Origin: Bacteroidota bacterium
Lineage (GTDB): Bacteria; Bacteroidota; Bacteroidia; UBA7662; CANHCV01
NCBI GenBank assembly: GCA_947501265.1
Contig: CANMVY010000011.1
Span: forward strand, 1 to 64,000
Length of the DNA stretch: 64,000 bases
Reading direction: 5' to 3'
Under the pieces are notes generated by a model, which was given only the letters and a program-made list of their open reading frames with translations, was not told the origin of the DNA and did no database searches. How positions within the stretch are numbered: position 1 is the first letter of the stretch; each line of letters starts with the position of its first letter. Position numbers and translations under genes: made by a program. Shown here piece by piece: positions 1-64,000 of this stretch.

Positions 1-344
1 CGATCTTCAAGAGCTTTCTGTTGAACCGTCCGTTTGGACATTTCTGTTTCTTTGAATTGGAGTTCGGTTTTGGAATCGTTCAGATCCTTCTCTGACTTTT
101 TCAACTCCTGTTTTGTATTGGCCAATAATTTATCCAAAGAATCAACCTTGTTTTGAAAAAGAAGAGTGGTGGTTTTCAATTCGTCACTTTTTGAAAGCGC
201 ATTTTTCTTTTCTTCATCCAGCACTCGGTTAAAACTATCCAAACGAGCAGATAACCCTTCAATTTGCTCTTTTTTGGACTGTGCGAAACCTGAAACAAAG
301 GTCATGAGAAGAAGCAGTATACCAACTATTGAACTATTATTCAT
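1..344 (-). CDS. Secreted coiled-coil protein, N-terminal part only
   Basis: This frame is open from an ATG at 344 to the window edge, so only about the first 114 residues are visible; it is absent from the ORF track because its stop lies outside the window. It begins with a hydrophobic signal sequence (MNNSSIVGILLLLMTFVSGF, then AQS) and continues as a lysine/glutamate-rich, heptad-like segment (LSARLDSFNRVLDEEK, LDKLLANTKQELKKSEKDLN) that should form a coiled coil in the periplasm or at the outer membrane. It starts 9 bp after the stop of the phosphodiester-glycosidase-like gene, so it is probably the third gene of that operon. Bacteroidota proteins of this shape often continue into an OmpA domain, but that part cannot be seen. 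Function not assigned. Confidence 0.75.
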   Translation of the reverse strand, partial: MNNSSIVGILLLLMTFVSGFAQSKKEQIEGLSARLDSFNRVLDEEKKNALSKSDELKTTTLLFQNKVDSLDKLLANTKQELKKSEKDLNDSKTELQFKETEMSKRTVQQKALED

Positions 345-353
345 AATTCTTTT

Positions 354-1205
354 TTATTGTCGTACTCGAATACCAATAACATTGGGCAGCGGCCAAAAAT
401 GATCATTGGTCTTCTTAGGAACTGTTCTTGATACATAATTGCCTGCTTTTTTTATGGTATAATCTCCTACTTTAACAAAAAAACTGGTTTCTGGTCCACC
501 CTCCATGTAAATGGCACTGTTGAGTTTGAACGGCAAATCTGCCAAATAGTGTAACATTTCATTTTGGGTGTAATACGATTCACAGAAAATGAAATAAATC
601 ATGTTTTTTGTATCTTTTGCGCAAATAAGCATGCTACAAGGCTGCTGGTTTTTTGACCAAGAGATGGGAACACCGTTACAATCAATCATCCGCATGCCCT
701 GAATACAGGAAGAATAATTAGAATGAATATAATCCCACGTCCGACAATTTAAATCATAAATATCCATTTGGAGTTGAGAGCCGCGAATGGGATCCAGAAC
801 AATAACCGCATTGTTCATCGGTTTTACGTTTGGATTATTGATGTGATCACCCACTTTCATGTAAGCATGATTCATTAACCGTGAAACATTGTCGTACATC
901 CCAGCATTAATCACTACATTTAAATTAAAAGAATCAGCCCATTGAGTTACCGTTTGTGCTCTCGTTTCAAGTTGACTTGCTGCCAAAAGCTGAAGATCAA
1001 CCAAATTGGGATTAATTTTTAAAAAGCTAACTTTTGAATTACCAATACGGGATTGATATGGGCCATCTAACTCACAATAATCAAGGCCATTAGCTAATTT
1101 AAGCCATTGTTCTGACGAAGGCACATTGGAGTATAATGAATCTTGAGCGCAGCCCCAATGGGCTGAAATGCAAAAGAGAATCAACAGTACTTTGTGTTTA
1201 AACAT
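354..1205 (-). CDS. Phosphodiester glycosidase (NAGPA/DUF2233) family lipoprotein
   Basis: A 283-residue protein with a signal sequence ending in a lipobox-like HWGC at about residue 19, so a lipoprotein anchor is plausible. The body matches the phosphodiester glycosidase (NAGPA, formerly DUF2233) family: VVINAGMYD near residue 98 and the C-terminal AIYMEGGPETSFFV segment, which corresponds to the family's NLDGGGS-like active-site loop. Family members cleave sugar phosphodiester bonds; in bacteria they are often exported and linked to cell-envelope glycans. Its start overlaps the end of the upstream 374-aa gene by 8 bp, which implies co-transcription and probably translational coupling. The substrate cannot be told from the sequence. 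Confidence 0.75.
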   Translation of the reverse strand: MFKHKVLLILFCISAHWGCAQDSLYSNVPSSEQWLKLANGLDYCELDGPYQSRIGNSKVSFLKINPNLVDLQLLAASQLETRAQTVTQWADSFNLNVVINAGMYDNVSRLMNHAYMKVGDHINNPNVKPMNNAVIVLDPIRGSQLQMDIYDLNCRTWDYIHSNYSSCIQGMRMIDCNGVPISWSKNQQPCSMLICAKDTKNMIYFIFCESYYTQNEMLHYLADLPFKLNSAIYMEGGPETSFFVKVGDYTIKKAGNYVSRTVPKKTNDHFWPLPNVIGIRVRQ

Positions 1206-2322
1206 TATTCCAATCGAACTTTTTAGGCATAAATGGGAACAAATCGAACAATTCTCCGGAGTAATAAAATTCGAAAGCTATGGATCCAAAAGAATGTGGT
1301 TTTTCATTGATTTTAATGGTAGATCCCCCCACCTCTGGGTTTTTCTTTGGAACAGATTGCGGATATCCAACATTAAAAAGAGTAGCTAAAATTTCAGGTC
1401 GATGATCGATTGGGAATCCCGCTTTTTCCCATTGTACTTTCATTTGCTTCAGGAATAATGCCGCGTACATGTATGAGTAAAAATGATTCCTGAAACTTGT
1501 TAAACGATTAATTCTTTCAGCAGAGGGATCTGCCGATTGAAGGTCGAGGAGGTGCTCATACTTTTTACCGAGGTAGAAAACGCTTGTATCATTTTTTAAA
1601 TTCGCTTCAATTTGACGAGCCGTATGTTCTTTAATCCCTGTAACTCCAAATGAAAATTGCGTTTCAACCGATAATATTTTAAGTGGACCAATCCATTTTT
1701 TAAACCCTTCTCTGTTTGAGTTGAAAAGTCGAATTTGTTCTCCCACCAAACAGGAAACAATTAGACGGGGTTCAACCCCTGTTAATTGGCCAACAGAATC
1801 AATCATGTTTTTATCTTTTGCAACGGCTTCTTTGAATACTTGCCACTCTGCAATATTCATCCATTCAAAAACACTTCCTTTTTGTGAAGAATTGGGAGAA
1901 AAATTGATTTTTTCCAATTCTTTTACTTCATTCTGGTATGCCGTATTCTCAATTAAATGAATTTCAACCGCAGCAATCATCCGTAAAATCTCATCTTCAT
2001 TTTTCGATTGATTGTAGGCATCCAAGATATATTTGGCATTTTGGGGGTAGTACCGATTTAAGATTAATATACGATGAAATGTTTTTGAATGATTTATTCG
2101 ATCATCTGAAAAGACTTCCTTAAACCCTTGATTGTACTTGTTGTGGATTTCTTGGAAATATCGATTATTCGCATCAACAGCGCCTTTTTCATTAGTCAAC
2201 TTTAGTTTTATGGCGAAGAAGCTTCCAATAAAAAACAAACCTACAATGGAAAAAAATCCAACAAAAAGGTAGAATATTGTTTTAAACCACTTCTTTCTTA
2301 AAAATTCTAAAGTGCCATTCAT
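1198..2322 (-). CDS. Membrane-anchored protein with lysozyme/transglycosylase-like pattern
   Basis: A 374-residue protein with one strong N-terminal membrane helix (IFYLFVGFFSIVGLFFIGSF, about residues 16-35) and a large domain outside it. The central segment TGVEPRLIVSCLVGEQIR followed by SFGVTGIKEHTARQIE resembles the lytic-transglycosylase pattern (a Glu-containing helix, then a glycine-containing loop and a TA helix). The late RPEILATLFNVG resembles the Asn/Gly helix of lysozyme-like folds. I infer a lysozyme-like fold acting on peptidoglycan, but do not recognise the exact family. It is the first gene of a minus-strand operon with the phosphodiester-glycosidase-like gene (8-bp overlap) and the coiled-coil gene, so the three may act together on the cell envelope. 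Confidence 0.6.
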   Translation of the reverse strand: MNGTLEFLRKKWFKTIFYLFVGFFSIVGLFFIGSFFAIKLKLTNEKGAVDANNRYFQEIHNKYNQGFKEVFSDDRINHSKTFHRILILNRYYPQNAKYILDAYNQSKNEDEILRMIAAVEIHLIENTAYQNEVKELEKINFSPNSSQKGSVFEWMNIAEWQVFKEAVAKDKNMIDSVGQLTGVEPRLIVSCLVGEQIRLFNSNREGFKKWIGPLKILSVETQFSFGVTGIKEHTARQIEANLKNDTSVFYLGKKYEHLLDLQSADPSAERINRLTSFRNHFYSYMYAALFLKQMKVQWEKAGFPIDHRPEILATLFNVGYPQSVPKKNPEVGGSTIKINEKPHSFGSIAFEFYYSGELFDLFPFMPKKFDWNNV

Positions 2323-2512
2323 TTTGAGAAGAATTTATTTTACAAAAATGAGAAATTTTTTGTTTTGTCTTTGCTTTTTAAACTTTTTTTAATTTTCAAA
2401 ACTCAAAAAAACTGATGCACCAAGAAGAAAAAAAATACTTTAGATTTCTTTTTGAAAAATTGCAAATTGAGACCATTTTTCCATATTAATTTTTTAATTT
2501 TAATAACCAAAT

Positions 2513-2851
2513 GTGAATCATTACATCTCCATTACCGGTCTAAAGCCCAAAAATTTTATTTCAACTTTTCGATTTTGGAGTTTAGCAATACCTTGCTTCC
2601 GACTCGCGCAGAAATCGAAGGGAAATGTGTTCTGCGAGACAAAAAAAATACGTGGATTCCAATGCACGTTAACGGCATGGGAAACTAAAGAAGATATGCT
2701 TCGTTTCGTTCATTCTGAGTTGCATTTGAAGGCAATACGCGCGTTCAACAGCATCGCAACCGGCCGTACCTACGGACAAGAATGCGAGGCGATTCCAAAT
2801 TGGGAAGAAGCTTTTCAAATGCTTCAAGAAAAGGGAAAAGAATACAACTAA
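2513..2851 (+). CDS. DUF3291-like small protein (monooxygenase-like fold)
   Basis: A 112-residue protein starting MNHYISITGLKPKNF. The pattern RFWSLAIPCFRLAQKSKGNVFCE, then FQCTLTAWETKEDMLRFV, HLKAIRAF and GRTYG matches DUF3291 and related spheroidene-monooxygenase-like proteins that adopt a dimeric ferredoxin-like (ABM) fold. No catalytic role can be assigned. It is the only plus-strand gene in the first 38 kb and has no operon partner. A 10-bp-arm stem-loop lies 40 bp downstream. An ORF at 2452 in another frame is a shadow. Confidence 0.75.
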   Translation: MNHYISITGLKPKNFISTFRFWSLAIPCFRLAQKSKGNVFCETKKIRGFQCTLTAWETKEDMLRFVHSELHLKAIRAFNSIATGRTYGQECEAIPNWEEAFQMLQEKGKEYN

Positions 2852-2891
2852 AAAATCAAACCGCAGAGGCGCTTGAAATAAAAAACTACCT

Positions 2892-2922
2892 ATCTGTTTT
2901 CGAGAATTAAAAGAAAACAGAT
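2892..2922. repeat. Inverted repeat / stem-loop after DUF3291 gene
   Basis: ATCTGTTTTC pairs perfectly with GAAAACAGAT across an 11-nt loop. No T-run follows on the plus strand, so it is more likely an RNA-stabilising 3' hairpin or a protein site than a standard terminator. Confidence 0.5.
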
Positions 2923-3079
2923 CGAGTATCGGGATAGCCACCCTTCGAATTCGGATTTAACGCATATGCGATACGCACTTCAAAATCGGAGTTAAAGAAA
3001 ACGGGGACTAAGTCCCACCCCTCCCCGGAAGTAAAGTTAACCTGTAGAGCCGTTTCAATCGTTTCCATTTTTTATGCCC

Positions 3080-3113
3080 GTTCAAATTCATGGTCCAATT
3101 TGAACATTTTTTT
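3080..3113 (+). terminator. Possible rho-independent terminator
   Basis: GTTCAAATT pairs with AATTTGAAC around an 8-nt loop, and a run of T follows directly. The stem is AT-rich and lies about 230 bp after the DUF3291 gene, so its strength is doubtful. Confidence 0.4.
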
Positions 3114-3138
3114 ACACGTCTGCGATCTCTCAGCTAAC

Positions 3139-3172
3139 CGTAAGTGAAACGTTTATAAACGTTTCACTTACG
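3139..3172. repeat. Perfect 34-bp palindrome
   Basis: The left half CGTAAGTGAAACGTTTA is followed directly by its exact reverse complement TAAACGTTTCACTTACG, without a spacer. No gene borders it closely. It could be a cruciform-forming element, a protein binding site or a mobile-repeat remnant. Confidence 0.85.
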
Positions 3173-3213
3173 ACTAACTCCCCAAAAAAAGCGTAATTTG
3201 CTCTCGGTGGGGG

Positions 3214-3283
3214 AGGGTGGTCCCTGAGTTCCATCGAAGGGCGGTCCCTGAGTTTATCGAAGGGCGGTCCCTGAGTTTATCGA
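3214..3283. repeat. Tandem 23-24 bp repeat, three copies
   Basis: Three head-to-tail copies: AGGGTGGTCCCTGAGTTCCATCGA (24 bp), then AGGGCGGTCCCTGAGTTTATCGA twice (23 bp, identical). A degraded fourth copy may lie at about 3370-3393. The reverse complement contains TCGATAAACTCAGGGACC, which resembles the short TTCGACAGGCTCAGGGACC-type repeats that I recall as common between genes in many bacteria. Copies are adjacent with no spacers, so this is not a CRISPR. Confidence 0.8.
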
Positions 3284-3300
3284 TGGGGATTTATCCCCAT
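3283..3300. repeat. Short near-perfect palindrome
   Basis: ATGGGGAT and ATCCCCAT face each other across TT, directly after the third tandem repeat copy. Confidence 0.6.
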
Positions 3301-3597
3301 GATCCCATTCAATTTTTTTCGGCTCGGTGTAGTAATTGTTTCTTAAATAGTTCCTTCGTTATTCAAAGTGCAGCCCCTAAGTCCAATTGAAGGATGATCC
3401 CATTGACATCCAATGATTTTTTTGTAACCCTTTTCAGAACGCGGGACATCGAAGGAAACCAAGTTGTATACCACACCAAAAGAGTTTGTTACCCAAACCT
3501 AAAGACCCAAATCCGTTTGCTGTTTGGGATTCACACCATAAAAAACGAGTGGAATTCAGCACCAAGAAGAGAATAGGCTAACTCAAAATTCAGTAAA

Positions 3598-3625
3598 CAA
3601 AAAAAGCCGCCCGAAGGCGGCTTTT
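3598..3625 (-). terminator. Rho-independent terminator of the 811-aa T9SS gene
   Basis: Read on the minus strand, GCCGCC-TTCG-GGCGGC forms a GC-rich stem with a stable TTCG tetraloop, followed by a run of T, 20 bp after the stop of the 811-aa gene. Confidence 0.9.
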
Positions 3626-3644
3626 GTAAAGATTTAAGCTAAAA

Positions 3645-6080
3645 TTATTTAGCTACGTTGATCTTAGAAACTTGAGTAGTTCCGTTAGCAGAAACTTTCA
3701 CCAAGTACATTCCGTTTTGCAAGAAGTTAGCGTTTACTGACTCAACATTGCTGTTGAAGTTCTTAGCATAAACAACCTTACCTGTCAAATCCAAAATCTC
3801 CAAAGAACCTTCAGTAGCAGTAGAGAAACGAACTTCAAACTGACCGTTAGATGGGTTAGGATAGATAGCTACTGACAAATCGTTCATGTTACGACAAGCA
3901 GCAGTGTTTACAGAAATAGTTCCTGGCTGAGATGTACCACAAGTAGAAGTGAATACGTTAACACCAATTTTACCAGCTACGAAAGCACCGTTGTTGGTAA
4001 TAACCGCAGAGTTGTTTGTTTGGCTAACCAAAGTCAAACCAGCTGGCAAGTTGAAACGGTAACGAGTAGCACCAGCAACAACAGGCACAGTGTAAGTCTC
4101 TTGGTCTCCAGGACAGATACTAGCAGATCCAGTTACAGCTGGCTTTTCCAACAAAGAAATAGTGATGGTCTTAGATGGTGTATTTCCACAGTTAGAAACA
4201 CCAGCAACAGAGATAGTACCTCCAGAGAAACCAGCAGCGAAGTTTACATCGATAGATGTTGTTCCCTGACCAGAAACGATAGTAGCACCAGCAGGAGCAG
4301 TCCAAAGGTAAGAATTAGCACCAGCAATAGCGTTGATAGTATAAGTAGCGTTAGTAGCAGTTCCACGAATTCCGCAAACACCTAAAGTAGATGCAGTGAA
4401 TACTGGAGTTGTTGTTGGAGCAATAGCACGGATAGAGTAGCTACGAGTAGCGTTAGAGCAGAAGTTAGAAACGTTACAAGTAACAGTGCGATTAGCAGCA
4501 CCAGGAGCGAAAATAACATTTACCATTGGAGAACCTTGTCCAGAAACGATGGTTCCACCAGGAATAGACCAAGTGTAGGTAGAGATGTTGTTAACCAAAG
4601 GCATAGTGAAAGTTACGGTATCAGTACCACCGAAAGCTTGACACCAGTTGGTAGTAGCAGTAGAAACTGCAGCACCTGTTACAGAAGCAGTAACACAATT
4701 GGTTTTTCCAGAAATGTAGTTGCTAGAACCAGCATCAGAAACAGAGAAAGTAGATCCGTAGTTCAAGATAGAACCAGCAGCTGGGCGATAATCAGGATTA
4801 GTGAAATCGTAAGGATTAGTCATCAAGCTAAGGTTAGCTTTGATGGTATCATTACGGCTTCCTAAGTAAGCCAAAGAATTGAAGGTAGAACCTGAAGCAA
4901 CTTCACCAACACGAGTTTTGTAGTTAGAAATTACGTTTCCAGAAACCAAAGCAGATGAATCAACGCGGTTAGCTGTGATGTTGTTGGTAACAGCAGAACC
5001 ATCTAACATTACACCAGTAGCCCAATCAGACCAAACTGTATTCAAAATACGAACACCAGTGTTACGACGGATACGAGCTCCACGACGGAAAGCTGGGTGA
5101 ATTGTGCTGTTGTTATTTCCACGGAAAGGACCAATCAAAGTAACGTTAGAGAATGTTCCAAGTGTACGAGGCATAGCAGTAGTTCCGTTAGCATCGTTAT
5201 CACACTCAAAACCTTCAGAAGTAGAAGCACCAGAAGGCAAAGTATAAGAGTTGTCACCAATTGCAGGATCTTTTACAGAAAGAGCAAACTGAACATTTCC
5301 TCTCCATCCGAAATCGGCATCAAAATCGTCGTCCAAGCAACGGTAAGCAACCAAATACTTACAGTTTACAGTTCCACCGAACCACTCGAAAGCATCGTCG
5401 TTGATGAAAGAACACTGAACGTACTCGATTGTAGTTCCGCTACCTACTCCACCCATGGTCAAACCATTGATTTCACGGTTTTGAGCGAATACATATCCAC
5501 CGAATTCGATACGAACATAACGCAAAGAACCAGAGTTATCAGCATCGTTCGATCCACCAAATTTGTGTTTAGCATCATCAGCCAAACCTTCGATGTTAGA
5601 AGAACCTTGGTTTGAAACAGCATTACCCAAAATCATAATTCCACCCCAGTCACCAAGACCACGAGCACCAACCGCTTTATCAGAAGTGAAAACGATAGGA
5701 TTTTGAGCAGTTCCATTTGCTACCAATTTACCACCTTTACGAACCAAGATAGAAGAGTTAGCAACAGAAGAGTTACCACGTAAAACTGTTCCAGCAGGAA
5801 TAGTCAAAGTAACGTTAGAATCAATGTAAACGACTCCAGAAATTGAATAAACGGTAGAAGCGTTCAAAGTTGTGTTTGTGGTGATGTTTCCAGAAAGCGT
5901 AGCAGTTGGAGTACCATAAACAGCATTTTGAGGATCCCAGTTGGTCCAACCTGCAGTCCAAGGAGTAGCTGGAGCTGGAGCGAAAGCCCCGCGGTATCCA
6001 ACCGGAGTAAAGAAGTTTTGCGCGTTCGCCATCATCCCGAAGGCAAACATAAGCGCCGATAAAAACGTAAGTTTTTTCAT
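3645..6080 (-). CDS. T9SS-secreted protein: beta-helix-like domain, PKD-like repeats, sorting tail
   Basis: An 811-residue secreted protein. The signal peptide (MKKLTFLSALMFAFGMMANA) is followed by a long segment, roughly residues 60-440, rich in parallel-beta-helix-like turns (GVVYIDSNVTLTIPAGTVL, LGDWGGIMILG, YVRIEFGG). Three PKD-like modules of about 90 residues follow (each with a YTWSIPGG / YLWTAPAG / YRFNLPAG strand and a VSGQG-type strand). The last 81 residues form a type A T9SS sorting domain (AIYPNPSNGQFEV ... LDLTGKVVY ... NGMYLVKV). The protein should cross the inner membrane by Sec and the outer membrane by T9SS, ending on the cell surface or in the medium. It has its own promoter and terminator. 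Ligand or substrate unknown. Confidence 0.9.
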   Translation of the reverse strand: MKKLTFLSALMFAFGMMANAQNFFTPVGYRGAFAPAPATPWTAGWTNWDPQNAVYGTPTATLSGNITTNTTLNASTVYSISGVVYIDSNVTLTIPAGTVLRGNSSVANSSILVRKGGKLVANGTAQNPIVFTSDKAVGARGLGDWGGIMILGNAVSNQGSSNIEGLADDAKHKFGGSNDADNSGSLRYVRIEFGGYVFAQNREINGLTMGGVGSGTTIEYVQCSFINDDAFEWFGGTVNCKYLVAYRCLDDDFDADFGWRGNVQFALSVKDPAIGDNSYTLPSGASTSEGFECDNDANGTTAMPRTLGTFSNVTLIGPFRGNNNSTIHPAFRRGARIRRNTGVRILNTVWSDWATGVMLDGSAVTNNITANRVDSSALVSGNVISNYKTRVGEVASGSTFNSLAYLGSRNDTIKANLSLMTNPYDFTNPDYRPAAGSILNYGSTFSVSDAGSSNYISGKTNCVTASVTGAAVSTATTNWCQAFGGTDTVTFTMPLVNNISTYTWSIPGGTIVSGQGSPMVNVIFAPGAANRTVTCNVSNFCSNATRSYSIRAIAPTTTPVFTASTLGVCGIRGTATNATYTINAIAGANSYLWTAPAGATIVSGQGTTSIDVNFAAGFSGGTISVAGVSNCGNTPSKTITISLLEKPAVTGSASICPGDQETYTVPVVAGATRYRFNLPAGLTLVSQTNNSAVITNNGAFVAGKIGVNVFTSTCGTSQPGTISVNTAACRNMNDLSVAIYPNPSNGQFEVRFSTATEGSLEILDLTGKVVYAKNFNSNVESVNANFLQNGMYLVKVSANGTTQVSKINVAK

Positions 6081-6116
6081 AAAAAGGGTTTTGTTTTTCT
6101 TGCATCAAAATTCAAC

Positions 6117-6146
6117 AAATGCAGTTACCTAGGCATTAATGGCAAT
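6117..6146 (-). promoter_or_regulatory. Bacteroidota-type promoter of the 811-aa T9SS gene
   Basis: On the minus strand TTG, 19 nt, then TGCATTTG, one base off the Bacteroidota -33/-7 consensus (TTTG-N19-TAnnTTTG). Transcription would start about 30 bp before the ATG at 6080. Confidence 0.55.
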
Positions 6147-6235
6147 TTAATTTTGTGAGAAAATCACCTTTCCTTAATGTTACCACCTTGCAAGCGCCGT
6201 AAATTTATTGTTAACTCCAAAAATGGGATAAACGA

Positions 6236-6255
6236 GAAAAGGGCCCGAAGGCCCT
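6236..6255 (-). terminator. Rho-independent terminator of the 1424-aa T9SS gene
   Basis: On the minus strand AGGGCC-TTCG-GGCCCT forms a stem with a TTCG loop and is followed by TTTT; it lies 24 bp after the stop codon. Confidence 0.85.
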
Positions 6256-6278
6256 CTTTCAATCGTGAATGTTTTGAA

Positions 6279-9200
6279 TTAGTGCTTTACAAATTTTCCT
6301 TGAAGAATGCCTTCAGAAGTTTGGATCGAAACGAAATAAATTCCTGCTTTGATGATTTCTACGTTCATAGAAATTTGTTTAGTACCTGGCGATACCAAGG
6401 TGTTGAACATTACTTTTCCTTGAAGATCAAGAATTTGAACATTGCCTTCTGCCTTCATTACCTCGGGAAGAATTAAGGTAACTGATTCTGAAGCTGGATT
6501 AGGATACAAAGACAAACGACCACTCAAGTTTTCAAGAATACCTACTCCCGTAACTTGCAAGGTTAACGACGTTGCACTGCAACCCGCCGCATTAGTTACC
6601 ACAACATAATACAAACCATTTTGGTTAGCATTGATGGTTGAAGATGTTGCACCGGCGATGATGTTCCCGTTGTAGTACCATTGAATCCCCGCCGTTGCAT
6701 TCGTACTTAACACGTTGGCATTTCGGCTGATGCTAGGAGTTGCTGGAAGCGGATTGTTCACCACAGAAATGGAAGAAGATGAATCCGAACAACCGTTGGT
6801 GGTGGTAATAGCTTGGTAAGAACCCGATTGATAAGCTACGTAAGATGTACCTGTTCCAACGGAAGTTGTTGTACGGTACCACGCAACATTAGCTCCCTGA
6901 GTTGTAGCATTCAAAACAACACTGTCGCCATCACAGAACGAAGTTGATCCAACAGCGCTGATGCTGATGTTGAAATTAGGCTTGATGGAAACTGCTCGGA
7001 ACGTAGAGTCGGTACAACCAAAATTGCTGGTTACAACTTGCTTGATGGTGTAGTTACCCGCAGCAGGATAAGCATAGGTCGGTGCAATGGCCGTTGAGGT
7101 AAATCCATTGCTGAAATCGTAAAAATGATTCAAGGTTCCTGTTGCAATGGAAGCTGAATCCGTCACACGCAACACGTGTCCACGGAAACAAACCGAATTG
7201 GTATTCAATCCGAAACGAGCCGATGGTTGATCGTAAACAACCACGGTTGAGGAAGTACTATCAGCACAACCAAAAGCGCTGGAAACAACCAATTTCACTG
7301 TTTTTGTTCCAGATGTAGTGTAGGTAGCATTCGAATTGGTCGTGGAAATCGTTGATCCATTCACCGTCCACGTTGACGTTGTAGTTCCAGAAGCGATGGT
7401 AGAAGTATTCGTGAACGTAAACTGGTTACCTCTCAAACACTGATCAGAATCGTTCACGGTAAACCCAACCGATGGATATGGGTTAATCGAAACGTTCACC
7501 GCAGCAGAAGATGCCGATGAACAACCATTCTGGGTAATAACTGCGGTGTAAGATCCAGCTCCATTCACCGGTAATGTTGCCGTTGTTGTTCCCAAAGCAG
7601 AACCGTTCAAACTCCAAGCTAAACTTCCACCAGCAGGAATGCTGGTTGATAAGTTGGTAGATTGGCCAGTACACAAGGCTACTGTTCCAGAAGGAGAGAT
7701 AGCAGGAGTAGCAGGAATGGAGTTAACGGTAACTAAAATTCGATTGGAGGTATCAGCTCCAACAACGGTGAAATAGGTTCCTGTTTGTGTAGCAGAATAG
7801 GTAGCTGCTGTTGCACCAGAAATGGGTGCATTATTGCGATGCCAAACGTTCCCCGTAGCAGCAGAAGAAGTTAACAATACACTTCCTCCTTGACAAAAAG
7901 TTAAAGCCGTTGAAGTCGTTACAACAGGAGCGGTATTCAATTGAACCAAAATGGAAGACGATGAAGAAGAACATCCACTTGCATTGGTTACGGTAACACT
8001 ATAATTTCCATTTTGAGTTGCAGTGTACGTTGTTCCGGTTGCTCCAGAAATAGCAGAACCATTTAAAAACCATTGGTTTCCCGAAGCTGCAGATGATGTT
8101 AATAGTGCCGCATTTCGAGTGATCGTTGGTGTAGCTGGCAATGCATTTACCGTTACTGATGTAGCGGTTGAAGAATCAACACAACCATTCGTAGTTACCA
8201 CCAAACGGAAAGAACCCGATTGCTTCGCAAAATAAATCGGACTCGTAGCGCCCGAAATTGCGCTGTTGTTTCTCAACCAAGCAATTCCTGAAGTAGCCGA
8301 AGATGAAAAGCGAACGCTATCTCCACTACAAAATGTGGTTGCACCCGTAACTGAAAAACGTGCAGAATCTTGAGCAATCACACGGAGTGATTTAGAAGTA
8401 CTGTCGGAACATCCTGTAGAAGAAGTAGCAACCAATTTAACAACATACGTTCCAGCAGAAGTATAGGTGCGGGAATTATTGGTTGATGTACTTGTTGCCC
8501 CCTGTCCAAAATTCCAGCTCAAGGATAACGTTCCCGAAGAAACGGAAGAGGTGCTGTTAATTTGAAACTGATTTCCAATGAAACATTTAACCGTATCGGA
8601 AAGGGTGAAGTTAACAACCGGTTTTACTCCAGCATTGATCGTTACTGCGTTTGAAGCCGAAGACGTACATCCACTTACTTGAATTTTTGCAGTAAAAGAA
8701 CCCGCTGAATCAGCAGAAAAACTTCCTGAATTGGTCACCGTAGAAACCAAATTCCCGTTTCGGAACCATTGAACAGTGGTTCCAGAAGTCCAAGACGTGC
8801 TTAAATTGATGGCAGTTCCAGCGCATAACGTTAACGGTCCAGCGGGAGAAACAGATGGAGTAGCAGGTGAAGTTACCGCCACCAAGGTGATCCGATTCGA
8901 GGTGTCAGGACCAACTACGGAATAGTACAAACCCGCTTGGGTTGCCGAATACGTTGATGAAGTAGCTCCTGAAATAACAGAACCGTTTCGGTGCCATTGA
9001 TTTCCTGTAGCCGAAGAAGAAGTTAACGTTGTTGATGCTCCTGAACACAAATTGGTTCCAGCAGAAGAAGAAATAGATACTCCTGTTACGAAAACAGAAG
9101 AGTTAATTTTTCCGCCTTGAAGGTATTTGTGAAAAACAGAATCGGCTAAACTGCCAGCAGCTCCTAAAGCGGTATACGTAACCGGAACCTCATAATCGGT

Positions 9201-10553
9201 CGTTCCATTCGGTAAAGTGGTAGAAAGAACATGCGAGGCTGCAGAACCAAAAATGATTTTTCCTTCCATGGCTGTTCCTGCGGTCATATTACGCGCGGTG
9301 GTATAAATCCCAGAAGCCACATCGTAAGCAGCCATCCACCAATCGGGTTTGTTGTTCGTTGAACTCAAAGAACTTTGAGTTTCAAACCAGTTGAAGAAAA
9401 GTTTGTCTCCATTCAGGTTCCGAGACGCACAAGGACGCAAGTCTGAGGTCAATTGACCAGTTGATGAAAGACCAATTAAACCGCGATAAGAATTCGGATT
9501 TCCTAATTTTTTTACGGATAAAACCGTCAAACCATCGGTAACAATGTCTACCAATGCCATGTTCGATGCACCCGAGGCAAGCGTATCAAAAGAATACAAG
9601 CTGCGAGAAACGGAAGTAAGGATGTGCAAATTTCCATTTTGATCAACCGTAGCGCTCAACTCCCAACCACACGTAGGATTCCAAGTAACACCCAATGCGG
9701 TGCGAACCAATGCGGAAATACTCAATTGAGTAGGAGAGCTCCAAGTGTCGCCACCATCAGTACTGCTCATTACGATGGGCAAATATGTAACGCCAGTGTC
9801 GGCTCCAGTGTACGATTGGTGACCCAAACCAACAATAAAACCTTTGTTGCCTGATTCATTGAAGGCCATGGCTACGTCCGGCAAACCGGGTTCATCCAAG
9901 GTGGCAGCCGCAGTCATAGGGATGGATAAAAATTGAGTAGAATAATTGAAACGATTGCCCGAAGGGGTAAGCTTGGTTAACGTAAGCGTATCGGTAAAGT
10001 CAGAGTTCCCAACACCAATCGAACCGTTTTTATCCAACAAAAGCATTCGATCAGATAAAGAAACAACGGAAGAAATAATTTGGCGCAAGGTGTCTTGACG
10101 AGAACGAAGAGGAGTATCAATGTTTAAAACAGTTCCACCCGCGGTTGCTACCGATACTACGGTAGTTCCATAAGAGTTCCTTGCAGTATTGCTCACGATT
10201 GGAATAATTCCGGTAGCCCAAACGTTGGAAGGATTGGTATTTCCAGATGGATTAAAGAAAGCCATTTTGGGCAATCTTCCTCCTGGAGTAACTCCCCAAG
10301 AAGTGATTTTATCTACAACCCATGTGTTTCCACCATCCATGGAAACATCCATTTTAATGGTATTGTTAATAGGACTGGAACGATGAACCCATCCCACTAA
10401 ATTTTGAGCCGGGTAGCAAGCCAACCCTTGACGGGTACCATAGGCATTGGAATAACCGGTTCTAGATGTACCTAGATTTTTTACCACCAATTGCGCATTT
10501 GCTCCATAAGCAAACATCAACAAACAAAAAGAAAATAAGAATTTGGTTTTCAT
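6279..10553 (-). CDS. Giant T9SS-secreted protein with sialidase-like BNR motifs and Ig/PKD repeats
   Basis: A 1424-residue exported protein with a signal peptide (KFLFSFCLLMFAYGANA). The first 480 residues carry BNR/Asp-box motifs (SMDGGNTW near residue 71 and SSTDGGDTW near 265), typical of sialidase-like beta-propellers, though no sialidase catalytic residues can be confirmed. Repeated Ig-like modules with the pattern LTSSSATGNQWHRNGSVISGAT...YSATQ alternate with PKD-like modules (NFTLSDTVKCFIGNQFQ, SVGFTVNDSDQCLRGNQFT, SARFGLNTNSVCFRG). The tail (LSLYPNPASESVTLIL ... LDLQGKVMF ... AGIYFVSI) is a T9SS type A sorting domain. It is probably a surface adhesin or surface-attached hydrolase. 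A TACCTTTG element sits only 4 nt before the ATG. Confidence 0.9.
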   Translation of the reverse strand: MKTKFLFSFCLLMFAYGANAQLVVKNLGTSRTGYSNAYGTRQGLACYPAQNLVGWVHRSSPINNTIKMDVSMDGGNTWVVDKITSWGVTPGGRLPKMAFFNPSGNTNPSNVWATGIIPIVSNTARNSYGTTVVSVATAGGTVLNIDTPLRSRQDTLRQIISSVVSLSDRMLLLDKNGSIGVGNSDFTDTLTLTKLTPSGNRFNYSTQFLSIPMTAAATLDEPGLPDVAMAFNESGNKGFIVGLGHQSYTGADTGVTYLPIVMSSTDGGDTWSSPTQLSISALVRTALGVTWNPTCGWELSATVDQNGNLHILTSVSRSLYSFDTLASGASNMALVDIVTDGLTVLSVKKLGNPNSYRGLIGLSSTGQLTSDLRPCASRNLNGDKLFFNWFETQSSLSSTNNKPDWWMAAYDVASGIYTTARNMTAGTAMEGKIIFGSAASHVLSTTLPNGTTDYEVPVTYTALGAAGSLADSVFHKYLQGGKINSSVFVTGVSISSSAGTNLCSGASTTLTSSSATGNQWHRNGSVISGATSSTYSATQAGLYYSVVGPDTSNRITLVAVTSPATPSVSPAGPLTLCAGTAINLSTSWTSGTTVQWFRNGNLVSTVTNSGSFSADSAGSFTAKIQVSGCTSSASNAVTINAGVKPVVNFTLSDTVKCFIGNQFQINSTSSVSSGTLSLSWNFGQGATSTSTNNSRTYTSAGTYVVKLVATSSTGCSDSTSKSLRVIAQDSARFSVTGATTFCSGDSVRFSSSATSGIAWLRNNSAISGATSPIYFAKQSGSFRLVVTTNGCVDSSTATSVTVNALPATPTITRNAALLTSSAASGNQWFLNGSAISGATGTTYTATQNGNYSVTVTNASGCSSSSSSILVQLNTAPVVTTSTALTFCQGGSVLLTSSAATGNVWHRNNAPISGATAATYSATQTGTYFTVVGADTSNRILVTVNSIPATPAISPSGTVALCTGQSTNLSTSIPAGGSLAWSLNGSALGTTTATLPVNGAGSYTAVITQNGCSSASSAAVNVSINPYPSVGFTVNDSDQCLRGNQFTFTNTSTIASGTTTSTWTVNGSTISTTNSNATYTTSGTKTVKLVVSSAFGCADSTSSTVVVYDQPSARFGLNTNSVCFRGHVLRVTDSASIATGTLNHFYDFSNGFTSTAIAPTYAYPAAGNYTIKQVVTSNFGCTDSTFRAVSIKPNFNISISAVGSTSFCDGDSVVLNATTQGANVAWYRTTTSVGTGTSYVAYQSGSYQAITTTNGCSDSSSSISVVNNPLPATPSISRNANVLSTNATAGIQWYYNGNIIAGATSSTINANQNGLYYVVVTNAAGCSATSLTLQVTGVGILENLSGRLSLYPNPASESVTLILPEVMKAEGNVQILDLQGKVMFNTLVSPGTKQISMNVEIIKAGIYFVSIQTSEGILQGKFVKH

Positions 10554-10557
10554 AGTG

Positions 10558-10565
10558 CAAAGGTA
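10558..10565 (-). promoter_or_regulatory. -7 element 4 nt before the ATG of the 1424-aa gene
   Basis: TACCTTTG on the minus strand matches TAnnTTTG. No TTG lies 19-21 nt upstream. The position would put the transcript start at or next to the ATG (leaderless or nearly so). Confidence 0.4.
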
Positions 10566-10697
10566 TTTCGAGCAAAAAGTTTAAAGGGTGGATTCCAAAA
10601 AATTAATGGTTAATTCGCTTTGAATTAAAATAGCATCAGCGCGAAAGCCACTATAAACCAAAGTGAAAATCAAACAAAAAACACAATACGCCGAAAA

Positions 10698-10716
10698 AAG
10701 AGGGGTTTTTCCCCAA
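10698..10716 (-). terminator. Weak terminator after the purM-monooxygenase pair
   Basis: On the minus strand GGGG-AAAAA-CCCC is followed by TCTTTTTT, about 70 bp beyond the monooxygenase stop. The stem is only 4 bp, so this is tentative. Confidence 0.35.
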
Positions 10717-10784
10717 CGAAAGGGAGCAAAAGAACATCAAAAAAAATTAACATGGAATTAATGTAAAGTTGCCTGGTTTCTTTT

Positions 10785-11117
10785 TTAGATCGAAGCGTCT
10801 TTTTGATACTCCGATACCGTGGAAATGGTTGTTACCAAGCTTCGGTAAAAAGAATAAAACTCGCTTTTCCCCAAGTCTTTGGCGCGCCGATGCAAAGTAT
10901 GGTTCTTCCAAATTTCTACAGCGCTCCCATCTTTCCAATAACTGATGAAGATTCCATTGATGCCGTTTCTAACCGAATCCCAACCCAGAAAACCTTCTAT
11001 TTCACTGGCCGACTGTAAGGTAGCCTCGTCGAAAAACGTGTACGTTTCAGACGTTTCAGGCCTTATGCTGATAAAAATTACAGCAATGTTACCCGATTGA
11101 AGGACTTCAGTTTTCAT
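10785..11117 (-). CDS. Antibiotic biosynthesis monooxygenase (ABM) domain protein
   Basis: A 110-residue single-domain protein with the ABM pattern: IAVIFISIRPETSETYTFF at the first strand and helix, GFLGWDSVRNGINGIFISYWKDGSAVEIWKNHTLHRRAK in the middle, and FYSFYRSLVTTIS at the end. ABM proteins are small dimeric ferredoxin-like folds that include quinol and heme monooxygenases; the substrate cannot be predicted. Its ATG shares one base with the purM stop (TAATG), so translation is coupled to purM, although no functional link is obvious. Confidence 0.75.
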   Translation of the reverse strand: MKTEVLQSGNIAVIFISIRPETSETYTFFDEATLQSASEIEGFLGWDSVRNGINGIFISYWKDGSAVEIWKNHTLHRRAKDLGKSEFYSFYRSLVTTISTVSEYQKDASI

Positions 11118-12286
11118 TACCCTCCGTACTCGAAAGTTCCATGAGAACTGCTTACGGTAACTTTGCTTCCTTCACTTCCCTCGCAATGACCGATCACCTG
11201 GGCTTCCACCCCGAACGATTTTGCGATCGAAATGAGTTCATGGGCCATTGTTTCTTCTACATAAACTTCCAAACGGTGGCCCATGTTGAAGACTTGGTAC
11301 ATTTCCCTCCAACTCGTTCCCGATTCTTGCTGAATCATGGCGAAAAGCGGAGGCGTTGGAAAGAGGTTATTTTTCACCACGTGAACGTCGTTCACAAACT
11401 TTAATACTTTGGTTTGCGCTCCACCCGAACAGTGAATCATTCCGTAGATGTGGGAGCGCATGGTTTCAAACATGGCTTTCACCACGGGCGCATACGTTCG
11501 GGTTGGAGAAAGAATCAATTTTCCTACATCCAAGGTGGTTCCTGAAACAGGTTCGGTGAGTGATTTAGATCCAGAATAAACCAAATCTGCCGGAGTTAAT
11601 GGATCGTAACTCTCGGGAAAAAGAGCGGCTAGTTTGTTTTCCAACACATCGTGCCGAGCACTGGTCAACCCATTGGAACCCATCCCGCCGTTGTACTCGC
11701 TTTCGTAATTTGATTGCCCAAAACTGCTGAAACCCACCACCACCAAACCTGGGCGAATGCGGGCATTATCAATCACTTCAGAACGGCGCATCCGAACGGC
11801 CATCGTGGAATCTACAATAATGGTTCGAACCAAATCACCCACATCGGCGGTTTCACCGCCTCCAAAATGAATGTCCAAACCGAATGCATTCATCTGATCA
11901 ATGAATTCCTGGGTTCCAGAAATCACTGCTGAAATCACTGCTCCAGGAATCAAATTTTTATTTCTACCGATTGTAGAAGAAATTAAAAAATTTTTTTCGG
12001 CCCCAGCACACAATAAATCATCCAAATTCATCACCACGGCATCTTGAGCTATGCCCTTCCAAACCGACAAATCTCCTGTAGTTTTCCAATACAAATACGC
12101 CAATGACGATTTGGTACCGGCTCCATCAGCATGAATTAAATTGCAAAAGGCGGGGTCGCCAGCTAAAACATCGGGCAAAACTTTGCAAAATGCTTGGGGA
12201 AAAAGCCCCTGGTCCAAGGAAGCGATGGCTGCATGAACCTCTTGTTTATCGGAAGAAACTCCTCGTTGTGCGTAGCGATCAGACAT
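11117..12286 (-). CDS. purM: Phosphoribosylformylglycinamidine cyclo-ligase (AIR synthetase)
   Basis: A 389-residue cytosolic enzyme of purine synthesis that closes the imidazole ring of AIR from FGAM using ATP. Family marks include HADGAGTKSSLAYLYW near residue 53, GGGETADVGDLVRTIIVD in the middle and HCSGGAQTKVLKF in the C-terminal half. The length fits the longer Bacteroidota version. A TATCTTTG promoter-like element lies 4 nt upstream of the ATG, so its transcript may have almost no leader. The downstream ABM gene overlaps the stop by one base. Confidence 0.93.
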   Translation of the reverse strand: MSDRYAQRGVSSDKQEVHAAIASLDQGLFPQAFCKVLPDVLAGDPAFCNLIHADGAGTKSSLAYLYWKTTGDLSVWKGIAQDAVVMNLDDLLCAGAEKNFLISSTIGRNKNLIPGAVISAVISGTQEFIDQMNAFGLDIHFGGGETADVGDLVRTIIVDSTMAVRMRRSEVIDNARIRPGLVVVGFSSFGQSNYESEYNGGMGSNGLTSARHDVLENKLAALFPESYDPLTPADLVYSGSKSLTEPVSGTTLDVGKLILSPTRTYAPVVKAMFETMRSHIYGMIHCSGGAQTKVLKFVNDVHVVKNNLFPTPPLFAMIQQESGTSWREMYQVFNMGHRLEVYVEETMAHELISIAKSFGVEAQVIGHCEGSEGSKVTVSSSHGTFEYGG

Positions 12287-12290
12287 GCCA

Positions 12291-12298
12291 CAAAGATA
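12291..12298 (-). promoter_or_regulatory. -7 element 4 nt before purM
   Basis: TATCTTTG on the minus strand matches TAnnTTTG exactly and sits in the 38-bp gap after the methyltransferase gene. No good -33 TTG is visible. As in the 1424-aa gene, the spacing to ATG is 4 nt. Confidence 0.4.
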
Positions 12299-12324
12299 AA
12301 TCTCAAAAAGAGCGGAAGGCGGAA

Positions 12325-13101
12325 TTATTTTACCACCAATATCCCCATTTTACCCAAATCAACCCAACGATCTACCCAGGGCCTTGTTACTAGCTGTTCC
12401 CATGCTTGTTTCATGCTCGGACTCCAACGAATATCATCCAAAACCATCCAACCACCCGACTTCATGTTCCCGAAAATGTCATCGGCATACTTTTGTGTTG
12501 CAAACCCATCGTGATGACCGTCAATAAAAACCAATCCAAAGTCATGATTTTCTTCAAGAACCTGCGGAAGCACATCGGAAAAACGACCGGTGATAAGAGT
12601 CACTTGTTGGGCATCTGAAAAGGCATTCCTTGCTAAATTGGCGGTGTTCGGATCTCCTTCAATAGAAATCCACTGATTTTGGAAATGAGATCCTGTAACC
12701 AAATACCTTAGGCCGATGCCCAAGTTTGTGCCCAACTCCAAATTCACTTTTCCGGATTTCAATTGGGCCAAACGCAACAGCAATCTTCCCCACTTTTCAG
12801 AACTTGCTGTTCGAGAAATCATGGTTTTTACCTGTACCGAACGCACAACCCCAGCATTTGATCCCAATTGAGGTGACATTCCGGAAACAGCTCCAAAATC
12901 CAAAACCTCCAGCACCTCTGAATCGGATTCCAAAATCGTTTGAGTGTGTTTTTGAACCGGCTGAACCGCAGCTCCATGAACGGCAAACGTACGAGCCGCT
13001 CGAATTTGCTCTTGATCTGAAACGTCCCAACCTGCGGAAAACTCACATTTCCAGTACTGATTCCACTGCTTAATTCTCCAAAAAAGCGCTGATAAACTCA
13101 T
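12325..13101 (-). CDS. Class I SAM-dependent methyltransferase
   Basis: A 258-residue protein with a Rossmann methyltransferase core: motif I LELGTNLGIGLRYL near residue 118, an acidic strand end WISIEGD that should bind the SAM ribose, and FVFIDGHHDG-like LVFIDGHHDGFAT, then WMVLDDIRW. The DGHH pattern recalls O-methyltransferases of the FkbM/CcoAOMT-like group, but the substrate is unknown. The track starts it at a TTG; the ATG one codon later (13101) shares a base with the prenyl synthase stop (TGATG), so I use that start. Fourth gene of the exbB-exbD-prenyl synthase operon. Confidence 0.8.
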   Translation of the reverse strand: MSLSALFWRIKQWNQYWKCEFSAGWDVSDQEQIRAARTFAVHGAAVQPVQKHTQTILESDSEVLEVLDFGAVSGMSPQLGSNAGVVRSVQVKTMISRTASSEKWGRLLLRLAQLKSGKVNLELGTNLGIGLRYLVTGSHFQNQWISIEGDPNTANLARNAFSDAQQVTLITGRFSDVLPQVLEENHDFGLVFIDGHHDGFATQKYADDIFGNMKSGGWMVLDDIRWSPSMKQAWEQLVTRPWVDRWVDLGKMGILVVK

Positions 13102-14075
13102 CAATGATCCCGGTGAGCAAAGAGATGAGCCATTTCCTTAAACAAAGAAGTGTCGCCTTCAATCCACGATAACTCCTTCAAAGCTTCGTTGAGAAATTGA
13201 TCTCGAACGGCTTCTGTTTTTTGTTTCGCTTGGGTTGCGTCGTACCAAGCCAAAGTTCTTTCAATTTTTTCAACCGAGGGGGGTAAACTCCAAATGAATT
13301 GGGCATCCTTTTTTTGATCCTCGTTTGAATTCTCCCATGCTAAAATGGTTAGCAAGGTTTTCTTATTGACTAAAATATCGCCACCAGATTGTTTCCCTGT
13401 TTTGGTGGAATCTCCGAAACAATCCAATAAATCGTCTTGAATTTGAAAGGCTAAACCGGCAGCTACCGCAAATTTGTACCAGGTATTTGCAAGATCAGCT
13501 GAAACGCCAGCGACCAACGCGCCCATTCGAGCGGCTTCGCCCAAAAGTACACTGGTTTTAAAACGAATCATCTGCAGGTATTCCGTTGAAGAAACCATTG
13601 CTCGTTCTTGGAATTCCATGTCCCACTGTTGCCCCTCGCACACCTCCAAAGACGTTTGAAGAAAGTGCGACGTTAAAACGCCACATAAAGGATTGGGATA
13701 CTTCATCAATTGCTGGTATGCAACCACCAACATGGCATCACCGCTAAGAATTCCTGTTGCGAGGTTGTTTCTTAAATGAACGGTAGGTTGACCACGACGC
13801 ACCGGAGCTTCATCCATAATATCATCGTGCATGAGTGAAAAATTATGGAAAAGTTCTACGGCAAGGGCGGCGGAAATAGCATCGTTGAATGCTTTTCCAT
13901 GGTGTTGAGCTACCCAAATGGTTAAGGCTGGACGCAAACGCTTTCCGCCAAGAGAAAGCAAATAACGACCGGGTTCATAGAGGCCATCAGGAGAACCCGA
14001 AGGAGTATAAAAAATGGAATTTAATTGTTCCTCGAATAGAGGAAGCGTTGTTTCTACTTGTTGTGAAAAATTCAT
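13101..14075 (-). CDS. Polyprenyl (farnesyl/geranylgeranyl) diphosphate synthase
   Basis: A 324-residue trans-isoprenyl diphosphate synthase that condenses IPP with an allylic diphosphate. Both aspartate-rich motifs are present: LMHDDIMDEAPVRRG (DDxxD) near residue 88 and FQIQDDLLDCFGD near 213, along with GGKRLRPALT at the IPP-binding site. Size and motifs fit a short-chain FPP/GGPP enzyme; the exact product length cannot be read. Its start overlaps the exbD stop by one base (TAATG) and its stop overlaps the methyltransferase start. Confidence 0.9.
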   Translation of the reverse strand: MNFSQQVETTLPLFEEQLNSIFYTPSGSPDGLYEPGRYLLSLGGKRLRPALTIWVAQHHGKAFNDAISAALAVELFHNFSLMHDDIMDEAPVRRGQPTVHLRNNLATGILSGDAMLVVAYQQLMKYPNPLCGVLTSHFLQTSLEVCEGQQWDMEFQERAMVSSTEYLQMIRFKTSVLLGEAARMGALVAGVSADLANTWYKFAVAAGLAFQIQDDLLDCFGDSTKTGKQSGGDILVNKKTLLTILAWENSNEDQKKDAQFIWSLPPSVEKIERTLAWYDATQAKQKTEAVRDQFLNEALKELSWIEGDTSLFKEMAHLFAHRDH

Positions 14076-14470
14076 TATCCTTTTTCGGTAGCCATGACCA
14101 CCTTAATTTTTAATTTGGTGGTAATTTGAAGAACATCTACTAAATCTTGAACAGAAAGAGATTTTTCGATACGAAGCACAATGGTTGGCTCATCAATACC
14201 AACAATGGCATTGGCCAATGCATTTTCCAATTCAGCGGTGGGAATTTCTACTTTATCGATAAAAATTCGCTTATCGGCCGTAACGGAAAGAGAAATTTGT
14301 TTTTTATTGATTTTTTGGGATGCAGTTGCCTTTGGAAGAAACAATTTGATTACGTTCGGATTGGCAACGGTTGAAATGATCAGGAAGAAAAGAAGAAGAA
14401 AAAACATGATGTCGTTCAGAGCCGACGTAGAGACTTCGGCAGCAAACCGATTTTTGCGGCGAATATTCAT
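14075..14470 (-). CDS. ExbD/TolR family biopolymer transport protein
   Basis: A 131-residue inner-membrane protein with one transmembrane helix near the N-terminus (IMFFLLLFFLIISTVANP) preceded by ALNDIMFFL, where the conserved Asp of the proton path is seen (LND). A periplasmic domain follows. It pairs with the ExbB/MotA-type channel gene 2 bp upstream to form a proton-motive-force motor that energises outer-membrane transport (TonB type) or envelope constriction (Tol type); the pair alone does not tell which. Confidence 0.88.
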   Translation of the reverse strand: MNIRRKNRFAAEVSTSALNDIMFFLLLFFLIISTVANPNVIKLFLPKATASQKINKKQISLSVTADKRIFIDKVEIPTAELENALANAIVGIDEPTIVLRIEKSLSVQDLVDVLQITTKLKIKVVMATEKG

Positions 14471-14472
14471 GA

Positions 14473-15102
14473 TTACAACAACAAGTTTTTGAACTCCAAC
14501 ACTTGGCGTTGCATTTTCAGCAAAAATCCATCAATTCGCCCTTGAAGCAAGTGCAGAAAAGTATAAGCCAATACACCCACAATCAAACCAGCACCGGAAG
14601 TGATCATTTTTTCATAAAGACCACCGGAAATGATCCCGATAGAAATGTTGTCTTCCAAGGAGATTTTGTAGAAGATCTTGATTACCCCAGAAATGGTACC
14701 AATGAAACCCAACATGGGAGCAATACCAGCAATAATTCCCAACACGCCTAATTTCGATTCCATGGCTGATAGTTCAATAGAAGCAGCATCTTCCATGTGG
14801 CGATCCATTTCCGACATGGGCCGGGAAATTACCTTCAACCCTTGACCGTAAATTCGACCCATGGAGCTGCGTTCGTTTTCACACAAAGCTATCGCGCTGT
14901 TCACGTTACCGTCGTTCAAACCCGTTTTTATGCTTCCAATCAAACTGGGGTTTACCTTGCTGTTCTGAGAAATATAAATCCAACGTTCGATGAATAGATA
15001 AAGAGCAATGATCAACAATAAGACGATAGGAATCATGATAGGTCCGCCTTTGGAAACCAATTGAAAGAAGGATAGTTCCTGGCTGGTTGCAATCTGAAGC
15101 AT
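14473..15102 (-). CDS. MotA/TolQ/ExbB proton channel family protein
   Basis: A 209-residue inner-membrane channel protein with three predicted helices (IMIPIVLLLIIALYLFIERWIYI; LGIIAGIAPMLGFIGTISGVI; MITSGAGLIVGVLAYTFLHLL). The GTISGVIKIF and SGAGLIVG segments are the ExbB/TolQ signature. The ORF track extends it to a TTG at 15120; the ATG at 15102 (MLQIATSQEL) is the likelier start, and a TAGCTTTG -7-like element lies just upstream at 15118-15125. Forms the motor with the ExbD gene 2 bp downstream and heads the operon. Confidence 0.88.
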   Translation of the reverse strand: MLQIATSQELSFFQLVSKGGPIMIPIVLLLIIALYLFIERWIYISQNSKVNPSLIGSIKTGLNDGNVNSAIALCENERSSMGRIYGQGLKVISRPMSEMDRHMEDAASIELSAMESKLGVLGIIAGIAPMLGFIGTISGVIKIFYKISLEDNISIGIISGGLYEKMITSGAGLIVGVLAYTFLHLLQGRIDGFLLKMQRQVLEFKNLLL

Positions 15103-15190
15103 AGGATTAGTTTTAAACAAAGCTATAACGAAAAAAGGAAGGAAAGATTGGATGTGAAAAGTTTCCCAAAGTTGTTTTCAAAAATGTACA

Positions 15191-15418
15191 CTACGATAAG
15201 CGCCCTACCATCTCAAACTTTTCAAACACTTTTTCCGTATGGGGCGCATCTTCAAGTTCTTTCGTTAAATCTTGCCCGGCCCAATGTTCATAATGCTTCC
15301 CATTCTTCCACAGCCGAGAGGAAGTAACATCGTAAACCCGGCCCTGAAACGCCACATAAATGGTTTCTTTGTCTTGGCCGTTATGAAGAGCCAATTCATT
15401 TCTCGAAAAGATACGCAT
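15191..15418 (-). CDS. Small cytochrome b5-like heme-binding protein
   Basis: A 75-residue protein with the cytochrome b5 fold pattern: IFSRNELALHNGQDKETIYVAFQGRVYDVTSS at the N-terminus and the heme-region HYEHWAGQDLTKELEDAPH. Stand-alone b5-like proteins of this size (membrane-steroid-binding type) bind heme or hydrophobic ligands. The track start at 15424 is TTG; ATG at 15418 (MRIFSRNE) is preferred. It lies between the ExbB gene and a strong terminator and is probably its own unit. Confidence 0.75.
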   Translation of the reverse strand: MRIFSRNELALHNGQDKETIYVAFQGRVYDVTSSRLWKNGKHYEHWAGQDLTKELEDAPHTEKVFEKFEMVGRLS

Positions 15419-15429
15419 GCACAAAAATA

Positions 15430-15462
15430 AAAAGGGGGCTCGTGATTGAGCCCCCTTTTTTT
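15430..15462. terminator. Strong bidirectional terminator
   Basis: AAAAGGGGGCTC and GAGCCCCCTTTT pair perfectly around a 6-nt loop with T-runs on both strands. On the minus strand it ends the 2851-aa T9SS gene 15 bp after its stop. Confidence 0.92.
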
Positions 15463-15476
15463 AAGGTATGAACCGA

Positions 15477-18400
15477 TTAATGTTTAACCGTAATCTTTTT
15501 CGTTGTAACTGAATTATTTGAGTGAATGTTCAACAAATAAATTCCGTTCGACAAATCAGACACATTCAAATCAACCGCGTTAGCCAATGAATTGAATTCT
15601 ACACGACGAACTACTTTTCCATCTACAGAAGTTACTTCTACGAACACACCGTTCATGGAAGAAGAAGACTGAAGTGTAATGACATCGTTCGCTGGGTTTG
15701 GATAAACATTGATCAACAATTCGTTGTTTGAACGAACGTTGTTCACCAAATGAGCAGGAGCATTGCTGAAGATTCCGTTGGTTGTTTGCAAACGAACTCG
15801 AACCATCACTTCTCCATTAGCAAGCATAGCACGATCGAAAGATGCAGCATAGGCTTTATCTGATCCATTGGTGTTTACCGTACGGATGGTTGACCAATTG
15901 ATTCCATCTGTGCTTTGTTCAATGATGAACTTGCTGTTAGCAACTTCTTGAGATGCAAACCAACGAACCGTAACTTCTTTATTTCCTAGGGTCAAATCGT
16001 TGGTTAACCAATCTACTTGGAAGGAAGAAATTTCTGGCATATCGGTAGTTGGCAAAATACGAGACGTTAATGCTTCACGCATTTGAGGACCACCAGTCAT
16101 TCCAGAAGCACCTGTCAACAATTTGGTTAAGAACATATCTGTTTGTCCCAAAGAATTTACTGAAGTAGATCCCAAGGTGGTTGTTCCAGCAGAAGTACCT
16201 GTTACGTAAACCGCACCAGAAGTACTAACCGCAACATCTGAACCAGATTTAGCAAAAGAACCAGTAGAAGAAGAACGATTGATCCAATTGGTATTTCCGT
16301 TCATATCAGCAGAGTAAACGAACATATCGCCCAAACCTGTTGAATTCAAGGAATAACCACGGAAGAATGCGTTGTTTTGGAAGAATCCAGATCCAACAAC
16401 ATTGTTAGAAGCATTGTAAGTAGACAATTTACCGAAGTTATCAGAACCTGTTCCACCCATGGAATAAACCCACTGGTAAACACCGGCTGCGGTGAACTTC
16501 GTTACAAAAATATCTTCAGCACCTCGTGTAGGAATCATTCTAGATACAACACGAGCTCCAGGAGCATCGATATGCAAGTTGAATGTACCAGAAACAACTA
16601 CGTTACCAGAAGCATCCAATGCAATACCGTTACCATACTCAGATCCAGTACCAGATAGCGTACGACCCCATACCATAGAACCGTTTGATAGGTTGTGTTT
16701 ACCAACAAACATGTTAAAGATACCGGAAGAAGCCAAGTTGTAAGGACCAGAAATATCACGGTTGTTACAGAAATAACCCGTGGTATAAAGGAAGTTGTTG
16801 TCGATGGCAAGAGCATTGGCCATATCAAAAGAATAACCTCCTTGACTTACTACCCAATTTGCTGCACCAGTTGACAAGTTCATCGAACCAACCATTACAT
16901 CTGATTCACCAGCGGAAGAAATCGTGCTACCAAAAGTCAATGAATTACTGAAGCCACCTGCGAAGTAAAGGTTTGAAGCATCAACTTTAATATCATTGAT
17001 GACTTCGCTACCAGTACCACCAATTTTAATGGCATACTGAACAACACCCGCAGTAGAGTATTTCACCACAAATCCATCGGTAGAACCATTGGAAGTCAAT
17101 GAAACGTTACCCGCTTTGATGGTGCCTTGGAAGCTACCTGCAACATAAATGTTACCAGAAGCATCGGTTGCAACAGCACGAACATTTTCAACATTAGTTC
17201 CTGTAATGGTACGTGCCCAGAAAGCAGTACCCAAAGAATCGGATTTAATAATCATAACATCGGCATTTCCCTGGCGGAAGTCACCTTTCAAGGTATCGCT
17301 ACCAATAACAGCTTGATTGCTGTAAGTACCTACAGAAACAACGTTACCTGATAAGTCAGTTGCAACAGCACGACCTTCATCCAACAAATTGTTACCATAA
17401 GGCTTAGACCAAGAGAAATTCATGATAGAAGAAGTACTGTTGTAAGTAACATTCACCGTGTCATTGCTGCGAACAAAATCACTAACAAAAGAGTGGTAAT
17501 ACTTAACCGTATCAATTGCGTTTAAGGTAGGTGTAAGAGTAGTACCAAAATAAACTGACGTCGTATCTCCAACATTCAAGTTCAATGCTGGTGTAGTAGA
17601 AGAAACAACCGCTCCGTTGCGAGAGAAACTGAATGAAACTCCAGAACCAGAATAGCTTACAGGTCCGTTGTTCTTCACAACAAAACGGATGTTACGCGCT
17701 GTACCAGCAGAACCAGAACCTGTACCCGCTGCAGTAGCAAATACATTCTCAATGCTGATATCACGAATGTCAGGGTGGGTCAAGCTAATGTTAAAGTTAC
17801 CAGTACCACCTTTACCACCTGTTTGGTTGGAAACACGAATGTAATAAACCTGACCAGGAACAAATGCTGTTGAAGTGTAAACTTCTTGAACATTCATCGC
17901 GGCTGAAGTAGCACATGCAACTTGGGTTAATGAACCACAAGAATAAGAGGAATTACCTGTAGTGAACACCTGAATAGCAGGGTTGAACTGAACTCCAGGA
18001 GTTACAGGAGAAACACGAATGGTGTGCGTTGTATAATCTGCGCGGAATGCAAACCATACATCTGCCGCTGCGGTAGCACAGAAAGCAGGCGTAGTGCTGA
18101 TTGTTGCATCGATCACCGAACGTGATGGCAAGTTTGATGGAATCGCAAAACTAGAAGTCAAACGAACAGCTCCAGAACACTCATCGTTCACCGGTGGTGG
18201 TGGCAACAATACGGCAACCAAGTTGAAGTAACCGTTGTTTCCAGAAGGAACAGTGTACAACGAATCGTTTTGATAAACGCGAACGTAATACGTCTGGTTC
18301 TGAGCAGAAACCAAATCCGTGTCTTGAGTAGAACCACCTGTACCATCGTAAATGTGAGCAACGGCTGTTAAACTTCCGCAACCAGTACGAGAAGAATAAA

Positions 18401-21400
18401 CCGCCATTCCAACGTTCGTTCCTGTACCTTGACGCAAATCGAAAGCATATTTCTTATTTGCTAAAGCTGGGAACGAGAACCAAGCATCGCGACCAAATTT
18501 ACGAGCCGTGTTCGATGTAGCATTCGGACCAGCAGCAACAACAGATGTACTAGCAGTAGCTCCTTTCAACGAATACTGAGAACACCACTCGGTTGGAGAG
18601 GAAGTTAATACCGGCAAAACAGTAGCTGTAGAACACTCATTGTTGCTAATGTTTGGTTCCGCAGGACCTGCAACGTATCCGGTTGTACTATTCGGAACAA
18701 AAGAATAACGGGTATAACATGGCATCGATCCAGCCAAGTTCGTAGGATCGGTAGAGCCAAAGTTTTCAGCACCAACAGAACCCAGGGCTACAAGCTGGTT
18801 ACCACTCAAGGTACCTGTTCCCCATGCGTTCAATCCCATAGAGTAAGTATATTGACCGGTTGTTGCACCAGCTGCAGTACCGTCGTAGAAAGAAGAGTTA
18901 CCGTACACAATGTCAATGCGACTTCCGCTTTCGAACAAACGAACCTGAGCATTCAACGAAGGACCTGCATAACCAAATTTCTCCAATCCAATGAACTCAA
19001 TGTACATGATTCGATTTGGTGAGGTTCCCTTGGTTTCGTATTTGAAACCGGTAACCAAACCTGCGGTACTATTACCTGGAGCAACCATATCGTCCCAAAA
19101 AGGAGCAACCATGGCATTTGAACTCGCGCCAGAATTTAAGTTGTTCGTCAAATTAGAACTGGTAACGCCTTTAGCGTTCAAAGTTAACCATCCATTGGTT
19201 GAAACCTTAATGGCTGTTACCTCACGACCAGCATAAGTAAACGCAAAAGGCACTGAAACTGAATCAGACAATACATCGTCACCGCTGAATGGAGTACCCC
19301 AAGTGAACGAAGTTCCTGTGCTAGCAATGGATCCATAAGCAGAACTGTTTATCGGAGTTTTGGTGATGGTGTAGTTCAAGAATTCCAAGTTTGGCGTTAA
19401 ACAAACACGGTAGTTACCTGCACCACCTGTACCTCCTGCACTGTGGTAAACACGTACCGCATACCAGTTACCAGAAGTCAATCCAGAAAGTGTACCAGAT
19501 TCAGCAACGCCCAAACCAACTCCATCGAACGTGCCGATGCGGTTTGCAGCATTCGCAGAATCTACAATTTTGTTTGGTCCCAAGTTGAAAACCTCAACTT
19601 TGGGATTGAACTGAAGAACGGTAGGAGTAACAACAATGTTCACTCCACCAATACCAGCAGAACCCGTAGCTTGGAATACGTGCCAGTTATCTTTCATGTT
19701 CGTTACAGCTGTTGTTGGAGCTGGCAAAGAAGTGAAAGAAGACGCTGTAGAATAAATATCGGAAGTTGGAGAACAAGAAGAAGTTACTGAAATGGTATCA
19801 GCACCGCCCAACGAATCGATCGCTGGAGGAATTACCGCATAAACATCAATACCTACATCACCCAATCCATTGAAGGTACTGGTGGTCGTGTCGCCATGGT
19901 GGTACACACGCAAATAGTAATTACCCGCGGTTGTTGTTGAAGACGTATACGAAGCGATACGGCCCAAGCCATTCGCATTGGTGGTACCAGAAACCGCAGC
20001 AGCAATAAAGGTTAAGCTTGAAGGGTTAGAACCGGAGTACAATTCTACAACTGGACGAACCAAGTTCGAACCAGCAACATCAATACCGAATTGAACTGGA
20101 TTGTTCGCCAAACTAAATTTGTACCAACGGTCACCACCGGTGGTGGAAGCCATCGTTACCCAAGAGGAAACAGCAGCTGGACGAGTGTAGCCTGCTGACC
20201 AGGTTGAACCGTGCGCAGGAAAACGCTGACAGTTTTGAGCAGAGATTTGAGAAGCTGGAGAAACGTCTAAGGTGAGGGCACCGGCTGGCTCATCGTTACC
20301 GGGATTAGCAGCAAAAGTGCCACCTTGGTACGATAATCCTTGACGGAATAAATAACTGGAGAAACATGCAGGAGCAAGATTCAAGGCACCTGAAGCTGTA
20401 GATGTTGGATCAACTTCTTGGAAACGATTGCTTCTTGGTGAAGCCAATGCAAAAACGTCTTTTCCGCCGAAAGTGGTGGCAAAGCTATTTAATCCAATGG
20501 AGTAGGTTAAAGAAATGGAAGCAGCTCCTGTGAATGGAGTCATGTTACCATACACAAACTCAATGTCGTTGGTGGTCTCGTACAACTTCACTTGATAATT
20601 CAAGTTCGGTGAAGATTGGGCAAAAACCTCCATGTTAGCCCACTCAACAGTCATTACACGGTTAGGAGCAGTACCTGTTACTTGGTAAGCAATACAAGAA
20701 TTGATGTTAGCGAAACTATTTCCCAAAACAACCAAATCGTCCCAATATGGAGCAATCGCAGAGCGGGTCGTGGTAGTGGAAAGGTTATTGGTTACACCCG
20801 TTTGAAAAACTGTTGTATCCATCCAAAGTACACCGTTGGTGGTTGCACGGAAATGATTCACCGGTTGACCTTGGTATTCGAACGTAAAGGGCAAAGCAAT
20901 GCCTAAAGAATAGTTGTCGTCTCCACTGGCACTATTCCAACGAGGATTTAGCGCTCCAGCTTTCAAAGACAATCCGTCGAACAAAGAGTTGAAAGATACA
21001 CCACTTGGAGTATACGTAACACGCATCGTGTCTAAGCTTGATGTAAAGAAACGACGAGGGTTGTTCTGAGCAGTTGCCGTGTTGTAGTAGGTATTACCAC
21101 CACCGCAGTCACCGTAGGTATAAGATCGAACCCAATAAGAAGAACCAGGATTCAAACCAGCAATGGTAATTGGGCCCGATGACGAACCTGCAAAAACAAT
21201 TTGTTCTCCAGTACCAGAATAGGTCAAATTTCCCGTGTAATTCTGTCCATCAACAGGATCAGTAAAGCTATTGGTTGTATTGATTTTGATAACACGACCT
21301 GTAACCGCTGAAGCGTTGGTCCAATTGATTCCAAGTGTTCCTGTTGTAGAAGCTGTTGTTGATCCTGGAGTTTCTGGAGATGTTAAAACGAACAAAGAAT

Positions 21401-24032
21401 CTTGTTGAGTTGGAGCTCCAGGACCAGAAATCAAAGATGAGGTTGAATTATCGGTTAGGCTTGAATTCGTACATGTTAATACAGAGCGGTAGTATTGTGC
21501 AATACCGTTGTACGAAGCAATGTTGTAAGAAGGACCACTTGCAACACCATCGGCATATACTTCAAAGTTATCAATGATGTGAGAGGTAGTTTCTAAACCG
21601 GTACGTGCTTTGAAACAGTGTCTCCAGTATTGACGCAATTCCGTTAAATAAGAAGCAGGCAATTGAATGTTGGTTAATCCTGTAACTGGAGTTCCATTCA
21701 TGGAAACCGTTACTTTTCCTGTTGCATCAATATCAATTTGGAATGCCGTGTTTACACCTTTCCACGAAACATCAGAAGAGTAAGCCAACATACCACTTGC
21801 AGAAGGCGTTGATGGTGTTTGCTCGTTAACGGTACAATTGTACATCAGATAGATACCATGAAGGGCTGATCCGTTGGTGTAGGTAACGAAAGCAACTTTC
21901 AATTTAGAACCCGTACCGTTTTCGGCATTCATGTTCGCATCGTTGTTAGGATTCACATCATCCCCGAAAGAATACGAAACCCCATCAGCATAAATGGTGC
22001 TGCTTGGGCGGCTAACGTTCAAATCAAACTTGACGCGGTATTGTGAACTCACTGCTCCCGTACCTGGAATCAATAATGAACCAAAAGTGCTTGATGCCAA
22101 CGGGTTCAATACCATGGTACCACCCGAAATGGCAGCATTTCCTGTAATGGTTGCAGCGCCCAAATTGGGATTGCTGAAGGTGTTTTGGTAAATCAATCCG
22201 AAAGCGTTGGAAATGTTCGACCAAGAACTATTGTTTGGAGATTCTTGCCACTGGTACTGAATTCCAGAAGCAACAGTAGCACCAACCAATGAAATGTTTA
22301 CCCCGGTTCCCACGCAAAGATTCGCAAAAGATGGGTTTGCCGTTCCTCCGGTTGGAGTTCCAGAACAAACTGGCAAAGCCACCAAGTTTACAATGTAGTC
22401 TTCTGTTTCTCCCGAACCCGTAGTATAACAAGGATCGTAATTAAGCGATGTTGTTCTGGTGGATACACGCATGCGAGTTTGTCCAGAAGCCACCCAAACG
22501 GGAGTGAAAATGCTGGTATTGAAAACACGTGGGGCACCTGCCGTAGCAATGGCAGCGATGGAACCAGAGTTGAAAACCTCTTCACCACCATCGGTGAAAT
22601 CGCCATCGCGGTTCCAGTCAATCCAAACCTTCGTGGTGAACGTTTGAGAGAACGTGCTCGTACTGGCAACGGTGATATCTAAGTTGTTCGTTTGAGTTGC
22701 TTGCAAAGATGGAACTGGAACACCTGAAGCTCCAGCGAAATTAGAATACAAGTCGGCAGTACTACCGGAAACAGCTGTTCCTTGTGTACCTGCAAGAGAT
22801 GCAATAGTTGTAGCATTATTGATGGTTCCAAACGAAACGTTTACCACATCATGAGAAGACGTGAAGGCTGCAGCAGAAGGACAATAACAAAACAAAAAGG
22901 AATTCAAGGTTACTTGAAGAGGATTTGAAAATGCAGTTTGAGAAGATAATGTACACGTTACCGAAGCGCGGTAAAACGTATTACTCGTCATAACTCCGGT
23001 GGCATAAGAAGGCGATGTAGCTCCAGAAATATTATTCCATGTGGTTCCATCGGGAGACGATTGCCATTGGTACTGAATACCGGTACCAACGTTGTTTTGC
23101 AAAGAAAGGGTAGTTCCTACGTTTCCGCAGGTTGGGTTAGAAGCAGCAACCGTATTTCCTGGAGTTGGGGTACCTGAACATACTACAGGAGCTGTAAAGG
23201 TGTAACGACGACCCGATGTTGGGGGCGTATTGGTACCTCCAACTGACCAACCAAGGCTAGCGGAAGTATTCGTAAATCCTAGAGAATTACCATTGGTTTG
23301 GGTGGCACCAACACCTAACAATTCCGTTGTTCCATTCGAGTTTCCAGAAATCCCCATGTGAGTTAATGTAGAAGCGGTTGTTCCATACGTCATGGTTCCA
23401 TAAACAATCTCAATGTTGTTGGATCCTTCCAACAAACGAATTTGGAAATTTAAGTTATCTCCAGTACCAGTCGTACTGTACCTCTTAAATCCTAGCCACT
23501 GCACCACCAACACCCGGTTAGGTGCAGAACCAGTGGTTTCAAAACGAAGTGAAGAACCTGTTTGTCCCTGCAAATCTCTAGCAAAACCCGCAATACGAGA
23601 ACGCAGTTGAGCTGGGGTAATGGCGGATGTTGAAGATAAGGCTGTGTAAGAACTTGTTGATGCAGTGTTAACAGCCGTTGCTCCCAAGGAACTTTGACCC
23701 AAGGTAATCCAACCGTTAGCACTGATCGCAAAACGATCAAAAGCATAACCATTGAAATTAAAGGTAAATCCAATAGGTAATCCTATACCTGTTGTGGTAG
23801 TACCTCCACCTAAAGCCGCCGTTGAAACATAACGTTCGTCATCGGCGGTTGTGCCGTTAGTTACGGCTGTACCACCGGTAATGGGCGAAAACGTCGTGGT
23901 CGACGTGTTTTGGGTGTAGAATTGAATCAGCGCCTGAGACCTGGCCTCAAACCCGAACAAACTACAAAGGGCAAACAATAGCCAGAGTCCCCTCCAGCCC
24001 ATTCGCCTTGTTGGTTGATGGTTGTTTTTCAT
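15477..24032 (-). CDS. Very large T9SS-secreted surface protein (2851 aa)
   Basis: A 2851-residue exported protein with signal peptide (GLWLLFALCSLFGFEARSQA) and T9SS type A sorting tail (LINVYPNPANDVITLQ ... NGIYLLNIHS) over the last 85 residues. It contains three diverged copies of one module, near residues 35-285, in the 1000-1300 range and in the 1500-1800 range: LPIGFTFNFNGYAFDRFAISANGWITL, LPFTFEYQG...TTNGVLWM and VPFAFTYAGREVTAIKVSTNGWLTL, each followed by an APNRV/APNRVM/SPNRIM...VYG segment. It also has a GEVED domain (VWIDWNRDGDFTDGGEEVF ... GETEDYIV), Ig-like parts (YQWQSSPDGTTWNNISGAT), pre-peptidase-like segments, and late propeller-like repeats (VATDASGNIYVAGSF, ALDASGNVVVSGTF). 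Likely an adhesin or surface-coat protein. Confidence 0.9.
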   Translation of the reverse strand: MKNNHQPTRRMGWRGLWLLFALCSLFGFEARSQALIQFYTQNTSTTTFSPITGGTAVTNGTTADDERYVSTAALGGGTTTTGIGLPIGFTFNFNGYAFDRFAISANGWITLGQSSLGATAVNTASTSSYTALSSTSAITPAQLRSRIAGFARDLQGQTGSSLRFETTGSAPNRVLVVQWLGFKRYSTTGTGDNLNFQIRLLEGSNNIEIVYGTMTYGTTASTLTHMGISGNSNGTTELLGVGATQTNGNSLGFTNTSASLGWSVGGTNTPPTSGRRYTFTAPVVCSGTPTPGNTVAASNPTCGNVGTTLSLQNNVGTGIQYQWQSSPDGTTWNNISGATSPSYATGVMTSNTFYRASVTCTLSSQTAFSNPLQVTLNSFLFCYCPSAAAFTSSHDVVNVSFGTINNATTIASLAGTQGTAVSGSTADLYSNFAGASGVPVPSLQATQTNNLDITVASTSTFSQTFTTKVWIDWNRDGDFTDGGEEVFNSGSIAAIATAGAPRVFNTSIFTPVWVASGQTRMRVSTRTTSLNYDPCYTTGSGETEDYIVNLVALPVCSGTPTGGTANPSFANLCVGTGVNISLVGATVASGIQYQWQESPNNSSWSNISNAFGLIYQNTFSNPNLGAATITGNAAISGGTMVLNPLASSTFGSLLIPGTGAVSSQYRVKFDLNVSRPSSTIYADGVSYSFGDDVNPNNDANMNAENGTGSKLKVAFVTYTNGSALHGIYLMYNCTVNEQTPSTPSASGMLAYSSDVSWKGVNTAFQIDIDATGKVTVSMNGTPVTGLTNIQLPASYLTELRQYWRHCFKARTGLETTSHIIDNFEVYADGVASGPSYNIASYNGIAQYYRSVLTCTNSSLTDNSTSSLISGPGAPTQQDSLFVLTSPETPGSTTASTTGTLGINWTNASAVTGRVIKINTTNSFTDPVDGQNYTGNLTYSGTGEQIVFAGSSSGPITIAGLNPGSSYWVRSYTYGDCGGGNTYYNTATAQNNPRRFFTSSLDTMRVTYTPSGVSFNSLFDGLSLKAGALNPRWNSASGDDNYSLGIALPFTFEYQGQPVNHFRATTNGVLWMDTTVFQTGVTNNLSTTTTRSAIAPYWDDLVVLGNSFANINSCIAYQVTGTAPNRVMTVEWANMEVFAQSSPNLNYQVKLYETTNDIEFVYGNMTPFTGAASISLTYSIGLNSFATTFGGKDVFALASPRSNRFQEVDPTSTASGALNLAPACFSSYLFRQGLSYQGGTFAANPGNDEPAGALTLDVSPASQISAQNCQRFPAHGSTWSAGYTRPAAVSSWVTMASTTGGDRWYKFSLANNPVQFGIDVAGSNLVRPVVELYSGSNPSSLTFIAAAVSGTTNANGLGRIASYTSSTTTAGNYYLRVYHHGDTTTSTFNGLGDVGIDVYAVIPPAIDSLGGADTISVTSSCSPTSDIYSTASSFTSLPAPTTAVTNMKDNWHVFQATGSAGIGGVNIVVTPTVLQFNPKVEVFNLGPNKIVDSANAANRIGTFDGVGLGVAESGTLSGLTSGNWYAVRVYHSAGGTGGAGNYRVCLTPNLEFLNYTITKTPINSSAYGSIASTGTSFTWGTPFSGDDVLSDSVSVPFAFTYAGREVTAIKVSTNGWLTLNAKGVTSSNLTNNLNSGASSNAMVAPFWDDMVAPGNSTAGLVTGFKYETKGTSPNRIMYIEFIGLEKFGYAGPSLNAQVRLFESGSRIDIVYGNSSFYDGTAAGATTGQYTYSMGLNAWGTGTLSGNQLVALGSVGAENFGSTDPTNLAGSMPCYTRYSFVPNSTTGYVAGPAEPNISNNECSTATVLPVLTSSPTEWCSQYSLKGATASTSVVAAGPNATSNTARKFGRDAWFSFPALANKKYAFDLRQGTGTNVGMAVYSSRTGCGSLTAVAHIYDGTGGSTQDTDLVSAQNQTYYVRVYQNDSLYTVPSGNNGYFNLVAVLLPPPPVNDECSGAVRLTSSFAIPSNLPSRSVIDATISTTPAFCATAAADVWFAFRADYTTHTIRVSPVTPGVQFNPAIQVFTTGNSSYSCGSLTQVACATSAAMNVQEVYTSTAFVPGQVYYIRVSNQTGGKGGTGNFNISLTHPDIRDISIENVFATAAGTGSGSAGTARNIRFVVKNNGPVSYSGSGVSFSFSRNGAVVSSTTPALNLNVGDTTSVYFGTTLTPTLNAIDTVKYYHSFVSDFVRSNDTVNVTYNSTSSIMNFSWSKPYGNNLLDEGRAVATDLSGNVVSVGTYSNQAVIGSDTLKGDFRQGNADVMIIKSDSLGTAFWARTITGTNVENVRAVATDASGNIYVAGSFQGTIKAGNVSLTSNGSTDGFVVKYSTAGVVQYAIKIGGTGSEVINDIKVDASNLYFAGGFSNSLTFGSTISSAGESDVMVGSMNLSTGAANWVVSQGGYSFDMANALAIDNNFLYTTGYFCNNRDISGPYNLASSGIFNMFVGKHNLSNGSMVWGRTLSGTGSEYGNGIALDASGNVVVSGTFNLHIDAPGARVVSRMIPTRGAEDIFVTKFTAAGVYQWVYSMGGTGSDNFGKLSTYNASNNVVGSGFFQNNAFFRGYSLNSTGLGDMFVYSADMNGNTNWINRSSSTGSFAKSGSDVAVSTSGAVYVTGTSAGTTTLGSTSVNSLGQTDMFLTKLLTGASGMTGGPQMREALTSRILPTTDMPEISSFQVDWLTNDLTLGNKEVTVRWFASQEVANSKFIIEQSTDGINWSTIRTVNTNGSDKAYAASFDRAMLANGEVMVRVRLQTTNGIFSNAPAHLVNNVRSNNELLINVYPNPANDVITLQSSSSMNGVFVEVTSVDGKVVRRVEFNSLANAVDLNVSDLSNGIYLLNIHSNNSVTTKKITVKH

Positions 24033-24170
24033 AATATAAGTTGTTAGTTTTTACTTCATTAACCAAAAAACGAGGTGTACCTTACGGATACAGTACACCC
24101 ACGATTGAGGCAAATCTAACGAATTTCTTAAAAAATGCAAAGAGGAAAAAGAAAAAAATTAAAATTATTT

Positions 24171-24968
24171 TTAACCCAAATTCACCGCAAGTCCAAACAA
24201 GGCAAAGTCGTACCTACCCACGTCGGTACACTCTCCACCGCTCAACCGATCCCCCAACTCCTCTACATCCGCCCAGCGGTAACTTTTCTTCTGCTTCAAC
24301 AAATCCATCTCCACCGCCACCCGGGAAACGTGAACGTCCAGCGGCAAAAGCAGCCCACTCGCGGGTATTTCGCCCCAAATCCCAAAATCTACCCCCCGTT
24401 CTGAAGAACGAACCATCCACCTCAAGTACATCACCAACCGTTTGCACGTACTCCCACTTACCACACTGGGAACGTGCTTCCAAGTACGTGCCATCAAGCA
24501 GTTCGACCGCTCTACACGCAAATGAAACACTTTTAATGCGTTTCGAGCGGTCCACCCCTCTCCGTCATCCACCAAAAAGGCCGTTTCCAACGATTCATAT
24601 TGGCTATACCACTCTTTTAAAAAACCCAGTAATCCCAGCACATCGTCTTCGTTCAAAGTGCGGTGAACAAATCCACGAAAAACTGCCCATTCGCGCTCGT
24701 TGGAATTCAACAAAAAGTCATACGGTGCATCATCCATTCTTCGCATCAACTCGTTGGCCTTATTGATGATAGTTTTCCGTTGTCCCCACGCAAACAGCGA
24801 AGCGAAAAACCCAGCAATTTCTACATCTTGCTTTTTAGAAAACCGATGAGGGACTTGAATAGGATCGTTATGAATGAACTCCGGTCGTTCGTAACGATCG
24901 GCCAGCTCGTCCAACCAGTCAAAAAATTCGGCATCGCCGAAACGGTATTTTATTGAGCGCGCATCCAC
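24171..24968 (-). CDS. TIGR02757 (DUF2400) family protein
   Basis: A 265-residue protein matching the DUF2400/TIGR02757 family: DRYERPEFIHNDPIQVPHRFSKKQDVEIAGFF at residues 23-54, WGQRKTII, the central LMARTWKHVPSVV region, and the C-terminal LLLPLDVHVSRVAVEM that recalls helix-hairpin-helix DNA glycosylases. The biochemical role is not known to me. It starts with GTG at 24968, overlapping the pyrF stop by 19 bp; no in-frame ATG exists before the conserved N-terminal region. Last gene of the icmF operon. Confidence 0.85.
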   Translation of the reverse strand: MDARSIKYRFGDAEFFDWLDELADRYERPEFIHNDPIQVPHRFSKKQDVEIAGFFASLFAWGQRKTIINKANELMRRMDDAPYDFLLNSNEREWAVFRGFVHRTLNEDDVLGLLGFLKEWYSQYESLETAFLVDDGEGWTARNALKVFHLRVERSNCLMARTWKHVPSVVSGSTCKRLVMYLRWMVRSSERGVDFGIWGEIPASGLLLPLDVHVSRVAVEMDLLKQKKSYRWADVEELGDRLSGGECTDVGRYDFALFGLAVNLG

Positions 24969-25765
24969 GCTTCCATCGCCTCCTGAATGTTGCGGGCTTC
25001 CTCTCGTGCAGCTAAAGCAAACTCCTTGCCTTCGCCCGCATACAAAATGGATCGACTGGCATTGATCAACAACCCACCCTCTCCTTCAATCCAGCCCATG
25101 TTCATAACATCTTCCAAATTACCTCCTTGAGCACCAACGCCAGGAACCAAAAAGAAATGACGAGGCATTCGAGCTCTAATTTGTGCCAAATCCGAAGCGC
25201 GAGTGGCCCCAACCACCACCATGATGTTGTCTTCGGTACCCCACCCTTTCAACTTATCCAACACCCGCTCGTACAAATGCATTTCACCGCTGTTGAAATA
25301 CTGAAAATCTTCGGCTCCCGGATTGGAGGTTAATCCCAAAACAATGGCCCATTTCCCATCAAATCCCAAAAATGGCATCACCGAGTCGCTTCCCATATAC
25401 GGATTTACGGTCACCGAATCGAATTCGTAGGTGAAGAAAAACGTACGAGCATACATGGCCGACGTATTTCCAATATCTCCTCGCTTCGCATCAGCAATAG
25501 TAAAACACTCTTTTGGAATGTAATCCAAGGTTTTCCTTAAACTGGTCCAACCACTAACGCCCAAACTTTCGTAAAATGCAATGTTGGGTTTGTAAGCCAC
25601 AGCAAATTCGTGAGTCGCATCAATAATGGCTTTGTTGAAGGCAAAAATGGGATCTTCTTCCAACAACAAATGCTGCGGAATTTTTGCTAAATCAGGGTCT
25701 AAACCCACGCACAAAACCGATTTTTTTGCTTGGATTTGGCGAACCAATTCGGAACGAGTCATCAT
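24950..25765 (-). CDS. pyrF: Orotidine 5'-phosphate decarboxylase
   Basis: A 271-residue cytosolic enzyme that decarboxylates OMP to UMP, the last step of de novo pyrimidine synthesis. The first strand LCVGLDPDLAKIP, FTIADAKRGDIGNTSAMYARTFF near residue 90 (the DxKxxDI catalytic motif) and the late phosphate-site FLVPGVGAQGG mark it as the longer type 2 OMP decarboxylase. Its ATG overlaps the upstream nfu stop by 4 bp (ATGA), and the TIGR02757 gene overlaps its end. Confidence 0.93.
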   Translation of the reverse strand: MMTRSELVRQIQAKKSVLCVGLDPDLAKIPQHLLLEEDPIFAFNKAIIDATHEFAVAYKPNIAFYESLGVSGWTSLRKTLDYIPKECFTIADAKRGDIGNTSAMYARTFFFTYEFDSVTVNPYMGSDSVMPFLGFDGKWAIVLGLTSNPGAEDFQYFNSGEMHLYERVLDKLKGWGTEDNIMVVVGATRASDLAQIRARMPRHFFLVPGVGAQGGNLEDVMNMGWIEGEGGLLINASRSILYAGEGKEFALAAREEARNIQEAMEAWMRAQ

Positions 25766-26016
25766 GAAGGATTGGGAATATTAATGGCTTCTACTTTTTT
25801 TATTTCAGGAATGGCGCGAAGAATGCTTTTTTCAATGCCCATTTTCATGGTCATGGCACTCATGGAACAATCTACGCAGTTGCCTTGCAACTTCACCTTT
25901 ACTACCAAATCGTCGGTAATTTCAACCAATTCTACATCTCCGTGGTCGCGATGCAAGAATGGCCGAATGGCATCGAGGGCGAGGTTAACTTTTTCGTGAA
26001 TCGTTGCGCTTTCCAT
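25762..26016 (-). CDS. NifU C-terminal (Nfu) domain Fe-S scaffold protein
   Basis: An 84-residue Nfu-type protein. The conserved CxxC (GNCVDCSMSAMTMKMGIE, residues about 46-63) binds a bridging [4Fe-4S] cluster delivered to target enzymes. The size is that of a stand-alone Nfu domain. It lies between the ABC ATPase gene (4-bp gap) and pyrF (4-bp overlap). Confidence 0.87.
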   Translation of the reverse strand: MESATIHEKVNLALDAIRPFLHRDHGDVELVEITDDLVVKVKLQGNCVDCSMSAMTMKMGIEKSILRAIPEIKKVEAINIPNPS

Positions 26017-26020
26017 GTTG

Positions 26021-26698
26021 TTATTGTTCGGCTACCAAACCGTCGCGCAAACGCACGATCCGTTTCGCATGTTGGGCAATGTCTTCCTCGTGCGTTACAA
26101 GAATGATGGTATTTCCGTTTTTATGGATTTCTTCAAACAAAGCCATAATTTCATGGCTCGTTTTGGTATCTAAATTTCCCGTTGGTTCGTCGGCCAAAAT
26201 AATGCTGGGGTTGTTCACCAACGCTCGGGCCACCGCCACACGCTGCCGCTGACCACCACTCAACTCGTTTGGCCGGTGACTCATGCGGTCGGCCAATCCC
26301 ACCATGGTTAACACCTGGGCCGCTCTCGCTTCTCGCTCCTCTTTCTTAATTCCTGCATACACCAACGGTAACGCTACGTTTTCCAAAGCTGTATTTCTGG
26401 GCAACAAGTTAAACGTTTGGAAAACGAATCCAATTTCAATGTTACGAACGGCCGCCAATTCATTGTCGGTCATTTTGCTCACGTCTTTTCCATTGAGCCA
26501 ATATTCTCCGCTGGAAGGCGTATCCAAGCAACCCAAGATGTTCATGAGCGTACTTTTTCCCGAACCCGAAGGTCCCATCAGGGCCACGTATTCGTTCTTT
26601 TCAATGGAAAAACTAACTCCCCGCAAGGCGTGAACGGTTTCGGTCCCCATCACATATTTGCGGGTAATATCTTGAAGTTGAATGAGCGATTTATTCAC
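26021..26698 (-). CDS. ABC transporter ATP-binding protein, LolD/MacB type
   Basis: An ATPase of about 225 residues with all ABC motifs: Walker [11 protein letters not shown]-loop [10 protein letters not shown], signature [15 protein letters not shown], Walker [13 protein letters not shown], and H-loop LVTHEED. The [10 protein letters not shown] and [12 protein letters not shown] segments are typical of the LolD/MacB/FtsE group that drives lipoprotein release or substrate extrusion. No permease is adjacent, so its partner must lie elsewhere. No ATG start exists: the track begins at a TTG (26710), but a GTG at 26698 overlapping the gatC stop (GTGAATAA) is equally plausible, and I use that. Confidence 0.87.
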
Positions 26699-26990
26699 CG
26701 GATTGATCAATTACTTTGGGTACACGAATGAAATCGGTGTCTTTTTTCGCGGCATTTTGAAGCGCTTCTTGGTGGGTAATCCACGGCTTCGGTTCGTCTT
26801 CGCGAAAAACGTTTTCCGAATCACTCAAGTAAACGAGAGGAGCTACCGAATCGGTGTCCAACTCGTTCAATTTTTCAACAAAAGCCAACATGTTGTTCAT
26901 TTCGCCAACCAATTGCTGCTTTTCATCGGCATTGAACTCCAATCGAGCCAAATGGGCCAAACGATCTACGGTATTTTGATCAACTTTCAT
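26691..26990 (-). CDS. gatC: Asp/Glu-tRNA amidotransferase subunit C
   Basis: A 99-residue small subunit of the GatCAB transamidosome, which converts Glu-tRNA(Gln) (and Asp-tRNA(Asn)) to the amidated form. Family marks: [16 protein letters not shown] at the N-terminus, [18 protein letters not shown] in the middle, and the C-terminal [27 protein letters not shown]. The track extends to 27056 inside icmF; the ATG at 26990 ([10 protein letters not shown]), which shares a base with the icmF stop (TAATG), is the true start. gatA lies about 4 kb away at 31114 in another operon; gatB is not in the window. Confidence 0.92.
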
Positions 26991-29900
26991 TACATGTTCC
27001 TCCGGTATTGTCCACCCACTTCGAAAAGGGCTTGGGTGATTTGGCCCAACGAACACACTTTGGCGGCCTCCATAAGTTCGTTAAAAATATTGCGGTTTTG
27101 AATGGCCGCCTCTTGAATGTTGCGCAAAGCTACCTGAGCTTTATCTCCTTGGAATTGCTGCAACTGCTGAACGGTTTGAATTTGGAATTCCTTTTCTTCC
27201 GTTGTAGCTCGAATGACTTCTTTAGGAAGCATGGTGGGCGACCCCTTGGAACTCAAAAAGGTGTTCACCCCAATGATGGGATATTCACCGGTATGCTTCA
27301 ACATTTCGTAATGCAAGGATTCTTCCTGAATTTTTCCGCGTTGGTACATGGTTTCCATGGCTCCCAAAACTCCTCCCCTTTCGGTGATCCGATCGAACTC
27401 GGCCAAAACGGCCTGTTCCACCAAATCCGTCATTTCTTCAATGATAAACGACCCCTGCAACGGATTTTCGTTTTTCGCCAAGCCCAATTCTCGGTTGATG
27501 ATCAACTGAATGGCCATGGCTCGACGTACCGATTCCTCGGTAGGCGTGGTAATGGCCTCGTCGTAAGCGTTGGTGTGAAGCGAGTTGCAATTGTCGTAAA
27601 TCGCATACAAAGCCTGAAGCGTGGTACGAATATCGTTGAAATCAATTTCTTGAGCGTGCAACGAACGACCCGATGTTTGAATGTGGTACTTCAACATTTG
27701 AGTGCGCGCATCGGCTCCGTATTTCTGCTTCATGGATTTCGCCCAAATGCGTCGAGCAACGCGACCAATCACGGCGTATTCCGGATCAATTCCGTTGCTG
27801 AAAAAGAACGAAAGGTTCGGCCCAAAATCGTTGATGCTCATGCCGCGGCTGAGGTAGTACTCTACGTAAGTAAAACCGTTGGCCAGCGTAAATGCCAATT
27901 GCGTAATGGGATTGGCACCCGCTTCGGCAATGTGGTAACCCGAAATGGATACCGAATAAAAATTGCGAACCTTTTGTTGGATGAAGTACGATTGAATGTC
28001 GCCCATCAAGCGCAAGGCGAACTCGGTACTAAAAATGCACGTATTTTGCGCTTGGTCTTCTTTCAAAATATCGGCCTGAACCGTACCTCGAACCTGAGCC
28101 AGCGTTTCCGCTTTAATTTTTGCATACACTTCTGCAGGCAACACCTGATCGCCGGTAACGCCCAAAAGCATCAAGCCCAATCCATCGTTTCCTTCAGGTA
28201 AATCGCCGTTGTAAAGCGGACGTGTTATTCCTTTTTCGGTGTAAATTTTATCAATTTTGGCTTGAATTTCGGCTTCCATTCCTTGAGCGCGAATGTATTT
28301 TTCGCATTGCTGATCAATGGCAGCATTCATGAAAAATCCCAACAACATGGGCGCAGGCCCGTTGATGGTCATGGAAACCGACGTTTTGGGATCGGCCAAA
28401 TCAAATCCAGAATACAGCTTTTTGGCGTCGTCCAAGCAACAAATGCTCACGCCAGAGTTTCCAATTTTGCCGTAAATATCGGGGCGGTAACCGGGATCGT
28501 TTCCGTAAAGGGTTACCGAATCGAAAGCGGTTGACAAGCGCTTGGCGGGCATGCCCAAAGAAACGTAATGGAAGCGCTTATTGGTTCGTTCGGGGCCGCC
28601 TTCTCCGGCAAACATGCGGGTTGGGTCTTCCCCTTCGCGCTTGAACGGATAAATTCCTGACGTGTAGGGGAATTCTCCAGGTACATTTTCCTGCAACGTC
28701 CATTTCAAAATATCTCCCCAAGAACTGTACCTTGGTAAAGAAACCTTGGGCACCTGCGTTTTGGAAAGCGATTCCGTATGCGTTTGGATGTTGATCACCT
28801 TATCGCGCACCTGGAAAGAGAATACAGGATCGGTGTACTTTTTCTTCTTTTCTTCCCACTCTTGCAACAATTTCCAATTCTTCGGATCGAGTTCAAGCTT
28901 CATTTTTTCAAAGGTCTCTTGCAGCCCTTTCAACAAACGATCTTGATCTTCGGGGGCAATGCTGCGAACGGCTTCCATGGATTGGTGCAATCCGTATAAT
29001 TTTTCGGCAACAGAAGATTGCTTGTTTACCCAACCATCAAAGTTTCGGTTATTCTCCGAAATCTCGGAAAGGTAACGGGTACGAGCTGGAGGAATGATGT
29101 AAATCTTTTCCGACATTTCATCGGTAATGGTAAAGGTAGATGCCAAGCCGGCACCGGTTTTCTCCACCATTTTATTCATCACGGCCTGGTAAAGCCGGTT
29201 CATTCCGGGGTCGTTGAATTGGGAAGCAATGGTTCCGTAAACGGGAAGGGTTTCCGGATCGGTATCCCACAATTGATGGTTGCGCTGGTATTGTTTTTTT
29301 ACATCCCGAATCGCATCCAGGGCTCCGCGTTTGTCGAATTTGTTCAACGCAATCAAATCGGCAAAATCCAACATGTCGATTTTTTCGAGCTGGGTTGCCG
29401 CTCCGTATTCGGGAGTCATCACGTACAAAGAAACATCGGAGTGGTCTAAGATTTCGGTATCGGATTGGCCGATGCCCGACGTTTCCAAAATGATTAAATC
29501 AAAATTGGCGGCTTTCAAAACGGAAATGCCATCGCCAACGTGTTTGGATAACGCCAAGTTACTTTGGCGAGTGGCCAAAGAACGCATGTAAACCCGTTGA
29601 TTTTTAATGGCGTTCATGCGAATGCGGTCACCCAACAAAGCACCACCGGTTTTTCTTTTCGAGGGATCCACCGAAATAATTCCCAACGTTTTGTCGGGGA
29701 AATCCAAAAGGAAACGACGAACCAACTCATCCACCAAGGAAGACTTTCCGGCACCGCCCGTTCCGGTAATTCCGAGAACAGGAACATGGTTTTGGGCGGC
29801 CAAATCTTCAATGGAAGTTCGGAATTGATCAAACAATTCCGGTTTGTTTTCGGCTGCGCTGATGATGCGTGCCAAAGCGGGTGGATTCTTTTGCGACAAC

Positions 29901-30373
29901 TGCTGAATATCGGATTCCGAAATAGCATTTCCCGTTTCGAAATCGGCTTGTTGCACCAAGTCGTTGATCATTCCTTGTAAACCCATTGAACGTCCATCAT
30001 CTGGGTGGTACAAACGGGTAATGCCGTAAGCGTGGAGCTCTTCAATTTCTTCGGGAAGAATGGTTCCACCGCCACCGCCAAAAATTTTGATGTGACCGGC
30101 TCCTTTTTCCTTCAACAAATCGTGCATGTATTTGAAATACTCGATGTGACCGCCTTGATAAGAGGTCATCGCAATGCCTTGTGCATCTTCTTGAATGGCA
30201 GTATCCACCACTTCTTCCACCGAGCGATCGTGCCCAAGATGAATGACCTCGCAGCCGGTAGATTGAATGATACGGCGCATGATGTTGATGGCAGCATCGT
30301 GCCCATCGAACAAAGAGGCTGCGGTAACAATGCGAACTTTGTTTTTCGGAGTATAGGGGGTTTGATCGATCAT
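26990..30373 (-). CDS. icmF: Fused isobutyryl-CoA (methylmalonyl-CoA family) mutase with G-protein chaperone
   Basis: A 1127-residue three-part protein. Residues 10-145 form the B12-binding domain (FDGHDAA at 22-28 with the cobalt-ligating His, and IKIFGGGGG near 95-103). Residues 195-440 are a MeaB/ArgK-type P-loop GTPase (Walker [13 protein letters not shown] at 201-212, later LNKFDKRG) that protects and reloads the cofactor. Residues about 540-1110 are the acyl-CoA mutase barrel ([39 protein letters not shown]). This order, B12-GTPase-mutase in a single chain, is that of IcmF, which rearranges isobutyryl-CoA and n-butyryl-CoA (and related branched acyl-CoAs). It heads the operon with gatC. 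A TATTTTTG -7-like element lies at 30397-30404. Confidence 0.93.
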
Positions 30374-30435
30374 GGGAAATCCTCAAAAATTTGGTGCAAA
30401 AATACGCAGGAAATCATGAAGAAAACCCAAGTATT

Positions 30436-31038
30436 TTACTCCTTCGGTTTCCGAATCTGATAGACGACTCCGGCCGACAAAGCCGATGGTCCGAAACCCA
30501 TTTCTGCATACGCCTGAAACTGATCCGTTATCTTCGCTCTCATTCCCAAATTAAACTCAGCCGCTAACCAAATATCGGAAAAAAGGCGTTTGTCAGCATC
30601 GGTTTTAAACTGTGTAATGTGTTCTCCGCGAATTCCTACCCCAAATCCAACATACGTATTTACCCATTTGTTCTTCTTGGAATGGAGTTGAATTTTTGGA
30701 ATAACGGAATAATGATTTGCAGAATATTTTTGAGCATATTCTACAAATGGACCATAAAGTCTAAATATTCTGAAAGAATCCAAAATTTGTGCTGGATAAA
30801 CCGTGTAGCCGTAATAGGTGGCAGAAACCGCTAGTCCAATTCTTGAAGTTATTCCTTTTTCGTATTTAAAATGCAATGCCTGGGTTGGCGTTTTTTTATT
30901 AAATAACTCATGATATGCATCGTTTACAACAATATTGTAGATGCCTCCAAAGTAATAGGAAGCCTGCCCTTTCTGAAAAACTTGGGCGTGAGCGCTCCAC
31001 CCCCACAGGGCAAAGGCCAAAATTAAAATCTTTTTCAT
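30436..31038 (-). CDS. Predicted outer-membrane beta-barrel-like protein
   Basis: A 200-residue protein with signal peptide (MKKILILAFALWGWSAHA) followed by alternating strands rich in aromatic and glycine residues (GQASYYFGGIYNIVV, GLAVSATYYGYTVYP, TYVGFGVGIRG, AYAEMGFGPSALSAGVVYQIRK). The pattern suggests a small 8-10 stranded outer-membrane barrel. I do not recognise a named family. It is transcribed alone from a full-consensus promoter (31055-31085) between gatA and icmF. Confidence 0.7.
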   Translation of the reverse strand: MKKILILAFALWGWSAHAQVFQKGQASYYFGGIYNIVVNDAYHELFNKKTPTQALHFKYEKGITSRIGLAVSATYYGYTVYPAQILDSFRIFRLYGPFVEYAQKYSANHYSVIPKIQLHSKKNKWVNTYVGFGVGIRGEHITQFKTDADKRLFSDIWLAAEFNLGMRAKITDQFQAYAEMGFGPSALSAGVVYQIRKPKE

Positions 31039-31054
31039 GGATGATGTTTATTCT

Positions 31055-31085
31055 CAAAAATACCGATAGCATTTTAAAAAACAAA
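31055..31085 (-). promoter_or_regulatory. Consensus Bacteroidota promoter of the beta-barrel-like gene
   Basis: On the minus strand TTTG, exactly 19 nt, then TATTTTTG: a full match to TTTG-N19-TAnnTTTG. The predicted start leaves a leader of about 10-15 nt before the ATG at 31038. It directly follows the gatA terminator. Confidence 0.75.
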
Positions 31086-31108
31086 AAAACGCTTCCGAGG
31101 AAGCGTTA
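31086..31108 (-). terminator. Rho-independent terminator of gatA operon
   Basis: AACGCTTC-CTCG-GAAGCGTT on the minus strand, followed by a run of seven T, 6 bp after the gatA stop. It ends the long ybeY-to-gatA transcript. Confidence 0.88.
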
Positions 31109-31113
31109 AAATT

Positions 31114-32526
31114 TTAATTCAGGAGAGATGCCGCAGCAAACAACCCCGGCTCATCGAACAAACGACCAATCAGCTGCATGCCCATGGGAAGTTGATTGGA
31201 TGCGGTTCCCGCAGGAACACTAATGGCTGGATGGCCCGTTAAATTCGCCGCTGCCGTGAAAATATCTTCCAAATACATTTCAATGGGATCGGTACTTTTT
31301 GCACCGAACTGAAACGGGAAAGAAGGAGTGGATGGCAATAAAACCACGTCGTATTCTTTCAAAATTTCTTCCATGGAATCGCGCAAAACACGACGAACTT
31401 TTTGGGCTTTGCTGTAATAAGCATCGTAATACCCTTCGCTTAACACAAACGTTCCCAACATGATGCGTCGTTTTACCTCCCGACCAAAACCCAAAGAGCG
31501 GGTTTTCTTGTACATTTCTTCCAAGTCTTTTGCGTTTTCGTAACGATAACCGTAGGTCACTCCGTTGTAACGACTTAAATTGGATGACGCTTCGGCCGTA
31601 GTTAAAACGTAATACGTTGGAATACAATAATCGATGTAAGGGAAAGATACTTCTTCTACCACGTGTCCGGCAGCAAGCAATGATTCAATTTTTCTTTCGA
31701 AAACAGCTTTGATTTCAGGGTGGAGACCCTCAGAATTTCTTACTTCTTTGATGATGGCGAAGCGTTTTTTTCCTGTTTCGGCTGGAATTTGCATGTTGGG
31801 CACCGGTCTTTCAGAAGCCGTCGCATCAAATTCGTCGGAGCCGGAAATGATTTCGGTCATCAAAGCCAAATCCTCCAACGAGCGGGCAAACGGCCCAGCT
31901 TGGTCGAAAGAAGAAGCAAACGCCACCAAACCGTGTCGGGAAACGCGGCCATAAGTGGGTTTCATTCCATAAATTCCACAATAGGCCGCGGGTTGGCGGA
32001 TGGAACCTCCGGTGTCGGTTCCGATGGAAGCATGGCAAAGGTTGGCTGCAACAGCCGCGGCGGAGCCGCCGGAGGAACCTCCTGGTACACGTGAAACATC
32101 CAACGGATTTTTTACGGATCCGTAAAATGACGTTTCGTTGGAAGAACCCATCGCAAATTCGTCGCAATTGGTACGACCGATGATGATGGCATCTTCGTTC
32201 AAAAGGTTTTGAGTTACGGTGGCCGAAAACAAGGATTGAAATCCTTGAAGGATTTTAGAAGAGGCGGTTAATTCATGGCCTTCGTAGGCAACGTTGTCTT
32301 TCAATCCAACGATCAAACCGGCCAACCGACCGGCCTTTCCGGCTTGGATTTTTTCGTCCAACGCTTTTGCTTTTTCGAGTGCTTCTTCAGCAAATACCTC
32401 GATAAAAGCATTTAAATGTTGATTTTGATCAATCCGCTCCAAATACGCCGATACCAGCGCCGCACACGTGATGTCTCCGGCTTTCAAATCGTGCTGGATA
32501 TCGGTTAACTTCCGATATTCCTTCAC
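31114..32526 (-). CDS. gatA: Asp/Glu-tRNA amidotransferase subunit A (glutaminase subunit)
   Basis: A 470-residue amidase that releases ammonia from glutamine for transamidation of Glu-tRNA(Gln)/Asp-tRNA(Asn). The amidase signature is clear: the Lys of LIVGLKDNVAYEG near residue 75, VPGGSSGGSAAAVAANL around 145-160, and TDTGGSIRQPAAYCG with the nucleophilic Ser and cis-Ser. The only suitable start is GTG at 32526 (VKEYRKLTDIQHDL), 4 bp after the tatA stop. It is the last gene of the long housekeeping run, ended by a strong terminator. Confidence 0.95.
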   Translation of the reverse strand: MKEYRKLTDIQHDLKAGDITCAALVSAYLERIDQNQHLNAFIEVFAEEALEKAKALDEKIQAGKAGRLAGLIVGLKDNVAYEGHELTASSKILQGFQSLFSATVTQNLLNEDAIIIGRTNCDEFAMGSSNETSFYGSVKNPLDVSRVPGGSSGGSAAAVAANLCHASIGTDTGGSIRQPAAYCGIYGMKPTYGRVSRHGLVAFASSFDQAGPFARSLEDLALMTEIISGSDEFDATASERPVPNMQIPAETGKKRFAIIKEVRNSEGLHPEIKAVFERKIESLLAAGHVVEEVSFPYIDYCIPTYYVLTTAEASSNLSRYNGVTYGYRYENAKDLEEMYKKTRSLGFGREVKRRIMLGTFVLSEGYYDAYYSKAQKVRRVLRDSMEEILKEYDVVLLPSTPSFPFQFGAKSTDPIEMYLEDIFTAAANLTGHPAISVPAGTASNQLPMGMQLIGRLFDEPGLFAAASLLN

Positions 32527-32530
32527 GCGA

Positions 32531-32740
32531 TTACGGTTTATTGGTGGTGTCTTTTACTTCGTTGATTTCTTTCTCAACTTCGTTTTTTACGCCAGCAGCA
32601 GCATCCTTAAATTCACGAACACCACGGCCAAGACCGCGTGCTAATTCTGGAAGCTTTTTACCACCGAAAAACAAAAGAACAATCACCAAGATGATAATCC
32701 AGTCAGAAGGCTGGTTAAGGAAAAGGGGCGTGAAATTCAT
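32531..32740 (-). CDS. tatA: Twin-arginine translocase TatA/E subunit
   Basis: A 69-residue protein with one membrane helix (WIIILVIVLLFFG, residues 14-26), the hinge GGKKLPELARGLGRGVREFKDA that forms the amphipathic helix of TatA, and a charged tail. TatA oligomers form the passage for folded proteins. TatC is not in the window. Located between lspA and gatA. Confidence 0.9.
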   Translation of the reverse strand: MNFTPLFLNQPSDWIIILVIVLLFFGGKKLPELARGLGRGVREFKDAAAGVKNEVEKEINEVKDTTNKP

Positions 32741-32781
32741 AGCCTTAATTTTTTTTCAAAGGTACATGGTTTTTTTTTGTT

Positions 32782-33417
32782 TCAGTTCGCCTCTTTTTCT
32801 GATTTTTGTTGGTTTTCAAGAGGGTTTTTTTCTGGGAAAAACCTTTTCTGAAACAAGAACATCAACCCAATTCCTACGCTAATGGCAGAATCGGCAATGT
32901 TAAACACGGGTTCAAAAAACTCAAAGTATTCTCCTCCTTTGAAAGGAACCCATTCGGGCAAAATACCCTGATAAAGTGGGAAATAGATCATATCGATAAC
33001 TTTTCCGTAACCAAATGGAAAGAGAATGCCCCCTTCTCCTACGGCGTTATCGAACCAAAATCCGTAGAAAAAACTGTCGAGAATATTGCCAACAGCTCCA
33101 GCGAAAATAAGTGCATAGCACCAAACGGCTCCTTTTGTTGCGCCCAAACGAATTTGCTTGAGAAAATACCACGCCAGGGCGCTGGATAAAATCACTCGGA
33201 AAACGGTCAAAAACAGCTTTCCGCTTTCGCCACCGAGGGTAATTCCAAAAGCCATACCCGGATTTTCTACGTAATGCAAACGGAACCAGTGGCCCAAAAC
33301 CAACATTTCTGTTTCTTCCCGCAGAACAAAATAACTCCAAATTTTGGTAGCTTGATCGACCAACAAAACACCCAAAACGATGAAAATGGCCAATTGAACG
33401 GATTTGTTTTTAAGCAT
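32782..33417 (-). CDS. lspA: Lipoprotein signal peptidase (signal peptidase II)
   Basis: A 211-residue inner-membrane aspartic protease that cuts prolipoproteins before the lipidated Cys. Four helices are visible, with the two catalytic Asp in GNILDSFFYGFWFD and VFNIADSAISVG, plus LHYVENPGMAFG. The chain between the two Asp motifs is longer than in E. coli, as is usual in Bacteroidota. It sits with a lipoprotein gene (the Ig-like protein) in the same operon. Confidence 0.94.
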   Translation of the reverse strand: MLKNKSVQLAIFIVLGVLLVDQATKIWSYFVLREETEMLVLGHWFRLHYVENPGMAFGITLGGESGKLFLTVFRVILSSALAWYFLKQIRLGATKGAVWCYALIFAGAVGNILDSFFYGFWFDNAVGEGGILFPFGYGKVIDMIYFPLYQGILPEWVPFKGGEYFEFFEPVFNIADSAISVGIGLMFLFQKRFFPEKNPLENQQKSEKEAN

Positions 33418-33431
33418 AAGACCGAAAAAAA

Positions 33432-34001
33432 TTAAAATTTAAGTTGTAAAACATCGGGATAAAACTGAAGAAATGCCGCTTCTAATTCTGTGCGATGCTG
33501 TTGCAAAAATAAGACTCCCTTTGATTCAAAATAGTTTTCAAACTTGGCTCTTCTTCCTAAACCTTTCATGGCTTTTTGCATTCCCTCATCAAATTGATAA
33601 TGGAAAAGCCAATTTTCCCAAACCATATAAGGCAATACCGATTTTGCTCTGGAAGGGAGTAAATGAAAGTAATCGTGGAAGTTTTTAAAAACCAATTCCG
33701 TAAAAGGATGTAATTCCGAATCGTGATATCGATTCCAGTGTTTTCCCAAAAAATGATCCAAATACAAATCGATCAGCACTGGAGAATACTTTCCGAAAAC
33801 GGGCTGAAGCATTTTCTTTGAATCAAGAATTACCGGATGTTGATCCGTAAAAGCATCGATAGAACGGTGGAATTCTATTCCCTTTCTCACCATTTCGGGT
33901 AAATGGCGGGGTTTTTCACCTCTCAAAAAATCGGCAATAAAATTCCCGATTTGAATTTCGGGATGGTTACCGCTTAATGCTTGATGGGCTAAAAAATTCA
34001 T
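33432..34001 (-). CDS. Acyl carrier protein phosphodiesterase family protein (AcpH/DUF479)
   Basis: A 189-residue protein with the AcpH pattern: MNFLAHQALSGNHPEIQIGNFIADFLRG, FHRSIDAFTDQHP, and YLDHFLGKHWNRY. These are HD-like metal-binding residues that remove the 4'-phosphopantetheine arm from ACP. Its start lies 35 bp inside the 3' end of the upstream lipoprotein gene, so the two are translationally linked. Confidence 0.87.
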   Translation of the reverse strand: MNFLAHQALSGNHPEIQIGNFIADFLRGEKPRHLPEMVRKGIEFHRSIDAFTDQHPVILDSKKMLQPVFGKYSPVLIDLYLDHFLGKHWNRYHDSELHPFTELVFKNFHDYFHLLPSRAKSVLPYMVWENWLFHYQFDEGMQKAMKGLGRRAKFENYFESKGVLFLQQHRTELEAAFLQFYPDVLQLKF

Positions 34002-34884
34002 CGATTTTAAGGGTGTTCTCTTGCTTTTTTATTTCTAATGGAAAAATTAAAAACGATTGGTTGGACGTATAATATCCAAACGTTGTTTTACCAGAAACGG
34101 CAGGAAATTGTTTGTTTTCCATTGATCTGCAAGTAAACCACTTGCCTTCTCGAAACTCGTAAAGTTTACCGTTCATTTTCTCTAACGATACCACATTGAT
34201 TTTAGCATCCAACAAAGAATCTACGCCAAAAATCTTTTCATCGCCAAAAGGATAGCCCACTTGAATTTCAATAGAAGGACCGGATACAGAAACAAATTTT
34301 GATAGCGTGTCTCCGAATTCTTTCCTTGCAATTTTGGAAGAAGCGCCTTGATAAGAAATATTCCTGAATAGCACAGAACCTTTCTTCTCTATTTTCTTTT
34401 TTCGCAGGAGATGACCAAGGGAATCTGAAATTTCCAACCAAAACGGAAATGCATCAACAGGATCTAAGAACGAAGAAATCGAAATGGAAATAGAATCTTT
34501 GGAGAGTTTGTTTTGAGGATCAATAGGTAGGGTTTCTACTGTAGAAGGGTTTTGGTTGTTCACATCTCGAACGGCATCGGACCAATCGATGATTCCGGGA
34601 AAAAATAAACTGGAATCGAATTCCAATTGAAGCGTTTGTTGATGTACAACCGCTTTACTTGGTTTAAATCCACCTGGAAAGAAATATATGTTGGAGCTTG
34701 GCTTCAATTCAATGTTCTCATCAAATTGAACTTTAAACCGATAACTCTTTTTATTTGAAGAAGAGTCGATGGAAAATCCGCGTAATTGCGGACCTTTTAA
34801 ATCGGGCGGCCCTCCGGTAGGAGGAACGACGTTAGCACAGGCTGCAAAAAAGCAAACAAAGATTAAACCAACAATAGGTCTCAT
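33967..34884 (-). CDS. Ig-like (Big_5 type) domain lipoprotein
   Basis: A 305-residue lipoprotein: the signal sequence ends in FFAACANVVPPTGGPPD, with the lipobox Cys at about 16 and the PPTGGPPD stretch that begins a well-known Bacteroidota family. An Ig-like domain follows (FSIDSSSNKKSYRFKVQFDENIELKPSSNIYF) together with a beta-rich C-terminal part. Related proteins that I remember are often longer (about 500 aa), so this may be a short form. Role unknown. It starts by a 4-bp overlap (ATGA) with the methyltransferase stop and runs 35 bp into acpH. Confidence 0.75.
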   Translation of the reverse strand: MRPIVGLIFVCFFAACANVVPPTGGPPDLKGPQLRGFSIDSSSNKKSYRFKVQFDENIELKPSSNIYFFPGGFKPSKAVVHQQTLQLEFDSSLFFPGIIDWSDAVRDVNNQNPSTVETLPIDPQNKLSKDSISISISSFLDPVDAFPFWLEISDSLGHLLRKKKIEKKGSVLFRNISYQGASSKIARKEFGDTLSKFVSVSGPSIEIQVGYPFGDEKIFGVDSLLDAKINVVSLEKMNGKLYEFREGKWFTCRSMENKQFPAVSGKTTFGYYTSNQSFLIFPLEIKKQENTLKIDEFFSPSSIKR

Positions 34885-35765
34885 TTCTTTTGGAAAATGT
34901 AGATCACGGATGATGTTTTTCCGGGATTATTCCGGGCTTTCCAATTGCTAAGTAAACCATTTTTAAACGCTCGAATGGGGTTCATCTTACCTGTTCTGTG
35001 TTTTTCAGAAAGCAAACTAACGTAAAACGAATCGAAGGGCATTCCCTTCATTTTTAATAACTTAAATCCTTCCGATTCAAGTAACTGTTGCAAGGTTTTA
35101 GGAGTGAAATGCCACAAGTGTCGAGGTACATCGTATCCAGCCCAAAGAGGACCATAGATTTCTGCATCCAAACTGCCGCAATTGGGTACAGCGATAACCA
35201 AATGCCCTTGATCATTGAGAATGGAGTGAAACTTTGATAGCGTTTCGCGCAAGTTAGAAACGTGTTCTAACACGTGCCACAACGAAATGATGCTAGCAGA
35301 ATTATCGGAAATACTAGGAAATTCCTCGAGAGAAAGCACATTCAATTGGTGGTTCTTAATCGCTTGCTTTCGGGCAAACTCGCTGGGTTCTACACCAAGA
35401 ACCGTTCGTTCGTGCTTTTGAACATATCCCAAAAATTCACCTGTTCCACACCCATAATCGAGAACCAATCCGTTGGAATTCAAACCATTAATCAATTTAA
35501 ATTTAGATTCTATCGCATGATACCTAACCATTTGATAAATTCGATTGAATATTCCTTTTTGATTATTGCTATGAGAAATATAGTCATTTGACTCGTAATA
35601 CTTTCCTAGTTGATCGTCGTTCGGGCGTGGATTCGTAAGGGTAAAAGAACACTGATTACACGTTTGAACCTGAAATGTTTCTTGGGTTGTGGTATGGTCA
35701 ATGCAAGAAAAGGCATTCTTTACGTTTTCAGAATTGCAAACGGGACAGTGGGACAAGGTATGCAT
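34881..35765 (-). CDS. SAM methyltransferase with N-terminal zinc ribbon
   Basis: A 294-residue protein. Residues 1-50 hold a four-Cys ribbon (CPVCNSENV ... CNQCSFTLTNPRP), followed by a class I methyltransferase domain: motif I LVLDYGCGTGEFL near residue 100, the acidic LGVEPS, and IISLWHVLEHVSN. This ribbon-plus-methyltransferase shape is common for proteins acting on sugars or surface glycans. The substrate is unknown. It lies 11 bp after mnmG and overlaps the lipoprotein gene by 4 bp. Confidence 0.83.
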   Translation of the reverse strand: MHTLSHCPVCNSENVKNAFSCIDHTTTQETFQVQTCNQCSFTLTNPRPNDDQLGKYYESNDYISHSNNQKGIFNRIYQMVRYHAIESKFKLINGLNSNGLVLDYGCGTGEFLGYVQKHERTVLGVEPSEFARKQAIKNHQLNVLSLEEFPSISDNSASIISLWHVLEHVSNLRETLSKFHSILNDQGHLVIAVPNCGSLDAEIYGPLWAGYDVPRHLWHFTPKTLQQLLESEGFKLLKMKGMPFDSFYVSLLSEKHRTGKMNPIRAFKNGLLSNWKARNNPGKTSSVIYIFQKK

Positions 35766-35776
35766 AACTGTAGGAA

Positions 35777-37639
35777 TTATTTGGTCAAATATACCATTAA
35801 AATGGAGATGTCTGAAGCGGAAACCCCACTAATTCGGCTTGCCTGGCCCAAATTTTGGGGTTGGATGTTCTTTAGTTTTTCTTTGGCTTCGGAAGATATG
35901 GAAGAAACGCGTTCATAATCAAAATCGGGACGAATGACAATATCTTCCAAGTTTTTCATTTTTTCTGCTACAACATGTTCCCGTTCGATGTAGGCTGCAT
36001 ATTTAAATCCTATTTCAACTTGTTCTAAAACTTCATCATCAAATTTGAGGGTTTCGAAGTATTGAGGAATCGCAATGAGCAACTCTTTGATCTGAACCTG
36101 GGGACGCAAAATGATTTGCGACAGTCGTGTTTTTTGAGGAATTGGAGCTGTATCTAATGAAACGAGGTAGGGATTAATATCTTCTGGAACTAGGGATGTT
36201 TCTGTAAAAAACTGAATCATCTGCTGGGTCATCTGTTGTTTCTCCATTACCCGATTCCACCTATTTTCCGGCAATAAACCTATTTCAAATCCGCATTTTG
36301 AAAGGCGAATATCTGCATTATCTTGTCTCAACAAAATGCGGTATTCAGCTCTAGAAGTGAACATTCTATACGGTTCGTCGGTTCCCTTATTTACCAAATC
36401 GTCGATCAAAACTCCAATGTACGCTTCGTTTCTAGAGAGAATGATTGGCGTTTCATTATTAATTTTTCGAACCGCATTAATCCCTGCCATTAATCCCTGG
36501 CAAGCGGCTTCTTCGTATCCTGTAGTCCCATTGATTTGTCCTGCAAAATACAAGTTCGAAATTCTTTTCGTTTCCAAAGACGGAAACAATTGAGTTGGCG
36601 GAAAAAAATCGTATTCAATGGCATAACCCGGCCTAAAAACTTTTACGTTTTCGAATCCTGGTATTTTTTTTAGGGCATCGTATTGAACGTTTTCGGGCAA
36701 AGAAGTAGAAAAGCCGTTCACGTACATTTCCACGGTATCGGCTCCTTCTGGTTCAACAAAAATTTGATGCCTTTCTCGTTCGGCGAATCGATTGATTTTA
36801 TCTTCAATGGAAGGACAATATCGAGGTCCCAATCCTTGGATACGTCCTTGGTACATGGGAGATTGGTCAAAACCTGTTTTTAGAATATCGTGAACTTCTT
36901 GATTGGTGTAAGTAATGAAGCAAGGCAATTGGTTTTGAACGGGAAGAATCTTTGTATCGTAGGAAAATTTCGATGGATTTTCATCGCCGTTTTGAACTTC
37001 CATTTTTGAATAGTCTAAAGAACGACCATCAACACGAGGGGGAGTGCCGGTTTTCATTCGTCCAGCAGTGAATCCTAGAGAAACCAATTGTTCTGTAATT
37101 CCTTTTGCTGCAGCTTCACCGGTTCGTCCGCCGCCGAATTGTTTTTCTCCGATGTGAATTTTTCCGTTTAAAAATGTACCGTTGGTTAGAATAACGGCCT
37201 TTGCATAAAAGGAGATTCCCATGGCAGTGATCACTCCTTTTACGGTATGATCATCGATGATCAATTCAGAAACCATTTCTTGCCAAAAATCTACATTGGG
37301 AATCGATTCTAATTTTTTTCTCCATTCCCAAGCAAATTTATGCCGATCGCTTTGAGCTCTTGGGCTCCACATGGCTGCACCTTTGGATCGATTCAGCATT
37401 CGAAATTGTAACGTTGTTTTATCGGTTATTTCCGCTGAAAAACCACCCAATGCATCAATTTCTCTTAAAATTTGTCCTTTTGCAACTCCTCCCATGGCAG
37501 GATTGCAGCTCATTTGTGCAATGGTTTGCATATTCATGGTTATCAGCAAAACGCTTTTTCCCATGCATGCTGCAGATGCTGCAGCTTCACAACCAGCGTG
37601 GCCCGCACCCACAACGATGATATCGTAATTCTTCTGCAT
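35777..37639 (-). CDS. mnmG: tRNA uridine 5-carboxymethylaminomethylation enzyme MnmG (GidA)
   Basis: A 620-residue FAD protein that, with MnmE, modifies the wobble uridine of several tRNAs. The dinucleotide site [12 protein letters not shown] begins at residue 9; the GidA signatures [15 protein letters not shown] and [21 protein letters not shown] are intact, as are [18 protein letters not shown] and the C-terminal helical domain. In many bacteria gidA borders the replication origin; here the candidate origin is about 1 kb upstream. It lies 8 bp after ybeY. Confidence 0.96.
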
Positions 37640-37647
37640 TGCTACTC

Positions 37648-38115
37648 TTATTTTGTTCCACGTGGAACGTTTTCTTTATAAACCTCTTTTTCATGTTCCA
37701 CGTGAAACATAAACATAGCATCCTTTTCTAAGTCACGCATTTTTTTGGATTCAATTTCTGTTTTATCTCCATAACCAATAAGATGAAGAACACCGTGAAT
37801 CATGACTCTTTTCAATTCTTCAAAAAAAGAACAGTTATTTAATTCGGCATGATCTAAAATTCTTTCAATGCTAATGAATAAATCACCCGAAATTATTCCA
37901 TCTTCAATATCACTTGGAAAGGTAATGATGTCAGTAAAGTAATCGTGATCTAAGTATTGCCGATTAATTTTTAGTAAATAATCGTCGTTACAAAAAATGT
38001 AATTCAATTCACCTGCTTTAATGCCGTGTATATTGCATACATCTTTGATCCAATTCTTCCAAGAATTTTTTCTTAATAATTGAAAATCAATTTCTTCTGT
38101 AAAAAAAAGAATCAT
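37648..38115 (-). CDS. ybeY: rRNA maturation endoribonuclease YbeY
   Basis: A 155-residue metalloendoribonuclease of 16S rRNA processing and ribosome quality control. The UPF0054 metal site appears as [16 protein letters not shown]; the third His of the classic HGxLHLxGYDH motif is replaced by a DKT variant that I recall from other Bacteroidota. The tail (FHVEH ... NVPRGT) is encoded by two parS sequences, so its amino acids may be dictated by ParB binding rather than by catalysis. Transcribed from a full-consensus promoter that overlaps the nadD start; first gene of the ybeY-mnmG-...-gatA run. Confidence 0.93.
37654..37669. other. parS-like ParB binding site (15/16)
   Basis: TGTTCCACGTGGAACG differs from the parS form TGTTnCACGTGnAACA only at the last base. 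It lies within the last codons of ybeY (encoding VPRGT). Confidence 0.8.
37694..37709. other. parS ParB binding site (16/16)
   Basis: TGTTCCACGTGAAACA matches the bacterial parS form TGTTnCACGTGnAACA at every fixed base. It lies 24 bp from the first site, inside ybeY (encoding MFHVEH). Two sites this close to mnmG and to DnaA boxes point to the chromosome-partition centromere. Confidence 0.88.
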
Positions 38116-38149
38116 TTTTTGGATTTAAGTGACGCATGAATTAGGTTTG

Positions 38150-38180
38150 CAAAAATATTCTTTTATTCATGAAGCACAAA
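38150..38180 (-). promoter_or_regulatory. Consensus Bacteroidota promoter of ybeY operon
   Basis: On the minus strand TTTG, 19 nt, TATTTTTG, an exact match to TTTG-N19-TAnnTTTG. The -33 element overlaps the first codons of nadD, so transcription of the two divergent genes may interfere. Leader about 30 nt. Confidence 0.78.
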
Positions 38181-38756
38181 CGAGTTGGATTGTTTTTCGG
38201 TTCTTTTAACCCTATTCATAACGGACATTTAATTCTTGCTGAAATGATTCTTGAAAAAGCTTCACTGGATGAATGTTGGTTTGTTTTATCTCCTCATAAT
38301 CCTCACAAAAAGAAAAGTAGCCTATTGAACCAAAACGATCGGTTATTCTTACTACAAGAAGGGCTTGAAAACCATTCTAACTTAAAAATCAATACCATTG
38401 AATTTAAGTTACCACAACCGAATTACACGTTTAACACCTTGGTTCATCTCAAAGAAAAGTATGCTGATGTTCATTTCTATTTAATCATGGGTATGGATAA
38501 TCTTGAAAATTTCTACCAATGGAAAAACCCTGAAGAAATTCTAGATGCTGCCAACATTCTGGTTTATCCTCGATTAGGACATTCCATTCCAGATTGGGCG
38601 AAGAAAAACCAGAAGGTTTCAATTATTGATACGCCCATCATTGAGCTTTCATCAACACTAATTCGTCATCGAGTAAAGGCTGGATTAAATATTTCTGCTT
38701 TTGTTCCTGAAGTAGTTGCCCAAATGATCGAAAAAGAGGGTTTTTACCGTTCATAA
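38169..38756 (+). CDS. nadD: Nicotinate-nucleotide adenylyltransferase
   Basis: A 195-residue nucleotidyltransferase that forms deamido-NAD from nicotinate mononucleotide and ATP. The HIGH-type motif is FGSFNPIHNGHL at residues 10-21, followed by WFVLSPHNPHKKK and the late SSTLIRHRVKAG (the ISSTxIR motif). It diverges from ybeY with 53 bp between and ends at the edge of the proposed origin. Confidence 0.95.
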   Translation: MKHKRVGLFFGSFNPIHNGHLILAEMILEKASLDECWFVLSPHNPHKKKSSLLNQNDRLFLLQEGLENHSNLKINTIEFKLPQPNYTFNTLVHLKEKYADVHFYLIMGMDNLENFYQWKNPEEILDAANILVYPRLGHSIPDWAKKNQKVSIIDTPIIELSSTLIRHRVKAGLNISAFVPEVVAQMIEKEGFYRS

Positions 38757-39088
38757 ACCTGTGGATAAACCGTAGAACTTCCTGTGAATAACTCTTGACT
38801 TAATCAACCAACGAGAATTTAAAGGACGGATTAGGTTTATTTATCCACCATGGTGTTGAAGAAGCCACCTGTTCTTCACGTGCACTTAACATCTACCCTA
38901 AAAGAACTTCTCCATAATACCGTTTTTAACAGTCGTGGAAAACTTCGTTAACTCACTCACTATTTGAATTTTAAAGTGCTCTTTTTTCTGCCAAAATCTT
39001 AAAAACGAGAAATCAAAAGAAAACGCAACCAACTTTTCCCCGTTTCCACAGCCTTAATAATAAGTACTTTCTTTTTAAATAAAGAAGA
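38757..39088. other. Candidate chromosomal replication origin (oriC)
   Basis: A 332-bp stretch without a gene, holding DnaA-box-like 9-mers: TGTGGATAA (38760-38768, the perfect box TTATCCACA in reverse), TGTGAATAA (38783-38791, TTATTCACA), TTATCCACC (38841-38849), CGTGGAAAA (38934-38942, TTTTCCACG in reverse) and GTTTCCACA (39042-39050). The right part is AT-rich (TTTGAATTTTAAAG, TTAATAATAAGTAC, TTTTTAAATAAAG), as an unwinding element would be. Two parS sites and mnmG are about 1 kb away, and gene orientation flips here. dnaA is not in the window, which is common in Bacteroidota. Confidence 0.72.
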
Positions 39089-39457
39089 TTAATGGGGTGT
39101 TGATGTTGAATAATGAATGGAATACTCTTCCTGGTTTTCCTTGATTAAACTCACGTCGAATACTCCGAAATGATTGGCAGAAACGTGGTGAGTGAAGTAA
39201 GTAAAATTGTACCCTTTTTGAATGAGGTCCGTTCGTTGAATTTTCCGTTGCGTTCTCGTTTGTGCTTTTCTAAAATCTTCAAGAATGAGCCTATTTTTTC
39301 GCAATGCTGCCGAAATGGTTTTTAAATCGGGAACCCGTTCATTGCGTACGCGGTTGTGGAACATAACGCGGCACTGGTCATCGCAAAATTTCTTATCTAC
39401 TCTTCCGACCAAATTTTCGTTGCACATCTGGCAACAACGCTTTTCTTCTGTTTTCAT
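39089..39457 (-). CDS. Zinc-ribbon protein of unknown function
   Basis: A 122-residue basic protein. The N-terminus has a treble-clef-like set of Cys (CCQMCNENLVGRVDKKFCDDQCR, so CxxC...CxxxC) that should bind zinc. A charged helical stretch (RKNRLILEDFRKAQTRTQRKIQRTDL) and a short C-terminal domain (YTHHVSANHFGVFD-like FTHHVSANHFGVFD) follow. I recall similar small conserved proteins in Flavobacteriia, with no known role. The basic middle would suit nucleic-acid binding. It borders the proposed origin, with its stop at the origin edge. Confidence 0.7.
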   Translation of the reverse strand: MKTEEKRCCQMCNENLVGRVDKKFCDDQCRVMFHNRVRNERVPDLKTISAALRKNRLILEDFRKAQTRTQRKIQRTDLIQKGYNFTYFTHHVSANHFGVFDVSLIKENQEEYSIHYSTSTPH

Positions 39458-39511
39458 GGTTCAATAATTGGTGATTCAAAAATGAAAAGCATTTTTTCTT
39501 CAACCAAGAAA

Positions 39512-39520
39512 TGTGGAAAA
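39512..39520 (-). promoter_or_regulatory. DnaA-box-like 9-mer outside the main cluster
   Basis: TGTGGAAAA is TTTTCCACA in reverse, a match to TTWTNCACA, in the 83-bp gap between the zinc-ribbon and GNAT genes. Confidence 0.45.
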
Positions 39521-39540
39521 TGAAAATTGTTCTGAAAAAA

Positions 39541-39990
39541 CTACAGGTTCTTTTTCATTTTAAAATGCGGGATACCAACTTCTAAGAATTCCTCACCCTC
39601 AATACGATAACCTAGTTTTTGATAAAATTTAACGGCCGTTTTTCTGGCGTGAAATTCAATTTTATTAATTCCATTTAAATGAGCTTCATCCTCGTAGAAA
39701 GCAACCATTTCCTTTCCTATTCCGCATTTTTGAAAAGAAGGATGAACAACAAATTGACGCATTTTCCACGTTTTTTCGTCCAGCTTTTTCGCTGAAATAC
39801 TGGCTAAACACCGATCAAAATCAGAAAAACAACCAAAAAAAAGTTCGTTTTCTTCCGATTCAAAATCTCCTTGAACATAATTTTTTCCCAAGGGAAATCG
39901 CAAAACTATTCGTCTTAATTCAACTGCTTTCCAATATTCTGCGCTGTTCCAAGAATAAGACCGCGTATTTTTTTGGGATAATGAACTCAT
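39541..39990 (-). CDS. GNAT family N-acetyltransferase
   Basis: A 149-residue acetyl-CoA-dependent transferase. The acetyl-CoA loop is MRQFVVHPSFQKCGIGKEMV (motif A, Q-x-x-G-x-G form QKCGIG) near residues 77-96; KIEFHARKTAVKFYQKLGYRIEGEEF is motif B. The acceptor is unknown. Single gene, facing away from metK. Confidence 0.85.
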   Translation of the reverse strand: MSSLSQKNTRSYSWNSAEYWKAVELRRIVLRFPLGKNYVQGDFESEENELFFGCFSDFDRCLASISAKKLDEKTWKMRQFVVHPSFQKCGIGKEMVAFYEDEAHLNGINKIEFHARKTAVKFYQKLGYRIEGEEFLEVGIPHFKMKKNL

Positions 39991-40016
39991 TTTTTAGTCT
40001 ATTTGGTTAATTTGAT

Positions 40017-40024
40017 TAACTTTG
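40017..40024 (+). promoter_or_regulatory. -7 element upstream of metK
   Basis: TAACTTTG matches TAnnTTTG, 24 nt before the metK ATG; no TTG at the right distance upstream. It lies inside the TTG-extended ORF of the track, which argues for the later ATG start. No SAM riboswitch is visible. Confidence 0.45.
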
Positions 40025-40048
40025 CGATTGATTCTAAAAAAAACAAAA

Positions 40049-41326
40049 ATGTCTTACCTTTTTACTTCCGAATCGGTTTCTGAAGGACATCCTGACAAGG
40101 TTGCCGATCAAATTTCTGATGCAGTTCTTGATGCATTTTTAAACTATGATCCTCAAGCAAAAGTAGCATGCGAAACGTTTGTTACGACCGGTTTAGTCGT
40201 AGTTGGGGGTGAAATCAAGTGCAACACCGAAGCGAAAGCCAAGGTAGATGTTCAAGAAATTGCACGTAACGTTATCGATAAAATTGGTTACAACAAATCC
40301 GAGTACCAATTCGATTATAAATCTTGCGGTATTTTGAACGCTTTGCACGAGCAAAGCGCCGACATTAACCAAGGAGTTGACCGAGGAAAGCCTGAAGAGC
40401 AAGGAGCCGGTGACCAAGGAATGATGTTTGGATATGCATCCAACGAAACCGATAATTACATGCCGCTTCCTTTGGCGATTTCTCACTTGCTGTTGCAAGA
40501 ATTAGCTGCCATTCGAAAGGAAGGAAAAGTAATGAAATACTTACGTCCTGATGCTAAATCGCAGGTAACTATTCGTTACAGCGACAAAGGTCGCCCAGAA
40601 GCCATTGATACCATTGTTATCTCAACCCAACACGACGAGTTTGTAGGTGGAGGAGAGAAAACCGCTCAAATGGCTATGCAAGAAAGAATCACCGCAGATA
40701 TTCATAAGTATTTGATTCCTCGCGTAAAAAAAGGAATGAATGCTAGAAATCGTCGCTTGTTTACCGATGCAATTAAGTACCACATCAACCCAACCGGTAA
40801 TTTTGTTATCGGAGGACCGCACGGTGATACTGGACTTACTGGTCGTAAAATTATTGTTGATACGTTTGGAGGTAAAGGTGCTCACGGTGGAGGAGCATTC
40901 TCTGGTAAAGATCCTTCCAAAGTTGACCGTTCAGCTGCTTATGCTAGCCGTCATATTGCCAAAAACCTCGTTGCGGCAGGCGTTTGCTCCGAAATTCTTG
41001 TTCAAGTTTCTTACGCTATCGGTGTAGTAGAGCCTATGGGAATCTATGTGAATACCTACCGCACTTCCAAAGTGAAAATGAGCGATGGTGAGATTGCAGA
41101 AAAGGTTTCTAAAATCTTTGATATGCGTCCTGGAATGATCGAAAAGCGATTGAAATTGCGTAACCCAATTTACTTGGAAACAGCTGCTTACGGTCACATG
41201 GGTAGAACCAATGAAACCGTTAATAAACAAGCTGTTTGTACCGATCCTATTACAAGAGAAGTTGAGTTGTTCACTTGGGAAAAACTAGATTTTGTTGATC
41301 AAGTGAAAAAAGAATTCGGATTATAA
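40049..41326 (+). CDS. metK: S-adenosylmethionine synthetase
   Basis: A 425-residue enzyme that makes SAM from methionine and ATP, the methyl donor for the several methyltransferases in this window. Marks: [24 protein letters not shown] at the N-terminus, the [12 protein letters not shown] signature near residue 117, [21 protein letters not shown], and [20 protein letters not shown]. The track starts it at a TTG (40022); the ATG at 40049 (MSYLFTSES) is the family start. Ended by a bidirectional terminator. Confidence 0.96.
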
Positions 41327-41342
41327 TCGGAATTCCATCATA

Positions 41343-41372
41343 AAAAAAAGGACCCAATTGGGTCCTTTTTTT
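41343..41372. terminator. Bidirectional terminator between metK and glycosyltransferase
   Basis: AAAAAGGACCC-AATT-GGGTCCTTTTT is perfectly palindromic with T-runs on both strands; it sits between the convergent stops of metK and the glycosyltransferase. Confidence 0.92.
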
Positions 41373-42480
41373 ATTCAACCAAGTATCCTCGGGCTATTTT
41401 TTTCCAATCATGGCTCTTTGCCAGTGATGCCCATGCATCGTCGGCAAACTCTTGAATCTCATCCTTATTCTGGCTGGCCCAAATGATTTTTTCTTTCAAT
41501 GAGTCACTATCTCCACTTTCGAAGACCAAACCACTTTTTCCATCCTCAATGATATCTAAATTGGGTGAAAGGTTGGAAATAATCACAGGGATCCTGTAAC
41601 TCGTTGCCATTAACAGAACGCCGCTTTGGTAAATTTTTCGATAAGGAAGCACCAGAACATCGCAGGCTTTGAAAAACAAATCACGTTCATCATCTTCAAT
41701 GAAACGGATGAAACCCAATATTTTTGATTGAATGTTTTTCTGCCGAATTATTTCAGCATACATCTCATAATCGGCTTTCCAAGGTTTTCCTGCAACAACC
41801 AGGACAGCGTTTTCCAAATTAGCTGCTGCAAATGATTCAATGAGAAGGTCCAATCCTTTTACTTGTTTAATCTGCCCAAAAAATAAGAAATACGTTTTCT
41901 CATCATCAAAACCCAGTAAATTTCGAGCTTCTTCCCGATTGGGATGAGGAAATGGCAAGGCATGGAAATGCCCATGTTTCAAGATTTTAGTCTTCTCTAA
42001 TATTTTTTTTGAAACTTTAGTTCCTAATACATTTTTGGAAAACTGATTGTGTACCGATAACTTTTGGATTAACGAACCAAGAATGATTTTTTGGATCCAA
42101 GGTTTATCAGACTCTTCAAATCCTTCAACATCGTGTACAATGGCATGTAGCTTTAAACCCAGTAACTTCAAGATTATTACCGCGATTAAATCTTTGTAAC
42201 CAAATGAAAACAAGTGAATGATTGCTTCATTCGCACCTTCATAACGACTTCGAATACCAGCGAACAAGAACCCGTTGTAAAAATTGAAAGTTTTCTTTAA
42301 AACATTATTCTGGTGCAATCCAAAGTAGGAGAAGCATTTAATTCCCGCTTGTTTGATGCTAAAGTTGGAAATTAAAATGACGTTTACTCCATAAGAAACG
42401 ATTCCCATGGCCAAGGAAGAACTGTAATAATCCAACCCCGCTTTGGCTCCAACGTGATCAATGATGGCAATTTTTCGCAT
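41371..42480 (-). CDS. Glycosyltransferase, GT-B fold (group 1)
   Basis: A 369-residue glycosyltransferase. The N-terminal half carries IIDHVGAKAGLDYYSSSLAMGI. The C-terminal half has YFLFFGQIKQVKGLDLLIESF, a donor-binding FGQIKxxKG strand, and LVLPYRKIYQSGVLLMATSYRIPVIIS, the nucleotide-sugar binding loop of the GT4 type. It probably adds a sugar to a lipid or surface glycan; donor and acceptor are unknown. It is isolated, without a glycan gene cluster around it. Confidence 0.83.
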   Translation of the reverse strand: MRKIAIIDHVGAKAGLDYYSSSLAMGIVSYGVNVILISNFSIKQAGIKCFSYFGLHQNNVLKKTFNFYNGFLFAGIRSRYEGANEAIIHLFSFGYKDLIAVIILKLLGLKLHAIVHDVEGFEESDKPWIQKIILGSLIQKLSVHNQFSKNVLGTKVSKKILEKTKILKHGHFHALPFPHPNREEARNLLGFDDEKTYFLFFGQIKQVKGLDLLIESFAAANLENAVLVVAGKPWKADYEMYAEIIRQKNIQSKILGFIRFIEDDERDLFFKACDVLVLPYRKIYQSGVLLMATSYRIPVIISNLSPNLDIIEDGKSGLVFESGDSDSLKEKIIWASQNKDEIQEFADDAWASLAKSHDWKKIARGYLVE

Positions 42481-42520
42481 TGAATCAAAGATAGTACGGG
42501 GTAATGAATCTTTTTTCCAA

Positions 42521-42550
42521 AAAAAAGCCTCGATGGTTAGTCGAGGCCTT
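42521..42550 (-). terminator. Rho-independent terminator of gdhA
   Basis: On the minus strand GCCTCGA-CTAACCA-TCGAGGC followed by a run of T, about 20 bp after the gdhA stop. Confidence 0.85.
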
Positions 42551-42567
42551 ATTATTCATAAGTAGGT

Positions 42568-43926
<1,359 letters not shown>

Positions 43927-44004
43927 TTATGGTACAAAATTAGTACTTTAAAAATTGAAGTTATGCACGAAATGTTCCAACTCCTTTACGATGGTATTCA
44001 ACGC

Positions 44005-44035
44005 TTTGATAAGAGAAAATAAATTTTTAGATTTG
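44005..44035 (+). promoter_or_regulatory. Consensus promoter of the fused metal importer operon
   Basis: TTTG (44005-44008), 19 nt, TAGATTTG (44028-44035), an exact match to TTTG-N19-TAnnTTTG. Predicted leader only 10-15 nt before the ATG at 44053. Confidence 0.8.
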
Positions 44036-44040
44036 CCTAA
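44027..44040. promoter_or_regulatory. DtxR-box-like operator overlapping the -7 element
   Basis: TTAGATTTGCCTAA agrees with the DtxR core TTAGGTTAGCCTAA at 12 of 14 positions and has the same 5-4-5 half-site spacing. It lies in a wider imperfect palindrome (AAATTTTTAG-ATTTGC-CTAAATTTTT). The -7 element is inside it, so a bound repressor would block transcription. That the DtxR-like domain encoded two genes on binds here is inference. Confidence 0.6.
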
Positions 44041-44052
44041 ATTTTTATTTTG

Positions 44053-45762
44053 ATGAGGCGAATTGTTTTTACATTGCTGCTGCTGTTTCAGCTTAATGCC
44101 TTTGCTCAAATTGTAGCTACCACCTCTTTTTTGGCAGACATCACCCAGAACTTGGTAGGAAAGCATAAAAAAGTACTTTCTCTTTTACCGGTTGGATCGG
44201 ATCCACATATTTATGAGCCGGTTCCGGGAGATGTTCGAACGTTGGCCGAAGCAGAGTTCATTGTAAAAAACGGGTTACATTTGGAGGGATGGCTGGATAA
44301 AGTTCTCGAAAATTCGGGAACCATGGCCAATGTGGTTACGGCAACCCAAGGAATTTCTCCGATTTCGGCTCAAGGTTTCCAAAATGCCTATGATCCACAC
44401 GCTTGGATGAGCGTAAAAAATGCAAAGATTTACGCCAGCAATATTGCTCGTGAGTTAAAACGAACCTTTCCAGAAATTCAACAAGAAATCGAAACAAACA
44501 CTAGCGCTTATCTTTCAAAATTAGAAGAATTGGATCGTTGGGTGCGGGATCAAATTCAATCGATACCCATTGAGAAACGGGTATTATTTACGTCTCACGA
44601 TGCTTTTCGGTATTTCGGAAAAGAATACGGCATTCAAGTGGAATCCATCTTGGGAACCTCAACCGATGCCGATGTTCGCATTGAAGATTTGGATCGAATG
44701 ATTTCGAAAATTGATCAAACCGGGGTGGCGGCCATTTTCGTTGAGAGCACCATCAACCCTAAAATGATGCAACAAATTGCCCGAGATTCTGGCGTAAAAA
44801 TTGGTGGAAATTTGTTTGCCGATAGTTTGGGTCCAACGGGCTCTGAAGCAGAAACGTACTTGGGCATGATTCGCCACGACGTTAAAACCTTGGTGGAGGG
44901 ACTTCGGCAGCAGCGGACACAAAACAGCGCTTCTACCTCTTTTACGTTGTTTTTAGTGGTATTAAGTACGTTATTAGCCGCGTCTTGGATTTGGTTAGGT
45001 TCAAAGGTTCGCAAAAAAATAAAGAGTGAAATTGTTCCCCATGCGCAACTTCAGATTTCAAATATTTCGGTTACCTATGATCAGGTTCCTGTGTTTTCAC
45101 ACCTTCATGTAACCCTTCATTCTGGTAGAATTTACGGCATGGTGGGTCCCAATGGTTCAGGAAAAAGCACCTTGGTGAAAGCAATTTTGGGTCATCAACC
45201 ATTAGAATCAGGATCCATCGTTTGGAAAAACGTTCCTTTGCTCAAGCAATCCGGCGAAATTTCGTACGTCCCTCAAAAAGATGAAATCGATTTTTCTTTC
45301 CCGGCTACGGCTTACGATGTGGTAAACATGGGACAATACCGCCGGGAAGTTACGAAAGAAGAAATTCAGGTTCAAATGGAGCGATTGGGCATTTGGGAAT
45401 GGAAGAATCGCCCCATCGGTCAACTCTCAGGTGGACAACAGCAACGGTGCTTTGTGGCTCGTGCCTTGGTTCAAAACGCGCCCATCATCATTTTGGATGA
45501 GCCGTTTGTGGGGATTGATGCCACCACCGAAGCAAAAATTATGGAAGTATTAAGGGCAGAAGCCCAAAGGGGAAAACTCATTTTGGTTATTCACCACGAT
45601 TTGTCCAAAGTGAAGCAATATTTTGATGAAGTTTTGATGATGAATCGGCGGTTGGTGGCAAGTGGTCCTGTAGAAGAAACCTTTACCGCCGAAAACATCG
45701 AAAAAACGTTTTCTGCCCCAGGAATCCATTTTCACCAAGCCCAACAATTGATGAAGTCATGA
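44053..45762 (+). CDS. Fused metal-binding protein / ABC ATPase (Mn/Fe/Zn-type importer)
   Basis: A 569-residue fusion. Residues 1-18 are a signal or anchor sequence. Residues 19-290 are a cluster A-I metal-binding protein with ligands His52 (GSDPHIYEP), His116 (DPHAW), Glu231 (FVESTINP) and Asp257 (GGNLFAD). This His-His-Glu-Asp set is as in PsaA/TroA-like proteins and favours Mn/Fe over the His-rich zinc ZnuA site. Residues 298-316 are a membrane helix (TLFLVVLSTLLAASWIWLG) followed by KVRKKIK. Residues 335-560 are a cytosolic ABC ATPase (Walker A GPNGSGKS 365-372, LSGGQ 458-462, Walker B IIILDE, His515). The helix makes the topology consistent: sensor outside, ATPase inside. Normally these are separate proteins. 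ATG 44053 preferred over the TTG of the track. Overlaps the permease gene by 4 bp. Confidence 0.9.
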   Translation: MRRIVFTLLLLFQLNAFAQIVATTSFLADITQNLVGKHKKVLSLLPVGSDPHIYEPVPGDVRTLAEAEFIVKNGLHLEGWLDKVLENSGTMANVVTATQGISPISAQGFQNAYDPHAWMSVKNAKIYASNIARELKRTFPEIQQEIETNTSAYLSKLEELDRWVRDQIQSIPIEKRVLFTSHDAFRYFGKEYGIQVESILGTSTDADVRIEDLDRMISKIDQTGVAAIFVESTINPKMMQQIARDSGVKIGGNLFADSLGPTGSEAETYLGMIRHDVKTLVEGLRQQRTQNSASTSFTLFLVVLSTLLAASWIWLGSKVRKKIKSEIVPHAQLQISNISVTYDQVPVFSHLHVTLHSGRIYGMVGPNGSGKSTLVKAILGHQPLESGSIVWKNVPLLKQSGEISYVPQKDEIDFSFPATAYDVVNMGQYRREVTKEEIQVQMERLGIWEWKNRPIGQLSGGQQQRCFVARALVQNAPIIILDEPFVGIDATTEAKIMEVLRAEAQRGKLILVIHHDLSKVKQYFDEVLMMNRRLVASGPVEETFTAENIEKTFSAPGIHFHQAQQLMKS

Positions 45763-46997
45763 ACGAGTTTTTGAATTTATTTGAATACGCTTACGTAGGC
45801 AGAGCCCTGATGGCCTCTTCCATGGTTGGCATCATGTGCGGCGTTTTGGGATGCTTTATCGTACTTCGAAACATGTCGCTCATCGGAGATGCGTTGTCTC
45901 ATGCTATTCTTCCGGGCGTTGTTGTTGGTTTTTTAATAGCAGGAGCCCAAACGTTCGCATTTTTTACAGGATCGGTGGTTGCGGGTATGGTGGCTGCGGT
46001 TTTGATAACGGCTTTACAACGGCACGCAAAGACCAAAAACGATGCTGCAATTGGAATTGTATTTACTTCGATGTTCGCCTTGGGAGTAATGGGAATAAGT
46101 GCTCTTACCCGAAAGGAAGGGGTTCATTTGGATTTGAAGGATTTTTTATTTGGAAACGTTTTGGGCATTGGGCCGCAAGATATTTTATTGACCGGTTTGA
46201 TGTTGTTTTTTGTTATTGCTTCGGTGGCATTGTTTTATAAAAGCTTGTTTATTTCCACGTTTCAGCCCAATTTATCAGCAACCTTGGGAGTTCCTTCGGG
46301 ATTGATTCACTATTTTTTGATGTTATTGCTCAGTTTGGCAGTGGTGTCGTCGTTGCAATCGGTTGGAGTTATTTTGGTGGTGGCAATGTTAATTATTCCG
46401 GCTTCAACAGCGTATTTGCTCACCAATCGATTGCCGTGGATGTTGGTTATTTCTGGTTCAATTGGAGCCGTTTCGGCTTTGTTAGGAATGATCTGGGCAA
46501 TCATTTGGGAAACCACACCTGGACCAGCCATGACCTTAACCGGTAGTGCAATATACCTTACCGCACTTCTTTTTTCTCCCCAAAAAGGAATGATCGTTCG
46601 GTTTTTCAGGAAGAAATCTCGTCAAAAAGATCATCAGTGTGAAGATTTATTGAAAGAAGTTTACAAGGTTCAATTTGGAGAGAAGAACGGGAATGGAAGT
46701 TGGTCGGAACAGCAATTTTATGCGTCTAAAAACTCCTGGAAACGGTTGGAAAAAAAGGGCTGGAAAAGATCTGGCCTTCAACAACTAAGCGAAGAAGGAA
46801 TTCTAAAAGCTGAGTCGCTGATTCGTGCCCACCGATTGTGGGAGAGTTATTTGCACCAATTGGGCGTAACCGAAGAAGAATTGCACCCTATGGCCGAATC
46901 GTTGGAACACCATTTGCATGCCGAATTTTTGAAGGAGCTCGACAAAGATTTGGGTCATCCCGATAAAGATCCTCACGGTTCTAGCATTCCAAGATAA
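45759..46997 (+). CDS. Metal ABC permease fused to DtxR/MntR-like regulator domain
   Basis: A 412-residue fusion. Residues 1-283 are an ABC-3 family permease (about 8 helices; GVLGCFIVLRNMSLIGDALSHAILPGVVVG; SLQSVGVILVVAMLIIPASTAYLL). Residues 290-412 resemble DtxR/MntR repressors: a degenerate winged-helix part (EDLLKEVYKVQ ... SKNSWKRLEKKGW ... LSEEGILKAE), then the metal-binding and dimerisation domain. Alignment with DtxR His79/Glu83/His98/Cys102/Glu105/His106 gives His358, Glu362, His376, Glu380, Glu383, His384. Glu at the Cys102 place is the MntR-type change. The end DPHGSSIP is also typical. Chlamydial YtgCR has this same permease-repressor fusion and is cleaved to free the repressor. 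Ended by a strong terminator. Confidence 0.9.
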   Translation: MNEFLNLFEYAYVGRALMASSMVGIMCGVLGCFIVLRNMSLIGDALSHAILPGVVVGFLIAGAQTFAFFTGSVVAGMVAAVLITALQRHAKTKNDAAIGIVFTSMFALGVMGISALTRKEGVHLDLKDFLFGNVLGIGPQDILLTGLMLFFVIASVALFYKSLFISTFQPNLSATLGVPSGLIHYFLMLLLSLAVVSSLQSVGVILVVAMLIIPASTAYLLTNRLPWMLVISGSIGAVSALLGMIWAIIWETTPGPAMTLTGSAIYLTALLFSPQKGMIVRFFRKKSRQKDHQCEDLLKEVYKVQFGEKNGNGSWSEQQFYASKNSWKRLEKKGWKRSGLQQLSEEGILKAESLIRAHRLWESYLHQLGVTEEELHPMAESLEHHLHAEFLKELDKDLGHPDKDPHGSSIPR

Positions 46998-47034
46998 AAA
47001 GAAAGGAGGCCAATCGGCCTCCTTTCTTTTTGAT
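46994..47034. terminator. Bidirectional terminator between metal importer and OmpA gene
   Basis: AAAGAAAGGAGGCC-AATC-GGCCTCCTTTCTTT, a 14-bp perfect stem with T-runs on both sides, between convergent stops. Confidence 0.93.
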
Positions 47035-47043
47035 CGTCGGGAA

Positions 47044-49593
47044 TTACGGTTTGTACACCTTCAATTCAACGCGTCTGTTTTTGCGTTTGTTTTCCGCAGT
47101 GTTGTTTGGCGCAACGGGAACAGAAGATCCAAAACCTTTGGCAACAATGCGGTTGGTAGGTACCCCTTTGGAAACGAGGTAGTTTTTCACTTCGGTTGCT
47201 CGGCTTAAACTTAATGCTTGGTTTTTAGCAGCTCCACCTTCGTTATCGGTGTGGCCAGAAACTTGAAGGAAGTAAGCCGGTTTTTGAATCATAATCATCG
47301 CCAAAGAATCCAATCCAACTTTTGATTGGATGGAAATGATGGCTTTCCCGGTTTCAAACGTTAGGGTTTCGAATGCTTTCTTCAAGATTTCTTGCTCTTC
47401 GGTCTCCAAATTAGCCGAAATAACATCTTTTTTCACCACCAACGGACATCCATTATTTTCTTTCGTTCCGTACTCATTCGGGCACTTGTCGTCGGGATCG
47501 GCAATGCCATCCAAATCAGAATCTTTGCAACCTTTGAAAGCCGCCAAACCTGCGATGGTTGGGCATTTATCGTCTTTATCGGCAATTCCATCTTTATCGG
47601 TATCGGGGCAACCTTTGGTTTTGGCGGTACCGGCTTCGGTTGGACAGGCATCTTCTGCATCGGCGATTCCATCTTTATCGGTGTCGGGACAGCCCATCAA
47701 AGATTTTAATCCGGCTACGGTTGGGCATTTATCGTCAACATTGGCAATGCTGTCGTTATCGGAATCAGGACATCCGTTTAAGAAAGCTTTTCCTGCGATG
47801 CTTGGGCATTTATCGTCTTTATCGGCAATTCCATCTTTATCGGTATCGGGGCAACCTTTGAATTCTTTGATTCCCGCAACGGTTGGACATTCATCTTCCT
47901 TATCGGCAATTCCATCCTTATCGGAATCGGGGCAACCTTTGAATTCTTTGATTCCAGCTACATCTGGGCACTGATCGTCTTTATCGACAATTTTGTCGCC
48001 GTCTTTATCGGGACAACCTTTGGTTTCCCAAGGTCCTTTTTCACCATCGCATTTATCCATTTTATTGGAAACGCCATCGTTATCCTTGTCTTTCCAAGCT
48101 TTGTGGTAAAGAGGAATGGTTGCTCCGGCGTAAAGATCGATTCCGTTGAAGGTGGTTTTTCCGAAGAATCCTCCGATGTTATCGGAACCGATGAAAATAG
48201 GTCCGAAACGAGCGAAGGCACCAATTTGGAATTTGGTGTAGTCGAATGCGCTCATCATGGGAAGGGCAAATTCCAAGTGGCGGAATTCAACGCGAGGGCT
48301 GATGGCCAACATGGAAGGGGTGCGAACGGCAATCGCATTGGTTTTGCGAAGACTTTGCACCCAGTTACCGGAAACGTAAAAGAAACGATTGATTCTCCAA
48401 TCGAAATTGATGTTGAAGGTGGTTGGCAAACCAACGGAATAGCTGGTTGCGCTATCGGTATGTTGAATGATTTTACCAACGGCTCCGGCAAAACTAGAGG
48501 TAGTCGTTAGCCCCAAAGTATCCAGTTGTCCCCATTTCACGGTATCGGAATTGGCAAGGAGGCGAAGTTGATATTGGCGCACCCATTCAGAACTGCTGTA
48601 GTTGATGGATCCCAAATCGTTCAAGGAAACACCAATTTTATAGAGGTATTTGTTGCGGTCTCGTTTCCACTTCATTTCGTTATCGATGGATTGGTAGAAA
48701 TCAGACCACTTGGGGCGGAATTCATACACCACACCGAAATCGAATCCAAGTCCACCGCCCAATTGGCGTTTCAATGTTTCACCCAAACCCAACGCTAAGG
48801 TTCGGTTAGAACCGCTTGGAGCAAAAATGCCGTAGTATTGTTCTTTTACATATCCGTATGAAATTTCATTCTGAGTAAGAACCAAAGAGTCGGAGTTGTA
48901 GAAGTTGATGTTAACTCCTTTGTTCTGGATGTACATGTTGTAAATTCCAGTGAGCGATTTAACGGTTACTCCACCTTTCAGAAAGTGTTGTTCTTTGTTG
49001 ATAATAACGCCACCGAATGTGAGCGCATTTTCTGCATAACTGTTCACCATGAGCCCAAATTTGGCATCGGCGTGGAATTCGTTATTCAAATCAGGAAAAT
49101 CCAAACTGTATCGGGCCAATCGAACCAAAGACTCGTTCATTCCATTCAATTGGACCGTAGTTTTTACTCGATTCGAGTAGGCTAAACCGAAGTTTTTTCC
49201 CAATCCAACAAAAAAGCTTGGGCCCATGATATCGTTGGATATGTTCACGGTTTTATCTTTTCCATTGAGCACTTCTTTCAAATAGGAATCTTGCCATACT
49301 GGAGCCCCATTGAAAGAATCGGTAATGGCAGTTGGGTCTTTGATTCCCGCTTTAGCAATTTCATAAAAGGAGTATGGGGTTTCGGTAACGAGGTAATTGT
49401 TGGAGAAATTAAATCCGGCATTGAAGAGGTTCAATTGAAACTTCATTCGGTTATCGGCAGCGTTGGCGGGATTGGTACGGATGCTGGAAACTCCTCCAAA
49501 ATTGGAATTGTAATAACCCAATTGATATTGTGCAATAACGGGGCTTGCGAGCGATAAAAGGAGGAAAAATCCGAGGATTTGCAGTTTTTTCAT
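47044..49593 (-). CDS. Outer-membrane protein: DUF5723-like barrel, TSP3 repeats, OmpA domain
   Basis: An 849-residue protein. The signal peptide (FFLLLSLASPVIAQ) leads to a barrel-like N-terminal part (YYNSNFGGVSSIRTNPANAADNRMKFQLNLFNAGFNF), typical of the Bacteroidota DUF5723 group, to about residue 500. Eight calcium-binding thrombospondin type 3 repeats follow (DSDKDGIADKEDECP and variants, each ending GCPD). The last 120 residues are an OmpA peptidoglycan-binding domain (LQVSGHTDNEGGAAKNQALSLSRATEVKNYL, GFGSSVPVAPNNTAENKRKNRRVELKV). It probably links the outer membrane to peptidoglycan; related OmpA proteins of Bacteroidota can act with T9SS or gliding. A TATATTTG element is at 49612-49619, divergent from pdxA. 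Confidence 0.88.
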   Translation of the reverse strand: MKKLQILGFFLLLSLASPVIAQYQLGYYNSNFGGVSSIRTNPANAADNRMKFQLNLFNAGFNFSNNYLVTETPYSFYEIAKAGIKDPTAITDSFNGAPVWQDSYLKEVLNGKDKTVNISNDIMGPSFFVGLGKNFGLAYSNRVKTTVQLNGMNESLVRLARYSLDFPDLNNEFHADAKFGLMVNSYAENALTFGGVIINKEQHFLKGGVTVKSLTGIYNMYIQNKGVNINFYNSDSLVLTQNEISYGYVKEQYYGIFAPSGSNRTLALGLGETLKRQLGGGLGFDFGVVYEFRPKWSDFYQSIDNEMKWKRDRNKYLYKIGVSLNDLGSINYSSSEWVRQYQLRLLANSDTVKWGQLDTLGLTTTSSFAGAVGKIIQHTDSATSYSVGLPTTFNINFDWRINRFFYVSGNWVQSLRKTNAIAVRTPSMLAISPRVEFRHLEFALPMMSAFDYTKFQIGAFARFGPIFIGSDNIGGFFGKTTFNGIDLYAGATIPLYHKAWKDKDNDGVSNKMDKCDGEKGPWETKGCPDKDGDKIVDKDDQCPDVAGIKEFKGCPDSDKDGIADKEDECPTVAGIKEFKGCPDTDKDGIADKDDKCPSIAGKAFLNGCPDSDNDSIANVDDKCPTVAGLKSLMGCPDTDKDGIADAEDACPTEAGTAKTKGCPDTDKDGIADKDDKCPTIAGLAAFKGCKDSDLDGIADPDDKCPNEYGTKENNGCPLVVKKDVISANLETEEQEILKKAFETLTFETGKAIISIQSKVGLDSLAMIMIQKPAYFLQVSGHTDNEGGAAKNQALSLSRATEVKNYLVSKGVPTNRIVAKGFGSSVPVAPNNTAENKRKNRRVELKVYKP

Positions 49594-49674
49594 AGGATAA
49601 CGATTGTTTTACAAATATAAACGTTTAGATGTGAACTTGGCCGAAGGTTGCAAGAAAACCCAAAATTCGCGTTG

Positions 49675-49682
49675 TACCTTTG
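49675..49682 (+). promoter_or_regulatory. -7 element of pdxA
   Basis: TACCTTTG, 16 nt before the ATG at 49699. The nearest upstream TTG is 24 nt away, which is too far for a good -33. It lies inside the TTG-extended ORF of the track and so supports the ATG start. Confidence 0.5.
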
Positions 49683-49698
49683 TGCAAAATCAGCAGGT

Positions 49699-50742
49699 AT
49701 GATGAAGGTTGGAATTTCAATGGGGGATATGAATGGAGTTGGGGTTGAGGTGGTTTTGAAAACGTTCAAAGACCCCCGAATGCTTCAAAGGATGATTCCC
49801 ATTTTGTACGGTTCTTCGAAGGTGGTTTCCTTCCATCGGAAAGCATTGAATATTGAAATCCCGCTTCAGCACATCAGCAGTGTTGATCAAGCTCAACCGA
49901 GGAAGCTCAATGTGTTTTCGGTAACGCAAGACGAGTTCGCCGTAGAGTTTGGGAAAGAAACTATGGAGGCCGGCCGATTGGCGCGTCTTTCTCTTCAAGC
50001 AGCGGCGGCCGATGTTCGAAACGGGCTGATCGATGTTTTGGTTACTGCACCAATCAACAAACACAACATTCAGGGAGAAGGGTTTTCGTTCGCTGGACAT
50101 ACCGAGTATTTGGCTCAAGCTTTCGGAGGTGCCCCGCTCATGTTGCTTTGTTCCGATGTGATGCGCGTTGGAACCGTTACTGGCCATATTGCATTGCAAG
50201 AAGTCGCACAAAAACTCACATCAGAATTAATCCTTGAGAAATTGCGCATCATGCACCACAGTTTAATTCAAGATTTCGGAATTTCTTTGCCCAAAATTGC
50301 AGTTTTGAGCATTGATCCCCACGCTGGCGACCAAGGAGTTATTGGAAAATTGGATCAATCGTTGTTGCAACCTACGCTTCGAAAAGCTATGGATGAAAAG
50401 ATGGTTGCTTTGGGGCCGTATCCGGCTGACGGGTTTTTTGGCTCGGGGCAATTTCGGGATTTCGATGGAATTTTAGCCATGTACCACGACCAAGGGTTAA
50501 CGCCCTTCAAGGCCATGAATTTTCACTCTGGCGTTAATTTTACAGCCGGTTTATCGGCCATTCGCACTTCACCCGACCACGGAGTTGGGTACGATTTGGC
50601 AGGAAAGGGTGTTGCGAGCGAGCAGTCCTTCCGAGAAGCTATTTTTTCGGCCATGAACATTTACCAAAAACGAAAGGAGCAACTTTCTTTGGAAGCCAAT
50701 GCCCTCATTCCTAAGAAAAAAGGAAAACAAGAAGAAGAATAA
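49699..50742 (+). CDS. pdxA: 4-hydroxythreonine-4-phosphate dehydrogenase
   Basis: A 347-residue enzyme of the DXP-dependent pyridoxal phosphate pathway. Marks: KVGISMGDMNGVGVEVVLK at the N-terminus, VLVTAPINKHNIQ near residue 115, FAGHTEYLAQAF, the metal-site ALNPHAGE-like SIDPHAGDQG, PADGFFGSGQFRDFDGILAMYHDQGLTPFK, and RTSPDHGVGYDLAGKG. The track start is a TTG at 49648; the paired ATGs at 49699/49702 preceded by AGCAGG fit the family start. Confidence 0.94.
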   Translation: MMKVGISMGDMNGVGVEVVLKTFKDPRMLQRMIPILYGSSKVVSFHRKALNIEIPLQHISSVDQAQPRKLNVFSVTQDEFAVEFGKETMEAGRLARLSLQAAAADVRNGLIDVLVTAPINKHNIQGEGFSFAGHTEYLAQAFGGAPLMLLCSDVMRVGTVTGHIALQEVAQKLTSELILEKLRIMHHSLIQDFGISLPKIAVLSIDPHAGDQGVIGKLDQSLLQPTLRKAMDEKMVALGPYPADGFFGSGQFRDFDGILAMYHDQGLTPFKAMNFHSGVNFTAGLSAIRTSPDHGVGYDLAGKGVASEQSFREAIFSAMNIYQKRKEQLSLEANALIPKKKGKQEEE

Positions 50743-50751
50743 TTGGGCATC

Positions 50752-50760
50752 TGTGGATAA
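50752..50760 (-). promoter_or_regulatory. Isolated perfect DnaA box
   Basis: TGTGGATAA (TTATCCACA in reverse) lies 10 bp after the pdxA stop, directly upstream of the DUF177-rpmF-lipid operon promoter (50765-50795). It could let DnaA affect that promoter; it may also be chance. Confidence 0.45.
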
Positions 50761-50764
50761 GGTG

Positions 50765-50795
50765 TTGGTGAACTTCGAAAAAAAGTGTACCTTTG
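50765..50795 (+). promoter_or_regulatory. Promoter of the DUF177-rpmF-plsX-fabH-efp-acc operon
   Basis: TTG (50765-50767), 20 nt, TACCTTTG (50788-50795), a good Bacteroidota promoter; the ATG of DUF177 follows 18 nt after. Confidence 0.7.
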
Positions 50796-50813
50796 CAATC
50801 CTCTTTGAAATAA

Positions 50814-51338
50814 ATGGTGGTGGATCAAACGTTCAACATACGGATATCGGGCCAGCGACTGGGAATTCACGAGTTTGATTTCTCTGTTGTTGATTCTTTC
50901 TTTTCGGCATTTGAACGATCTCAAATCCAAGTTGGAAACGTTTCGGTACATGCCGAAATGGATCGCAAAGACCGCGAGTTCGATATTCGACTTTCTCTGG
51001 AAGGATGGGTTGAACAATCTTGCGTTCGTTGTTTGGAATTGGGAAGAATAGCTATTGCTGCGGAAGAACGATTGTTTTTCGAACTCCATCCCATCGATGG
51101 AATGGAAGAAACCGACGATGAAATCATCCGTTTACCAATGGATATTTTGGAATTGGATCTGTCTCAACCCATTTATGAGATGATCGCACTCTGTTTACCC
51201 ATGCGATTCACTTGTGAAACCATCGAACAAACCTGTGATCCAGAAATGGAAAAACTCATTCAAGGAGAAAGCAACGAGAAGATGGATGAGAATGACATCA
51301 TTGATCCTCGTTGGGAAGCACTTAAAAAACTGAAATAA
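50814..51338 (+). CDS. DUF177 (YceD) family protein
   Basis: A 174-residue acidic protein. It carries the YceD/DUF177 pattern with a Cys pair (SCVRCLELGRIAI) near residue 64, and ends with the usual C-terminal DIIDPRWEALKKLK tail. It is nearly always placed just before rpmF, as here (15 bp gap), and in plants the homologue is needed for 23S rRNA accumulation; a role in ribosome assembly is likely. Confidence 0.9.
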   Translation: MVVDQTFNIRISGQRLGIHEFDFSVVDSFFSAFERSQIQVGNVSVHAEMDRKDREFDIRLSLEGWVEQSCVRCLELGRIAIAAEERLFFELHPIDGMEETDDEIIRLPMDILELDLSQPIYEMIALCLPMRFTCETIEQTCDPEMEKLIQGESNEKMDENDIIDPRWEALKKLK

Positions 51339-51353
51339 AGACAATAAAAGACC

Positions 51354-51575
51354 ATGGCACATCCCAAAAGTCGAATTTCCAAACAGCGCCGTAACAAGCG
51401 CCGTACTCACTACAAAGCTACTGCTCCTGCATTAACCATCGATGCAACAACCGGTCAGTATCACCTTCGTCACCACGCTCACCAGCACGACGGTAAAGTT
51501 TACTATCGTGGTCGTGTTTTGATTGACAATGGTGCTTCTTCTTCCGAAGAAACGACCGACGAAACAAACGGTTAA
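51354..51575 (+). CDS. rpmF: 50S ribosomal protein L32
   Basis: A 73-residue ribosomal protein. [21 protein letters not shown] is the classic L32 N-terminus; the zinc-binding Cys found in some L32 proteins are absent, so this is the Cys-free form. It links the ribosome and lipid genes of the operon. Confidence 0.95.
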
Positions 51576-51579
51576 TCCA

Positions 51580-52512
51580 TTGAGAATCGGGCTCGATTTG
51601 ATGGGCAGCGATTTAGGTCCACAGCGTGTGCTGGAGGGCCTAAACGTGTTTTTAGGCCTAGGTTTAACTGCTCAAGTAGTGGTTTACGGAAACGTGGAAG
51701 AACACCAAAGTTTGGTTGATTCTTTTTCTTTTCCTGATCACGTCTCCTTCGAGCATTGCACCGAAGCTATTGAAATGGGTGAACACCCTGCTAAGGCCGT
51801 CATGCGAAAAACCGATTCTTCCATTGTTCGTGGATTTGCAGATTTGAAAGCACGAAAAATAGATGCCTTTTCATCAACCGGAAATACTGGAGCGATGATG
51901 ACCGCCGCCATGATGTCGGTTAAAACCATTCCAGGAGTCATTCGCCCAGCAATTGCATCGGCGATTCCCCGCGAAAACGGACAAATTGGCCTTCTAATGG
52001 ATGTTGGGGCCAATGCAGATTGCAAACCCGACTACCTTTTTCAATTTGGAATCATGGGACATTGGTACGCCAAAGCTGTCCTCGGAATTGATTCACCCAA
52101 AGTTGGTTTGATCAACATTGGAGAAGAAGAAGAGAAAGGAAGCTTATTGTGTCAGGCCGCTTATAAAATGATGAAGGAGAATGATTTCTTTCAATTTATT
52201 GGGAACATTGAAGGCCGAGACATGTTTAGTTCAGATGTGGATGTGATGGTGACCGATGGATTCACGGGAAATGTAATGCTGAAGTTAACCGAATCTTTTT
52301 ATCGAATGATTCGCATGCGAAAAATCCAAGACGATTTCTTTAAGCAATTGAATTACGAACTTTACGGCGGAAGCCCCATTCTCGGTGTCAACGGAAATGT
52401 CATCATTGGGCATGGAAGTTCTTCGGCTGTGGCCATTGGAAATATGATAGCACAAGGTTACCATATGGCCCAGCACGGCTTAAGAGAAAAAATTGAAACG
52501 GCGTTTCAGTAA
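51580..52512 (+). CDS. plsX: Phosphate acyltransferase PlsX
   Basis: A 310-residue peripheral membrane enzyme that turns acyl-ACP into acyl-phosphate for phospholipid synthesis. Marks: LRIGLDLMGSDLGP at the start, STGNTGAMMTAAM near residue 100, RPAIASAIPRENG, and MVTDGFTGNVMLKLTES. The track starts it at a TTG inside rpmF (51523). The TTG at 51580, 4 bp after the rpmF stop, places LRIGLDLMGSD at the N-terminus as in relatives, so I use it; an ATG at 51529 is the alternative. Confidence 0.92.
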   Translation: MRIGLDLMGSDLGPQRVLEGLNVFLGLGLTAQVVVYGNVEEHQSLVDSFSFPDHVSFEHCTEAIEMGEHPAKAVMRKTDSSIVRGFADLKARKIDAFSSTGNTGAMMTAAMMSVKTIPGVIRPAIASAIPRENGQIGLLMDVGANADCKPDYLFQFGIMGHWYAKAVLGIDSPKVGLINIGEEEEKGSLLCQAAYKMMKENDFFQFIGNIEGRDMFSSDVDVMVTDGFTGNVMLKLTESFYRMIRMRKIQDDFFKQLNYELYGGSPILGVNGNVIIGHGSSSAVAIGNMIAQGYHMAQHGLREKIETAFQ

Positions 52513-52521
52513 AATTGTAGG

Positions 52522-52551
52522 TTGGGTTTTCCCTTTTTTTTACGAACTTTG
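52522..52551 (+). promoter_or_regulatory. Internal promoter before fabH
   Basis: TTG, 19 nt, GAACTTTG; seven of eight -7 positions match. It lies in the 57-bp gap between plsX and fabH and could give the acetyl-CoA carboxylase genes extra transcription. Confidence 0.5.
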
Positions 52552-52569
52552 CTTATTATTTGAATAACT

Positions 52570-53568
52570 ATGAGTGGAATTAAAGCTGCTATAACAGGAA
52601 TTCATTCTTGGACTCCCGATTACGTATTAACCAATGCAGAGTTAGAAACCATCATGGATACCACCGATGAGTGGATTACTACCCGAACCGGCATTAAAGA
52701 GCGTCGTCTATTGAAAGAACCCGGAAAGGCGACTGCGTATTTGGCGACCAAGGCGGTTGAAGGGCTTTTGGAAAAAACCGGTACAAAACCGGAAGAAGTT
52801 GAATTTCTTATTCTTGCAACGGCTACTCCCGATATGTTGTTTCCTGCAACCGCCAATTTGGTGACTGGAAATTTGGGAATGGTTAATGCCGGAGGATACG
52901 ATATCAGCGCAGCATGCTCAGGATTTTTATTTGCATTAACCACGGCTTCAAAATTAATTGAAGCAGGGATGTACAAAAAAATTATTGTTGTTGGTGCCGA
53001 TAAAATGTCGAGCATCGTTGACCTTTCTGATCGAACAACGGGAATTATTTTTGGAGATGGTGCTGGAGCTGTTCTTTTGGAACCGAGCAAAGATGAAAAT
53101 GGAATCATCGACTGCATCATGAAATCAGATGGCCAAGGCGTAAAGCATTTGCACCAAAAGGCAGGAGGTTCATTGAGACCAGCCACCGCAGAAACAGTCG
53201 CCCGAAATGAACACAAAATTTACCAAGAGGGTCAGGTTGTTTTCAAATTTGCTGTGACTCGAATGGCCGATGTTGCTGCGGAAATCATGGAAAGAAATCA
53301 CCTTACGGCAGATGATATAGCTTTTTTGGCACCACATCAAGCAAACAAACGAATCATTGATGCTACGGCTGCACGCATGGGAATTGGCCCAGAAAAGGTG
53401 ATGCTGAACATTCACAAATATGGAAATACCACGAACGGAACGATTCCTATTGTGATAAATGAATATGAAAACAGACTCAAAAAAGGAGATAACATAATTT
53501 TAGCGGCCTTCGGCGGCGGGTTTACTTGGGGTGCCATTTACCTTAAGTGGGCCTATGATCCAAAATAA
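52570..53568 (+). CDS. fabH: Beta-ketoacyl-ACP synthase III
   Basis: A 332-residue condensing enzyme that starts fatty-acid chains from acyl-CoA and malonyl-ACP. The catalytic triad is visible: Cys in DISAACSGFLFAL (about residue 118), His in FLAPHQANKRII and Asn in KYGNTTNGTIPIV. The substrate (acetyl or branched-chain acyl-CoA) cannot be told; T9SS bacteria often use branched primers, and icmF in this window handles branched acyl-CoA. Confidence 0.95.
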   Translation: MSGIKAAITGIHSWTPDYVLTNAELETIMDTTDEWITTRTGIKERRLLKEPGKATAYLATKAVEGLLEKTGTKPEEVEFLILATATPDMLFPATANLVTGNLGMVNAGGYDISAACSGFLFALTTASKLIEAGMYKKIIVVGADKMSSIVDLSDRTTGIIFGDGAGAVLLEPSKDENGIIDCIMKSDGQGVKHLHQKAGGSLRPATAETVARNEHKIYQEGQVVFKFAVTRMADVAAEIMERNHLTADDIAFLAPHQANKRIIDATAARMGIGPEKVMLNIHKYGNTTNGTIPIVINEYENRLKKGDNIILAAFGGGFTWGAIYLKWAYDPK

Positions 53569-53574
53569 ATAGCT

Positions 53575-54144
53575 ATGGCAACAACGGCAGACATTAAAAA
53601 CGGTCTTTGCATCGTCCACAACAACGACATTTATCAAGTGGTTGAATTCTTGCACGTCAAACCAGGTAAAGGACCTGCTTTCGTGCGAACAAAAATGAAA
53701 AGCGTGCGTACGGGAAGATCTTTAGATCACACGTTTCCTTCTGGCCACACCATTGATGTGGTGCGAATCGAAACACACAACTTTCAGTTTTTGTACAAAG
53801 ATGGCACCACCCACCACTTTATGAATTCTGAAACCTATGAACAGATTTCGGTGGAGGAAGCACAAATCAATGCACCTCAGTATTTGAAAGAAGGGCAAGA
53901 GTGCATCGTGCAAATCAAGGCCGACGATGAGTCCATTCTAACCGTAGAATTGCCTCAGTATGTGGTATTGAAGGTTACGTATTCTGAACCCGGTTTCAAA
54001 GGAAACTCAACATCAGGAAACATTACAAAACCTGCCCAATTGGAAACGGGTGCCGATGTTCGCGTTCCCCTTTTCATTGAAACGGACGAAACCATTAAAA
54101 TTGATACCCGAACAGGGGATTACATTGAACGAGTAAAAGACTAA
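53575..54144 (+). CDS. efp: Elongation factor P
   Basis: A 189-residue three-domain protein that relieves ribosome stalling at polyproline. The modified-loop region is KPGKGPAFVRTKMKS near residues 30-44, with the Lys tip (KPGKGPA). The KOW-like first domain and C-terminal domain (VPLFIETDETIKIDTRTGDYIERV) are complete. It lies 6 bp after fabH. Confidence 0.95.
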   Translation: MATTADIKNGLCIVHNNDIYQVVEFLHVKPGKGPAFVRTKMKSVRTGRSLDHTFPSGHTIDVVRIETHNFQFLYKDGTTHHFMNSETYEQISVEEAQINAPQYLKEGQECIVQIKADDESILTVELPQYVVLKVTYSEPGFKGNSTSGNITKPAQLETGADVRVPLFIETDETIKIDTRTGDYIERVKD

Positions 54145-54155
54145 ACACAACCACT

Positions 54156-54629
54156 ATGGATATTAAAGAAATCCAAGAATTAATCCGCTTCGTCGCCAAA
54201 TCTGGCGTTAATGAAGTTGAATTGGAAAGAGACGGATTTAAATTGAGCATCAAAGCCAACGCACCGGCTCCCGTAGCCCAAGTGGTTGCCGCACCGATGC
54301 CGGTACAGGTTGCCGCTCCAGCTCCCGTTGCTGCAGCCGCACCTGCACCAGATGCTGTTGCCGCAACAGCTGCTTCAAACGAAACCAATTATCTTACCAT
54401 TACCTCTCCGATGATCGGTACCTTTTACCGCACTCCCGGACCCGACAAAGATGCTTTCGTAAACGTTGGCGACCTTGTTGAGCCAGGAAAAGTGGTTTGC
54501 ATCGTTGAGGCCATGAAATTGTTTAACGAAATCGAATCGGAAGTGAAAGGGCGTATCGTAAAAGTATTGGTAGACAATGCATCTCCGGTAGAATACGGCC
54601 AACCCCTATTTTTGGTAGATCCTGCTTAA
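54156..54629 (+). CDS. accB: Biotin carboxyl carrier protein of acetyl-CoA carboxylase
   Basis: A 157-residue carrier. An N-terminal domain ([32 protein letters not shown]) leads into an Ala/Pro-rich linker ([20 protein letters not shown], residues 48-75) and the biotinyl domain, with the attachment Lys in [11 protein letters not shown] (about residue 120). It works with accC just downstream (11-bp gap). Confidence 0.95.
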
Positions 54630-54640
54630 TCCATCCGATT

Positions 54641-55996
54641 ATGTTTAAAAAGATTCTGATTGCTAACCGAGGCGAGATTGCCTTGCGTATTATACGCACC
54701 TGCCGCGAAATGGGAATCAAAACCATTTCCGTTTATTCCACGGCCGACAAGGATTCCTTGCACGTGAAGTTTGCCGACGAAGCGGTTTGCATTGGCCCTC
54801 CCAAAAGCTCCGAATCTTATTTGTCGATGGAGCGTTTGTTGGCAGCAGCCGAAATTACCAATGCCGATGCCATTCATCCTGGCTATGGATTTCTTTCGGA
54901 AAATGCGAAATTTGCCCAAATGTGCCAAAAATACGGCATTAAATTTATCGGCCCTCAACCCGATTCCATCATTCGCATGGGCGATAAAGCTACCGCTAAA
55001 GCGACCATGATTGAAGCCGGAGTTCCAGTAGTTCCTGGTTCAAAAGGGTTGTTGAAAGATGCCAAAGAAGGAATCAAGCTTGCTAAAGAAATCGGCTATC
55101 CCGTTATCATCAAAGCAACTGCTGGTGGTGGTGGACGCGGAATGCGAATCATTTGGAAAGATGAAGAGTTCGAACGCCATTGGGATAGTGCTCGCCAAGA
55201 ATCCATGGCTGCTTTCGGTAACGATGGCATTTACATGGAGAAATACATCGAAGAACCTCGCCACATTGAAATTCAAATTGTTGGTGATCAATTCGGTAAC
55301 GCTTGTCACCTTTCTGAACGCGATTGCTCCATCCAACGCCGTCACCAAAAACTCATCGAGGAATCGCCCTCTCCGTTCATGACCCCAGAACTGCGTCAGC
55401 GCATGGGCGATGCTGCGGTGAAAGGCGCGAAAGCGGTGAACTACGAAGGAGCAGGAACCATTGAATTTTTGGTGGATAAAAACCGCAACTTCTACTTCAT
55501 GGAAATGAATACCCGTATTCAGGTGGAACACCCCGTTACGGAAGAGGTCATCGATTACGATTTGATCAAGGAGCAAATTAAAGTTGCTGCAGGAATTCCA
55601 ATTTCCGGCAAAAACTACGAACCCAACATGCACGCCATCGAATGCCGGATTAACGCGGAAGATCCTTACAACGATTTCCGCCCGAGTCCAGGAAAGATTA
55701 CCACCTTGCACGTTCCGGGTGGGCACGGTGTTCGGGTTGATACGCACATCTATGACGGATATGTGATCCCTCCTTACTACGACTCCATGATTGCAAAGTT
55801 GATTTCCGTTGCTCAAACGCGAGATGAGGCCATTGAAACCATGAAACGCGCATTGAGCGAATTCGTGATTGAAGGCGTGAAAACCACCATTCCATTCCAC
55901 CTTAAAATGATGGATGATCCAAACTTTAGAGCCGGTAATTTCAATACGGGTTATTTGAACAACTGGACCATGGAAGAAGGATATACCGGAAAATGA
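54641..55996 (+). CDS. accC: Biotin carboxylase subunit of acetyl-CoA carboxylase
   Basis: A 451-residue ATP-grasp enzyme that carboxylates biotin on AccB. Marks: [38 protein letters not shown], the glycine loop [12 protein letters not shown] near residues 157-168, [19 protein letters not shown], and [19 protein letters not shown]. Complete length. Its stop overlaps the next gene by 4 bp. Confidence 0.96.
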
Positions 55997-56925
55997 AAAT
56001 AACCTTAATCGACTCTTTGCACCCCGCTTTTGTGGAGGCATTAGAGAAAAACGGAGGATTTGAAATCAACGACCGCTCGGAAATCCCTTCCGATGCGGTC
56101 GTTTCTGTTTTAGCCGATACCGAAGTTCTGGTGGTTCGCAGCAAAATTCGAATCACCCAAGAAACGCTGGATCAGGCGCCACGGTTAAAAGCCATCGCTC
56201 GTGCCGGCGCAGGCATGGACAATATCGATGAAGCAGCTTGCCGGCAACGCGGTATCGCCCTATTCAATTCACCCGAAGGAAACCGTAGGGCCGTGGCCGA
56301 GCATGTTTTAGGAATGATTTTGGCCCTTTTCAATAAGATCATTCCCTCTCATCTTGCTATTGTTCACCATGAAAAATGGAAAAGAGAGGCAAGCAGAGGA
56401 GAAGAGTTGGAAGGAAAAATCATCGGTCTGATTGGTTGTGGACACAACGGTTCGGAAACGGGGCAGTTGTTGTCCCGATTGGGTTGCACTGTTTTGGCTT
56501 ACGACAAATACCGATCGGCGGAAGACTTTCCGCAAGGAATTCAGCCCGCAACCTTGGAGGAGATTGCACAGCATGCCGAGGTTTTGTCGCTACACATTCC
56601 ATTGACGGCAGAAACTCGGGCCTGGGTGAATCAAGAATTTCTGCAAGCGTTTCAACACCCGTTTTGGTTGGTCAATGCCAGCCGTGGAGGGGTGTTGGAT
56701 TGGGCATCGCTCCCAGCGCTGTTGGACTCAGGAAAAATTCGTGGCGTTGCGCTGGATGTTTTTGAACAAGAGCCCCCGTTTGGTCATCCGATTTTTGAAA
56801 ATCTTCAAAAGAGGCAAAACGTTGTTTTTTCTCCCCATGTAGCGGGTTGGACCATGGAATCCTATCAGAAAATTAGCGAAGTACTCGCATCTAAACTCAT
56901 CCACTTCCAAAAAAATGGAATATAG
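55993..56925 (+). CDS. D-2-hydroxyacid dehydrogenase (PGDH-like)
   Basis: A 310-residue NAD-dependent dehydrogenase. Substrate-side [19 protein letters not shown], then the Rossmann loop [21 protein letters not shown] near residue 140-160. The catalytic residues are Arg in [10 protein letters not shown], Glu in DVFEQEPP and His in FSPHVAGWT. It lacks the C-terminal ACT domain of longer SerA proteins, and the true serine-pathway enzyme is probably the serC-linked one at 63194. The substrate is therefore open. Overlaps accC by 4 bp (ATGA). Confidence 0.85.
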
Positions 56926-56964
56926 GATTGGCAAATCCTTCCTATCTTTCCCACAAATTTAGCC

Positions 56965-58122
56965 ATGCCTTCGTACCAAAGTATCATTTATTCGAAGTTG
57001 CCAAGAGTTGGTGAAAGCATTTTTTCGGAAATGAGCCAATTGGCGTTGAAGCACAATGCGCTGAATGTTTCTCAGGGCTTTCCCGATTTTCCGGTTGATC
57101 CATCTCTCATTTCCTTGGTTCATGAAAAAATGAAACAGGGACACAATCAATACGCTCCCAGTTATGGGTTGCCTTTGTTGCGGGAGAAAATTGCCCAAAA
57201 AATTTGGAATACCACCGGGATCGAATACCATCCAGAAACAGAAATTACCATTACATCTGGGGCTACTCAAGGACTTTACACCGCCATCAGCGCTTTTGTT
57301 CGAGAAGACGATGAAGCCTTGATTTTTGAACCCGCCTACGACAGTTATGTTCCGGCCATCAAGGCAAACGGAGGACTCGCGGTGTATGCTGAATTGGAAC
57401 CCGACACCTTTACGTACGATTGGACCAAGATTAAACGAGCGATTACGCAGCAAACGAAAGTCATCATCCTGAACACGCCCCATAATCCAACCGGAAATTT
57501 ATTGACGGAACACGATTTGGAGCGCTTGGAAAATTTGGTTGATGGTAGTGATATTATCATTATTTCGGATGAGGTGTACGAACACATGACGTTCGATGGC
57601 CGAAAACACGTGAGCCCCACTTCTCGTCCAAAGCTCGCCGAACGCACCGTCGTGGTATCTTCCTTCGGGAAGGTTTGGCACAACACCGGATGGAAGGTGG
57701 GCTATGTATATGGCCCTGCAGAGTTAATTCGTGAGATCCGAAAACTGCATCAGTTTTTAGTTTTTTCCGTGGTTACTCCCATCCAGCACGCCTATGCCGA
57801 ATACATCGATCGGGAGGATACCTATTTAGAATTATCAGATTTTTACCAAAAGAAGCGCGATTTCTTTTTATCTCTCATGGAGGGGAGCCGATTTTCGTTC
57901 CGTCCATCTGAGGGGTCGTTTTTTCAATTGCTGAATTACGAAGGCATTTCAGATTTACCGGATGAGGATTTCGTGAAGGATTTGGTGAAATTAAACGGCA
58001 TAGCAACCATTCCGTTGAGTCCGTTTTATCATTTGAAAACCAAAGGGAAAAACATTCGTGTTTGCTTCGCAAAGAGCGACGAAACCTTGGAAAAAGCAGC
58101 TGAAATTTTATGCAAGATTTAA
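56965..58122 (+). CDS. PLP-dependent aminotransferase, methionine/glutamine (YbdL/KAT) type
   Basis: A 385-residue fold type I aminotransferase. Marks: ALNVSQGFPDFPVDP, ITSGATQGLYTAISAFV, ILNTPHNPTGN, IIISDEVYEHMTFDG, and the PLP-Lys motif VVSSFGKVWHNTGWKVGYVYGP near residue 232. The pattern fits the YbdL/kynurenine-glutamine transaminase K group, which prefers methionine, glutamine and aromatic amino acids. The next gene, an omega-amidase overlapping by 13 bp, supports a glutamine transaminase role (glutaminase II pathway) or methionine salvage. Confidence 0.87.
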   Translation: MPSYQSIIYSKLPRVGESIFSEMSQLALKHNALNVSQGFPDFPVDPSLISLVHEKMKQGHNQYAPSYGLPLLREKIAQKIWNTTGIEYHPETEITITSGATQGLYTAISAFVREDDEALIFEPAYDSYVPAIKANGGLAVYAELEPDTFTYDWTKIKRAITQQTKVIILNTPHNPTGNLLTEHDLERLENLVDGSDIIIISDEVYEHMTFDGRKHVSPTSRPKLAERTVVVSSFGKVWHNTGWKVGYVYGPAELIREIRKLHQFLVFSVVTPIQHAYAEYIDREDTYLELSDFYQKKRDFFLSLMEGSRFSFRPSEGSFFQLLNYEGISDLPDEDFVKDLVKLNGIATIPLSPFYHLKTKGKNIRVCFAKSDETLEKAAEILCKI

Positions 58123-58880
58123 CGGTTAGTTTGGTTCAGTTGGATATCTTTTGGGAGAATCCGGAACGAAACATCCAACACATTAACAGTCTCCTAGAGC
58201 GCCAAGCCTTGGGCGAAGTGGTGATTCTTCCCGAAATGTTTGGGTCGGGGTTTTCCATGAATGTGGAGAAAGTTGCCCAACCCATGAGTGGAACTTTGCT
58301 GCAGGCTTTGCGCGGTTGGGCCTTCGATCATCAAAAGCTATTTATGGGCACCATCGCCGTATTGGAAAAAGGGGTGGCGACCAATCGATTGTTTGCCGCT
58401 TTCCCCGATGGAAAATTGCAATGGTACGACAAGCGGCATTTGTTTGCGATGGCGAAGGAGGACCAATTTTACACCGCGGGAAAAGAGCGATTGATCATTG
58501 ACTATTTGGGTTGGAAAATTTGCCCACTGATTTGTTATGATTTAAGGTTCCCCGTTTTTTCCAGAAATACCGATGCGTATGATTTGTTGATTTACGTGGC
58601 GAATTGGCCGGGCAAACGCATTTCGGCTTGGGATGCGCTTTTAACCGCCCGGGCGATCGAAAATCAATGCTACGTGGTGGCCGTAAATCGGGTAGGAGTT
58701 GACGGGAACGGCTGGGAATTTCCGGGGCATTCCCAAATCATCAACCCCTTGGGTGAGAGGATTCTTATGGCCCAGCCCAAGGAAGAAATCGTTCTTGGTA
58801 AAATTTCGGCACAATTGTTGAAAAGCACCCGCGAAAGTTTGCCCTTTCTCCAAGACCGTGATAACTTTGAACTAAAATAA
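58110..58880 (+). CDS. Omega-amidase (nitrilase family, YafV type)
   Basis: A 256-residue carbon-nitrogen hydrolase with the catalytic Glu-Lys-Cys: Glu in VVILPEMFGSGFSM (about residue 41), Lys in WYDKRHLFAMA and Cys in LICYDLRFPVF. The FGSGFSM and DLRFP segments are those of omega-amidases, which hydrolyse 2-oxoglutaramate or 2-oxosuccinamate left after glutamine or asparagine transamination. It overlaps the aminotransferase gene, forming a two-step module. Confidence 0.87.
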   Translation: MQDLTVSLVQLDIFWENPERNIQHINSLLERQALGEVVILPEMFGSGFSMNVEKVAQPMSGTLLQALRGWAFDHQKLFMGTIAVLEKGVATNRLFAAFPDGKLQWYDKRHLFAMAKEDQFYTAGKERLIIDYLGWKICPLICYDLRFPVFSRNTDAYDLLIYVANWPGKRISAWDALLTARAIENQCYVVAVNRVGVDGNGWEFPGHSQIINPLGERILMAQPKEEIVLGKISAQLLKSTRESLPFLQDRDNFELK

Positions 58881-58892
58881 AAACTCTAATAC

Positions 58893-60164
58893 ATGAAAAA
58901 AATCTTTACCACAGTTGCAATCGCTTTATCGGTGATGGCTGCTGTTGCCCAGGATGTTGATCGCAAAGAAATTAAATTCGATTACATTCGCCTTCCGATG
59001 AAACCTTTGGTGAAAGGAACTACCCGCAACGCCCAAGGTGAAATCATTCCCGATTATTTGAAAAAAATTGAAGAGCAAAAAGCAGCTTTTCAGCGCAAAA
59101 AAGACGAAGCCGAGCAAAAGTATTTGATGGACATGGCGCTTTATCAAGACGAAGTAAAGCGGGAAGACGATCGTTACCAAAAAGAGGTGGATGCTTACAA
59201 CAAGAAAACAACGGCTCAAAAAATCATCGATAAGCAATTGTTGGAACAAGGCAAGCCGTTGAAAAAAACCATTTATCCGCCGTCCAAACAATCGGTTGTT
59301 GAAGAAAGAACAGGAAAAGTGTTCAACCACGAAGCGCTAGCTGCAGAATACCTACGCCCAGAGGGCTACTCCTCTAACCGCGACAATGCGGTGATGATTT
59401 CGGTGACTTTGTTGGGCTTTGAAAGCACGGTAGAATTCAAGACAACGACCAAAAATACCATGGTTAAACAATCCAACGGCACCTTCACCAGCGTTCCAAC
59501 CACTACCTATTTCTATGAGTTGAAGTACCGTCATCCCATGCGTTTGAAAGTAGTAAGTCCTACCTTAGGCGTGGTTTCAGATGATTTGATGTTCAACGAC
59601 GACCGCACCACCAAGAGTGCTGAGTATAAATCAGACTACGAAGCTCGCAATGCTTACAACAGTCAAAAAGATGCGATCCTTTCCAAAGCGGAAGATCAAG
59701 TGGTTAACGAAAATTTGGCAAGCATCCGTACCCAATTGAACAACCAACACGGATACGCTAAAACCAATCGCGCAGCTGATTTGTACGATGTTACTTCCAA
59801 GAAACAAGATTATTCCAGCATCAACAAGGCGTATGAATCGGCGTTTGAAGGATTGATGTTGTTGTACGAAAGTGCTAACCCAACGCGTGCAAAAGAGAAA
59901 CTTGCCGCTGCAACGGCGATGTGGGAGAAGGATTTATCCGAATCAAACATCAAGGATAAAAAATCAAGAGTTAATGCTGATGTTACCTTGGCCTTGTTGT
60001 TCAATATTGCTGAAGCAAACATTTGGTTGGGCAACTTCAACCGTGCAGAAGAGTGTTTGAATAAGTTGAATTTGATGGATTTGAACAAAAAAGAGCGCGG
60101 TCGTTTGGAAGAAGAGCGTTCGTTTTTTAAAGACATGAAAGAGCGCGCAAACGCCAATGCATAA
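58893..60164 (+). CDS. Secreted protein with coiled coil and TPR-like tail, unknown function
   Basis: A 423-residue protein with a signal peptide (MKKIFTTVAIALSVMAAVAQ). Residues 50-115 are a highly charged predicted coiled coil (YLKKIEEQKAAFQRKKDEAEQKY ... REDDRYQKEVDAYNKK). A beta-rich middle (AVMISVTLLGFESTVEFKTT) and a helical C-terminal part follow (ADVTLALLFNIAEANIWLGNFNRAEECLNKL), which reads like a TPR. I do not recognise the family. It overlaps the DUF3108 gene by 8 bp and follows the omega-amidase by 12 bp. Confidence 0.75.
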   Translation: MKKIFTTVAIALSVMAAVAQDVDRKEIKFDYIRLPMKPLVKGTTRNAQGEIIPDYLKKIEEQKAAFQRKKDEAEQKYLMDMALYQDEVKREDDRYQKEVDAYNKKTTAQKIIDKQLLEQGKPLKKTIYPPSKQSVVEERTGKVFNHEALAAEYLRPEGYSSNRDNAVMISVTLLGFESTVEFKTTTKNTMVKQSNGTFTSVPTTTYFYELKYRHPMRLKVVSPTLGVVSDDLMFNDDRTTKSAEYKSDYEARNAYNSQKDAILSKAEDQVVNENLASIRTQLNNQHGYAKTNRAADLYDVTSKKQDYSSINKAYESAFEGLMLLYESANPTRAKEKLAAATAMWEKDLSESNIKDKKSRVNADVTLALLFNIAEANIWLGNFNRAEECLNKLNLMDLNKKERGRLEEERSFFKDMKERANANA

Positions 60165-60900
60165 ACTCATTTTCCTATTTGGAATGATGATCGCGATAGG
60201 GGGAGGAGACTCCCCCTATCCTTTTTCGTTAGGTGAACGAATCTCGTATTTGGTGGATTACCAAGCAGGATTTTCTTGGCCCGATGCGGGCAAAGTTACG
60301 TTTTCCATTGATTCGGGAACTTACCAAGGAAAAGCGTGTTTCCGATTTAGTGGAATTGGAAGTTCCATGGCTTGGTACGATTGGTTTTATCCAGTTCGGG
60401 ATCAATATTACTCCTGGGCCGATTTAAAAACGTTGCAGCCTTACTGTTTCCAGCGCATCGTTAACGAAGGATCGCATCATTACAAGCAAACGGCTTGGTT
60501 CCATTTTGATGAAGGGTATGCAAACATCGAAACGGAGGAAAAGGGCACAAAAACGAAGACGAAGGTGAAGATTTCGGCTAACGCTACCGATCCGCTTGCG
60601 GGCATTTACCACTGCCGAAACATCGATTGGAAATCGAAAAAACCCGGATTTTCCTTTGTACTTCCCTTACTTCTGGAAGATTCGGTTTATGCCTCTACGG
60701 TTCGTTTCGAAGGAAAAGTGAATCTAACCGTGAATGGAAAAACGGTTCCTTGCTTTAAAATCCGCCCGGCACTGATCGAAGGGTCGTTGTTCAAAGGTGG
60801 AACAGAAATGTCGGTTTACCTCAGAGAAACCGATTTGATTCCTATTCGGGTGGAAGCTCCGATTGTGGTTGGAAAGGTGGTTGCACGGTTGAAAAGGTGA
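60157..60900 (+). CDS. DUF3108 family periplasmic protein
   Basis: A 247-residue exported protein (short hydrophobic start MHKLIFLFGMMIAIG) with the DUF3108 pattern: PFSLGERISYLVDYQAGFSWPDAGKVTFSI, then YDWFYPVRDQYYSWADLKTLQPYCFQRIVNEG and CRNIDWKSKKPGFSFVLPLL, and late TDLIPIRVEAP. These beta-rich proteins are thought to act in the periplasm or envelope; no activity is known. Its first 20 codons contain a perfect 11-bp stem-loop with T-run (60195-60227). Confidence 0.83.
   Translation: MHKLIFLFGMMIAIGGGDSPYPFSLGERISYLVDYQAGFSWPDAGKVTFSIDSGTYQGKACFRFSGIGSSMAWYDWFYPVRDQYYSWADLKTLQPYCFQRIVNEGSHHYKQTAWFHFDEGYANIETEEKGTKTKTKVKISANATDPLAGIYHCRNIDWKSKKPGFSFVLPLLLEDSVYASTVRFEGKVNLTVNGKTVPCFKIRPALIEGSLFKGGTEMSVYLRETDLIPIRVEAPIVVGKVVARLKR
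60195..60227 (+). terminator. Terminator-like hairpin inside the DUF3108 start region
   Basis: GATAGGGGGAG-GAGA-CTCCCCCTATC is an 11-bp perfect stem with a GNRA-type tetraloop, followed by CTTTTTCG. It resembles a rho-independent terminator but lies inside the gene (codons for about residues 13-22), so it may act as an attenuator or an RNA-processing site. Confidence 0.6.
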
Positions 60901-60913
60901 GATGTGGAAACAA

Positions 60914-60937
60914 TGTGACAACATCAATTGTTGCACA
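60914..60937. repeat. Imperfect inverted repeat before the HTH gene
   Basis: TGTGACAACA and TGTTGCACA pair with one bulged A across a 5-nt loop (TCAAT). It lies about 120 bp before the putative regulator at 61055 and may be a hairpin after DUF3108 or an operator. No clear -33/-7 pair is seen in the gap. Confidence 0.4.
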
Positions 60938-61054
60938 AGTTCCTGATTTTAAAAACATTAACCCGATTTATATCATTAATTTTTGCAATGGTAAAAATCT
61001 CCTAAGGTTTTGTTTGAAATTTCTTCCATGTAGAACCAGATAACCAACATCAGC

Positions 61055-62083
61055 ATGACAAACACTCAGCCGAATACTTTGGGAGCGGTAGAGGTGCAGG
61101 AGGAGTTTTTTAGAAATTTGAAGAAGTTTTTTCCAGATGGGAATTATGCAGATCAAGTTGCCGAGGTTTTATGTATTTCTCGAGACCCGGCCTACCGCAG
61201 GATTCGAGGATGGAAAGAAATTACATTGGCCGAAGTTTACAAGTTGATGCGGCACTGCAACGCTCAAATGAGCGAGTTGCTACCCACCAAAGAAACGGTG
61301 CCGTTTCACTTCCGAGCGGTGGATGATAAGAACTACAAATACGCTCAATTTCTACAAGAAGTCTATCGATTTTTGGAGCAATATTACCAACGCGGCATCA
61401 GCCGATTCATCAGTTTTCCGAAAGAAATACCGTTGTTTTATTCGTTGATGTTCGATCGAATAGGATATTTCCGGTATTTTCTCTACCAAAAATCGATGTT
61501 GGGAAACGCAAAATTTCAGAATTTAAAATTCAAGGCCGAACATTATCAGGAACTCAAACCAGAAATCAACCAAAAAATTGTTGATTTGTATTTTCAATTT
61601 GGGTCGGAAGAGTTTTGGGGAGAAGAAATTTTTACCAATTTTCTGAATCAGATCGATTACTACAGCAATGCGGGATATTTTGAATCTTCGGAAGAGGTGA
61701 CGCTTTTGTTGAAGGAGATGGAGGAACTGATTGAGCATTTGGAGATTCAAACCAAAAACAAGGTGAAGTATTTTCGAAATCCCGACGGAAGCAGTACGCC
61801 TTCGGATCAGTCGTTTACCATGTATCATTCCGATTTAACGTTTGGGGACAATACCATTTTAATCCACCTTACCAACGGGTCGAAAGTGGCTTACATTGCC
61901 CCCAATTCCATTTATTTGATGTACACGTCGAGTGAAGAATATGCCAATTATTTGAGTGAATTCATGAGCAACATGGCCCAAAAAGCGATGCCGGTTGGCG
62001 ATGCTTCGGCCAAAGAACAGGGCGATTATTTCAATCGATTGCGGTTATTGATTTACTCTTTCAGAAAGTTGCGCGGTTTTTAG
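61055..62083 (+). CDS. Putative HTH transcription regulator with unknown C-terminal domain
   Basis: A 342-residue protein. The N-terminal 70 residues look like a helix-turn-helix: NYADQVAEVLCISRDPAYRRIRGWKEITLAEVYKLMRHCN. The remaining 270 residues are helical and aromatic (FLQEVYRFLEQYYQRG, FYSLMFDRIGYFRYFLYQ, SSEEYANYLSEFMSNMAQ), without a known ligand-binding signature. I recall proteins of this build in several Bacteroidota, with no known role. No genes around it suggest the regulon. Confidence 0.65.
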   Translation: MTNTQPNTLGAVEVQEEFFRNLKKFFPDGNYADQVAEVLCISRDPAYRRIRGWKEITLAEVYKLMRHCNAQMSELLPTKETVPFHFRAVDDKNYKYAQFLQEVYRFLEQYYQRGISRFISFPKEIPLFYSLMFDRIGYFRYFLYQKSMLGNAKFQNLKFKAEHYQELKPEINQKIVDLYFQFGSEEFWGEEIFTNFLNQIDYYSNAGYFESSEEVTLLLKEMEELIEHLEIQTKNKVKYFRNPDGSSTPSDQSFTMYHSDLTFGDNTILIHLTNGSKVAYIAPNSIYLMYTSSEEYANYLSEFMSNMAQKAMPVGDASAKEQGDYFNRLRLLIYSFRKLRGF

Positions 62084-62120
62084 TGTTATGCCGTATTTTT
62101 ACGGCAATAAATACCCGCGC

Positions 62121-63197
62121 ATGAACAAACCGCATAACTTCAGCGCAGGACCATGTATTCTTCCCGAATCGGTTCTGCAACAAGCTTCAGAAGCTGTCAT
62201 CAATTTCGATGGATTGAATCTTTCTTTGATTGAGGTTTCTCACCGAAGTAAGAATTTCGAAGCCGTGATGGAGCGCTCACAACAGTTGGTCAAAGAATTG
62301 TTGGGCGTGCCAGAAGGGTACCAAGTTCTGTTTTTGCAAGGTGGCGCTTCACTTGGGTTTTTGATTTCGGCCTACAACATGATGGGAAATCGCAAGAATC
62401 CCGCCTACATCAATACCGGAACATGGTCGGCAGGAGCCATCAAAGAAGTGTCTTTTACCGGTGCTACGGCCAATGTCATTGCTTCTTCTCAAGATCGCAA
62501 TTTCTGCTACATTCCCAAAGATTATGTGATTCCAATCGACTCCGATTATTTGCACATTACCACCAACAACACCATTGAAGGAACGCAGTTTCATCATATT
62601 CCCGAAACCCATGTTCCTTTGGTTGCCGACATGTCTTCCGATATTTTTTCTAAACAGATCGATGTTTCCAAGTTTGACTTGATTTATGCCGGTGCTCAGA
62701 AAAACCTGGGACCAGCTGGCGCAACCTTGTACATTGTTAAAGAAGAAGCGATGGAGCGCCGCACTTTGGCGATTCCTACCATGCTCGATTTGAAAAAACA
62801 ATACGAGAAAGATAGCATGTACAATACACCTCCGGTTTTTTCCATTTATGTGAGCATGCTTACCTTGGAATGGTTGAAAGACTTGGGCGGTATTGGAGAA
62901 ATGGAAAGAATCAACAACGAAAAAGCCGCGTGCTTGTATGCCGAAATCGATCGAAATTCCTTGTTCAAAGGAACGGCCGACCTTGAAGACCGCAGCAAAA
63001 TGAATGTGACGTTCGTGTTGAACAATGCAGACCTTGAACCCGAATTCGACCGCTTGTGGAAAGAGGCCCAAATTTCAGGAATTCGCGGCCACCGTTCTGT
63101 TGGCGGCTACCGCGCTTCCTTGTACAATGCGCTTCCGCTATCGAGCGTAAAAGCGCTAGTAGAAGTGATGCAAAACTTAGAAAAACAATTCGGATGA
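62121..63197 (+). CDS. serC: 3-phosphoserine/phosphohydroxythreonine transaminase
   Basis: A 358-residue PLP enzyme of serine synthesis that also serves the PLP pathway step before PdxA. Marks: NKPHNFSAGPCILPESVLQ, SLIEVSHRSKNFEAVM, VLFLQGGASLGF, and the PLP-Lys in LIYAGAQKNLGPAGATL near residue 196. GHRSVGGYRASLYNALPL closes it. The track starts at 62088; the ATG at 62121 (MNKPHNFSAGP) is the family start. Overlaps the serA gene by 4 bp (ATGA). Confidence 0.95.
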   Translation: MNKPHNFSAGPCILPESVLQQASEAVINFDGLNLSLIEVSHRSKNFEAVMERSQQLVKELLGVPEGYQVLFLQGGASLGFLISAYNMMGNRKNPAYINTGTWSAGAIKEVSFTGATANVIASSQDRNFCYIPKDYVIPIDSDYLHITTNNTIEGTQFHHIPETHVPLVADMSSDIFSKQIDVSKFDLIYAGAQKNLGPAGATLYIVKEEAMERRTLAIPTMLDLKKQYEKDSMYNTPPVFSIYVSMLTLEWLKDLGGIGEMERINNEKAACLYAEIDRNSLFKGTADLEDRSKMNVTFVLNNADLEPEFDRLWKEAQISGIRGHRSVGGYRASLYNALPLSSVKALVEVMQNLEKQFG

Positions 63198-64000
63198 GCA
63201 AGTTTTACGTTCTCGCCAACGACGGAATTTCTTCCGCAGGTGCCCAAGCAATTTTGCAGAGTTGCCACTTCGATCTCGATTTAAATTCCATTCCTCAAGC
63301 CGATTTGGCAACTTACATTCAAGAGAAAAAGGTTGCCGTTTTGTTGGTACGCAGTGCCACTAAAGTTCGCAAAGACCTCATCGACGCATGCCCTTCCCTC
63401 CAAGTGATCGTTCGTGGAGGAGTAGGAGTAGATAATATTGATGTTGAACACGCCAAATCCAAGGGTTTAACCGTGTACAATACTCCGGCTTCTTCTTCTC
63501 AAAGTGTGGCCGAATTAACCTTTGGAATGATGTTTTCCATGGCTCGTGGCTTGTATGACGCCGATCGAAACATGCCCATTTCTGGAGCCTCGGAATTCAA
63601 TGCGTTGAAAAAGAAATACGGAAAAGGAACCGAACTTCGGGGAAAAACCTTGGGCATTGTGGGCTTTGGTCGCATTGGTCGAAGCTTAGCCCAGTACGCT
63701 CTAGGTAGCGGAATGCAGGTTTTGGCCTACGATCCGTTTGCCACCGAACCCCGTGTTTCATTAGCCATCGGCGGGCAAATCATAACCGTAGAAGTTGAAA
63801 AATTTGACTCTTTAGCAGAACTTTTGCCGCATTGTCACTACGTTTCCTTGCACGTTCCCAAGCAACCCGACGGAAGTGCTGTTTTGGGAGAAAAAGAATT
63901 GGCAATGCTTCCCAAAGGGGCCATGGTTGTGAATTGCGCCCGAGGGGGCGTTATCGACGAAGATGCGCTTTTAGATGCACTGAATTCAGGTCATTTATCG
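63194..64000 (+). CDS. serA: D-3-phosphoglycerate dehydrogenase, C-terminus cut by window
   Basis: Open from the ATG at 63194 to the window end, 269 residues seen; missing from the ORF track because there is no stop. It makes 3-phosphohydroxypyruvate, the substrate of SerC just upstream (4-bp overlap). Marks: VLLVRSATKVRKDLIDACPSLQVIVRGGVGVDNIDVEHAKSKG, the Rossmann loop LGIVGFGRIGRSLAQYA, and the catalytic Arg in VNCARGGVIDEDALL. The catalytic Glu and His, and any ACT domain, lie outside the window. Confidence 0.92.
   Translation, partial: MSKFYVLANDGISSAGAQAILQSCHFDLDLNSIPQADLATYIQEKKVAVLLVRSATKVRKDLIDACPSLQVIVRGGVGVDNIDVEHAKSKGLTVYNTPASSSQSVAELTFGMMFSMARGLYDADRNMPISGASEFNALKKKYGKGTELRGKTLGIVGFGRIGRSLAQYALGSGMQVLAYDPFATEPRVSLAIGGQIITVEVEKFDSLAELLPHCHYVSLHVPKQPDGSAVLGEKELAMLPKGAMVVNCARGGVIDEDALLDALNSGHLS

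Follow-up and report, generated by a model that had tools for sequence, protein, structure and literature searches.

Permease-DtxR fusions are themselves already known. In Chlamydia, a permease of the ABC-3 type is followed by a DtxR-like domain within a single gene product, YtgCR, which is cleaved and whose repressor part, YtgR, binds DNA at the ytg promoter (PMC5599777, PMC7755916). A passage of PMC5599777 which cites Thompson 2012 counts permease-repressor fusions in 11 phyla; beyond this mention we found no literature on permease-DtxR fusions outside Chlamydia. In the stand-alone repressor MntR the primary metal site is formed by Asp8, Glu99, Glu102 and His103 (PMC4805248, PMC6860424), while in the membrane part of the pneumococcal manganese importer Asp46 and His50 of the permease PsaB coordinate the metal (PMC11779740). 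Ligand-binding regulatory domains of ABC importers have precedents in MetNI and ModABC, in which a C-terminal domain binds the substrate and dimerises (PMC10710835).

The window analysed here, a stretch of 64,000 nucleotides from a Bacteroidota bacterium, harbours two adjacent genes whose products would together make up a complete importer:

44053 to 45762, forward strand: metal-binding protein, one transmembrane helix and ABC ATPase in a single polypeptide (Pfam, hydropathy)
45759 to 46997, forward strand: permease fused to a DtxR-like metal-sensing domain (ATG start, 412 amino acids)
45759 to 46580, forward strand: ABC-3 permease part of the fusion protein, residues 1-274 (PF00950, phmmer match to PsaB)

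The two genes share 4 nt, the start of the fusion gene lying across the stop of the gene before it. The open reading frame of this preceding gene was called from a TTG at 44050, the ATG at 44053 being the likelier start. Its product begins with a signal peptide-like segment and comprises a ZnuA match (residues 21-284, E = 4e-78), a transmembrane segment at residues 297-315 as judged from hydropathy, and an ABC_tran match (residues 351-486, E = 8e-30), after which Pfam reveals no further domain. The binding-protein part contains PsaA-type ligands (His-His-Glu-Asp) and the ATPase is PsaC-like. In 20 related operons, too, binding protein, transmembrane helix and ATPase form one chain, an unusual arrangement by which the binding protein is anchored to the motor subunit.

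In the fusion protein, residues 10-272 match PF00950 (ABC-3; E = 2.8e-68, 230.7 bits at a cut-off of 20.1) and residues 345-412 match PF02742 (Fe_dep_repr_C) above the cut-off (E = 3.3e-22), which bears out the first-pass annotation in that a permease and a DtxR/MntR-like domain share one open reading frame. Among permeases of solved structure, PsaB of the pneumococcal manganese importer comes nearest (7kyp, E = 8.7e-51, query residues 7-277 on 9-271). Asp44 and His48, which are invariant in 70 sequences, correspond with an offset of +2 to Asp46 and His50 of PsaB; from the Pfam match together with this Asp/His pair the fusion protein is to be classed among the PsaB-type permeases. PsaBC and MntBC provide the closest permease and ATPase among solved structures, and the Asp/His pair of their metal path is kept, but PsaB lacks a C-terminal sensor and their binding protein and ATPase are separate chains whereas here they are fused. 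Both the PsaA ligand types and the rank of PsaBC as the closest solved importer (E ~1e-50) speak for a manganese-type system, and we infer that the metal imported is manganese or ferrous iron.

The part of the fusion protein beyond the permease can be divided as follows:

46587 to 46676, forward strand: long helix, residues 277-306, leading from the last membrane segment into alpha-1 of the sensor (helix 2-31 of the AlphaFold2 model of residues 276-412)
46677 to 46790, forward strand: degenerate, shortened helix-turn-helix, residues 307-344 (no PF01325 match, low pLDDT, low identity)
46791 to 46994, forward strand: metal-binding and dimerisation domain PF02742, residues 345-412 (E = 3.3e-22, fold match)

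The start of the long helix is rich in Arg and Lys (KGMIVRFFRKKSRQK). By the positive-inside rule for membrane proteins, such positive charge behind the last transmembrane segment places the fused domain in the cytosol. The AlphaFold2 model, which was calculated from 23 sequences for the isolated residues 276-412 as a monomer without the permease (mean pLDDT 85, pTM 0.79), consists of the long helix 277-306, two short helices in the place of the helix-turn-helix, and the metal domain. While the metal domain reaches pLDDT values of about 86 to 95, the start of the helix-turn-helix (model residues 31-50) remains at about 58 to 61. Foldseek and VIA-align match the model to the manganese repressor DR2539 and to DtxR, SloR, IdeR and MntR with Z scores of 11 to 15, values which call for caution with helical proteins but which the sequence match supports independently; model residues 14-137 are brought into register with residues 3-134 of DtxR. 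A comparison of the predicted structure with MntR and IdeR, as proposed earlier, finds the fold retained and the helix-turn-helix shortened and predicted with low confidence.

The degeneration of the DNA-binding part is not a peculiarity of this protein. PF01325, the DNA-binding domain of DtxR, has no match anywhere in the fusion protein. We compared three sets of fused domains, namely that of its own lineage (23), a distant Bacteroidia-type set (44) and a set from a second phylum (44). PF02742 is found in all 111 of them (23/23, 44/44 and 44/44), PF01325 at an E-value of up to 1 in as few as nine (4, 4 and 1 per set), the best value being 0.006. In contrast, 27/27 separate DtxR proteins match both PF01325 (best E = 1.6e-19) and PF02742. 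Mean pairwise identity within the helix-turn-helix amounts to 0.23-0.26 in the fusions versus 0.62 in the separate DtxRs, whereas the metal domain shows 0.53-0.57 versus 0.69. The separate DtxR proteins of this genome group possess Asp41 and Met42 of the recognition helix without exception, whereas the fusions have not kept them. The earlier description of the winged-helix part as short and poorly conserved thus holds (0.23-0.26 there versus 0.57 in the metal domain), and the question it had raised, whether orthologues keep a recognition helix, is answered in the negative. Judged by its winged helix the fused domain fails as a DNA-binding DtxR repressor, although a lost PF01325 match is no proof that DNA binding is lost, and YtgR of Chlamydia does bind DNA (PMC5599777).

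The metal ligands present the opposite picture. Their positions are:

46644 to 46646, forward strand: Asp296, position of DtxR Met10 and MntR Asp8 (E-D invariant in 23/23 fused lineage members; register from the fold alignment)
46830 to 46832, forward strand: His358, DtxR His79 and MntR His77 (invariant)
46842 to 46844, forward strand: Glu362, DtxR Glu83 and MntR Glu81 (invariant)
46884 to 46886, forward strand: His376, DtxR His98 (invariant)
46896 to 46898, forward strand: Glu380, DtxR Cys102 and MntR Glu99 (Glu in 22/23, Asp in one)
46905 to 46910, forward strand: Glu383-His384, DtxR Glu105-His106 and MntR Glu102 and His103 (invariant)
46968 to 46976, forward strand: Asp404-Pro-His406, ScaR/SloR Cys123-Pro-His125 of the secondary site (invariant in 23/23; SloR alignment)

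The solved sensors nearest to the fused domain are the manganese repressor MtsR (5zr4), SloR, ScaR and DR2539. In phmmer alignments query residues 342-411 fall on 63-133 of DtxR and, over equal spans, 343-389 on 62-108 of MntR. The six DtxR ligands which the first-pass annotation had assigned (His79, Glu83, His98, Cys102, Glu105 and His106) agree position by position with the pairwise alignment, and its reading of Glu in place of Cys102 as the MntR-type change is confirmed in that Glu380 aligns with MntR Glu99. All six positions are filled as claimed, yet the number was an undercount as Asp296, Asp404 and His406 are filled as well; the latter two match Asp132 and His134 of PgMntR (PMC4805248). 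Nor do orthologues replace the ligands randomly: all nine positions are invariant in 23/23 lineage members, save the one exchange of Glu380 for Asp, and the reported positions are likewise invariant in 44/44 members of the more distant fused set. This invariance holds across genomes at a domain identity of about 33-41%, a degree of conservation which is far from chance.

The domain hence shares with MntR, ScaR, SloR, DR2539 and DtxR the PF02742 family, present in 23/23 relatives as well, the MntR-type primary set Asp/Glu/Glu/His (Asp296, Glu380, Glu383 and His384) and the fold, while it differs from them in being tethered to the membrane and in its shortened helix-turn-helix without a conserved recognition helix. 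Where MntR has Glu11, the present protein has Lys299 and the 23/23 lineage members Lys or Arg, which renders the binuclear A site of MntR incomplete. A DtxR/ScaR-like arrangement of primary and secondary site is more likely from the alignments. That the Glu replacing Cys102 proves manganese specificity was an idea we dropped, since separate DtxRs of the same group possess Glu there too; the metal sensed may also be Fe(II).

Nine conserved ligand positions at the exit of the channel, unlike the helix-turn-helix in their conservation, would also suit a domain which merely catches the metal leaving the permease, buffers it and hands it on without any regulation. In DtxR and MntR, the alpha-1 position taken by Asp296 couples metal binding to domain movement, and a conserved Asp at this place would fit a switch better than a store; we regard such a relay as improbable.

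If the fused domain does not read DNA, transcription of the operon must be considered apart from it. Upstream of the importer genes lies a candidate operator:

44026 to 44041, no strand assigned: DtxR-like operator TTTAGATTTGCCTAAA 5' of the importer operon (palindrome TTTAGRYNNRYCTAAA)

The palindrome, which we take to resemble the classical DtxR operator, has its sole perfect match in the whole genome at this site. Searching within 280 bp upstream and allowing up to 2 mismatches, we found the box 5' of 18/20 lineage operons (0.66 expected); in one of the two exceptions (L064) a perfect box is situated 41 nt inside a probably over-long ORF call (G008:C1:216403). The box also precedes 19/19 operons led by dtxR (0.52 expected), and five of the operons with the box have domain-free permeases (L092, L093, L094, L148 and L149). 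On account of these five, we gave up an initial interpretation of the box as a site of autoregulation by the fused domain. The genome itself encodes exactly two PF02742 proteins, the fusion and a separate DtxR with an intact winged helix-turn-helix. Such a separate DtxR is kept in nearly all related genomes too, often as the first gene of the operon. Many operons of Bacteroidia begin with dtxR, which is followed by the genes for the binding protein, the ATPase, a first permease with the fused domain and a second permease, and thus encode both the repressor and the fused domain.

In relatives, perfect copies of the box further occur before unlinked TonB-dependent receptor-like genes (L171-L177 and L180, four of them confirmed by Pfam), which suggests that metal uptake across outer and inner membrane shares one regulon. 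In two cases, likewise in relatives, a divergently oriented Fe/Mn superoxide dismutase gene lies next to the importer gene, with the box in between (L179:538-553 and L182:850-865, the former confirmed by Pfam). The occurrence at unlinked receptor genes and at a dismutase gene points to a regulator acting in trans. The simplest explanation of these sequences is a small metal-uptake regulon with the separate DtxR as its regulator, bound to the box; very probably it is this repressor which governs transcription of the operon. In the region corresponding to 44026-44055, relatives show TAnnTTTG, presumably a Bacteroidetes-like -7 element, immediately after the box and, a few bases on, the start codon, so that the operon may be transcribed into a leaderless mRNA.

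These observations bear on the parallel to YtgCR which the first-pass annotation had drawn. The architecture holds, as permease and DtxR-like domain follow each other in one gene with conserved metal-ligand residues, but compared with YtgCR as described in the literature the DNA-binding signature is lost here, a separate intact DtxR is present and the box is independent of the fused domain; the function is probably not the same. A C-terminal part cleaved off to serve as soluble, metal-dependent repressor of the operon would accord with the domain order, with the cleavage and promoter binding known from Chlamydia and with the DtxR-like box. It is, however, hardly to be expected where nearly all fusions show a decayed helix-turn-helix, in contrast to the invariant recognition helix of the separate DtxRs, where operons devoid of the domain still possess the box and where the genome encodes a separate repressor with intact winged helix. 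Moreover, alpha-1 is continuous with the membrane exit in the model, leaving no disordered linker, and a conserved internal Met or start for a soluble fragment is absent among the fused lineage sequences. What is new in the present comparison is that selective decay of the helix-turn-helix together with a domain-independent operator gives evidence, on the level of sequence, that many fusions are not repressors.

We favour, at a probability of roughly 0.6, the reading that the fusion protein serves a manganese/iron ABC importer as membrane subunit and that its DtxR/MntR-derived sensor has given up DNA binding and regulates the importer. Since DNA reading is lost and metal binding kept, with ligands invariant while the helix-turn-helix decayed, the most likely role of the fused domain is that of a sensor of manganese or iron in the cytosol which acts on the transporter itself. 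Of the two options left by the first-pass annotation, DNA binding or metal sensing with gating of the permease, the evidence favours the latter: the helix-turn-helix is decayed and domain-free operons retain the box. In DtxR-type proteins alpha-1 becomes fixed to the dimerisation domain once metal is bound. At high cytosolic concentration, manganese or iron would bind between Asp296 of alpha-1 and Glu380, Glu383 and His384, with His358, Glu362, His376, Asp404 and His406 providing a second metal site, and would likewise fix alpha-1. As alpha-1 with its primary ligand and the membrane exit form one predicted helix, metal binding could pull on the permease. Two sensor domains would then pair beneath the permease dimer and hold the importer in a state of low activity (trans-inhibition), while transcription would be controlled separately by the stand-alone DtxR at 44026-44041. 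To our knowledge, the known trans-inhibition domains reside on the ATPase and none on the permease. By analogy to MetNI and ModABC, internal metal would be expected to inhibit the importer; their C-terminal substrate-binding and dimerising domain embodies the working principle proposed here (PMC10710835), although it is of other folds and placed on the ATPase, whereas in the present importer no further Pfam domain follows the ATPase.

That a whole family of manganese/iron permeases from at least two phyla uses DtxR sensors which do not read DNA to feed back on transport, in parallel to a related free repressor sensing the same metal, has in our estimation about an even chance. If true, uptake of manganese and iron would be controlled at two levels by the same sensor fold, once on DNA and once on the transporter, the permease of an ABC importer would bear a metal-sensing regulatory domain, and a transcription-factor domain would clearly have been recruited to control a membrane protein directly. 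Permease-DtxR fusions in databases would then by default have to be annotated as regulated transporters rather than repressors. With a cytosolic sensor and its ligands at hand, the question is directly testable with few point mutants.

Variants among the relatives put this regulatory role to a further comparison. Three close relatives (L092-L094) have lost the domain but kept the importer, which makes the domain dispensable. In two-permease operons of the Bacteroidia type one permease only carries the domain, and simple pairing does not explain this arrangement as no sensor homodimer can form within one transporter. A single domain per two-permease transporter would suffice if the fused domain and the separate DtxR formed mixed dimers, the repressor being held at or released from the membrane according to the transport or metal state, in the manner of MalK and MalT. 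Both proteins share the PF02742 dimerisation domain and in many genomes are encoded in one operon; the domain tree, however, keeps fused and separate forms apart (76 columns, unrooted), and we consider such docking unlikely, if somewhat less so than cleavage or relay.

Tandem permeases of the second phylum often bear the fused domain on both members. In those of L199, L202, L203, L205 and L206 one of the two domains has lost ligands, the His98 position being changed to Asp and DPHG missing, as though one partner of a paired sensor were now passive. This loss, the loss of the domain in L092-L094 and the decay of the helix-turn-helix might be taken to mark a remnant of an old permease-repressor fusion which decays without present function. 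With ligands invariant at about 33-41% domain identity and a domain fold predicted to be intact, this is highly improbable, and a sensor of the importer remains our preferred interpretation.

In a quick tree of the permeases the own lineage grouped with the unfused second permease, a grouping which was gone once long branches had been removed. The tree without them resolves three groups in an unrooted trichotomy, compatible with one or two origins of the fusion. Seven permeases (L146, L147, L196, L197, L201, L204 and L207) bear C-terminal extensions of about 80-110 residues, possibly sensor domains decayed still further; that of L146 matches no Pfam family. Full-length DtxR possesses an SH3/FeoA-like domain past the metal domain. 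In many fused relatives (L060, L062-L067 and L096-L101) about 80-90 residues follow the metal domain at this place, giving a total of about 500 amino acids, a segment which is absent from the protein encoded at 45759-46997.

Follow-up and report, generated by a model that had tools for sequence, protein, structure and literature searches.

A conserved, terminator-like hairpin of a highly expressed gene within the signal-peptide codons of its downstream neighbour

The combined sequence evidence from one gene junction in a Bacteroidota bacterium suggests that the terminator of one gene can be written into the first codons of the next. In the window, the 64,000-nt stretch of DNA analysed here, a hairpin with a T-rich tail follows the end of a gene for a secreted coiled-coil protein and lies inside the coding sequence of a downstream DUF3108 gene. 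This hairpin is probably the intrinsic (Rho-independent) terminator of the coiled-coil gene, and probably leaky enough to allow weak expression downstream. A first-pass annotation had proposed both an upstream-gene terminator inside the downstream coding sequence and its control by translation. Good support for the former comes from the location of the hairpin, its codons, its conservation, the way terminators are used in this genome, terminators behind homologs, a second case and a contrast in expression; the latter is weighed below among the alternatives.

The gene probably served by the terminator (58893-60164, plus strand) encodes a 423-residue secreted coiled-coil protein of no Pfam or NCBIfam family. 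The DUF3108 gene (60157-60900, plus strand; PF11306, E 2.9e-34) has its start codon 5' of the hairpin and opens with the signal peptide MHKLIFLFGMMIAIGGGDSPYPF. The 8-bp overlap between the two, described in the first pass, is seen at 60157-60164 (plus strand) as ATGCATAA, with the ATG overlapping the TAA; in the congener G001, the overlap reads ATGGGTAA. The stem begins 30 nt past the upstream stop. Its arms, 60195-60205 and 60210-60220 (GATAGGGGGAG and CTCCCCCTATC), form 11 perfect pairs, 7 of them G-C, around a GAGA loop (60206-60209) that fits GNRA and has a G-C closing pair. On the plus strand, the hairpin (60195-60220) spans codons 13-22 of 247 in DUF3108 (..IGGGDSPY..) and the U-rich tail CTTTTTC (60221-60227) follows at once, so that the perfect stem, loop and tail annotated at 60195-60227 are all present. 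The T-tract directly 3' of the stem, CTTTTTCG, is modest, with 5 T in 8 and bounded by C on both sides. At its base the stem reads GATA/TATC, whereas most terminators of the same genome have an A/T-rich base. The RNA 3' end is expected in or near the U-rich tail, at ~60224-60228.

The hairpin core has an energy of -21.5 kcal/mol (-21 to -23 for the stem), the fourth most stable among the 115 terminator-like sites counted in 864 kb of this genome. Against shuffled sequences, the fold has z = -3.3 for 81 nt and -4.4 for 121 nt; the hairpin is kept in the 121-nt prediction, and that fold contains no competing anti-terminator structure. In an Rfam covariance-model search the hairpin was unmatched, the only match being a sub-threshold one to snR13 elsewhere.

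The codons that form the stem are not those that the protein sequence alone would favour. When the same twelve residues were recoded with codon usage taken from the window, 0 of 200,000 synonymous versions had a stem of at least 11 bp; the longest, 10 bp, arose twice. The native codons include rare ones (ATA, 6%; GGG, 12%; GAC, 22%). The same region is conserved in the genus, as judged by comparison of the window species with two congeners whose DUF3108 proteins are 94% and 90% identical. All 33 nt of 60195-60227 are identical in the three species, and the codons on both flanks vary. Codons 14-23 are identical at 10 of 10 positions; with the synonymous rates of DUF3108 itself as reference, p = 4.7e-4, and no other run in that gene is as strong. 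A lack of stem conservation had been named beforehand among the results that would refute the proposal, and the stem was found intact. The stem bases are the same in all three species, a sample too small and uniform to reveal compensatory changes. Relatives of DUF3108 elsewhere in the order are just 25-29% identical and have different N-termini. A dispersed repeat or REP-like element was ruled out as an origin of the block, which has one exact copy in each of the three genus genomes.

Another run in the alignment bears on how far conservation can be taken. Codons 322-337 of the coiled-coil gene contain a 52-nt run (59854-59905) that is invariant in the three species, with synonymous conservation stronger than that of the hairpin block. 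This run is without stable RNA structure (z = +0.84) and without the TANNTTTG promoter element. Because this longer conserved run has no hairpin, conservation is not by itself decisive for the hairpin.

The genome has a clear habit of ending genes with hairpins of this kind. Across 864 kb, in which 91% of bases are coding, 115 hairpin-plus-T sites were found: 89 intergenic, 15 sense-coding and 11 antisense. A first-order Markov control predicts ~17 per 864 kb. For terminator-like stems of at least 11 bp, the corresponding numbers are 61 found, nearly all of them intergenic, and ~0.5 expected. The intergenic sites begin a median of 20.5 nt after the stop codon (75th percentile, 26; 95th, 166). 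The DUF3108 hairpin combines what an intrinsic terminator is recognised by: a stable G+C-rich stem; a short loop; an adjoining U-tract; a position just after a stop; and selection at the nucleotide level in three species. A separate coding site, a 13-bp perfect stem with a T-rich tail at L042:14329-14359, lies deep in a 938-residue ORF (codon ~800) and could be an internal terminator or chance.

A sample of 295 genomes of the class contained homologs of the coiled-coil protein in 27. Readable 3' ends were available for 20 distant homologs, and in 8 of these, by a count made by eye, the stop is followed within ~60 nt by a canonical terminator (L051, L052, L055, L056, L059, L060, L065 and L066). 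At none of the loci examined is DUF3108 next to a distant coiled-coil homolog. In two related species, a hairpin with a T-tail, AATGCCGT-TTTACCG-ACGGCATT, sits inside the downstream ORF, ~189 nt (L058) and ~53 nt (L061) past the stop of the coiled-coil homolog.

Codon adaptation, referenced to the ribosomal-protein operon and computed for 313 sampled genes, places the coiled-coil gene at the 89.5th percentile, as compared to the 7th for DUF3108 and 3.2 for the CN_hydrolase gene that precedes the unit (58110-58880, plus strand; PF00795, E 2.4e-32). The highest value of all 313 genes (0.82, above ribosomal proteins) belongs to an 811-residue secreted protein encoded at 3645-6080 on the minus strand of the window, which is likely to be very abundant and exported. 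A Bacteroidota-type promoter match, TTTG-N20-TAACTTTG, occupies 58838-58869 (plus strand), within the final codons of CN_hydrolase. Taken alone this is weak, as the window holds 9 matches to the pattern against 4.2 expected; the site sits within 58826-58881, a 56-nt segment that is the longest invariant run of the three-species alignment. This promoter-like site likely drives the coiled-coil gene. It thus appears that the coding sequences on either side of the highly expressed gene contain its signals, the promoter in the preceding gene and the terminator in the following one.

A scan for embedded terminators covered the window and 60 further stretches (1.264 Mb, ~54% of the genome). It returned 82 terminators lying no more than 80 nt past the end of a long ORF. 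Just 2 of them lie behind the ATG of the next gene without a likely later start. The second, at L075:4416-4437 (contig C1, ~124416-124437), falls where an lptC-like lipoprotein gene (PF06835, E 9.1e-13) encodes its signal peptide. There, a gene for an FKBP-type isomerase (PF00254) ends at 4393 and the lptC-like gene starts at 4397. The hairpin begins ~20 nt past that start and has a 9-bp stem, AAAGCGGAA-TTTA-TTCCGCTTT-TTTATTG, coded in MFLKTYQSGIYSAFLLFILGC. A 33-nt block is identical in the three species and its flanks are variable; the fold has z = -2.7. A conserved TTG 3' of the hairpin is unlikely as a start, because the signal peptide would shrink to MFILGC. In two relatives from the order, lptC has a different preceding gene and a different N-terminus. 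As suggested by these two cases, in both of which the downstream gene product is exported, a signal peptide may be tolerant of odd codons. Four further candidates were set aside as mis-called starts: L025:8765, L043:8531 and L087:1615, each with an in-frame ATG right after the hairpin, and L027:5563, with a plausible GTG at codon 21.

Several other explanations make the hairpin something other than an embedded terminator. If the DUF3108 gene began 3' of the hairpin, the terminator would be ordinary and intergenic, much as at L025, L043 and L087, where apparent embedding looks like mis-calling. Here, however, no in-frame ATG occurs before codon 71, and the first GTG/TTG codons, at 32-33, lie inside the domain and beyond its conserved F..GE motif; the reading frame and the hydrophobic start of the signal peptide, coded 5' of the hairpin, are retained in three species. 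A mis-called start is very unlikely on these grounds, and the annotated frame indicates that the DUF3108 start is upstream of the hairpin. The same F..GE motif, conserved across the family and placed directly after the hairpin residues, might suggest that the protein needs GGGDSPYPF and that the hairpin is incidental, whether through protein constraint or chance. GGGDSPY is nevertheless absent from the other family members compared, and the codon choice is far from random, with synonymous sites frozen. Protein constraint is largely refuted by this, with next to no probability left to it; as far as recoding and alignment can tell, the hairpin is neither chance nor protein constraint. A 26-bp near-perfect palindrome kept in three species would also suit a DNA-level operator for a dyad-binding transcription factor. 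Such an operator is highly improbable: within 2 mismatches over the inner 14 specified bases, its own genome holds no second copy, and the T-tail, the distance from the stop and the unrelated hairpin-plus-T at lptC are all unpredicted by it.

Two alternatives keep the RNA hairpin and change what it does. It could shield the upstream mRNA 3' end, or be cut by RNase III, without ending transcription, and a stem as stable as this one would serve well in either role. The U-tract that adjoins the stem, invariant in three species, and a spacing from the stop close to that of other terminators argue instead for termination, and a role in stability or processing alone seems unlikely. Terminator hairpins often stabilise mRNA too, and such a role would be compatible with termination. 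The remaining alternative is the translation-controlled read-through of the first-pass annotation, in which ribosomes reinitiating at 60157 would reach the 5' arm and block the hairpin, the polymerase would continue, and translation of DUF3108 would control its own transcription. This would require a ribosome at the 5' arm before the polymerase clears the T-tract, and the geometry permits it: the DUF3108 start overlaps the upstream stop, and 38 nt separate the A of the start codon from the beginning of the hairpin, which is further than an initiating ribosome extends and within reach of an elongating one. The lptC junction has the same layout. Fixed leakage accounts for the data equally well, however; the hairpin would be free to fold while a ribosome paused at the stop/start; and the 121-nt fold offers no anti-terminator as competitor. 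Translational control of read-through is accordingly a possibility that we hold only tentatively, and this part of the first-pass proposal does not share the standing of the terminator itself.

The preferred reading, an intrinsic terminator with leakage, assigns the following roles. The 33 nt would be dual-coded, encoding the final part of the signal peptide of DUF3108 as well as a stem-loop with its U-tract. RNA polymerase from a promoter before 58893 would yield mostly a short mRNA ending at ~60225. DUF3108 would be made solely from the read-through fraction, since its coding sequence itself contains the terminator and the full DUF3108 mRNA must cross it whatever its promoter. We infer termination, its efficiency and read-through as the DUF3108 source from sequence. 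The arrangement would let a strongly and a weakly expressed gene adjoin tightly without an intergenic region. As a by-product, termination would yield an mRNA that includes the start of DUF3108 and ~22 of its codons but no stop, and some ribosome rescue is therefore expected. This cost is also an argument against an embedded terminator: terminators in coding sequence yield nonstop mRNA and should be selected against.

Intragenic terminators and leaky terminators are both already known. Leaky intergenic terminators set operon expression ratios, with downstream expression arising as read-through of a strong upstream unit. Those elements lie between genes; the DUF3108 element lies in the signal-peptide codons of the downstream gene. 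Attenuation of the trp type offers a likeness in that the position of translation could decide whether the hairpin ends transcription. It differs in that the DUF3108 junction has no leader ORF and no competing anti-terminator, the translated ORF being the structural gene. Intragenic terminators are found in arfA of E. coli and brfA of B. subtilis, and brfA termination is lost upon synonymous changes (PMC8012679). The DUF3108 case resembles these in having a hairpin of intrinsic-terminator type within coding sequence, from which the truncated RNA would be a nonstop mRNA. In arfA and brfA, by contrast, a gene for a ribosome-rescue factor carries the hairpin close to its own 3' end and is autoregulated by it; the DUF3108 hairpin occupies opening codons and would serve the gene before, which places it outside the arfA/brfA type. 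RNA 3' ends internal to ORFs are described as common in E. coli (PMC7815308) and B. burgdorferi (PMC10319736), some scoring as intrinsic terminators (aceK int); in the available portions of both sources, these are premature ends or sRNAs of the same gene and not a conserved terminator of the preceding one. In the literature covered, which was partial, no description was found of a terminator coded in the signal peptide of the next gene. As far as this partial coverage indicates, what is new is a conserved terminator that shares its bases with the signal-peptide coding region of the following gene, an arrangement that occurs twice in one genome.

These junctions may belong to a broader class, defined by a highly expressed gene whose terminator lies where the next gene, coding for a weakly expressed exported protein, specifies its signal peptide. 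In such a class, translation of the signal peptide would set read-through, and the dosage of the export protein would be governed by a race between ribosome and polymerase. This generalisation is speculative and rather improbable in its full form. Annotation rules usually assume that terminators are intergenic and treat a strong hairpin-plus-T in coding sequence as noise. The genome analysed here has two conserved cases, which suggest that the terminator of one gene can double as a stretch of signal-peptide codons in its neighbour, with downstream synthesis then dependent on read-through. In one of the two the downstream gene is lptC, which is likely to be needed for assembly of the outer membrane. 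In one study that sorts phyla into coupled and runaway, Bacteroidota are not listed among the runaway ones (PMC13323073). The junctions would provide short natural tests of ribosome-polymerase coupling in Bacteroidota, and they suggest how tightly packed genes may reach very different expression.
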